Shown here in pieces: positions 1 to 38,044 of a stretch of 38,044 bases of DNA. The first letter of the stretch is position 1. Each line of letters opens with the position of its first letter. Made by a program: the position numbers and the translations under genes. Source of the stretch: Candidatus Faecousia intestinavium (GTDB lineage Bacteria > Bacillota > Clostridia > Oscillospirales > Oscillospiraceae); the NCBI GenBank assembly GCA_018715835.1, contig DVKV01000003.1, positions 1 through 38,044 on the forward strand, in the 5' to 3' direction. The notes beneath the pieces were generated by a model that did no database searches, was not told where the DNA came from, and saw only the letters and a list, made by a program, of their open reading frames with translations.

Positions 1-1290
1 ACTTCGCAAATTATCATTTGTATGGCGATCTTCGCGGTAACCTTGATCAGCTATATGCTCAACAAGATTCCCATGTGGGTCACTGCCATGCTCTCCATGG
101 CAGCCCTGTACATCACCGGCTGCATTGATGATGCCGGTGCTCTCAGCGGTTTCGCCAACAACAACACCATTTTGATGGCTACCATGTTCATGGTTGCCGC
201 CGGATTCCGCCGGACTTCCCTGGTGGAGACCATGTGCAACGGTCTGCTGCGGCTGACCAAAGGCTCCTTCCAAAAGGCCTATGTGGGCTACCTGCTGCTG
301 TCCGCCCTGCTGACCAACTTCATCTCCAGCCCCATGGTGGTATACGCCATTGTCTCCCCCCTGATGGCCGCCCTGTGCGACAAGGTGGGCCAGAGCCGCT
401 CCAAGTATATGTTTCCCCTGATGATCGTGTGTGTCTCCTGCTGCGGCATCCTGCCCCTGCCCAGTGCCATCCAGCAGGCCGGACAGTTCACCGGCTTTAT
501 GGAAACCTACGGCTTCACCGGCATGACCTTCCAGCCCATCTACTTCTTCCTGGGTGCCTGGCCCGTACTGCTGATTGTGGTGGCCTGGTCCGCCATTCTG
601 GGGCCCAAGTTTGCCCCCGCCGAGCCGGTGATTCCCATTGCTACCAAGACCCAGGGCGGCGCTCAGGCCCAGAAGCAGCTGTCTCCTTTCGCTGACAAAA
701 TGGGTATCTTCCTGTTCTTCGCCACCGTCATCCTGCTGATCTTCTCCGCTCAGCTGAAGCTGACCACCTGGTGGGTCTCCCTGATGGGGGCTCTGCTGAT
801 GGTGCTGTTCGGCGTGCTGGACAGCAAAACCGCCCTGCGGGACATTCCCTGGGATATGCTGATGCTGTTCGTCGGCGCTCTGGCCCTGGGTACCGCCCTG
901 ACCAACACCGGCGCCGGTGAGATGATCGGCAACGCTCTGGCAACTGCGGTAGGCGGCACCACCAACAGCTATGTGCTGGGCGCTGTGTTCTTCATCATTC
1001 CCTTCATCCTCACCCAGTTCATGCTCAACCGGGCGGTTTCCGCAGTGTTCGTCCCCATCTGCCTGCTCACCGCCAAGGCTCTGGGCGCCAACCCCATCGG
1101 TCTGGTGCTGCTGGTGAACTCCGCCAGCCTGACCGCTTTCATGACCCCCATGGCCACTCCTGCCGTTGCCATGTGCATGGCCGACGGCGGCTACGACCTG
1201 AAGTCCCTGTTCAAGAGCGCCTGGTCCATCACCCTGATTCTGCCCATTATCTATATTCCGTACACCATGACCATCTTCCCCTGCTTCTGA
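1..1290 (+). CDS. SLC13 / anion-transporter family permease (5' truncated at window edge)
   Basis: Hydrophobic multi-TM protein; frame stays open to base 1 (TSQIIICMAIFAVTL...), so the start is probably just outside the window; SLC13/ArsB-like repeats such as GFANNNTILMATMFMVAAGF and TAFMTPMATPA. Confidence 0.8.
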   Translation, partial: TSQIIICMAIFAVTLISYMLNKIPMWVTAMLSMAALYITGCIDDAGALSGFANNNTILMATMFMVAAGFRRTSLVETMCNGLLRLTKGSFQKAYVGYLLLSALLTNFISSPMVVYAIVSPLMAALCDKVGQSRSKYMFPLMIVCVSCCGILPLPSAIQQAGQFTGFMETYGFTGMTFQPIYFFLGAWPVLLIVVAWSAILGPKFAPAEPVIPIATKTQGGAQAQKQLSPFADKMGIFLFFATVILLIFSAQLKLTTWWVSLMGALLMVLFGVLDSKTALRDIPWDMLMLFVGALALGTALTNTGAGEMIGNALATAVGGTTNSYVLGAVFFIIPFILTQFMLNRAVSAVFVPICLLTAKALGANPIGLVLLVNSASLTAFMTPMATPAVAMCMADGGYDLKSLFKSAWSITLILPIIYIPYTMTIFPCF

Positions 1291-1311
1291 GAATCCCAGG
1301 AGGTATCTGCC

Positions 1312-2217
1312 ATGACCAGATCAGAAATGATTGAGAAGGCCAAGATTATCCGCTCCCGGGACCGGTTCGGGACCATGGCCCAGGAGGAGCTTGATGCCCT
1401 CCCCGGGACAAAAACCCTGCTGCAAATTCCCGTGGACGGCGGCAAAAGGGTGCCGGTGTATGAAATCCGGCCCGACACGCCTCTTGAAAATCCCGCCCCT
1501 CTGCTGCTCAATTTCCACGGCGGAGGCTTCCTGAAAGGCCGGGGTGACCGGGACAAGCGCTACTGCTGCCACATGGCCCAGCAGCTGGGATGCCTGGTCT
1601 GGGATGTGGACTACAGCCTGGCCCCGGAGGCCCCCTTCCCCACTGCCCTGAACGAAAGCTACGCCGTCACCGCCTATGCCTTCGCCCATGCCGAAGAATT
1701 GGGCATTGATCCCCAGCGAATTGCCCTGGCTGGACACAGCGCCGGGGGTAATCTGGTGGCCGCCATGCTCATCCGAGCCTACCGGGAGCAGTCCTTCCGC
1801 CCTCTGGCTGCACTGATGGAGTACTTCCCCGCCGACCAGACCGTCGACCCGGCGGACAAGCTCTCCCCGGAGCTGCGCCAGGACCCCTGGTGGCTGCAGC
1901 GTGCCGCCACGGAGAAGGAGTACACCCTGTACTACTGCTCCCCGGAGCAGGCAGAAGACCCCCTGTGCTCTCCCATGCTGGCCTCGGATGAGGAGCTTGC
2001 TTCCTTCCCGGACAGCCTGGTGATCTCCGCCGGGAAGGACAGCCTCCAGCAGGAGACGGAAAGCTTCGCCCACCGGCTCATGAGCCTGGGCGTACCCGTC
2101 ACCGGCTGCCGGATTCCCGAAGCCGTCCACGGCTTCACCACCAACCGCACCGAGGGCTGGGAAAAAGCCCTGGCGCTCCATTGCAAATTCTTCCAATCCC
2201 ATTATAATAGATTGTAA
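1312..2217 (+). CDS. alpha/beta hydrolase (HSL/acetyl-esterase type)
   Basis: Oxyanion-hole motif NFHGGGFLKG and nucleophile elbow GHSAGG; C-terminal VHGF histidine; RBS-like AGGAGG upstream. Confidence 0.88.
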   Translation: MTRSEMIEKAKIIRSRDRFGTMAQEELDALPGTKTLLQIPVDGGKRVPVYEIRPDTPLENPAPLLLNFHGGGFLKGRGDRDKRYCCHMAQQLGCLVWDVDYSLAPEAPFPTALNESYAVTAYAFAHAEELGIDPQRIALAGHSAGGNLVAAMLIRAYREQSFRPLAALMEYFPADQTVDPADKLSPELRQDPWWLQRAATEKEYTLYYCSPEQAEDPLCSPMLASDEELASFPDSLVISAGKDSLQQETESFAHRLMSLGVPVTGCRIPEAVHGFTTNRTEGWEKALALHCKFFQSHYNRL

Positions 2218-2245
2218 CGAACCCGTACCGAAGGAGGGACCCGTT

Positions 2246-3394
2246 TTGAAAATCACCGACGTACAGCTGATTTACGCCAAGCACTACCTGTTTGTCCATG
2301 TCCACACCGATGCGGGCATCGTGGGTCTGGGCGAGGCGGGCAACTGGGGCTACCTGGACGCCACCGCCGCCTGCATCCGCAAGTTTACCCCCTACCTCAT
2401 CGGCAAAGACCCCTTCCGGATTGAGGACCTGAACCAGAATTTCTACCGCTCCGTCTACTTCCGGGGCTCCGTGATCATGAGCGCCATCTCCGCCATTGAC
2501 ATCGCCCTGTGGGACATCAAGGGCAAGGCCCTGGGGGTGCCGGTGTACGAGCTTCTGGGCGGCAGAACCCGGGACAAGATCCGGGTATACGCCTCGGTTA
2601 TGACCAAGGAGACTGATCCGGATACCCTGACCCGGAGCTACCGGGAACTGAAAGAAAAAGGCTTCACCGCCGCCAAGATCTTCGTCAACGGGCCGGTGAA
2701 ATCCACCAACGACGGCCGGGACGAATTCTTCTCCGGACGGATTCACGACGAGGTTGAGAAGGTGCGCATCTGCCGGGAGGCGGTGGGCGATGACTTTGAC
2801 TTCGTGCTGGAAGTCCACCGGGGCATGACTGTACCCGAGGCCATCAGCTTCGCCCGGGAGGTGGAACCCTACCGCCCCATGGTGCTGGAAGACCCCATCA
2901 CCCCGGACAACATTGACGCCATGGCGGAAGTGGCCCAGAAAACCCGGATTCCCATTGCCACCGGCGAGCGATTCACCAACCTGAAGGAATTTGAAATGCT
3001 GATGCAGCGCCGGGCCGCCCAGTACATCCGTCCCGACGTGTGCGCCATCGGCGGCATCACCACCACCAAGAAAATCTGCGCCATTGCAGAAGCAAACGAC
3101 GTGCTGGTGATTCCCCACAATCCTCTGGGTCCGGTTTCCACCGCCGCCTGCCTGCAGATCTGCGCCTGCATTCCCAACCTGGGCATCCAGGAGCTGCCCG
3201 GCTTTTGCCTGAACGGCGCCGAAGACGCCATGGTCAAGACGCCTCTGGCCTACAAGGATGGCTGCATGATTATCCCCGACGCCCCCGGCATCGGTGTGGA
3301 GCTGGCGGACAACGCCGCAGAGCTTTACCCGGCCAACGAGCGGGGCAGCAACGCCGCCAAGCGTGCCTTCGACGGCAGCGTGAAAGATTGGTAA
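2246..3394 (+). CDS. mandelate racemase / muconate lactonizing enzyme family protein (sugar-acid dehydratase-like)
   Basis: Enolase-superfamily layout: N-term capping domain, SAISAIDIALWDIKGKALGVPVYELLGG, LEVHRG, VLEDPI, TGERF, IPHNPLGPVSTAA; TTG start after GGAGGG RBS. Confidence 0.88.
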   Translation: MKITDVQLIYAKHYLFVHVHTDAGIVGLGEAGNWGYLDATAACIRKFTPYLIGKDPFRIEDLNQNFYRSVYFRGSVIMSAISAIDIALWDIKGKALGVPVYELLGGRTRDKIRVYASVMTKETDPDTLTRSYRELKEKGFTAAKIFVNGPVKSTNDGRDEFFSGRIHDEVEKVRICREAVGDDFDFVLEVHRGMTVPEAISFAREVEPYRPMVLEDPITPDNIDAMAEVAQKTRIPIATGERFTNLKEFEMLMQRRAAQYIRPDVCAIGGITTTKKICAIAEANDVLVIPHNPLGPVSTAACLQICACIPNLGIQELPGFCLNGAEDAMVKTPLAYKDGCMIIPDAPGIGVELADNAAELYPANERGSNAAKRAFDGSVKDW

Positions 3395-3423
3395 CCTTCT
3401 CCTCCATTTTTCCATAGTGAAAG

Positions 3424-3461
3424 CCGCCGTTCCTCCAGTCTCCGGATGGGACGGCGGTTTT
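3424..3461 (+). terminator. Rho-independent terminator after the MR/MLE gene
   Basis: CCGCCGTTCC ... GGGACGGCGG about 10-bp stem followed by TTTT. Confidence 0.75.
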
Positions 3462-3474
3462 CCCGTTGCGGGGA

Positions 3475-3504
3475 TTGACAGTTCCCTGATGGATATCCTA
3501 TACT
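3475..3504 (+). promoter_or_regulatory. sigma-A-type promoter for Crp/Fnr gene
   Basis: TTGACA (3475-3480) - 18 nt - TATACT (3499-3504), about 40 nt upstream of the 3545 ATG. Confidence 0.7.
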
Positions 3505-3544
3505 GAAAAAAACACGCCGCCCCGGCGGCAGAATCGAGGCATCT

Positions 3545-4198
3545 ATGGATCTGACCCAGACTTCCCTGTTTTCCGGCATCTCCCAGGCGGATCTTTCCGC
3601 CCTGCTGTCCTGTCTGGCGGCAGTGGAGCGACGCTACAGCAAGGGGGCGGTAATTCTGGCAGAGGGTGAACCCACCCAGTGGATGGGGTTGGTGCTGGAA
3701 GGCCGGGCCATCATCTCCTGTGCCGATGTCTGGGGAAAGAGCAGCATCCTGGGCTTTGCCGAACCCGGGGCAGTGTTCGGCGAGGCCTATGCCTGTGTGC
3801 CTGGTGAGGCCCTGCTCATCAGCGTCTGCGCCGCGGAAGAGACCCGGGTGCTGTTCCTGAACGTGGGCAAACTTTTGACCGTCTGCGGCAACGCCTGCCC
3901 CTTCCACGCCCGGCTGATCCGGAACCTGCTTTCCATCAGCGCCGGGAAGAATCTCCAGCTATCCCGGCGGATCTTCCACACTACACCCAAGAGCATCCGG
4001 GGCAGGCTCCAGTCCTACTTCTCCGAATGCGCCAAGAAGTCCGGCAGCCTAACCTTCAAGCTGCCCTTCAACCGCCAGCAGCTGGCAGACTACCTGGGAG
4101 TGGACCGCAGCGCCATGAGCAGTGAACTGTCCAAAATGCAGCGGGACGGGCTGATTCAGGTTCAGGGCGGCACCATTACCATGCTGCCCCAACCATAA
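3545..4198 (+). CDS. Crp/Fnr family transcriptional regulator
   Basis: Cyclic-nucleotide-binding-like N-terminal domain and C-terminal winged helix LPFNRQQLADYLGVDRSAMSSELSKMQRDGLI. Confidence 0.88.
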   Translation: MDLTQTSLFSGISQADLSALLSCLAAVERRYSKGAVILAEGEPTQWMGLVLEGRAIISCADVWGKSSILGFAEPGAVFGEAYACVPGEALLISVCAAEETRVLFLNVGKLLTVCGNACPFHARLIRNLLSISAGKNLQLSRRIFHTTPKSIRGRLQSYFSECAKKSGSLTFKLPFNRQQLADYLGVDRSAMSSELSKMQRDGLIQVQGGTITMLPQP

Positions 4199-4203
4199 AG
4201 TCA

Positions 4204-4237
4204 AGCGGAGGATGCCGGTGTTCCGGTTTCCTCCGCT
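4204..4237. terminator. putative bidirectional terminator between convergent crp-like and cotH-like genes
   Basis: AGCGGAGGA ... CCGG TGTT CCGG ... TCCTCCGCT inverted repeat in the convergent gap; T tail modest (GTATTTT on +). Confidence 0.55.
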
Positions 4238-4243
4238 GTATTT

Positions 4244-5482
4244 TCACCCCGCCAGGGCGGTGTATTTTGCGTCCAGCCTGGGCCCCACGCTGGAAAGATA
4301 CTCCCGAATCTGGTCATAATCAAAGCCCGGCAGATCCGCCCGGCTGGGAATTGTCCCCTCCCCCCACCGCAGGATCTCCTTGGCAAAGGTCAGCCGGGGA
4401 ATTTCTTCCCGGAATCGGTCAAACTCCGCCAAAATGTGTTCGTCGGAAAACAGTTCCGCCCGCAGTTCAAAATAGCGCTGGGCCAGCTCCCGGGGGAAGC
4501 ACTGCTCCATCCGCTCAAGCAGCAGATTCGCCGACAAATCCAGCAGTCTGTCCTGGTAGTCAACCAGCCCCAGGCCGTCATTGGTGGTACCCCAGCTGGT
4601 GTCCAGATCGTACAGGCACAGATACCACACCTGTCCATCATAGGTTGCCAGCAGCATATTTTTTCCCAGGTTATCGTGGAGGTAGGCGATATCCGAAATC
4701 ACATAGTAGTTCACTGCCGCATCCAGGTTCAGGTACTCAGAAAAATGGTCTCGGAATTCCTGGTCCGAGCTGTTCATCACAAAGTCAAACAGCCGGTCCA
4801 GTTTCTCCTGGACCTCCTCCGACTCCTCCCCCACCTCCATGGACCAGGTGTCGAATCCCGGCATGGCCCGGAAATAGTTGGCCTCTTCCCAGCCCTGGCC
4901 GGACAGTACCAGATGGTTCGGGTCATCCTCATCCATGGCAAACATCCAGGCGTCCTTGGGAATGTTCCAGGTATACAGGCCCAGGAACCGGCCGTTGGCA
5001 TAAACCTCCACCGGGAAGCCGTCCACGCAGCCGTTGTTTGGCGTCTGGGTCAGAAGGCCGTACTTCTCCTGGGCCTGGGCCGCCAGATTGGCGGTAACCA
5101 GGTTCCGGGCATGGGTCCGGTCAACCCAGTTGGCCTTCAGGCAGTACTTGTTCTGTTCACCCCAGCCCAGGTCCACCCGCATCTTCTCATCGCAATCCTT
5201 ATCCGAGTAAAGCTTTATGGTATAGTTTTTCTTCTCGTAGGCCAGACTGGAAGAGCCCTGAACCTTGATCTTGGCATAGCCGGTAATCTGCTCGTCCCCA
5301 TTGCGGTAGGAAAAGGCAATCTTCCGCTCATCGGATTTGTCCTCCATGCCGGAGATCTCTCCAATCAGGTCCAGCTTGGGGATGCTGGTATTGTTCCAGG
5401 CCGCCAGAAACAAGGTTCCCAGCAGACCAGCCAAGAGAAACGTCCCAAGGGCGATCTTGCCCCACAGGTCTCTTCTGTTCAT
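4244..5482 (-). CDS. CotH kinase family protein, membrane anchored
   Basis: N-terminal TM helix; CotH-like core: KVQGSSSLAYEKKNYTIKL, NWVDRTHARNLV, GRFLGLYTWNIPKD, YLHDNLGKNMLL, LYDLDTSWG. Confidence 0.82.
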   Translation of the reverse strand: MNRRDLWGKIALGTFLLAGLLGTLFLAAWNNTSIPKLDLIGEISGMEDKSDERKIAFSYRNGDEQITGYAKIKVQGSSSLAYEKKNYTIKLYSDKDCDEKMRVDLGWGEQNKYCLKANWVDRTHARNLVTANLAAQAQEKYGLLTQTPNNGCVDGFPVEVYANGRFLGLYTWNIPKDAWMFAMDEDDPNHLVLSGQGWEEANYFRAMPGFDTWSMEVGEESEEVQEKLDRLFDFVMNSSDQEFRDHFSEYLNLDAAVNYYVISDIAYLHDNLGKNMLLATYDGQVWYLCLYDLDTSWGTTNDGLGLVDYQDRLLDLSANLLLERMEQCFPRELAQRYFELRAELFSDEHILAEFDRFREEIPRLTFAKEILRWGEGTIPSRADLPGFDYDQIREYLSSVGPRLDAKYTALAG

Positions 5483-5544
5483 GCCATCACCTCATCACTA
5501 TAATTTAAACGATCTGCTTCCATCCCAAACAGGTTTCGATATAC

Positions 5545-5574
5545 AAAAAACCGGGCTCCTGACGGAGTCCGGTT
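5545..5574 (-). terminator. Rho-independent terminator downstream of tRNA-Thr
   Basis: Minus strand AACCGGACTCC GTCA GGAGCCCGGTTTTTTG hairpin plus T run. Confidence 0.8.
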
Positions 5575-5580
5575 TTCAGA

Positions 5581-5656
<76 letters not shown>

Positions 5657-5702
5657 AGGTTTTCTTGGTGCCCGGGGTTTGTCTCACCCAGACAGCTTTG
5701 AT

Positions 5703-5731
5703 AGTATACAACAGGATTCTGGTTTTGTCAA
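5703..5731 (-). promoter_or_regulatory. sigma-A-type promoter for tRNA-Thr
   Basis: TTGACA (5726-5731) - 17 nt - TATACT (5703-5708) on the minus strand. Confidence 0.82.
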
Positions 5732-5779
5732 GGGTTTTTCCAAAATTTTTTATTTTCTTTTTCCGTCTCCCCGGGGATG

Positions 5780-5809
5780 AAAAGTGCCTGCCGCAGATGC
5801 GACAGGCAC
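5780..5809 (-). terminator. Rho-independent terminator after rplQ
   Basis: Minus strand GTGCCTGTCGC ATCT GCGGCAGGCAC TTTTC, 11-bp stem. Confidence 0.8.
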
Positions 5810-5831
5810 GTCATCTGCCCGAAAGCGGAAA

Positions 5832-6173
5832 TTACACCAGCTCGATGATCGCCATCTCCGCGGCGTCGCCACGACGGGGGCCGGTACGGGTCACCCGGGT
5901 GTAGCCGCCATTGCGGTCAGCGTACTTGGGAGCAATCTCCTTGAACAGCTTGTGCGCCACATCTTCCTTGGTGATGAAGGACAGGGCCCGGCGATAAGCA
6001 GCCAGGTTACCCTTCTTGCCCAGGGTAATCATCTTCTCCACCACGGGCTGCACTTCCTTGGCCCGGTAGAAGGTGGTCTCCATCTTGCCGTTTTCCAGCA
6101 GGTCGGTTACCTGCTGACGCAGCAGGGCTTTTCTCTGTGCGCTGGTCTTGCCCAGCTTACGAGTGCCAAACAT
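5832..6173 (-). CDS. rplQ: 50S ribosomal protein L17
   Basis: [34 protein letters not shown]...; position after rpoA. Confidence 0.97.
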
Positions 6174-6207
6174 GAACGTTTCCTCCTTTTTAAAAGGTTA
6201 AACTCGA

Positions 6208-7167
6208 TTAGTTGTTGCTGCCAGAATCGTCGCTGGCCAGGGACAGGCCCATCATCTCCAGCTTCTTCTGAACTTCGTCCAGGGACTTCTTGCCCATGTT
6301 CCGAACCTTCATCATGTCCTCGCCGGTCTTGTTGATCAAATCGGCAACGGTGTTGATGTTGGCCCGCTTCAGGCAGTTGAAGCTCCGGACGGACAGATCC
6401 AGCTCATCGATGGTCATGGACAGCTTGGCATCCGGGCGGTCGGCGGTCTTCTCCACAATCGTAGAGGAAGTGGTGACAGCGTCGGACAGATTGGTGAACA
6501 CCGTCAGGTGGTCAGACAGAATCTTGGCGCCCAGGGAAACTGCGTCCTTTGCAGAGATGGTGGAATCAGTCCAGACCTCAAGGGTCAGCTTGTCGTAGTC
6601 GGTGCGGTCACCGACACGGGTGGGCTCCACCGTATAATTCACCTTGGTCACAGGAGAATAGATGGAGTCGATGGGAATTACGCCAATCACGGTCTGGGGC
6701 GTCTTGTTCCGGTCTGCGGAGACATAGCCGCGGCCCTGGGACAGAGTAATTTCCATATTGAAAGTGGCATCCTCGCCCAGGGTGCAGATGTGCAGCTCCG
6801 GGTTCAGGATCTCGACCTCGGCATCCGCCTTGATATCGCCGGCAGTGACCTCACAAGGTCCAACCGCATCGATATGCACGGTCTTGACTCCAGCGCTGTG
6901 CAGCTTGGGGGTGATCCGCTTCACATTCAGCACAATCTCCGTCACGTCCTCGGTAACCCCGGGGATGGTGGAGAACTCATGCTGAACCCCCTGGATTTTC
7001 ACAGAGGTAGCGGCATAGCCGGGAAGGCTGCTCAGCAGGATACGGCGCAGGGAGTTGCCCAGCGTCATACCATAGCCACGCTCCAGAGGTTCTACGACAT
7101 ACTTGCCGTAAGAGGGGTCCTCAGGCTGGTCAAAACAGGTAATGCGAGGCTTTTCAATTTCTACCAT
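6208..7167 (-). CDS. rpoA: DNA-directed RNA polymerase subunit alpha
   Basis: [31 protein letters not shown]; alpha-[24 protein letters not shown]. Confidence 0.98.
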
Positions 7168-7190
7168 GAATCAAAACCCTCCTTAATGAT

Positions 7191-7211
7191 GTGGGGAGAA
7201 ACTCTCCCCAC
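7191..7211 (-). other. intercistronic perfect hairpin rpsD|rpoA
   Basis: GTGGGGAG AGTTT CTCCCCAC (8-bp stem, 5-nt loop), no T tract, just upstream of the rpoA RBS. Confidence 0.7.
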
Positions 7212-7247
7212 CAGACAAACATGCGTACAGACAGGGGGGAAAGATCA

Positions 7248-7844
7248 TTACTTGGAGTACAACTCGACGATGAGGTGCACTGCGATATCAAAGTCGATAT
7301 CGGCCTTGGTCGGCATCGCAATAACCTTGCCCTGGAGGGTGTTCTTATCACGGTCCAGCCACTTGGGGGCAGCAACGAACGCGTCGTCTTCCTTCAGCTT
7401 CTTGAAGAAGTTGTTGGAAACGCTCTTCTCGGAAACAGCCACCACATCGCCGGGCTTCACCAGGAAGCTGGGGATGTTCACGCGGCTGCCGTTGACGGTG
7501 AAGTGACCGTGGTTCACCAGCTGGCGAGCCTGACGGCGGGAGTTGGCGAAGCCCAGACGGTAAACCACATTGTCCAGACGGCGCTCCACGTAGGTCAGCA
7601 GCACTTCACCGGTGTTGCCTTCGGCCCGGGCAGCCTTCTCGTAGTAGTTTCGGAACTGCTTTTCCTGGATGCCGTAGACAAATTTGACCTTCTGCTTCTC
7701 AGTCAGCTGAGTTGCATACTCAGACTTCTTCGCTCTTCTCTGTCCGCCGGGGTTCTTGTTGGAAGTCTTGTTGTAACCCATTGCGGCAGGAGAAACGCCC
7801 AGCGTTCTGCAACGCTTCAGCACGGGCTGCATATTCTTAGCCAT
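7248..7844 (-). CDS. rpsD: 30S ribosomal protein S4
   Basis: S4 domain RLDNVVYRLGFANSRRQARQLVNHGHFTVNG. Confidence 0.97.
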   Translation of the reverse strand: MAKNMQPVLKRCRTLGVSPAAMGYNKTSNKNPGGQRRAKKSEYATQLTEKQKVKFVYGIQEKQFRNYYEKAARAEGNTGEVLLTYVERRLDNVVYRLGFANSRRQARQLVNHGHFTVNGSRVNIPSFLVKPGDVVAVSEKSVSNNFFKKLKEDDAFVAAPKWLDRDKNTLQGKVIAMPTKADIDFDIAVHLIVELYSK

Positions 7845-7870
7845 AACGCAAAATTCCTCCTATTGCTTTC

Positions 7871-8269
7871 TCAGACACGACGTCTCTTGGGGGGACGGCA
7901 GCCATTGTGGGGAATGGGGGTGACGTCCTTGATCATGACAACTTCCAGACCAGCGGTCTGCAGGGCGCGGATTGCAGCCTCACGTCCCTGACCGGGGCCC
8001 TTTACATAAACCTCGACCGTCTTCAGGCCATGCTCCATTGCCGCCTTGGCAGCGGTCTCAGCAGCGGTCTGAGCAGCGAAGGGGGTGGATTTCCGGGAAC
8101 CACGGAAGCCCAATCCGCCGGAGGAAGCCCAGCTCAGGGCATTGCCTTCCAGGTCGGTGATGGTCACCATGGTGTTGTTGAAAGAGGAGCGGATATGGGC
8201 CGCGCCCTTCTCAACGTTCTTGCGCTCACGACGGCGCTTCACAACTTTCTTCGTAGTCTTTGCAGCCAT
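7871..8269 (-). CDS. rpsK: 30S ribosomal protein S11
   Basis: [19 protein letters not shown]...[20 protein letters not shown]-term [18 protein letters not shown]. Confidence 0.98.
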
Positions 8270-8284
8270 GTTACATATCCCTCC

Positions 8285-8653
8285 TTACTTCTTCTTGTTG
8301 GCAATGGTCTTCTTGGGACCCTTGCGGGTACGGGCATTGGTCTTGGTGCGCTGGCCATGAACCGGCAGGCCCCGGCGATGACGCAGACCCCGGTAGCAGC
8401 CGATTTCGCTGAGCCGCTTGATGTTCATCGCGGTCTCCCGGCGCAGGTCACCCTCAATGATATAATGATGCTCGATGGCGTCACGGAGCAGGGCTTCCTG
8501 CTCTTCGGTCAGGTCCTTGACCCGGGTGTCGGGGTTGATGCCGGTGGTCTCCAGGACCTTAGCCGCACGGGAAGGTCCAATGCCGTAGATATAGGTCAGA
8601 GCAACTTCGATCCGCTTGTCGCGGGGAAGATCGATACCAGAAATTCGTGCCAT
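8285..8653 (-). CDS. rpsM: 30S ribosomal protein S13
   Basis: [30 protein letters not shown]...[21 protein letters not shown]. Confidence 0.98.
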
Positions 8654-8672
8654 TTTCTTTCAGCACCTCCTA

Positions 8673-8786
8673 TTAGCCTTGTCTCTGCTTGTGCTTGGGG
8701 TTTTCGCAAATTACCATTACGCGACCCTTGCGCTTGATGATCTTACACTTTTCGCACATGGGTTTAACGGACGGTCTTACCTTCAT
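8673..8786 (-). CDS. rpmJ: 50S ribosomal protein L36 (not in ORF track because short)
   Basis: Manual translation [37 protein letters not shown], 37 aa, with the C-x2-C...C...H zinc motif. Confidence 0.95.
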
Positions 8787-8825
8787 ACTGTTTAACCTCC
8801 ATATGAGAACGGTCTTCTCTGATTT

Positions 8826-9050
8826 TTACTTACTTCTCCAAGTGATCCGGCCCTGGGTCAGATCATACGGAGACATTTGAACGGTTACTTTATCACCGGG
8901 CAAGATCTTGATGAAGTTCATTCTGAGCTTGCCGGAAATGTGTGCCAGAATGGTGTGTCCGTTGCCGATGTCAACTTTGAACATAGCATTCGGCAATGCA
9001 TCGGTTACGATGCCCTCAATCTCGATTACGTCGTCTTTTGCCAAGTTCAT
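8826..9050 (-). CDS. infA: translation initiation factor IF-1
   Basis: [66 protein letters not shown]. Confidence 0.98.
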
Positions 9051-9352
9051 TACCCTCCCAGGTTGTTCGCTTGCATCTGTCTGGCGAGAAACGCCAGATC
9101 TCTTCGTAATTCGCCGTTGAGCACTTTGTCGCCGGCAAGGATCTTTCCGGCAACTCTGGTCTCAGAGCGAAGGACTTTTTGAACGTGCCGGCGCTTTTTG
9201 CGCTTGGGCTTGTCCATGGAGCGTTCTTTCCCGTTGGCAAGATACAGGTAGGTCTGATCCTGTGCGATCACATAGAACCATTGTCCCCGATCCCGGCCTG
9301 CGGCGGAAACCACAACATCCGATATCGCAATTTCTACGTTTGCTGGATCCAT
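9050..9352 (-). CDS. KOW-domain RNA-binding protein (L14e-like)
   Basis: [24 protein letters not shown]...[24 protein letters not shown] between map and infA; KOW-like [14 protein letters not shown] plus basic patch. Confidence 0.78.
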
Positions 9353-9355
9353 AGT

Positions 9356-10111
9356 TCAATGTCCTTCGTTGACGGTGAGTATTTCCGGCTCGCCGTCGGT
9401 GATGAGTACAGTATTTTCGTAGTGGGCCGAGAGTTTGCCATCGGCAGTCACCGTGGTCCATCCGTCCTTGAGCACCTGCACCTCATAGGTGCCGACGTTC
9501 ACCATGGGCTCGATGGCCAGGGTCATACCGGGCAAAAGCCTCGGTCCTCTGCCGGGAGCGCCATAGTTGGGCACCTCCGGCTCCTCATGCAGGTTCCGCC
9601 CCACGCCGTGACCTACGAAGGAGCGTACCACCGCATAACCGTTAGACTCCACATACGTCTGAATGGCGTGGGAGATATCTTGCACGCGGTTGCCCTTGCG
9701 GACCATCCGCAGCCCTTCAAAGAAGGACTGGGTGGTCACGTCAATGAGCTTCTGCGCTTCGGTGCTGATGGCACCACAGGCAAAGGTCTGAGCACAGTCT
9801 CCATGAAATCCCTTATAGTACGCGCCCACGTCCACAGACACGATGTCCCCTTCCTTCAGGATTCTTCCGTCGGGAATACCGTGGATCACCACATTGTTGA
9901 CGCTGATGCACGCGCTTGCAGGGAAGCCGCTGTAATTCAGGAACGACGGTTTGGCGCCCTGACTTACAATGAAATCATGAACGGCATGATCTATCGCTCT
10001 CGTCGATACGCCGGGTCTTACCATTTCCCCTGCCAAGGCACGGGCTGCCGCGGTAATTCTGCAGGCCTGACGCATCGCTTCCAGCTCATGTTCATTTTTG
10101 ATTGCGATCAT
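9356..10111 (-). CDS. map: type I methionine aminopeptidase
   Basis: GFPASACISVNNVVIHGIP, VSVDVGAYYKGFHGDCAQTF, GHGVGRNLHEEPEVPNYG, AIEPMV, ENTVLIT. Confidence 0.97.
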   Translation of the reverse strand: MIAIKNEHELEAMRQACRITAAARALAGEMVRPGVSTRAIDHAVHDFIVSQGAKPSFLNYSGFPASACISVNNVVIHGIPDGRILKEGDIVSVDVGAYYKGFHGDCAQTFACGAISTEAQKLIDVTTQSFFEGLRMVRKGNRVQDISHAIQTYVESNGYAVVRSFVGHGVGRNLHEEPEVPNYGAPGRGPRLLPGMTLAIEPMVNVGTYEVQVLKDGWTTVTADGKLSAHYENTVLITDGEPEILTVNEGH

Positions 10112-10746
10112 ACCTTCGCCCCTATTGCTTTCAGGATATCCGCATTGGCACCCTGGATGCTCTGGCTGCCGTTGATCGTGCGAAGCCGGCCCAGCTTGCT
10201 GTAGAAGTCCTTCAGGACCTCCGTAGAGGCATGGTATACCTCCAGCCGGTGCCGGACGGTTTCGGGCTTGTCATCCTTGCGGATGATCAGCTCGCCGCCG
10301 CACTGATCGCAGACGCCTTCCACCCTGGGCGGGTTGGCGACCACATGGTAGCTGGTGCCGCACTTGGCGCACACCCGCCGCCCGGTCATCCGGGCTTCGA
10401 TATCCTTGTCGTCAACCTCGATGGACAGCACATGGTCGATCTGAATGCCCTTGGCCTCCAGAGCCTCCGCCTGGGCCAGCGTGCGGGGCACACCGTCCAG
10501 GATGAAGCCATTGCGGCAGTCGGGCTGGGCCACCCGGTCGGCGACGATACCGAGAATCAGCTCGTCGGGAACCAGGCTGCCTTCGTCCATGTACTGTTTC
10601 GCTTTCTTACCAAGCTCCGTGCCGTTGGCCATGGCCTCACGGAGCATATTCCCGGTAGAGATGGCGGGAATGGAGAGCTGTTTCACCAGCAACTCCGCTT
10701 GTGTTCCCTTTCCGGCGCCGGGCGCGCCCAGTAGAATGAGATTCAT
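10108..10746 (-). CDS. adk: adenylate kinase
   Basis: P-loop LLGAPGAGKGTQ, STGNMLREA, DGVPRTLAQAEAL, LID zinc cysteines CAKCGTSYH...CDQCGG. Confidence 0.98.
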   Translation of the reverse strand: MNLILLGAPGAGKGTQAELLVKQLSIPAISTGNMLREAMANGTELGKKAKQYMDEGSLVPDELILGIVADRVAQPDCRNGFILDGVPRTLAQAEALEAKGIQIDHVLSIEVDDKDIEARMTGRRVCAKCGTSYHVVANPPRVEGVCDQCGGELIIRKDDKPETVRHRLEVYHASTEVLKDFYSKLGRLRTINGSQSIQGANADILKAIGAKV

Positions 10747-10764
10747 TCTGCCATACCTCCTGAC

Positions 10765-12042
10765 TTAGTCCAGGAAGCCTTTGTAGTGCCGCATGAGCAT
10801 CTGCGCCTCCAGAGCCTTCACCGTCTCCAGGGCAACGCCCACAACGATGATGACGGAGGTACCGCCGATCGCCAGGTTCCGGACACCCTCCATCAGGTTG
10901 CCGGCGACGATGGGCAGCAGGGCCACAATGCCCAGATACACAGCACCAAAGACAACAATCTTGTTGATGACCTTCTGAATGAACTCGGCGGTGGGCTTGC
11001 CGGGACGGAAGCCGGGGATGAAACCGCCGTTCTTCTTCAGATTATTGGAGATTTCCACCGGATCATACTGAATGGTGGAGTAGAACCAGCTGAAGAAGAA
11101 AATCATCAGGAAGTACATGAAGGCATACATCCAGCTGCTGGAGCTCCACAGGTTCTCGTACAGCCAGCCCTCGGTCCAACCGGGAACGAAGGCGCACACC
11201 GTAGCCGGCAGGCTGCAGATGGACTGAGCGAAGATCACGGGCATCACACCGGACATGCTCACCTTGATGGGCAGGTTGGTGTTCTGACCGCCGTAGACCT
11301 TCCGGCCCACAACCCGCTTGGCATACTGGATGGGAATCCGGCGCTCTGCGTCGTTGATGAACACGATGAACAGAATCAGCGCCGCCATGCCAATCAGCAC
11401 CACAATCACCTGCCACCAGGTCATCTGGAACAGACGGCCCACCATCCCGGGGATACCGGAGATGATGTTGGCGAACAGGATCATGGAGATGCCATTGCCG
11501 ATACCGAACTCGGTAATCTGCTCACCCAGCCACATAACCAGGGCAGAACCAGCGGTAAAGGCCAGCACGATCACCAGACCGGGCATGAAACCGGCTTCCA
11601 CAATGGACAGTCCGGAACTTGCCTCATAGTTGGTGAGCATGGTGTAGTAAGCAAAGCCCATCAGAAGGCCCAGGCCCACCGTGGTATAGCGGGTGATCCG
11701 GGCGATCTTCTTTTTGCCTTCCTCGCCGCCGTCCTTCGCCAGCTGTTCCAGATAAGGAATGGCGATGGTCAGCAGCTGAATGATGATGGATGCGTTGATG
11801 TAGGGCTGGATGCCCAGAGCAAATACCGTGGCCTGGGAGAAGGCGCTGCCGGACATGGCATTGTACAGACCCAGGATGGTATTGGACAGTACGCTGTCAA
11901 AGTAATTTGCCAGGGTGCCCACATCGATAAACGGGACAGGGATGACATTACCGACACGGTAAATCAGCAGGATAAACAGAGTAAAGATGATCTTTTGCCG
12001 CAGTTCCGGAATTTTCCAAGCATTGCGAAGTGTCTGTAACAC
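10765..12042 (-). CDS. secY: preprotein translocase subunit SecY
   Basis: 10-TM protein; RITRYTTVGLG, FGIGNGISMILFANI, RRIPIQYAKRVVG, GFIPGFRPGKPTAEFI. Confidence 0.98.
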   Translation of the reverse strand: MLQTLRNAWKIPELRQKIIFTLFILLIYRVGNVIPVPFIDVGTLANYFDSVLSNTILGLYNAMSGSAFSQATVFALGIQPYINASIIIQLLTIAIPYLEQLAKDGGEEGKKKIARITRYTTVGLGLLMGFAYYTMLTNYEASSGLSIVEAGFMPGLVIVLAFTAGSALVMWLGEQITEFGIGNGISMILFANIISGIPGMVGRLFQMTWWQVIVVLIGMAALILFIVFINDAERRIPIQYAKRVVGRKVYGGQNTNLPIKVSMSGVMPVIFAQSICSLPATVCAFVPGWTEGWLYENLWSSSSWMYAFMYFLMIFFFSWFYSTIQYDPVEISNNLKKNGGFIPGFRPGKPTAEFIQKVINKIVVFGAVYLGIVALLPIVAGNLMEGVRNLAIGGTSVIIVVGVALETVKALEAQMLMRHYKGFLD

Positions 12043-12483
12043 TTAGACCACCTCGGCCTTTCCACCTGCCTGCTCGATCTTTTCCTTAGCAGACTCAGAA
12101 AAAGCCGCAGCCTTCACAGTGATTTTCTTGGTCAGGTTGCCATTGGCCAGAACCTTCAGGCCATAGGGGCAGGAGGAGATCACACCGGCCTCCACCAGAG
12201 CGGCGGCATCCACCACGGCGCCGTCCTCGAACTTGTTCAGGGAAACCAGGTTGACTGCGGTCAGAGGCTTGGCGAACACATTGTTGAAGCCGCGCTTGGG
12301 GATACGGCGTGCCAGAGGCATCTGGCCACCTTCAAAGCCCACACGGACCTTGCCGCCGGAACGGGCCTTCTGACCCTTGTGGCCCCGGCCGCCGGTCTTG
12401 CCATTGCCGGTGCCTACGCCCCGGCCCTTACGCTTGCCCACATGAGTGGAGCCAGCAACGGGAGAGAGTTCATGAAGCTTCAT
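12043..12483 (-). CDS. rplO: 50S ribosomal protein L15
   Basis: [44 protein letters not shown]. Confidence 0.98.
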
Positions 12484-12497
12484 TGTTCTTCTCCTCC

Positions 12498-12680
12498 TTA
12501 TTCAACTTCGGTAACCTGCAGCAGGTAGCCGATCTTGGCGATCTTGCCGCGGGTCTGGGTGTTGTCCGGCTGGATGGAGACCTGGCCGATCTTACGCAGA
12601 CCCAGGGACTCAGCGGTAGCGATGTGCTTATCCAGACGGCCGTTCAGGCTCTTAACAAGCTTAATCTTCAGGTTTGCCAT
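12498..12680 (-). CDS. rpmD: 50S ribosomal protein L30
   Basis: [52 protein letters not shown]. Confidence 0.97.
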
Positions 12681-12694
12681 GTTAATTGCCCTCC

Positions 12695-13201
12695 TTAACC
12701 AACGATTTCTTCTACGCTCTTACCGCGGACAGCAGCAACCTGCTCGGGGGAACGCAGGGAAGTCAGGCCAGCCATGGTGGCCTTGACAACGTTCTGGGGG
12801 TTGTTGGAACGCAGGCACTTAGCGCAGATGTTCTTGATACCCACAGCCTCCATAACGGCACGGACAGCGCCGCCGGCAATAACGCCGGTGCCTTCGGGAG
12901 CGGGCTTCAGCAGAACGGTGCCGGCGCCAAAGATGCCGATCACATCGTGGGGAATGGTGTCTCCGGCCAGGGAGATCTTCACCATGTTCTTCTTGGCATC
13001 AGCGATGCCCTTCAGGATGGCCTCGGAAACCTCGGCGGCCTTGCCCAGGCCGTAGCCCACGGTGCCCTTGCCATCGCCAACAACTACCAGAGCGGAGAAT
13101 TTCATGACACGGCCGCCCTTCACGGTCTTGGAAACCCGGTTCAGGTAAACGACCTTCTCAATGAGCTCAGGAGCGTCATTGTTCGTCTTATTGTAAGCCA
13201 T
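12695..13201 (-). CDS. rpsE: 30S ribosomal protein S5
   Basis: [41 protein letters not shown]. Confidence 0.98.
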
Positions 13202-13219
13202 TTCTTTTCCTCCTTACTC

Positions 13220-13579
13220 TTAGAACTTGAGGCCGCTCTCACGGGCGCCTTCTGCCAGGGCAGCGACACGGCCGTGATACACATAGCCGCCGCGGTCGAA
13301 CACGACCTCTTCAATGCCCTTGGCCTTGGCACGCTCAGCCAGAACCGCGCCCACCTTCTTGGCAGCTTCGCAGTTACCGGTGGAGCCCTCAAATTCCTTC
13401 TCCAGCGTGTTGGCGGAAACCAGGGTCACGCCATTGACGTCGTCGATGATCTGGGCGTAAATGTTCGCGTTGGAACGGAACACGTTCAGACGGGGACGCT
13501 CAGGAGTGCCGGAGATCTTGCCACGAACGCGGACATGCCGCTTCATGCGCATTGCATTCTTATTGATCTTGCTAACCAT
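13220..13579 (-). CDS. rplR: 50S ribosomal protein L18
   Basis: [31 protein letters not shown]...[28 protein letters not shown]. Confidence 0.97.
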
Positions 13580-13594
13580 TTCGGCACACCTCCA

Positions 13595-14140
13595 TTACTT
13601 CTTGCCACCGGTCTTACCAACCTTGCGGCGGATGACCTCAGTGGTATACTTGATGCCCTTGCCCTTGTAGGGTTCGGGAGGACGCTTACCCCGGACTTCA
13701 GCGGCAAACTGGCCAACAGCCTGCTTGTCGATGCCGTGGATGATGACCTTGTTGGGAGCGGGAACCTCGATGGTGATGCCGGGGATCTCGTCCACGATCA
13801 CTTCGTGGGAGAAGCCCAGACGCATGACCAGCTGTGTGCCCTTCTTCTCGGCACGGTAGCCAACGCCGTTGACTTCCAGTTCCTTGGCGTAGCCCTTCTC
13901 CACGCCCTCTACCATGTTGTGCAGCAGGGTACGGGTCAGGCCGTGCAGGGACTTGTGCAGATGCTCGTCATCAGGACGCTCCACGGTCAGGGTGTTGCCC
14001 TCAACCTTCAGGATCATATCGGGATGGAAGGCGTGGGTCAGGGTGCCCTTGGGGCCCTTTACGGTGACCACATTGCCCTCGGCAATGTCCACCGTCACAT
14101 TTGCCGGGATAACAACCGGCTTCTTACCAATTCTAGACAT
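13595..14140 (-). CDS. rplF: 50S ribosomal protein L6
   Basis: [19 protein letters not shown]...[37 protein letters not shown]. Confidence 0.98.
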
Positions 14141-14154
14141 TTACGAAATCCTCC

Positions 14155-14553
14155 TTACCAGACGAAAGCCAGGACTTCGCCGCCGATGTGCAGCTCGCGA
14201 GCCTTCTTGTCGGTCATAACGCCCTTGGAAGTGGACACGATGGCGATACCCAGGCCCTTGAGAACCTTGGGCAGCTCGTCGGCGCCGGCATAGACACGCA
14301 GGCCGGGCTTGGACACACGGCGCAGGCCGGTGAGCACAGGCTGCTTCTTAGCCAGGTACTTCAGGGTGATGTGAATGGTACCCTGGTTGCCGTTGTCTAC
14401 CAGAGAGTAGGACTTGATGTAGCCCTCATCCAGCAGAATCTGAGCAATGGCCTTCTTCAGGTTGGAAGCGGGGACATCCACAGTGTCGTGCTTTGCAGTG
14501 CTGGCGTTGCGAACGCGGGTCAGCATATCTGCTACGGGATCGGTGATTTGCAT
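14155..14553 (-). CDS. rpsH: 30S ribosomal protein S8
   Basis: [29 protein letters not shown]...[33 protein letters not shown]. Confidence 0.98.
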
Positions 14554-14685
14554 GTTTTTATCCTCCTAATAGAAGTTACGGGCTAAACCCGTGAAAGATC
14601 CGGGGGTATCCGGGGAATGCGCTCTGCCGAAGCAGAGCCATCTTCCCGGGACTGACCGAATCTTAGTCACATTATTGTCTCGACC
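14554..14685 (-). ncRNA. candidate structured intercistronic RNA element rpsN|rpsH
   Basis: 132-nt non-coding gap; minus strand CCGGG-AA-GATG-GCTCTGC-TTCG-GCAGAGC-G-CATT-C-CCCGG (about 16 bp, C(UUCG)G tetraloop), flanking hairpins TGACT..GGTCA and ACGGG TTTAG CCCGT, then AGGAGG RBS. Confidence 0.6.
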
Positions 14686-14871
14686 TTACCAGCTGGCCTT
14701 ACGGACACCGGGGATCTGGCCCTTGTAGGCCAGCTCGCGGAAGCAGATACGGCACACGCCGTAATCACGCAGGTAAGCATGGGGTCTGCCGCAGATCTTG
14801 CAGCGGTTGTAGCGGCGGCTGGAGAACTTGGGCTCAGCCTGCTGCTTCAGGATCATAGACTTCTTTGCCAT
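14686..14871 (-). CDS. rpsZ: 30S ribosomal protein S14 type Z (zinc-binding)
   Basis: 61 aa, [44 protein letters not shown]. Confidence 0.97.
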
Positions 14872-14889
14872 TTGCTATATCCTCCTAAA

Positions 14890-15432
14890 TCAAGCGTGGA
14901 AAGGAGCGCCCAGCTGGGTCAGCAGCTCTTTGGCTTCCTCGTCGGTGGTAGCGGTGGTGCAGATGCAGATGTCCATACCACGGATCTTGTCCACCTTGTC
15001 ATACTCGATCTCAGGGAAGATCAGCTGCTCCTTCAGACCGAAAGCGTAGTTGCCGCGGCCATCGAAGGAGTTGGGGTTGATGCCCCGGAAGTCGCGGACA
15101 CGAGGCAGGGCCACGCTGAACAGCCGGTCCAGGAACTCGTACATCTTGTCGCCCCGGAGGGTGACCTTCACGCCGACGGTTTCGCCCTCACGGACCTTGA
15201 AGTTAGCCACGGACTTGCGGGCCTTGCAGGTGATGGGCTTCTGGCCGGTGATGGTGGCGATGTCCTTGCAGATGGCCTCGATCTCCTTGGCGTTGTTCTT
15301 GCTGTCGCCGCAGCCAACGTTTACGATGACCTTGTCCAGCTTGGGGATCTGCATGACGCTCTTGTAGCCGAACTTCTTGTTCAGAGCGGGAGCGATCTCA
15401 GCAACATACTTTTCTTTCATTCTGCTAGCCAT
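14890..15432 (-). CDS. rplE: 50S ribosomal protein L5
   Basis: [21 protein letters not shown]...[33 protein letters not shown]-like core. Confidence 0.98.
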
Positions 15433-15451
15433 AAATCGTTACGCTCCTTTC

Positions 15452-15757
15452 TTAGAGTTCAGCGCCGCACTTGCAGCAAACGCGGGTCTTCTTGCCATCG
15501 ACGATCTTGTGAGCAACCCGGACACCCTTGCCGCACTTCTCGCAGAACAGGGCGACCTTGCAGGCGCGGATGGGGGTCTCTCTCTTCACGATGCCGCCGG
15601 TCTCACCCTGGCGGCGGGGCTTGGTGTGGCAGGTGGCCACATTGACCTTCTCGACGATGACCTTGTTCTCAGCGGGCATGGCCACCAGGACCTTGCCCTT
15701 CACACCCTTGTCCTTGCCGGACAGGACGATGACGGTATCATTCTTCTTAATGTTCAT
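15452..15757 (-). CDS. rplX: 50S ribosomal protein L24
   Basis: NIKKNDTVIVLSGKDKGVKGKVLVAMPAENKVIVEKVNV; C-terminal zinc ribbon CEKCGKG...CCKCGAEL. Confidence 0.97.
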   Translation of the reverse strand: MNIKKNDTVIVLSGKDKGVKGKVLVAMPAENKVIVEKVNVATCHTKPRRQGETGGIVKRETPIRACKVALFCEKCGKGVRVAHKIVDGKKTRVCCKCGAEL

Positions 15758-15772
15758 TCCTTCGGTTCCCCC

Positions 15773-16141
15773 TTAGATGACTTCGGGTGCCAGGGAGAGG
15801 ATCTTCATGTAATCTCTCTCACGCAGCTCGCGGGCCACCGGTCCAAAGATACGGGTACCACGGGGGTTCTTGTCTTCCTTGACGATCACAGCAGCGTTCT
15901 CGTCAAAGCGGACATAGCTGCCGTCCTCACGACGGACGCCCCGCTTGGTACGGACGATCACGGCCTTCACGACCTCGCCCTTTTTCACAGTGCCGCCGGG
16001 AGCAGCCTTACGGACGGAAGCGACGATGAGGTCGCCGATGTTGCCATACTTCCGCTTGGAGCCGCCCAGAACGCGGATGCAGTGGATTTCCTTGGCGCCG
16101 GTGTTGTCGGCAACCTTCAGATAGCTTTCTTCCTGAATCAT
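15773..16141 (-). CDS. rplN: 50S ribosomal protein L14
   Basis: [46 protein letters not shown]. Confidence 0.98.
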
Positions 16142-16156
16142 GCGTTTCCGACCTCC

Positions 16157-16417
16157 TTACTTCGCCTTTTCGATGATTCGGACCAGTCTCCAACGCTTGT
16201 CCTTGGACAGGGGACGGGTCTCCATGACCTCAACGGTATCGCCGATGCCGCACTCGTTGTTCTCGTCGTGGGCCTTCAGCTTGTAGGTCCGCTTCATAAT
16301 CTTCTTGTACAGAGGATGCTGCACGCTGTCCTCAATGGCAACCACAATGGTCTTGTCCATCTTGTCGGAGACGACCTGACCGATTCTGGTTTTACGGAAT
16401 GCTCTATTTTCAGTCAT
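16157..16417 (-). CDS. rpsQ: 30S ribosomal protein S17
   Basis: [72 protein letters not shown]. Confidence 0.98.
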
Positions 16418-16430
16418 TTACGTATCCTCC

Positions 16431-16625
16431 TCAGATGCTGGTCTTCTCGCGAATAATGGTCTTGACACGGGCAATGTCCTTCTTGGTAGCCGCAATCTGC
16501 ATGGGGTTATCCAGCTGGTTGGTGGCATGCTGCATCCGCAGCATGAACAGGTCCTTCTTCAGCTCGTCCAGCTTCTTGGTCAGCTCTTCCACGGACAGGT
16601 TCTTGATTTCCTTTGCCTTCATCAT
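16431..16625 (-). CDS. rpmC: 50S ribosomal protein L29
   Basis: MKAKEIKNLSVEELTKKLDELKKDLFMLRMQHATNQLDNPMQI. Confidence 0.97.
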   Translation of the reverse strand: MMKAKEIKNLSVEELTKKLDELKKDLFMLRMQHATNQLDNPMQIAATKKDIARVKTIIREKTSI

Positions 16626-17056
16626 TATTCACCACCAATCTCAGTTTCGACTTCCTTGGTGATGATCCGGGTCTTGATGGGCAGCTTGTGCTGAGCCAGA
16701 CGCAGAGCCTCGCGGGCGATTTCCTCGGAAACGCCGCCGATCTCAAACATCACCTTCTGATTTTTAACAACTGCGACCCAGCCTTCGGGAGCGCCCTTAC
16801 CGGAACCCATACGGGTGCCCAGGCCCTTCTTGGAGTAAGGCTTGTCGGGGAAGATCTTGATCCAGACTTTACCGCCACGCTTGGTGTAACGGGTCATGGC
16901 GATACGGGCAGCCTCGATCTGGTTGCCGGTGATCCAGCCGGGCTCCAGAGCCTGGATGCCGAAATCACCATAGGAAACCTTATTGCCGCGGGAGGCAGCG
17001 CCGGTCATACGGCCACGCTGGACCTTGCGGTACTTCACTCTTTTGGGCATCAGCAT
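16625..17056 (-). CDS. rplP: 50S ribosomal protein L16
   Basis: [43 protein letters not shown]; actual start may be the second Met (17050). Confidence 0.98.
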
Positions 17057-17820
17057 TAGCGGTTGCCTCCTTCTCTACGGGTATAGGGTCTGTCGCCGTT
17101 GCGGCGGTCGTTCCGGCGCTCGCCGTTGCGACGGTCGCGGCGCTCGCGGCGCTCACGGGGAGCGGGTTCGGGAGCAGCGGCGCGCAGAGTGGTGTTCAGC
17201 ACTTCGCCCTTATAGATCCAAACCTTCACGCCGATGCGGCCGTAGGTGGTGGCAGCCTCAGCGAAGCCGTACTCGATGTCGGCACGGATGGTCTGCAGGG
17301 GGATGGTGCCCTCGTGGTAGCTCTCGGAGCGGGCGATTTCGGCGCCGCCCAGACGGCCAGCGCAGGTAACCTTGATGCCCTTGGCACCCAGGCGGGTGGC
17401 CTGCTGCATGGCCTTCTTCATGGCCCGGCGGAAGGAGATCCGCTTCTCCAGCTGCTGAGCAATGTTCTCAGCCACCAGCTGAGCGTTCAGGTCGGGGCTG
17501 CGAACCTCCACGATGTTCAGGTTCACGCTCTTGCCCAGCCGGGCTTCCATATCCTTGCGCAGGTTCTCGATTTCGGCACCAGCCTTACCGATGACCACAC
17601 CGGGACGGGAGCAGTTGATGTTGATCTTGACCTTGCCGTTGGAACGCTCGATCTCAATCTTGGCTACGCCGGCGGCGTAGAGCTTGTTCTTCAGATACTT
17701 ACGGATGTTGTAATCCTCGACCACCAGGTCGCCGACCTTCTCCTCCCGGGCGTACCAGCGGGAGTCCCAGTCCTTGATTACACCAACGCGCAGTCCATGG
17801 GGATTAACTTTCTGTCCCAT
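17056..17820 (-). CDS. rpsC: 30S ribosomal protein S3 with Arg-rich C-terminal tail
   Basis: [26 protein letters not shown] domain [14 protein letters not shown]; tail [31 protein letters not shown]. Confidence 0.97.
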
Positions 17821-17833
17821 AGCTACCTCCTGA

Positions 17834-18169
17834 TTAAGCCTTCTCGCTCACACCGATGGTGATGTGAGTGGTTCTCTTGTTGATCCGAACGAAACCACGG
17901 CGGGATGCGATGCGGCCGCGCTTGAGGATGGGGCCGGGGTTCGCAATGGCGGTGGAGACGTACAGATTCTCGGTGTTCATGCCGTGGTTGTGTTCCGCGT
18001 TGGCAACAGCGCTCTTGAGCAGCTTGGCCATAGGCTCGCAGGCTGCCTTGGAGGTCTGGCCCAGGTAAGCGGCGGCGGACTTTACGTCCTGACCACGGAT
18101 CATGTCGCAAACCAGCTTGACCTTGCGAGGAGACATACGGACAAATTTAACAGTTGCAAATGCTTCCAT
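17834..18169 (-). CDS. rplV: 50S ribosomal protein L22
   Basis: [27 protein letters not shown]...[29 protein letters not shown]. Confidence 0.97.
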
Positions 18170-18181
18170 TTTCGTACCTCC

Positions 18182-18460
18182 TTACTTGGTGTTAGCGGTC
18201 TTGCTGCCGGAGTGGCCCCGGAAGGTCCGGGTGGGAACGAACTCGCCCAGCTTGTGGCCGACCATATCCTCAGTGATATAGACGGGAACATGCTTGCGGC
18301 CGTCATGGACAGCGATGGTGTGACCGACGAAGGAGGGGAAGATGGTGGAAGATCTGGACCAGGTCTTCAGAACCTTCTTGTCACCGGCCTTGTTCAGCTC
18401 CTCCACGCGCTTGTACAGCTCAGGAGCGACGAAAGGGCCCTTCTTGATGCTTCTGCTCAT
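18182..18460 (-). CDS. rpsS: 30S ribosomal protein S19
   Basis: [23 protein letters not shown]...[46 protein letters not shown]. Confidence 0.98.
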
Positions 18461-18472
18461 TTCATTTCCTCC

Positions 18473-19309
18473 TTACTTGCTGTTTCTGCGCTTGACGATG
18501 AACTTGTTGGAAGCGTTCTTCGTCTTACGAGTCTTGTAACCCAGTGCAGGCTTGCCCCAGGGAGTCACAGGGCCGGGACGGCCGACAGGAGCACGGCCTT
18601 CGCCGCCGCCGTGGGGGTGGTCATTGGGGTTCATAACAGAGCCGCGGACGGTGGGACGGATACCCATGTGACGCTTGCGGCCAGCCTTGCCGATGTGGAC
18701 GTTCTCGTGGTCCAGGTTGCCCACCTGGCCGATGCAGGCGGTGCAGTTGGTCCGGACGTAGCGAACTTCGCCGGAGGGCAGACGGACCTGAGCCAGGTCG
18801 CCTTCCTTAGCCATCAGCTGAGCAGCGGCGCCGGCGGACCGGACCAGCTGAGCGCCATGGCCGGGCTGCAGCTCCACATTGTGGATCACAGTACCAACGG
18901 GAATGTTGGCGATGGGCAGGCAGTTGCCGGGCTTGATGTCCGCCTCAGCGGAGGCGATGACCTGATCGCCCACGTTCAGGCCGTAGGGAGCCAGGATGTA
19001 GGACAGGGTGTTGTCCTCGTAGCGGATCAGGGCGATATAGGCGGAGCGGTTGGGATCGTACTCGATGCGCTCCACGGTAGCGCTCATGTCGGTCTTCAGA
19101 CGCTTGAAGTCGATAACACGATACTTGCGCTTGTTGCCGCCGCCGTGATGGCGGACGGTGATACGACCGTAGCTGTTGCGACCAGCATGCTTCTTCAGGG
19201 TCTCAACCAGGCTACGCTCAGGTTTTGCCTTCTTGTCCACGCCGTCAAAGCCGGAAACAGTCATGTTGCGGCGAGCGGGGGTATAAGGCTTAAAAGTCTT
19301 AATTGCCAT
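18473..19309 (-). CDS. rplB: 50S ribosomal protein L2
   Basis: [21 protein letters not shown]...[71 protein letters not shown]. Confidence 0.98.
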
Positions 19310-19340
19310 TTGCGTTTCTCTCCTTTATTGAGATTGGTTT

Positions 19341-19634
19341 TTAGACCATGCCCTCGAAGAACTCGATGGTCTTGGAATCAGCGGTCAGGGTGACAATGGC
19401 CTTCTTGTAATCGGCGCGCTTGCCAGCGGGGTAAGCGCCGGTGCGCTTGACCTTGCCCTGCATGCGGATGGTGTTGACCTTGGCGACCTTCACACCGAAA
19501 GCCAGTTCAACGGCTTCCTTGATCTGGGTCTTGTCGGCATTGACGTCCACCATGAAAACGTACTTCTTGTCAGCGACAGACTCCATGGACTGTTCGGTGA
19601 TGACAGGCCGTTTGATGATATCATAAGCGTTCAT
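19341..19634 (-). CDS. rplW: 50S ribosomal protein L23
   Basis: [60 protein letters not shown]. Confidence 0.97.
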
Positions 19635-20257
19635 TATGCGAATACCTCCTCGATCTTCCGCAGAGCTGCCTGATCGACAACCAGCTTGTTCGCATTGACA
19701 ACGTCATACACGTTCAGCAGGTTTGCGAAGGTGACCTCGCAGCCGGGGATGTTGCGGCCGGACTTGACCACGTTCTGGTCGGCCTCAGCGGTGACAACCA
19801 GGGTCTTGGTATCGCAGCCCACAGCCTTCAGGAAGGCAGCGAACTGAGCGGTCTTGGGAGCGTCCATCTTGATGGTGTCGATGACCACCAGGTTGGTCTC
19901 AGCCACCTTGGCGCTGAGCACGCTCTTCAGAGCCAGGCGCTTGGCCTTCTTGTTCAGGGTGTAGCTGTAATCCCGGGGCTTGGGGGCGAACACAATGCCG
20001 CCGTGGGTCCACTGGGGAGCCCGGGTGCTGCCCTGACGGGCACGGCCGGTGCCCTTCTGACGCCAGGGCTTCCGGCCACCGCCGGAGACTTCCGCCCGGG
20101 TCAGAGCGCTCTGAGTGCCCTGCCGCTTGTTGGCCAGGTGATTCTTGACAGCGTCGTGAACAACAGACGCATTGGGGGTAATGCCGAACACAGCTTCGGA
20201 GAGTTCGATCTCGCCAACCAGCTTGCCGGACATATCATAAACATTCGTCTTAAGCAT
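19634..20257 (-). CDS. rplD: 50S ribosomal protein L4
   Basis: [64 protein letters not shown]. Confidence 0.98.
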
Positions 20258-20276
20258 GATTTACGATCTCCTTTCC

Positions 20277-20996
20277 TTAGCTTCTCGCGGATGCCTTCTG
20301 GGGGTTTCTGCCGGAAGCCTTCTGCGGGTTCTTGCTGATGCCAGCCTCCACGTTCTTGACCTTGTTGTTCTTGACGGTGTTGCGGATATAGACCAGACCG
20401 CCCTTGGGGCCGGGGATGGCGCCGCGGATGACGATCATGTTCAGCTCTGCGTCCACCTTCACCACATCCAGGTTCTCGATGGTGACCTGCTCATTGCCCA
20501 TCTGACCGGCGCCGATCTTGCCGGGGAAGATCCGGGACTGATGAGAGGAAGCGCCCATGGAACCGGCGTGACGATGGACAGGGCCGCCGCCGTGGGTCAT
20601 GGGAGTACGGCCAGCGCCGTGACGCTTGACAACGCCCTGGTAGCCGTGGCCTTTGGAAATGCCGGTAACGTCGATCTTGTCTCCGGCAGCGAAGGTGTCG
20701 GCCTTCACAACGTCGCCCACGTTCATGTCGGCAGCGCCTTCCAGCTTGAACTCCTTCAGATACTTCTTGGCCTCAACGCCAGCCTTCTTCAGATGGCCAG
20801 CCTCAGGCTTGGTCAGCTTGGACTCCTTGATGTCTTCAAAGCCCAGCTGGACGGCAGTGTAGCCGTCGGTCTCAACGGTCTTCTTCTGGGTAACGACGCA
20901 GGGGCCTGCTTCCACGACGGTAACAGGGATCACCTTGCCGCTCTCATCGAAGATCTGGGTCATACCCACTTTTTTGCCGATGATTGCTTTCTGCAT
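20277..20996 (-). CDS. rplC: 50S ribosomal protein L3
   Basis: [35 protein letters not shown]; start placed at 20996 because AAGGAG RBS lies just upstream; track ORF extends to 21035. Confidence 0.96.
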
Positions 20997-21116
20997 GGTT
21001 GGTTTTCTCCTTTTTAATAGGTTATTGGTCGGCACACCCCATTGGGAAGGCAGCCGACATGACCCGTCCGCCCGATGCCAGACAGTGCGGGCTGCTGTAA
21101 TGCGTTGTTACGTAGA
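20997..21116 (-). other. structured intercistronic region rpsJ|rplC
   Basis: About 120-nt gap with inverted repeats GTCGGC...GCCGAC (21028-21058, inner CCC AAT GGG) and GCCCG...CGGGC (21070-21092). Confidence 0.5.
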
Positions 21117-21425
21117 TTACAGCTTTATCTCAATCTCAACGCCGGCGGGGAGATCCAGGCTCATCAGGGCCTCGATGGTCTTCTGGCTGGGGTTGAGGAT
21201 ATCGATCAGTCTCTTATGGGTTCTGCGCTCGAACTGCTCACGGCTGTCCTTGTACTTGTGCACAGCGCGAAGGATGGTAACAACTTCCTTCTTGGTGGGC
21301 AGAGGGATGGGGCCGGAAACCTGAGCGCCGTTGCGCTTGGCGGTTTCTACGATCTTTGCCGCGCTGGAGTCGATCAGCTGGTGATCGTAAGCCTTCAGCC
21401 GAATGCGGATCATCTGGTTTGCCAT
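21117..21425 (-). CDS. rpsJ: 30S ribosomal protein S10
   Basis: [66 protein letters not shown]; start at 21425 after GGAGG; longer track ORF reads through the leader. Confidence 0.97.
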
Positions 21426-21693
21426 GGTTTGTTTTCCTCCTTGAATTACGTACTCAGTTTGCGTAGTGTCTGGGTACGGTCGAGCTGTTTTGTCCGCGCC
21501 GCCGTGCGTATCATTCCACGTCATGAAAAATGGCCGACCGAGGCCGACCTCATTCTCTGCGCAGCGATATACGCTACACGCTTCGAAAGCAGTTCAGCCG
21601 CCCGATGACCGGACATACTCCGCGGAAGTTACCGCCTTTCGACGCAATCTCCCGCATCATCGCAGTGCACGCGCAGTTTTCCCCTACACGCGC
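21426..21693 (-). promoter_or_regulatory. long (about 268 nt) rpsJ 5' leader with several predicted hairpins
   Basis: Distance from inferred TSS to rpsJ ATG; minus strand GTGTAGCG TATAT CGCTGCGC, GGTCGGCCTCGGTCGGCC and CGTAC-C-CAG...CTG-A-GTACG next to the RBS. Confidence 0.55.
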
Positions 21694-21699
21694 TCAAAT

Positions 21700-21728
21700 A
21701 CTATACCATTTGAATTTCCATTTGTCAA
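21700..21728 (-). promoter_or_regulatory. sigma-A-type promoter of the S10-spc-alpha operon
   Basis: Minus strand TTGACA (21723-21728) - 17 nt - TATAGT (21700-21705). Confidence 0.85.
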
Positions 21729-21818
21729 GAAGAAATTCAGGAAAAATCACAAACTTTCCCGAAAAAATTCGTTGAATGTGGAGAAATCCAAATTTCACTT
21801 CTGCTGCAGATTTCATGC

Positions 21819-21852
21819 AAAAAAGCAGCCGGAGAAAAATTTCTCCAGCTGC
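21819..21852 (-). terminator. Rho-independent terminator after rsgA
   Basis: Minus strand GCAGCTGGAGAAATTTTTCTCCGGCTGCTTTTTT, about 12-13 bp stem plus T6. Confidence 0.92.
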
Positions 21853-21855
21853 CGC

Positions 21856-22743
21856 TTATTTCAGTTCCCAGAGCTTGACCTGGCTGGCTTTTTCATACAG
21901 GCGCAGGTAGCTGTCGTACCGGGTTTTCTCAATCTCCCCGGCCTCCACCGCTGCCCGGACCGCGCATTCCGGTTCCCGGCGGTGGGTGCAGTCGTCAAAC
22001 CGGCAGGAGCCCAGATATTTCCCAAAATCCGGAAATGCATACTGTAAGTTTTCCTTCAGGATCACTTCCATCTGGTCTGTGTCAAAGGAGGAAAATCCCG
22101 GGGTATCCGCCACATAGGTGTCCTCCCCCAGGGCATACAGCTCCACATGGCGGGTGGTGTGCCGTCCCCGGCCCAGCTTTTCGGAGACTTCTCCGGTGGC
22201 CAGTCCCAGCTCTGGGCACAGCCGGTTCAGAATGCTGCTCTTGCCCACCCCGGAGTTTCCGGTGAAGGCGGTGAGTTTTCCCTTCAGCAGGCTTCGCAGC
22301 TGCTCCACTCCCTCGCCGGTTTCGGCGCTGGTGCGGATCACCGGGAATCCTGCGTGTTCATAGATCCGAACCAGATCCGCCGCCGGGTCCAGGTCGCATT
22401 TGTTCACGCACAGGTAAACCGCTACTCCCTGATCTCCGGCGATTGCTGCCACCCGGTCGATGAGGAACGGCTCCGTCACTGGGTTGGCATTGGCGGCGAA
22501 GACCACCAGCGCATCCACGTTGGCCACGGCAGGCCGGATGAAGCTGTTCTTCCGGGGAAGAATCCGCTCCACCATGCCCCTTTCCCGTTCCACGGTGATC
22601 TCCGCCAGGTCTCCGGTCAAAGGGGTGCTTCCCTCTTTTCGCAGGATGCCCCGGGCCCGGCAGACAATCAGTCCCCGGTCGGTCTGTACATCATAGAATC
22701 CGCTGAGGGAGCGGACAATCCGTCCGATAAGCCGCTTATTCAT
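21856..22743 (-). CDS. rsgA: ribosome small subunit-dependent GTPase A
   Basis: Circularly permuted GTPase: VNKCDL, TGNSGVGKSSILNRL, DTPGFSSF; C-term zinc motif CRFDDCTHRREPEC; start MNKRLIGRIVRS at 22743. Confidence 0.95.
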   Translation of the reverse strand: MNKRLIGRIVRSLSGFYDVQTDRGLIVCRARGILRKEGSTPLTGDLAEITVERERGMVERILPRKNSFIRPAVANVDALVVFAANANPVTEPFLIDRVAAIAGDQGVAVYLCVNKCDLDPAADLVRIYEHAGFPVIRTSAETGEGVEQLRSLLKGKLTAFTGNSGVGKSSILNRLCPELGLATGEVSEKLGRGRHTTRHVELYALGEDTYVADTPGFSSFDTDQMEVILKENLQYAFPDFGKYLGSCRFDDCTHRREPECAVRAAVEAGEIEKTRYDSYLRLYEKASQVKLWELK

Positions 22744-24847
22744 CCCCGCTCTCCTCGGTGAATTCCACCGTCTGGGTCCGCAGGAACGCCCCGTCCACAT
22801 ACAGGTCGAATTCCATGGTACCGCTGCCTGTCAGGTCCACATAGGTCCGGGTGGTTCCGGGGGGCACCAGCTTGGAAGTCAGCACTTCTGTAGAACCCTT
22901 CAGGTACACCTCCAGCCGGTATTCCACCTGCCGGTCCGGCACATCAACGGGATAGGTAATAGTAATCTCCTTATCCTGGGTACTCTCGGTGGTCTCCGGC
23001 GGCTGCGTTTCTGCAGGGCCTTCAGAATACTGGATAATCACTTCCGAAGTCACATCCAGCTCCGTGTCCTTGGACACGGACTGGTAAATCACTTCGTTCT
23101 TGGGCTTCTGGCTCTCCATGGGGTCATAACGTACATTCTGGAAGCCAAGCTGGGTCATCAGTTCTTTCACCAGCTCCAGGTCCTTACCAACCACTTCAGG
23201 CATGGTGGCAGTCACCACTGCCGGTCCGGAGCTGACGTACAGGTAAACCGTCTGCCCCTCCTTCACATCGGCCCCGGCGGCAGGATCGGTGCGGATGACC
23301 AGACCCTTTTCCACGGTATCACTGGCCTCGTTCTTGGTCAGGGGATGGAAGCCCTGATTGGTCAGCAGGGCGCTGGCGTCCTCGGCGGAGGCACCGGCAA
23401 AGTCATCCATGGTTTTGGTCTCCGGCTCGGGGCCCATGCTCACGGTAATCCAGAGGTCAGTCCCCCGCTGGACCTTTTCCCCTCCAGCGGGCTGCTGGGA
23501 GATGATCTGGCCCTCCTCGTAAGTATCATGGTACTGCTGGGGCATCAGGCGGATGTTGAAGTCACTGTAAGTGGCGGCAAAGTTTTCATCATACCGCTCC
23601 CCTTCCAGGTAGGGTACCTCCACATAGTCCCGCTCCCGGTCCAGCAAAACGCCGTTGAACAGGGCCACCAGGAAGATCACAATGGCGATCACCGCCACGG
23701 CGCTGCAGATCACAATGGCAGTGGTAGCCACCCGGCTGCGCTCCTCTTCCTTCTTCCGGATCTCTGCCTTTCTGCGCTGCTGGGCCCGGCGGATGCTGTC
23801 GGTTTCCCGGGTGGATACGGCCGGAGCCGTGCGCACCGTGGGAACCGTCCCGGTTTTCCGCCGTTCCTGGCTCTGGCGGAGCCGTGCCGTGTCGGAAGTG
23901 GGACGGACGCCGGTTTTTGCCTGGACCTTTTTCTCCGCCGTGGTCTGGGGGCGGTGCTGGGATTCGCTGGGGATAGCCCGGGTGGCGTCGTCCATCAGGA
24001 ATTTATGATCGAAGACAATGGCGGGATTTTTCCGGAACTCCTCCATATCCTGGAGCATTTCCGTGGCGGAAACGTACCGGTCCCGGACGTCCAGCGCCAT
24101 GGCCTTCATGATGATCTGCTCCATTCCCTTGGGAATGTTGGGGTTCAGGGTAGAAGGCAGCGGTGCGCCGCCGTTAATGTGCTGAATGGCCACCGCCACC
24201 GCAGACTCTCCGTCGTAGGGGGGCCGACCGGTCATCATCTCATACATCACCACGCCCAGGGAGTACAGGTCGGAGCGGTTGTCCGTGTGCCCGCCCTTGG
24301 CCTGCTCGGGGGAGATGTAGTGAACGGAACCCAGGGCCTCCTTGGTCAGGGTGTTGCTCTTGTTCATCACCCGGGCGATGCCAAAGTCCATCACCTTCAC
24401 TGAGCCGTTTTTCAGCACCATCACATTATGGGGCTTGATATCCCGGTGGACGATGCCCCGGCTGTGGGCGTGTTCCAGGCCCTTGCAGATCTGCATGGAG
24501 AAGTGGAGGGTTTCCTTCCAATTCAGCACGCCCTTTTTCTCCATGTACTGCTTCAGGGAGATTCCGTCGATCAGCTCCATGACGATGTAGTTGGCGGAAT
24601 CGGAGGAGGAGACATCGTACACCTGCACGATGTTGGGATGGCTCAGCATGGCCACCGCCTCGCCCTCGGCATGGAACCGGCGCCGGAACTCCTCGTCCAT
24701 GGCGAATTCATCTTTCAGTATTTTAATCGCGACCAGCCGGTTGAGCCGGTGGCAGCGGGCTTTATACACAACTGCCATGCCGCCGCTGCCGATCATCTCC
24801 AGGATTTCGTACCGGTTATCCAGCAGCCGTCCAATATATTGATCCAT
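22736..24847 (-). CDS. prkC: PASTA-domain Ser/Thr protein kinase
   Basis: Hanks kinase motifs (GSGGMAVVYKA, HRDIKPHNVM, DFGIAR), one TM helix, three PASTA-like repeats. Confidence 0.95.
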   Translation of the reverse strand: MDQYIGRLLDNRYEILEMIGSGGMAVVYKARCHRLNRLVAIKILKDEFAMDEEFRRRFHAEGEAVAMLSHPNIVQVYDVSSSDSANYIVMELIDGISLKQYMEKKGVLNWKETLHFSMQICKGLEHAHSRGIVHRDIKPHNVMVLKNGSVKVMDFGIARVMNKSNTLTKEALGSVHYISPEQAKGGHTDNRSDLYSLGVVMYEMMTGRPPYDGESAVAVAIQHINGGAPLPSTLNPNIPKGMEQIIMKAMALDVRDRYVSATEMLQDMEEFRKNPAIVFDHKFLMDDATRAIPSESQHRPQTTAEKKVQAKTGVRPTSDTARLRQSQERRKTGTVPTVRTAPAVSTRETDSIRRAQQRRKAEIRKKEEERSRVATTAIVICSAVAVIAIVIFLVALFNGVLLDRERDYVEVPYLEGERYDENFAATYSDFNIRLMPQQYHDTYEEGQIISQQPAGGEKVQRGTDLWITVSMGPEPETKTMDDFAGASAEDASALLTNQGFHPLTKNEASDTVEKGLVIRTDPAAGADVKEGQTVYLYVSSGPAVVTATMPEVVGKDLELVKELMTQLGFQNVRYDPMESQKPKNEVIYQSVSKDTELDVTSEVIIQYSEGPAETQPPETTESTQDKEITITYPVDVPDRQVEYRLEVYLKGSTEVLTSKLVPPGTTRTYVDLTGSGTMEFDLYVDGAFLRTQTVEFTEESGDE

Positions 24848-24877
24848 TTTCCAGATTCGCTCCTTTCGCGGCTCTTG

Positions 24878-25609
24878 CTAAATCGCGACCAGAATGCTGG
24901 TCACATTGTCCGGTGCGCCCCGGTTTTTCGCAATGTTCAGCAGCCGCTTGCAGCAATGCTGCTTGTTCACCCCGTGCACCACCTCGAACAGAATCTCCTG
25001 GTCATCCAGCAGATTGCTCAGGCCGTCGGAGCAGAGCAGCAGGAAGTCTCCCTTGCTCATATCCCGATGAAAAATGTCACAGCTGACCATGGGCTCTGTG
25101 CCGATGGCCCGGGTGATGAAGTTCTTTCCGGGGTAGCCCTTTGCCACCTCCGGGGTGATTTCTCCCCGGTCCACCATCATCTGAACCAGGGAATGATCCT
25201 TGGTGATTTGCTGGATGCCGCTGCGGGTGATGCCGTAGGCCCGGCTGTCTCCCACATTGACCACGGTGACCTTCTTCCCCGTGACCAGGGCGGCCACCAG
25301 AGTGGTGCCCATGCCGTCAAACTCCTCAAACTGAGCGGCCTGGTCGTAAACCGTGAAATTTGCCAGCTTCACACCGCTGGACAGCATCTGGTCAATCTTC
25401 TCCATGTCCATTTTGGGCACCCAGCACCGCCGGATCTCCTCCACGAACACGTCCACCGCCAAAGTGCTGGCAATGTTGCCGGACTTGGCGCCGCCCATGC
25501 CGTCGCAGACAACGCACAGCAGGGTATTGCGGTCCAGCTGTTCAATTTGATAGGCGTCCTGATTCTGCTTGCGGACGCTGCCAGGATCAGTCAATCCCCA
25601 GCTCTGCAT
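24878..25609 (-). CDS. prpC: PP2C-family Ser/Thr phosphatase
   Basis: GSVRKQNQDAY, VCDGMGGAKSGNIAS, VGDSRAYGI, LCSDGLSNLL, GAPDNVTSILV. Confidence 0.94.
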   Translation of the reverse strand: MQSWGLTDPGSVRKQNQDAYQIEQLDRNTLLCVVCDGMGGAKSGNIASTLAVDVFVEEIRRCWVPKMDMEKIDQMLSSGVKLANFTVYDQAAQFEEFDGMGTTLVAALVTGKKVTVVNVGDSRAYGITRSGIQQITKDHSLVQMMVDRGEITPEVAKGYPGKNFITRAIGTEPMVSCDIFHRDMSKGDFLLLCSDGLSNLLDDQEILFEVVHGVNKQHCCKRLLNIAKNRGAPDNVTSILVAI

Positions 25610-25670
25610 ACTCTGGCTCCTTTCGGATCTGTATGTATCGGCGGACTTTTCACCGCACTCCGGAAGCCGG

Positions 25671-26711
25671 TTACCGGTCTTCTCTCTTGTTTTCCTGTGT
25701 GTATTTTCTTCTCAGCTGCCCGCAGGAGGCATCGATGTCCCCGCCCAGGGTGCGGCGCACCGTGGTGGGGATGCCTCCGTCCTCCAGAATCTTCTGGAAC
25801 GCTGCCACCGAGGCCCGGGTACTGGGCTGCAGGGGGCTTTCCTCCACATGGTTCAAAGGGATCAAATTGAAGTGGGCGGGCAGGCCCTTCATCCGCTCCA
25901 ACAGCTCCCGGGCATTTTCGGGGGAATCGTTGACGCCCCGGATCATGGCGTACTCAAACGAAATCCGGCGGCTGGTGGCCTGATAATAACGACGGCAAGC
26001 ATCCAGCAGCTGCTCGATGGGATAGGCCTTGTTCACCGGCATGATCCGGTTCCGGATTTCATTGTTGGGGGCGTGGAGGGAGATGGACAGGGTCAGCTGC
26101 AATTTTTTCTGCGCCAGTTCGTCAATCTTCCGCACCAGGCCGCAGGTAGACAGGCTGATGTGGCGCATGGAGATGTTCATTCCCTCAGGGCTGTTCACCA
26201 GTTCCAGAAAGCGCATCACATTGTCAAAATTGTCCAGGGGCTCTCCAATGCCCATCAATACAATATGGGAAATGGGCAAGCCGGAGTCCACCTGGGTAAA
26301 CAGCACCTGGTCCAGCATTTCCTGCGGTTCCAGCCGCCGGACCAATCCCCCCAGGGTAGAGGCACAGAAGGCGCAGCCCATCCGGCAGCCCACCTCGGTG
26401 GAGATGCACACGGTGTTGCCGTAGTGATAGCGCATCAGCACCGTCTCCACGCAGTTGCCGTCGGACAGCCGCCACAGATATTTGATGGTGCCGTCCCGCT
26501 GAGACTCCTGGCGGCGGACCACCTTGGGCGGGCAGATGGGATAGCGCTCCTCCAGGGTTTCCCGGAGGGCCTTGGGCAGGTTGGTCATCTCGTCATAGGA
26601 TCGCACGCCTTTGTGAAGCCAAGTATAAACCTGCTTCGCCCGAAACTGGGGCTGGCCAAGTTCTTTGAAGATTCCTGCCAGTTCCGGCAGGGTCTGGGAT
26701 TTCAGGTTCAT
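25671..26711 (-). CDS. rlmN: 23S rRNA (adenine2503-C2)-methyltransferase RlmN
   Basis: Radical SAM CRMGCAFCAS, GIGEPLDNFDNV, LTLSISLHAPNNEIRNRIMPVNK; start MNLKSQTLPEL overlaps rsmB stop. Confidence 0.95.
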   Translation of the reverse strand: MNLKSQTLPELAGIFKELGQPQFRAKQVYTWLHKGVRSYDEMTNLPKALRETLEERYPICPPKVVRRQESQRDGTIKYLWRLSDGNCVETVLMRYHYGNTVCISTEVGCRMGCAFCASTLGGLVRRLEPQEMLDQVLFTQVDSGLPISHIVLMGIGEPLDNFDNVMRFLELVNSPEGMNISMRHISLSTCGLVRKIDELAQKKLQLTLSISLHAPNNEIRNRIMPVNKAYPIEQLLDACRRYYQATSRRISFEYAMIRGVNDSPENARELLERMKGLPAHFNLIPLNHVEESPLQPSTRASVAAFQKILEDGGIPTTVRRTLGGDIDASCGQLRRKYTQENKREDR

Positions 26712-28021
26712 ACTTTCCTCCGCATTCGGCAGATAAAAAATCCATCGGTATCCCATTGTCCCGGGATCAGGGTCAGCATTCCGGTTTCGTTCTTTGGGAA
26801 AATGTCAGGCAGATTCAGCGGCTCCGGATAAAATTCCGGGTTTTCCTCCAGGAACCGAGCGGCCACGTCCTCGTTCTCCCGCCGCAGCACCGTGCAGGTG
26901 GAGTACATCAGTACGCCGTCGGGGCGGACATAGCGGGCCTGGTTGCAAAGAATGGACAACTGCAGCTCCGGCAGATTTTCCGTTTCCTTCAGGTTCTTGT
27001 AGCGGATATCCGGTTTCTTCCGGATAATGCCCAGGCCGGAGCAGGGCACGTCGGCGATCACCGCATCCATCTGCCCCACCCATTCCTCCGTCAGAACCGA
27101 AGCGTCCTGGACCCGGGATGTAATGTTCTGAAGGCCCAGCCGCTGGGCACCTTTACGGATCAGCTCCGCCTTACGGGGGTGAATGTCGCAGGAGACAATC
27201 TCCCCTCTTCCGCCCATGGCGATGGCGGCGGCAAAGCTCTTGCCCCCGGGGGCGGCGCAGCAGTCCAGCACCTTTGCCCCAGTCCGGGGAAGCTGCGCAC
27301 ACAGCACGCTGAGCCGGGACGCCGGGTCCTGGACATAAAACAAGCCTTCCCGAAAGGGCGGGAGGGTTTCCAGGTTCCCGGTATTTTCCAGCACCAGGCA
27401 GTCCGGCATCCAGCCGTGGGGCCGGGCGGTGATGCCCGCCTCTGCCAACCGGGCGGTTAAACCGGCGGTGTCCACCTTCAAGGTGTTCACCTGAATCACG
27501 GTTTTGGGTGCCTGGTTATCGGCAATCAGCATGGGTTCCAGCTGCCCCTTGGGCAGGTTGGCTTTCAAAAGGGAAATCAATTCCTCCGGGTGGCTGTAGC
27601 GGTCAGCGTAGGAGACCGGCTCTTTCAGCTGTCCCTTTGTATCCGCCGCCCGGCGCAATACTCCGTTGACCAAAGCAGGCGCCTTGGGGTTTTTGCAGTA
27701 CCGCTTGGCCAGGGAAACCGACTGGTTCACCGCGGCAGAATCGGGAATTTTGTCCAGCTCATAAATCTGGTACAGTCCCAGATGGAGAATGTCCCGCACC
27801 GCCGGGTGCAGATCCTTCAGCCGTCCGGTGAGCAGCTGAGCAAGATAATAGTCCAGCTTGCCCCGGTTCTGAATCACGCCATAGCACAGCCGGGTGGCCA
27901 GCGCCGCATCCCGGCTGTCCAGCCGATCCCGATGAATATAGATTTTCAGCACCCCATTGGACCAGGCGCCTTCCTTCCGGCAGGCAATCAGCGCATTCAG
28001 CGCCGTCTCCCGGGCGCCCAT
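26708..28021 (-). CDS. rsmB: 16S rRNA (cytosine967-C5)-methyltransferase RsmB
   Basis: N-terminal NusB-like domain, VLDCCAAPGGKSFAAA, ADVPCSGLGIIRKKPDIRY, MYSTCTV. Confidence 0.95.
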   Translation of the reverse strand: MGARETALNALIACRKEGAWSNGVLKIYIHRDRLDSRDAALATRLCYGVIQNRGKLDYYLAQLLTGRLKDLHPAVRDILHLGLYQIYELDKIPDSAAVNQSVSLAKRYCKNPKAPALVNGVLRRAADTKGQLKEPVSYADRYSHPEELISLLKANLPKGQLEPMLIADNQAPKTVIQVNTLKVDTAGLTARLAEAGITARPHGWMPDCLVLENTGNLETLPPFREGLFYVQDPASRLSVLCAQLPRTGAKVLDCCAAPGGKSFAAAIAMGGRGEIVSCDIHPRKAELIRKGAQRLGLQNITSRVQDASVLTEEWVGQMDAVIADVPCSGLGIIRKKPDIRYKNLKETENLPELQLSILCNQARYVRPDGVLMYSTCTVLRRENEDVAARFLEENPEFYPEPLNLPDIFPKNETGMLTLIPGQWDTDGFFICRMRRKV

Positions 28022-28929
28022 CAGCCGTTCAGGGGGTGCCCCCGGAAATAATCCGGAGCGGACATCCGTTTTCCGCCCTCCGCCTGGAGGGACAGGATTT
28101 CCACCGCCCCTTCTCCGCAGGCAATCCGCAGGCCGGTTTTGGTCAGGCCCAGGATTTCCCCGGGCTTGCCGGAGCCCTCCACCACCCGGGTGTCGTGGAC
28201 CTTGAAGGTCTTTCCCTGCAGCTCCATGGTGGCCACCGGCCAGGGGTGCAGACCCCGGACATGGTTGTGGACCTGCCAGGCGGTCTTGGTCCAGTCGATG
28301 GGGCTCATGGTCTTGTCCAGCAGAGGAGCATAGCTGACCTGGGTGGGGTCCTGGGGCGTCCCCTCCACGGGGCCGGCGGCAAACCGGCTCAGGGTCTTGC
28401 TCAGAAGGTCTGCTCCCAGTATCGCCAGACGATCCAGCAGTTCTCCGGCGGTCTCGTTTTCGCCGATGGGGGTCCGGGAAATTTCAATGATGTCTCCCGC
28501 GTCCATCTCCCGGCACAGGTACATGGCGGTAACGCCGGTCTCTTTCTGACCGTCCAGCACCGCCCACTGATAGGGTGCGGAGCCCCGATACTGGGGCAGG
28601 ACGCTGGCGTGGATGTTGATGCAGCCCCGGGTAGGCACATCCAACACCTTCTGGGGCAGAATCCGGCCGTAGGCCACCACAGCGCACACATCCGGTTTCA
28701 GTGATCGCAGCTGCTCCACCGTCTCTTCCTCCCGGAAATTCTCCGGCTGGAATACGGGAATTCCCGCCGCCTGGGCAATTTCCTTCACCGGGGAGCAGAC
28801 CAGCTTCATCCCCCGGCCCTTGGGACGGTCGGGCTGGGTGTAGACGCCCACCACCTCAAAACCATCCGCCAGAATTTTTTTCAGACAGGTCGCCGAAATA
28901 TCCGGCGTTCCCATAAACACAACCCGCAT
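28021..28929 (-). CDS. fmt: methionyl-tRNA formyltransferase
   Basis: MRVVFMGTPDISATCLKKI, CINIHASVLPQYRGSAPYQWAVLDG, MDAGDII. Confidence 0.96.
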   Translation of the reverse strand: MRVVFMGTPDISATCLKKILADGFEVVGVYTQPDRPKGRGMKLVCSPVKEIAQAAGIPVFQPENFREEETVEQLRSLKPDVCAVVAYGRILPQKVLDVPTRGCINIHASVLPQYRGSAPYQWAVLDGQKETGVTAMYLCREMDAGDIIEISRTPIGENETAGELLDRLAILGADLLSKTLSRFAAGPVEGTPQDPTQVSYAPLLDKTMSPIDWTKTAWQVHNHVRGLHPWPVATMELQGKTFKVHDTRVVEGSGKPGEILGLTKTGLRIACGEGAVEILSLQAEGGKRMSAPDYFRGHPLNG

Positions 28930-28947
28930 GGACTTTCCTCCGTAATG

Positions 28948-29442
28948 TTATCCGTTGGACTCTTCCTCGTCCTCCTCGGTGCACAGCTCGTCCTCCCGGA
29001 GGAAGCGCTCCATCACCTCGGTAAACACGATGCCATCCAGATGATCCAGCTCATGGCAGAAGCACCGGGCAATCAGTTCTTCCCCTTCGGCTTCAAACCA
29101 TTCGCCTTTGCGATCCTGGGCCCGGACCTTGGCATAGTAGGGCCGCTTCACCAGGCCGTACTTTCCCGGCACACTGAGGCAGCCCTCGCCGCCGATCTGT
29201 TCGCCGTCGGTCTCCACCAGAGAGGGGTTCACCAGTTCCAAGACCTCTTCCCCGGTGTCCACCACCACAACCCGGCGCAGAATGCCCACCTGGGGGGCCG
29301 CCAGACCTACCCCGTTGGCATCCGCCAGGGTTTCCTTCATATCGTCCAGCAGCTTTTCCAGCTTCCGGTCAAATTTTTCCACCGGGCGGCACACCTTATG
29401 CAGCGCCGGGTCCTGATCTGTCAGAATTTTCCGCAGTCCCAT
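28948..29442 (-). CDS. def: peptide deformylase
   Basis: GVGLAAPQVG, EGCLSVPG, CHELDHLDGIVF. Confidence 0.96.
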   Translation of the reverse strand: MGLRKILTDQDPALHKVCRPVEKFDRKLEKLLDDMKETLADANGVGLAAPQVGILRRVVVVDTGEEVLELVNPSLVETDGEQIGGEGCLSVPGKYGLVKRPYYAKVRAQDRKGEWFEAEGEELIARCFCHELDHLDGIVFTEVMERFLREDELCTEEDEEESNG

Positions 29443-29456
29443 AAAACTCCCTCTCT

Positions 29457-31907
29457 CTACTCCTCGTAACCGTTGATATCCACAAAGGCGCTAACGCCCC
29501 GATTGGCCTTGTCCTTGGCAAACTGACGCAGCAGGTGAGCCAGCAGCAGCCGCAGATTCTTGCTCATACGGCAGCGCAGGGTCACCTGATAGCGATAATG
29601 ATAATTGATCTTTGGCACCGCACAGGGGGCGGGGCCCAGCACGGAACACCGCTCGTTTCGGTATTCCGGCAAGTTCAGGCAGTCATTCAGACTGTCCCGG
29701 AGCTTGACCGCGCCCCGCAGCACAGCGGTTTCCTCCTGACCGGAGAAGGTAATCACCCCGATGTCCCCGAAGGGCGGGGCGTTCTGCACCCGGCGCAGTT
29801 CAATCTCCTGATTGTAAAATCCCTCGTAATCCTGCCGGGCAGCCAGCCGGATCACCGAATGCTCCGGCACCAGGGTCTGGATCACCGCCTTGCCCGGGGC
29901 ATCTCCCCGGCCTGCCCGGCCCACCACCTGGGTGAGCATATTGAAGGTGGTCTCCCCCGCCCGGTAGCCTCCGGTGTACAGGCTCAGATCAGCGTCCAGC
30001 ACCCCAACCAACGTCACATTGGGCAGGTTCAGCCCTTTTGCAACCATCTGGGTGCCGATGAGCACCGGGACACCCCGCTGCTGAAACTCCGTCAGGATCT
30101 GCTCGTGGGTGTTGGCGGCACTGACAGTGTCCGTGTCCATCCGCAGGCTCTCCATGTCCGGGAACAGATATTCCAGCTCCTGCTGCACCTTCTGAGTGCC
30201 GGTGCCCAGGGTTTTCATGGGCCCGCCGCAGTCCGGGCACCGTTCCGGTGCCGGCTGGGAGTAACCGCAGTAATGGCACATCAGCCGCTGGTTGGCACTG
30301 TGATAGGTCAGCCGGATGCTGCACCGGGGACACTGGGGCGTCTGGCGGCAATCCACGCACACCAGAGCCCGGCTGTTGCCCCGGCGGTTCAGCAGAAGAA
30401 TGGTCTGCTTTCCCTGCTGCCGGGTTTCCATCATGGCCTGGCGCAGAGGAACGCTGAGGGAAAGGTCATTTCCCAGCTTCAGCTCCTGGCGCATATCCAC
30501 CACCTCCACCTCCGGCAGAGGGCGGCCATTGTAGCGGCTGGTCAGGCGGTACAGGGCATAATCGTTGGACTTTGCCCGGTACATGGTCTCTATGGAGGGT
30601 GTGGCAGAACCCAGCAGCACCAGCGCCCCCTCTTTGGCACCCCGGAAAATTGCCACCTCTCTGGCAGAATACCGGGGGTTATTTTCTGATTTGTAGGAAT
30701 GTTCCTGCTCTTCATCCAGGATAATCAATCCCGGGCTACAGGGAGCAAAAACTGCGGAGCGGGTTCCCACCACCACCCGGGCCTGTCCGTCCCGGACCCG
30801 CTTCCATTGGTCGTAACGTTCTCCTGCTCCTAAGCTGCTGTGGAGAATCCCCACCTGGTCTGCGAAATAAGCCGCCATCAGCCCCAGCAATTGAGGGGTC
30901 AGGGCGATTTCCGGCACCAGCAGCAGGGCACTTTTCCCCCGCTCCAGGCAGGCGCGGATCAGTTGGATATACACGGCGGTTTTTCCCGATCCGGTCACCC
31001 CCTGCAGCAGGGCAACCCCGGGCTGTTCCGCCTCCATCTTGGCCAGAAGGCCCTGATAACATGCCTGCTGCTCCGGGTTCAGCACCAGCGGCCCGTTGAG
31101 AACCGCCGGACGGATCTCCCGGCAGCGCAGCACCGGCCGGTGAGACAAGGTCAGATATCCCAGCTGTTCCAGCCGGTTCACCGTACCCACTCCCGCTCCG
31201 GTGTAGTAGCACAGTTCTTTTACCGCCGCGGTACCCAGGCTGCAAAGCAGCTCCAGCACCGCTTTCTGCATGGCCGCCGACTTGGGTCGGCTGGCGGCGT
31301 AGGCCATAGCCTCCTCCGGCGGAACCGCCAGGGCGGCAATCTTCTCGGTTTTATCTCCCAGACGGCGAAGATAGTCCGTCTGAGTGGAAATCCATTTTTT
31401 CCCGGACAGATATCCCAGAACGGATTTCAGTTCCTCCTCCGGAAGGGTCCTTTCCAGGGCGGCGGCTTCCGCCTGTCCTCCCGCCTGTTCCAGCAGCTCC
31501 AGAATCTGGCGGGCGCCTTCCTTGCGAATCACGGCCTGTTGCCAGGACCGGTCCTCCGTCAGACACACCGTCACCCGCTGCCGGAACCACACGCCCCCGG
31601 GCAGCATGGCCCGAATGGCATCGTAAAAGGTGCAGAAATACCGTTCCCGGAGAAAAGCCGCCAGCCGGAGCTGCCGGTCGGTAAGGATGGGCTCCGGATC
31701 CAGAAGCGCAGTCACTTCCTTCAGTTTCCCGTCGTCCCCGGGAGAAACAGTCAGAACCACCCCTTCGGTGGGTCTGTTCCCCCGACCAAATGGCAGCTGA
31801 ACCCGTTGTCCCGGCTGAATGGGCATTCCCTCCGGAACCCGGTAGGAATAGGGCTTGTCTATGGCAAACGTAGCCGCGGACACGGCAACTTGGACAATCA
31901 TCCCCAT
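29457..31907 (-). CDS. priA: primosomal protein N' (replication restart helicase PriA)
   Basis: LLQGVTGSGKTAVY, LDEEQEHSYKSE, zinc cysteines CVDCRQTPQCPRC...CHYCGY...CPDCGG, QVVGRAGRGDAPGKAVIQT. Confidence 0.96.
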   Translation of the reverse strand: MGMIVQVAVSAATFAIDKPYSYRVPEGMPIQPGQRVQLPFGRGNRPTEGVVLTVSPGDDGKLKEVTALLDPEPILTDRQLRLAAFLRERYFCTFYDAIRAMLPGGVWFRQRVTVCLTEDRSWQQAVIRKEGARQILELLEQAGGQAEAAALERTLPEEELKSVLGYLSGKKWISTQTDYLRRLGDKTEKIAALAVPPEEAMAYAASRPKSAAMQKAVLELLCSLGTAAVKELCYYTGAGVGTVNRLEQLGYLTLSHRPVLRCREIRPAVLNGPLVLNPEQQACYQGLLAKMEAEQPGVALLQGVTGSGKTAVYIQLIRACLERGKSALLLVPEIALTPQLLGLMAAYFADQVGILHSSLGAGERYDQWKRVRDGQARVVVGTRSAVFAPCSPGLIILDEEQEHSYKSENNPRYSAREVAIFRGAKEGALVLLGSATPSIETMYRAKSNDYALYRLTSRYNGRPLPEVEVVDMRQELKLGNDLSLSVPLRQAMMETRQQGKQTILLLNRRGNSRALVCVDCRQTPQCPRCSIRLTYHSANQRLMCHYCGYSQPAPERCPDCGGPMKTLGTGTQKVQQELEYLFPDMESLRMDTDTVSAANTHEQILTEFQQRGVPVLIGTQMVAKGLNLPNVTLVGVLDADLSLYTGGYRAGETTFNMLTQVVGRAGRGDAPGKAVIQTLVPEHSVIRLAARQDYEGFYNQEIELRRVQNAPPFGDIGVITFSGQEETAVLRGAVKLRDSLNDCLNLPEYRNERCSVLGPAPCAVPKINYHYRYQVTLRCRMSKNLRLLLAHLLRQFAKDKANRGVSAFVDINGYEE

Positions 31908-31935
31908 CCCCTCGCTTTTCTCCGGAAATTCCGGA

Positions 31936-32142
31936 TCAGTTCTTGTAAATGTCCTTGACGGTAGCCGTCAGCTTGCCGTCCGCCACTTCCTGAATGGCCA
32001 GGGTCACCGGCTTCTCCGGCAATTCCTCCTGGAAAGCTTCCGCCTCAGCAGCGATCTGGCGGGCACGATGGGCCACCAGGTTCACCAGCAGATACCGGCT
32101 CTCCACATTCTTCAGCAAATCCGCAACAGGGGGGTAAAGCAT
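31936..32142 (-). CDS. rpoZ: RNA polymerase subunit omega
   Basis: MLYPPVADLLKNVESRYLLVNLVAHRARQIAAEAE between gmk and priA. Confidence 0.92.
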   Translation of the reverse strand: MLYPPVADLLKNVESRYLLVNLVAHRARQIAAEAEAFQEELPEKPVTLAIQEVADGKLTATVKDIYKN

Positions 32143-32158
32143 AGTAAGTCCTCCAAAA

Positions 32159-32722
32159 TCAATTCGTATTCTCGCCGGAATCGGCGATGATATCCAAAAT
32201 TTCCTGGGCGCAGCGTTCGGCGTCGTCGTTGACCACCACATGGTCGTACCAGAACCGCTGCTCCATTTCCCAGACAGCCCGGGTCATGCGCATCTGAATC
32301 TGATCCTCCGGCGTGTCCCCACGGCCACGGAGTCTGCGCTCCAGTTCCTCCATGCTGGGGGGCATGATGAAAATCAGCACTGCCTCCGGGTCAGATGCCC
32401 GGACCTGTTTGGCGCCGTTGGGCTCAATGTCCAGCAGCACCGGCCCCTTTTCCAGTTTCTCCCGGGCCTGGGCTCTGGGCGTGCCGTAAAAATTTGCGGC
32501 ATGGGCATCATACTCCAAAAACGCCCCCTGGTCAATCATCTCCTGGAAGCGTTCTTTGGTGACGAAATAATAGTGTACCCCATCGATCTCCCCGGGTCTG
32601 GGTGGACGGGTGGTGGCAGAGACAGAGAAGGTCAGATCTTTCCGTTTCTGCATCATAATGCCCAGCACCGTGCCTTTTCCCACGCCGGAGGCGCCGGAAA
32701 TCACAATCAGCTTGTTTTTCAT
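32159..32722 (-). CDS. gmk: guanylate kinase
   Basis: [24 protein letters not shown]...[27 protein letters not shown]. Confidence 0.97.
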
Positions 32723-32985
32723 TCCTCTGTCTCCTCCTGAATGGGCTCGGAACGATCCTGCCACCGGGCGGCCAGGGTTTCCGTGGGGATGCCCGACAGA
32801 ATCACATGGTCCGTGTCCATCAGCAGCACCGCCTTGGTCTTCCGTCCGTAGGAAGCGTCAATCAGCATCCCCCGCTCCCGGGCCTCCTGGATCAGCCGCT
32901 TGATGGGGGCGGAATCCGGGGCCACAATGGCCAGCAGCCGGGCGGCGGACACCATGCTTCCGAAGCCAATGTTAATCAGTTTCAT
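32719..32985 (-). CDS. remA: RemA / DUF370 family regulator
   Basis: [64 protein letters not shown]. Confidence 0.93.
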
Positions 32986-32994
32986 GACCGCTCC

Positions 32995-33873
32995 TTACTC
33001 CAGGTTCTGGGTCTGCTCCCGGATTTTCTCCAGTTCGGCCTTGATGTCCACCACCATCCGGGCCAGCCGGACATCGGTGCACTTGGAGCCGATGGTATTG
33101 GCCTCCCGGTTCATCTCCTGAAGCAGGAAGTCCAGCTTTCTGCCCACGGCGCCGCCGGCGGTGAGCATGGTGTTCATCTGGTCCAGATGGCTTCTCAGCC
33201 GGACGGTTTCCTCGTCCACCGCCACCTTGTCGGCAAAGATAGCCGCCTCCGTGAGAATCCGGCTCTCGTCAATGGCAGTGTTGGCCAGGACCTCTTTCAG
33301 CTTGTTTTCCAGCCGGGTGCGGTAGTCCGCCACCGTCTGGCTGCCGCCTGCCTCCACCTGGGCAACCAAGCCCAGAATGGTCTGGCCCCGGCTGCGCAGA
33401 TCCGCCTCCAGGGCTTTGCCCTCGGCAGAGCGCATGGCATCGTATTGCTCCAGCGCCTTGGCCGTCACGCTCATCAGGTCGCCCAGCAGCTGTTCTTCGT
33501 CCACCTGGGCCCGTTCCACAGTGAATACCTCCGGCATCCGGGAGATCAGGGAAACGCTGATGTCGTCCCGGACCGGGAACTTCTCCGCCATCTGTCTCAT
33601 GGCGTCCAGATAGCCCCGGACCATTTCCTCGTTCAGCGTCACTTGGACATCCCCGGCCCCTTCGGAATGAACGGATACGAACACGTCCACCTTGCCCCGG
33701 GAAATGGCGCCCTTTACCGCCTGCTTCATTGCGTCCTCTGCAAAGGACAGCATCCGAGGCAGCTTCACGGAGCAGTCCAGGTACCGGTTGTTTACCGAGC
33801 GAATTTCCACCGTGAATTCCCGGCCGTTAACCGTTTCCACCGCCCGGCCGTAGCCGGTCATGCTTTTAACCAT
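32995..33873 (-). CDS. yicC: YicC family endoribonuclease-like protein
   Basis: MVKSMTGYGRAVETVNGREFTVEIRSVNNRYLD; C-term FLLQEMNREANTIGSKCTDV. Confidence 0.93.
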   Translation of the reverse strand: MVKSMTGYGRAVETVNGREFTVEIRSVNNRYLDCSVKLPRMLSFAEDAMKQAVKGAISRGKVDVFVSVHSEGAGDVQVTLNEEMVRGYLDAMRQMAEKFPVRDDISVSLISRMPEVFTVERAQVDEEQLLGDLMSVTAKALEQYDAMRSAEGKALEADLRSRGQTILGLVAQVEAGGSQTVADYRTRLENKLKEVLANTAIDESRILTEAAIFADKVAVDEETVRLRSHLDQMNTMLTAGGAVGRKLDFLLQEMNREANTIGSKCTDVRLARMVVDIKAELEKIREQTQNLE

Positions 33874-34321
33874 GGGTGTTTTCCTCTCTTCTTCTGGTTC
33901 CGACGGGAGTATTCCCGGCGAAAGCCGTAATGGTATAGCCAATATTCTGCCGGCGCATCACCTTCCGGTCATACACCACCACACCGGCGCAGCCCAGGAG
34001 GAATCCCAGACAGCCGCCCAGGACGCCAAAGTTCCCGGGCAGGGTTCCCAGGTAGTAGCCCAGAAAGAACAGCACCAGCGGCAGCACATACAGCACCGCT
34101 GCCCCTTTGAGAACCGGAGCCGACTGGGAAACCACTTTCACCAGATCTCCGGTCCGGGCCCCCAGGGGGTTGTCCGCTGTAAACAGCATAGCCTCCTTGG
34201 CGGCACCACAGCCGGAACACTTGTGGCAGTCCCCGGAGCAGGCGCTTTCCCGGACATGAATCACCAGAGCCGTGCCGTCATCAAAGGTTTTCTTAACCCG
34301 TACAAGCTGTTCCATGGTCAT
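33866..34321 (-). CDS. SoxR-reducing system RseC family protein
   Basis: N-terminal cysteine cluster CSGDCHKCSGCG, two TM helices, basic C-term; RseC/MucC layout. Confidence 0.8.
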   Translation of the reverse strand: MTMEQLVRVKKTFDDGTALVIHVRESACSGDCHKCSGCGAAKEAMLFTADNPLGARTGDLVKVVSQSAPVLKGAAVLYVLPLVLFFLGYYLGTLPGNFGVLGGCLGFLLGCAGVVVYDRKVMRRQNIGYTITAFAGNTPVGTRRREENTHG

Positions 34322-35559
34322 TCTCCTGCTTGTACCATGGCGGTCACCGAGTTGGTCTTCAGGGCTCCCACGTCCTCAAAGCCCTCCGGGAAGATGACGA
34401 CTACCCGGTAGGTGGCAGTGCCCACCTCCGCGTTGGTAAAGTCCGCCTCCGCCACAATATCCTCTTCTTCCAGACGGGTAATCTCATCCGCCGGGCCCCG
34501 GACCTTCACCGTCAGGCTGGCGGTGATGATCTCCGCGGACAAGCCCTCGGGCACATTGACCACCCGGAAGTTTTCAATGGTGACCTCCTTGGTCATCACG
34601 TCGGAGATCCGGATCTTAACCGTCAGCTCCGAAACACCAGTCTGGTTGGTGACACCCTCCGGCAGGTTGATGGGGAATGTCAGCTCCGTGGAGGACCGCT
34701 CCACATCCGCCAGATTGATGGTGCAAACCGTGAAGCTGTCGCCCAGTTCGGACAGCACCGCCTCGCCGCCGGACACCCGGAGGGTCTCCTGGGAGAGGGT
34801 GATCTCCGTATTGCTGGCGGTAGCACCACCGCCGTACACCACATCCACCACCAGATCCAGCTCCTTGATCCGCTGAATCTGCATATCCAGGCGAACCTCT
34901 TCCACGCTGGTGACAATCTGCTGGGCATCCACCGGTTCCCCGGCTGCATCGCACAGGGTATAGCGGTAGCTCTGGGAGATGGATTTCACCTGCTCGGACA
35001 GATCCACCTCGATCTGGGCATGGTCAATCTGATCCACCACCGCCGCCGGACCTGCCACCGTAATGGTGGGGTTGTCCAGCACGGCGTTTTCCGTGTCATA
35101 AATATAGTCCTCGGAGCGGTTGCCGGTCCAGCTCACCTGCACCGGGATCTCCTTGGTTCTGCGGTAGTCCACATCCACATAGATGGCCTGGGGATTCCGG
35201 GACTCCTCCGTCAGGCTGCTTCCGTTGACGTTGCTGGGATAGACAACCGTATAGGCCAGGGCAATGTCGTCCCCCGGCTCCGTAATTTTGGACAGGTCTG
35301 CCTTCACCGTCAGGCTGTTGCTGTTGGTAATCTTGTTCAATTCGCCCCGGGGACCGGACAAATGCACCGACACAGTGCTGGTGGACCGGCTGGTGATCAT
35401 CAGGTTGTCTTCGTTCAGGATGGACTCGCCCTCCATCACCACCGGAACGTTGTAGTAGGTTCGGTCGTCCTGCTGGCTGACGGTATTCACCACATACAGC
35501 CACAAGCCGAAGGCGACCGCCAGGGACAGGGCCACGGAATACAGCTTATTCCTTCTCAT
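34318..35559 (-). CDS. cdaR: CdaR / YbbR-domain protein
   Basis: N-terminal TM, repeated YbbR-like modules (KEIPVQVSWTGN, VTVAGPAAVVDQI, VRVSGGEAVLSEL, VKVRGPADEI), downstream of cdaA. Confidence 0.88.
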   Translation of the reverse strand: MRRNKLYSVALSLAVAFGLWLYVVNTVSQQDDRTYYNVPVVMEGESILNEDNLMITSRSTSTVSVHLSGPRGELNKITNSNSLTVKADLSKITEPGDDIALAYTVVYPSNVNGSSLTEESRNPQAIYVDVDYRRTKEIPVQVSWTGNRSEDYIYDTENAVLDNPTITVAGPAAVVDQIDHAQIEVDLSEQVKSISQSYRYTLCDAAGEPVDAQQIVTSVEEVRLDMQIQRIKELDLVVDVVYGGGATASNTEITLSQETLRVSGGEAVLSELGDSFTVCTINLADVERSSTELTFPINLPEGVTNQTGVSELTVKIRISDVMTKEVTIENFRVVNVPEGLSAEIITASLTVKVRGPADEITRLEEEDIVAEADFTNAEVGTATYRVVVIFPEGFEDVGALKTNSVTAMVQAGE

Positions 35560-36427
35560 AACCTTCCTCCTTGCCGTGGGCGGTGATCTTCTGCTTCATC
35601 CGCTCCACCAGGCTCTGGGGACTCTCCTGCTTCTCAGCAGGGTTCAGTTCATTCTGCAGCAGCTTTTCCAGAGTCTGAGGGGCCAGGTGCCGTTTCAGCA
35701 TTCCGCCCACCGCCACGGAAATGGTGCCGGTCTCCTCGGACACCACCACCACCACCGCGTCGGTGACTTCACTGGTGCCCAGGGCAGCATGGTGCCGGGT
35801 ACCCAGTTCCTTGGGCATATTGGGATTCTTGGACAAGGGCATCACACATCCGGCAAAGGCAATCCGGCCGTCCTTGATGATCACGGCGCCGTCATGCAGG
35901 GGGGAATTGTGGAAAAAGATATTACGCAGCAGCTGCTCCGACACCAGTGCATCGATCTGGGTGCCGGTTTTGTAGTATTCGTTCAAATGTTGTTCCCGGG
36001 CAAACACGATCAGGGCGCCCACCTTCTCCTCGCTCATGATCTCACAGGCCCGGACGGTCTGGGTGATCATGGCGTCTATCTCCTGGACGGGCTTGGTGGT
36101 ACCGAAGATGGTACTCAGCCGCATGGTGCCCAGGTGGTCCAGCATCCGCCGCAGTTCCGGCTGGAACAGCACCACAAAGGCCAGCAGTCCGATGGCCAGC
36201 AGCTGGCTGAGCAGCCAGTTCAGGGTATAAAGATGCAATTCGCTGGTTGCCACGGCAACCAGCACCAGCAGCACAACCGTGCGGGTCAGGCGCATCATAT
36301 GAGGCGTGCGAATCAACGGCAGCAATTTATATATCAAAAAAGCAACCACAAGAATGTCCAGATAGTCGCTCCACTGCATACTTCGGATATTCTGGATGAA
36401 ATTCTGAAGGGCTTCCATCCTATCCAT
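35546..36427 (-). CDS. cdaA: diadenylate cyclase CdaA
   Basis: Three N-term TM helices; DisA_N motifs FHNSPLHDGAVIIKDGRIAFAGCVMPLS and LGTRHHAALGTSE. Confidence 0.96.
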   Translation of the reverse strand: MDRMEALQNFIQNIRSMQWSDYLDILVVAFLIYKLLPLIRTPHMMRLTRTVVLLVLVAVATSELHLYTLNWLLSQLLAIGLLAFVVLFQPELRRMLDHLGTMRLSTIFGTTKPVQEIDAMITQTVRACEIMSEEKVGALIVFAREQHLNEYYKTGTQIDALVSEQLLRNIFFHNSPLHDGAVIIKDGRIAFAGCVMPLSKNPNMPKELGTRHHAALGTSEVTDAVVVVVSEETGTISVAVGGMLKRHLAPQTLEKLLQNELNPAEKQESPQSLVERMKQKITAHGKEEGYEKE

Positions 36428-36495
36428 CCCCCTTTTTATGTCAACTAGTCCACAGAGCAGAATCCGCTAGCGTATACTGATCTATTATCCTGTCT

Positions 36496-36524
36496 ATTAT
36501 AGCGAATCCCTCAGCCGATGGCAA
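36496..36524 (-). promoter_or_regulatory. sigma-A-type promoter upstream of cdaA
   Basis: Minus strand TTGCCA (36519-36524) - 17 nt - TATAAT (36496-36501). Confidence 0.75.
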
Positions 36525-36543
36525 TAGTCATTGTGTAAATTTT

Positions 36544-37653
36544 TTATTTCCGGAATCCGGGCATACCGGCACAGCTTCGCAGAAGGGCCGCCGTATCTCC
36601 ATCGGTAGACGCCCAGCCGAAGCTGACCCGCACGGTGCCTGTGGTCTCCGTTCCGGCACTCTGGTGGGCCAACGGGGCGCAGTGCAGCCCCGCGCGCACT
36701 GCCACATCCCGCTGGGCCAAATATGCTGCCGCCTCTTCGCAGTCCATTCCCGGCCGAAAAGACAGAGTGGCCGCCTGGTGTTCTCCGGAAAACACCTGCA
36801 TTCCCAGTTTTCTCAGCCCGGCGGCGCACCGTTTCAGCTGCCGGTGCTCCCGACGGTACAACTGATCAAGGCCGGTTTTTTTCACATACTCCATCCCCCG
36901 GCACAGACCCACGATCCCCGGCACGTTTACCGTTCCTGCCTCCTGCCGCTCCGGCAGATCCTCCGGCATGGTCTGGACCAGGGAAGCGCTGCCCGTTCCA
37001 CCGTAGAGCAGGGGCTCCCCGGGCTGGGCGCACAGCAGAATTCCCGTGCCCTGGGGCCCCAGCAAACCCTTGTGGCCCGACATGGCGATAAACCTGGCCC
37101 CCAGGGCGGAAAAATTCACCGGCAGGGTCCCGGCAGACTGAGCCGCATCCACAATCAGGGGAATTCCCCGCATTCGGCACAGGGCGGCAATCTGCTCCAC
37201 CGGCAGAATATAGCCGAACACGTTGGACACATGGGCCACCACCGCTGCCTGAACCCCGGGGGTCAGGCAGCGGTCAAAGGCCGTCAGGGTGTCCTGCCAG
37301 TCAAACAGTTTCCGCCCCGCTACCTGAATGTCCGCTCCCAAAGCGTGAAGGGGCCGGGTCACCGCGTTGTGTTCAAACCCCGAGATGACCACACGTCCCC
37401 CGGGTTTGACCAGGGAACGGATGGCAATGTTCAGTCCGTGGGTACAGTTGCTGGTGAAGACCACCTGCTCAGGGTCGCAGGAAAACAGTCGGGCCGCCTG
37501 CTCCCGGCAAGCAAAAACCTGCTTTGCAGCCTCCATGGCGGCCCCGTATCCCCCCCGGCCCGGGCTGGCGCAGGTGGTCATAGCCTGCAATACCCCCCGG
37601 TACACGCCGGCAGGTTTGGGGAAGGAGGTTGCGCCATAGTCCAGATAAATCAT
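36544..37653 (-). CDS. class V aminotransferase / cysteine desulfurase-like protein
   Basis: MIYLDYGATSFPKP, FTSNCTHGLN, VDAAQSAG, PLP-lysine motif SGHKGLLGPQGTG, catalytic-Cys-like RAGLHCAPLAH. Confidence 0.9.
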   Translation of the reverse strand: MIYLDYGATSFPKPAGVYRGVLQAMTTCASPGRGGYGAAMEAAKQVFACREQAARLFSCDPEQVVFTSNCTHGLNIAIRSLVKPGGRVVISGFEHNAVTRPLHALGADIQVAGRKLFDWQDTLTAFDRCLTPGVQAAVVAHVSNVFGYILPVEQIAALCRMRGIPLIVDAAQSAGTLPVNFSALGARFIAMSGHKGLLGPQGTGILLCAQPGEPLLYGGTGSASLVQTMPEDLPERQEAGTVNVPGIVGLCRGMEYVKKTGLDQLYRREHRQLKRCAAGLRKLGMQVFSGEHQAATLSFRPGMDCEEAAAYLAQRDVAVRAGLHCAPLAHQSAGTETTGTVRVSFGWASTDGDTAALLRSCAGMPGFRK

Positions 37654-37904
37654 AGCGGAATCTCCTCAAACTGGCCTTCTCCGGTTTGCAGATAAACCCG
37701 CCGGAGGGGGATTCTGTTCTGCCGCAGAAGCTGAACCTGGGACCGGATCTCCAGCGCGCGAATCCGCAGGGCATAACCGCAGCCCTGCTCTTCCATCCAC
37801 TTGGGGGTGCGCTGGAGGGTGCAGGAAACATTCCCCCGGGACAGGAGTCTCTCCGCCCGCTGGGCGAAGGTGATGGAGCGAAAGGTAATATAATAGTAAT
37901 TCAT
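37650..37904 (-). CDS. DUF3343 protein (putative Se/S carrier-like)
   Basis: MNYYYITFRSITFAQRAERLLSRGNVSCTLQRTPKWMEEQGCGYALRI...; coupled to the desulfurase; start set at 37904 after GGAGG. Confidence 0.78.
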   Translation of the reverse strand: MNYYYITFRSITFAQRAERLLSRGNVSCTLQRTPKWMEEQGCGYALRIRALEIRSQVQLLRQNRIPLRRVYLQTGEGQFEEIPL

Positions 37905-37981
37905 CGGCAAAACCTCCCGGCTCAATCTATGATTTCCCGGTCGAAAAGGTGCCTTTTCTTTCCCTCCCTCGGCGGCCCGTT

Positions 37982-38035
37982 GTAAAACTATCTCAATTTC
38001 TTCGCTTAATGTGAAGGTTATCTATTGAGTTTTAC
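37982..38035. repeat. nested imperfect inverted repeat at right window edge
   Basis: GTAAAACT-atct-CAAT-tt-CTTCGC-ttaat-GTGAAG-gttatct-ATTG-AGTTTTAC. Confidence 0.65.
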
Positions 38036-38044
38036 CAGAAGATC

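Follow-up and report, generated by a model that had tools for sequence, protein, structure and literature searches.

A candidate S8 operator in the rpsN-rpsH spacer of Oscillospiraceae that resembles the S8 site of 16S rRNA

The spacer between rpsN and rpsH, i.e., between the genes for ribosomal proteins S14 and S8, very probably serves in Candidatus Faecousia intestinavium, an uncultured gut bacterium, as an mRNA operator for S8 autorepression, one which, as judged from sequence comparisons, imitates the S8 site found in helix 21 of 16S rRNA. S8 is a primary 16S rRNA binder as well as a known regulator of the spc operon (PMC10931766). As reviewed there, in 2024, the regulation of spc outside of the gamma-proteobacteria is unknown, and its phylogenetic study has not advanced. 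The element described here was found in a window of 38,044 nucleotides, that is, the whole stretch of DNA that was analysed. The genus of the window is Candidatus Faecousia, family Oscillospiraceae, and the genomes compared are mostly MAGs.

Location and Architecture

The initial annotation of this DNA pointed to an unusually long rpsN-rpsH gap, and the gap indeed is exactly 132 nt versus 13-19 nt for nearby ribosomal-protein junctions. Folding of its transcribed strand yields -52.3 kcal/mol as compared with -38.4 +/- 3.8 for dinucleotide shuffles (z = -3.6), with none of 200 shuffles folding as well. The element is present as a single copy within the window's genome and the G-U pairs frequent on the minus strand show it to act in the sense of the genes. 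Read 5' to 3', it consists of helix P1, a GUC/GAUAC internal loop, helix P2a, a second internal loop (as seen in the window genus), the distal hairpin P2b, and then P3 followed by P4 (Table 1).

Table 1. Features of the rpsN-rpsH spacer and its flanking genes, in order of transcription
Feature	Position	Strand	Basis or remark
rpsN (ribosomal protein S14), gene 5' of spacer	14686..14871	-	Pfam PF00253
Entire rpsN-rpsH spacer containing element	14554..14685	-	132 nt
P1 5' strand (AAGAUUCGG)	14656..14664	-	Covarying helix, columns 6-13 of genus alignment
S8 core 5' side, GUC (= 16S G597 U598 C599)	14650..14652	-	Invariant 27/27; matches E. coli 16S
P2a 5' strand	14643..14649	-	Genus alignment
Second internal loop 5' side, GAUG (NAUG across genus)	14639..14642	-	Genus conservation
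P2b distal hairpin	14621..14638	-	Hypervariable, covarying; UUCG loop 14628-14631
Second internal loop 3' side, GCA (RCA across genus)	14618..14620	-	Genus conservation
P2a 3' strand	14611..14617	-	Genus alignment
S8 core 3' side, GAUAC (= 16S G639 A640 U641 A642 C643)	14606..14610	-	Invariant 27/27
P1 3' strand (CCGGAUCUU)	14595..14603	-	Covarying helix
P3 hairpin ACGGGUUUAGCCCGU	14578..14592	-	Sequence nearly fixed in genus
P4, anti-SD CUUC (14572-14575) opposite Shine-Dalgarno AGGAGG (14562-14567)	14562..14575	-	Folding
rpsH (ribosomal protein S8), encodes presumed ligand; presumed first target gene	14155..14553	-	Pfam PF00410

What had been stressed in the initial annotation was a stem of about 16 bp capped by a UUCG loop. 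A C(UUCG)G hairpin does lie where it was placed, but the helix exceeds 16 bp, as AAGAUUCGG (14664-14656) pairs with CCGGAUCUU (14603-14595) across the GUC/GAUAC internal loop. The capped stem also is not the recognised part, its loop and stem being what vary most among relatives, and the UUCG loop as a functional motif was ruled out, the loop sequence being without conservation. The constant part, which had been missed, is instead the asymmetric internal loop, that is, GUC opposite GAUAC. An ACGGG...CCCGU hairpin lies before the rpsH ribosome-binding site just as described; a small hairpin noted before the main stem is not conserved in relatives.

Strict conservation of the second internal loop, GAANAUGG/RCAUUC, extends over the genus and two other genera, whereas a divergent clade of the family lacks the loop. 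It possibly is a second contact or instead a lineage-specific motif.

Covariation

As identified via the S8 protein, there are 30 same-genus loci, and all of those for which both flanks are available share one spacer layout, at lengths of 128-275 nt. The genus alignment displays both-side changes in 17 of 35 pairs, with 110 double-changed cells versus 33.4 +/- 4.3 in shuffles (0/500 reaching the observed value) and at most 43 in slid-alignment controls. A tree built from rpsH plus rpsN coding DNA places 48 compensatory double changes, spread over 15 pairs, as independent events, where random partners on that same tree gave a mean of 1.6 compensatory events (maximum 14 of 2000). The divergent clade covaries as well (115 versus 34.1 +/- 7.0), in P1, P2, P3, and the core pair 598-640, and P3 covaries across the family, as A-U, C-G, or G-C at columns 92-110. 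A check on the rpsN-rpsH gaps of relatives, as had been suggested for this spacer, thus finds strong covariation, with the element occupying the same gap genus- and family-wide rather than being strain-specific junk. What is seen, that is, is a covarying structure that consistently is found upstream of a ribosomal-protein gene, as is looked for with ribosomal leaders.

Distribution

A covariance model, built from 27 sequences and tuned to the window genus, matches 70 of 251 family genomes, or 43 of 106 genera, counts which because of that tuning are lower bounds. Such matches nearly always are between S14 and S8. Among carriers are Oscillibacter sp. PC13, Flintibacter muris, Pseudoflavonifractor phocaeensis, and a Dysosmobacter, and the core was present in all three of three further family genomes taken regardless of the model (L278-L280). 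Scans of 129 distinct Oscillospiraceae gaps recovered the core motif together with both helices in 118 (loose version; 3.3 in shuffles), or the core by a strict version in 84 (2.45 expected). A class-level search with the model, which is weak for divergent members, matched only in Oscillospiraceae; matches in other families of the order were set aside as chance, none adjoining rpsN or rpsH. In those other families the rpsN-rpsH gap is mostly short (15-60 nt), a few having different structured spacers, and for gaps of at least 60 nt the core was seen in 1 of 30 (loose) or 0 of 30 (strict).

Four same-genus gaps (L016, L020, L022, L036) carry a distal hairpin with an insert of 70-135 nt that is itself a long hairpin. 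As the L022 insert resembles those of L016, L020, and L036, and occurs elsewhere in those genomes, this would seem to be a REP/MITE-like dispersed repeat that is tolerated in the distal loop. In a Flavonifractor-like clade (L164, L165, L173, L176, L178, L197, L075-L077, L082-L084) the gap reaches 240-680 nt and contains additional conserved blocks (e.g., AACGUGUACAG and CGCCUGCCCCAACCAGG) along with TATAAT-like sequences, which from sequence suggests that a promoter or some other element has been added upstream of the operator.

In other families the junction holds different candidates, too. A different structured rpsN-rpsH spacer is seen in L206-L210, L214, and L215 (family f13, Butyricicoccaceae), in L211 and L217 (f15), and in L193 and L196, with the motifs AA(A)AGUGG and AACUUCUGAAAGGAG in common. 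This sister-family spacer is a candidate for a second, unrelated leader at the rpsN-rpsH junction. Conserved structured spacers of their own before rpsH also are found in L238, L241, L258, L266, and L275 (f20), in L244, L257, L267, and L268 (f16), and in L224 and L229 (f2). The f2 gaps contain GGUCC...UAUACC, which is S8-core-like with one extra nucleotide, though not in all members.

Likeness to Helix 21 of 16S rRNA

The S8 site within helix 21 (E. coli 588-651) is built from A595-(A596-U644) and (G597-C643)-U641, with A642 exposed (PMC4176348). In E. coli this helix reads AAGUC/GAUACU, and in element-carrying genomes it reads AAGUC/GAAACU, the family sequences here being from Oscillospiraceae genera other than the window genus. 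Across the genus the mRNA element has one unvarying core, (N)GUC...GAUAC, which family-wide broadens to G[UC]C...G[AG][UA]AC; that is, the element displays the same asymmetric loop, with G597-U598-C599 across from G639-A640-(U/A)641-A642-C643, the two sides in the same 5' to 3' order and with helices flanking both sides. In the divergent clade, G639, A642, C643, C644, and U645 are invariant in 39 of 39 sequences, and 10 of those 39 have C-G in place of U-A at pair 598-640, a change on both sides. It is because this constant internal loop matches the helix 21 S8 site that S8 is favoured over other ribosomal proteins, which, from sequence, also lends support to the S8 operator that had been raised as an inference. 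The S8 protein for its part retains Y88, S107-T108-S109, and E126, which are RNA-contact residues as named in PMC4176348.

The likeness is not complete. The element is located in mRNA, before a Shine-Dalgarno sequence (SD), and has different flanking helices. Rather than A-U, its 596-644 often is G-C, A.C, or C.C. The window genus mostly has C at position 644 together with A or C at 596, hence a frequent mismatch; A596-U644 does occur in some elements (L041-043, L037, and L038), and the divergent clade has G596-C644. In the window's own element 594-645 is mismatched as well. Helix 21 of the family has A641 and U644 whereas the mRNA element usually has U641 and C644, and in the divergent clade the 5' side of the element's loop is longer by one A.

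Proposed Mechanism

The element is positioned within the mRNA that encodes S8, directly upstream of rpsH and near to its ribosome-binding site. The distance from C643 to the SD has a median of 39 nt, with the middle half falling within 38-40 nt. By folding, the SD is predicted to be mostly paired, in P4, with its predicted unpaired probability 0.24 in the family versus 0.54 for the order's other families, values that are uncorrected for relatedness. This anti-SD pairing rests mainly on folding, the SD being unable to vary. Pairing of the conserved GAAG with the CUUC that precedes the SD was rejected, since GAAN varies (GAAC, GAAA) while CUUC is constant.

Operation presumably would be as follows. 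P1 and P2 frame the loop, the constant bases of which, in rRNA, form base triples and leave A642 exposed to S8. Upon saturation of rRNA sites, free S8 then would bind the GUC/GAUAC loop, which may stabilise a stacked P1-P3-P4 segment such that the rpsH SD would stay paired in P4. Entry of 30S subunits on rpsH would be blocked, with downstream genes, i.e., rplF onwards, following via translational coupling. Binding, stacking, repression, and downstream effect alike are what we infer.

Alternative Explanations

The ligand of a ribosomal leader often is not the product of the gene immediately downstream (Eckert and Weinberg, PMC7247131), and the element might be an operator for another protein of the operon, e.g., S14, L6, or L5, with its likeness to helix 21 a coincidence. 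We view this as improbable: what stays constant in the element is the S8 core itself, with strand order and pairing frame retained, A642 and C643 are invariant, 598-640 covaries as a pair, and S8 already is known both to bind 16S rRNA as a primary protein and to regulate spc. Very improbable is a role solely in mRNA processing or stability, such as an RNase III-like site or a decay barrier, which would set the S14:S8 stoichiometry with no protein regulator. A long helical hairpin between two cistrons would suit such an element, and S8-dependent retroregulation with mRNA processing has been described for E. coli spc (cited in PMC10931766). For processing, however, the GUC/GAUAC loop need not be invariant, nor the distance to the SD fixed or the SD paired, and conservation is strongest in the loop rather than in the helix.

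Somewhat less probable again is a transcriptional role, whether as attenuator, terminator-antiterminator, or internal promoter leader. That the spacer is not a standard terminator had been stated from the start, and the only terminator-like match, a weak one, is the ACGGG hairpin followed by AACTTCTATT, with no real U tract; nor, in window or relatives, does a U tract follow P3, and the 3' end always is the rpsH SD. Some long-gap family members do possess TATAAT-like sequences upstream of the element, but no sigma-70-like promoter was found in the window's rpsN-rpsH gap. Lastly, a mobile or repeat hairpin of the REP/MITE kind, located here by chance, might be suspected from the four same-genus copies with dispersed repeat inserts in the distal P2 loop. 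The element as such occurs just once in its genome, is confined family-wide to one site, vertically, and is conserved through compensatory change, with position and covariation thereby refuting this possibility, for which the probability is next to nil.

Comparison with Known Systems

A close known counterpart to the proposed S8 operator is that of E. coli spc, which involves the same protein, operon, and core bases (GAAAC with AAGUC) as well as translational repression, this latter presumed for the element. The E. coli operator is found at the rplE start, however, overlapping the coding region and with its sides swapped (GAAACU at +6..+11, AAGUC at +80..+84), whereas the Oscillospiraceae element lies wholly in the rpsN-rpsH spacer, a gap of 33 nt in E. 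coli, follows the helix 21 order, and has separate P3 and SD hairpins. Neither the rplE location nor the permuted strand order, that is, is seen with the element. It would work like the E. coli operator without being its homologue by position or topology. Because of the other junction and the rRNA strand order, the simpler view is that the element arose independently, as probably was the case.

Among Firmicutes, ribosomal leaders such as S10-Clostridia (RF03136) and the Clostridia S4 leader similarly are cis-acting structures in ribosomal-protein mRNAs, with several imitating rRNA. None of these leaders as found in Rfam or in Eckert and Weinberg 2020 matches the spacer, and of the 20 new motifs of the latter none has S8 as ligand (PMC7247131). 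Searching Rfam 15 at gathering and relaxed thresholds yielded no relevant family for the spacer, a TMV pseudoknot match to P3 being chance. A prior description was found neither in Rfam 15 nor in the literature searched, the scope of which did not extend to Fu et al. 2013 or Meyer 2018. Besides the element, the ribosomal-protein cluster yielded a single regulatory RNA, an S10-Clostridia leader (36.8 bits, slightly over the gathering score) that precedes rpsJ, at 21595-21668 on the minus strand.

We lean modestly toward a broader picture in which Oscillospiraceae arrived at an S8 operator independently of the gamma-proteobacterial one, using a different operon junction and keeping the strand order of rRNA, with sister families having other structured RNAs between rpsN and rpsH, such that within the order this junction would be a recurrent point of spc control.

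Significance

The element represents a concrete, testable candidate for an S8 operator, and it occurs in a major gut family with culturable members in Oscillibacter, Flintibacter, and Pseudoflavonifractor. The ribosomal-protein cluster would then have two leaders, S10-Clostridia at its start and the spacer element inside. Natural variation, i.e., U598-A640 with U641 versus C598-G640 with A641, provides in addition a set of ready-made mutants with which to study how S8 recognises RNA. With the element, the same rRNA site would have been imitated a second time, apparently independently.
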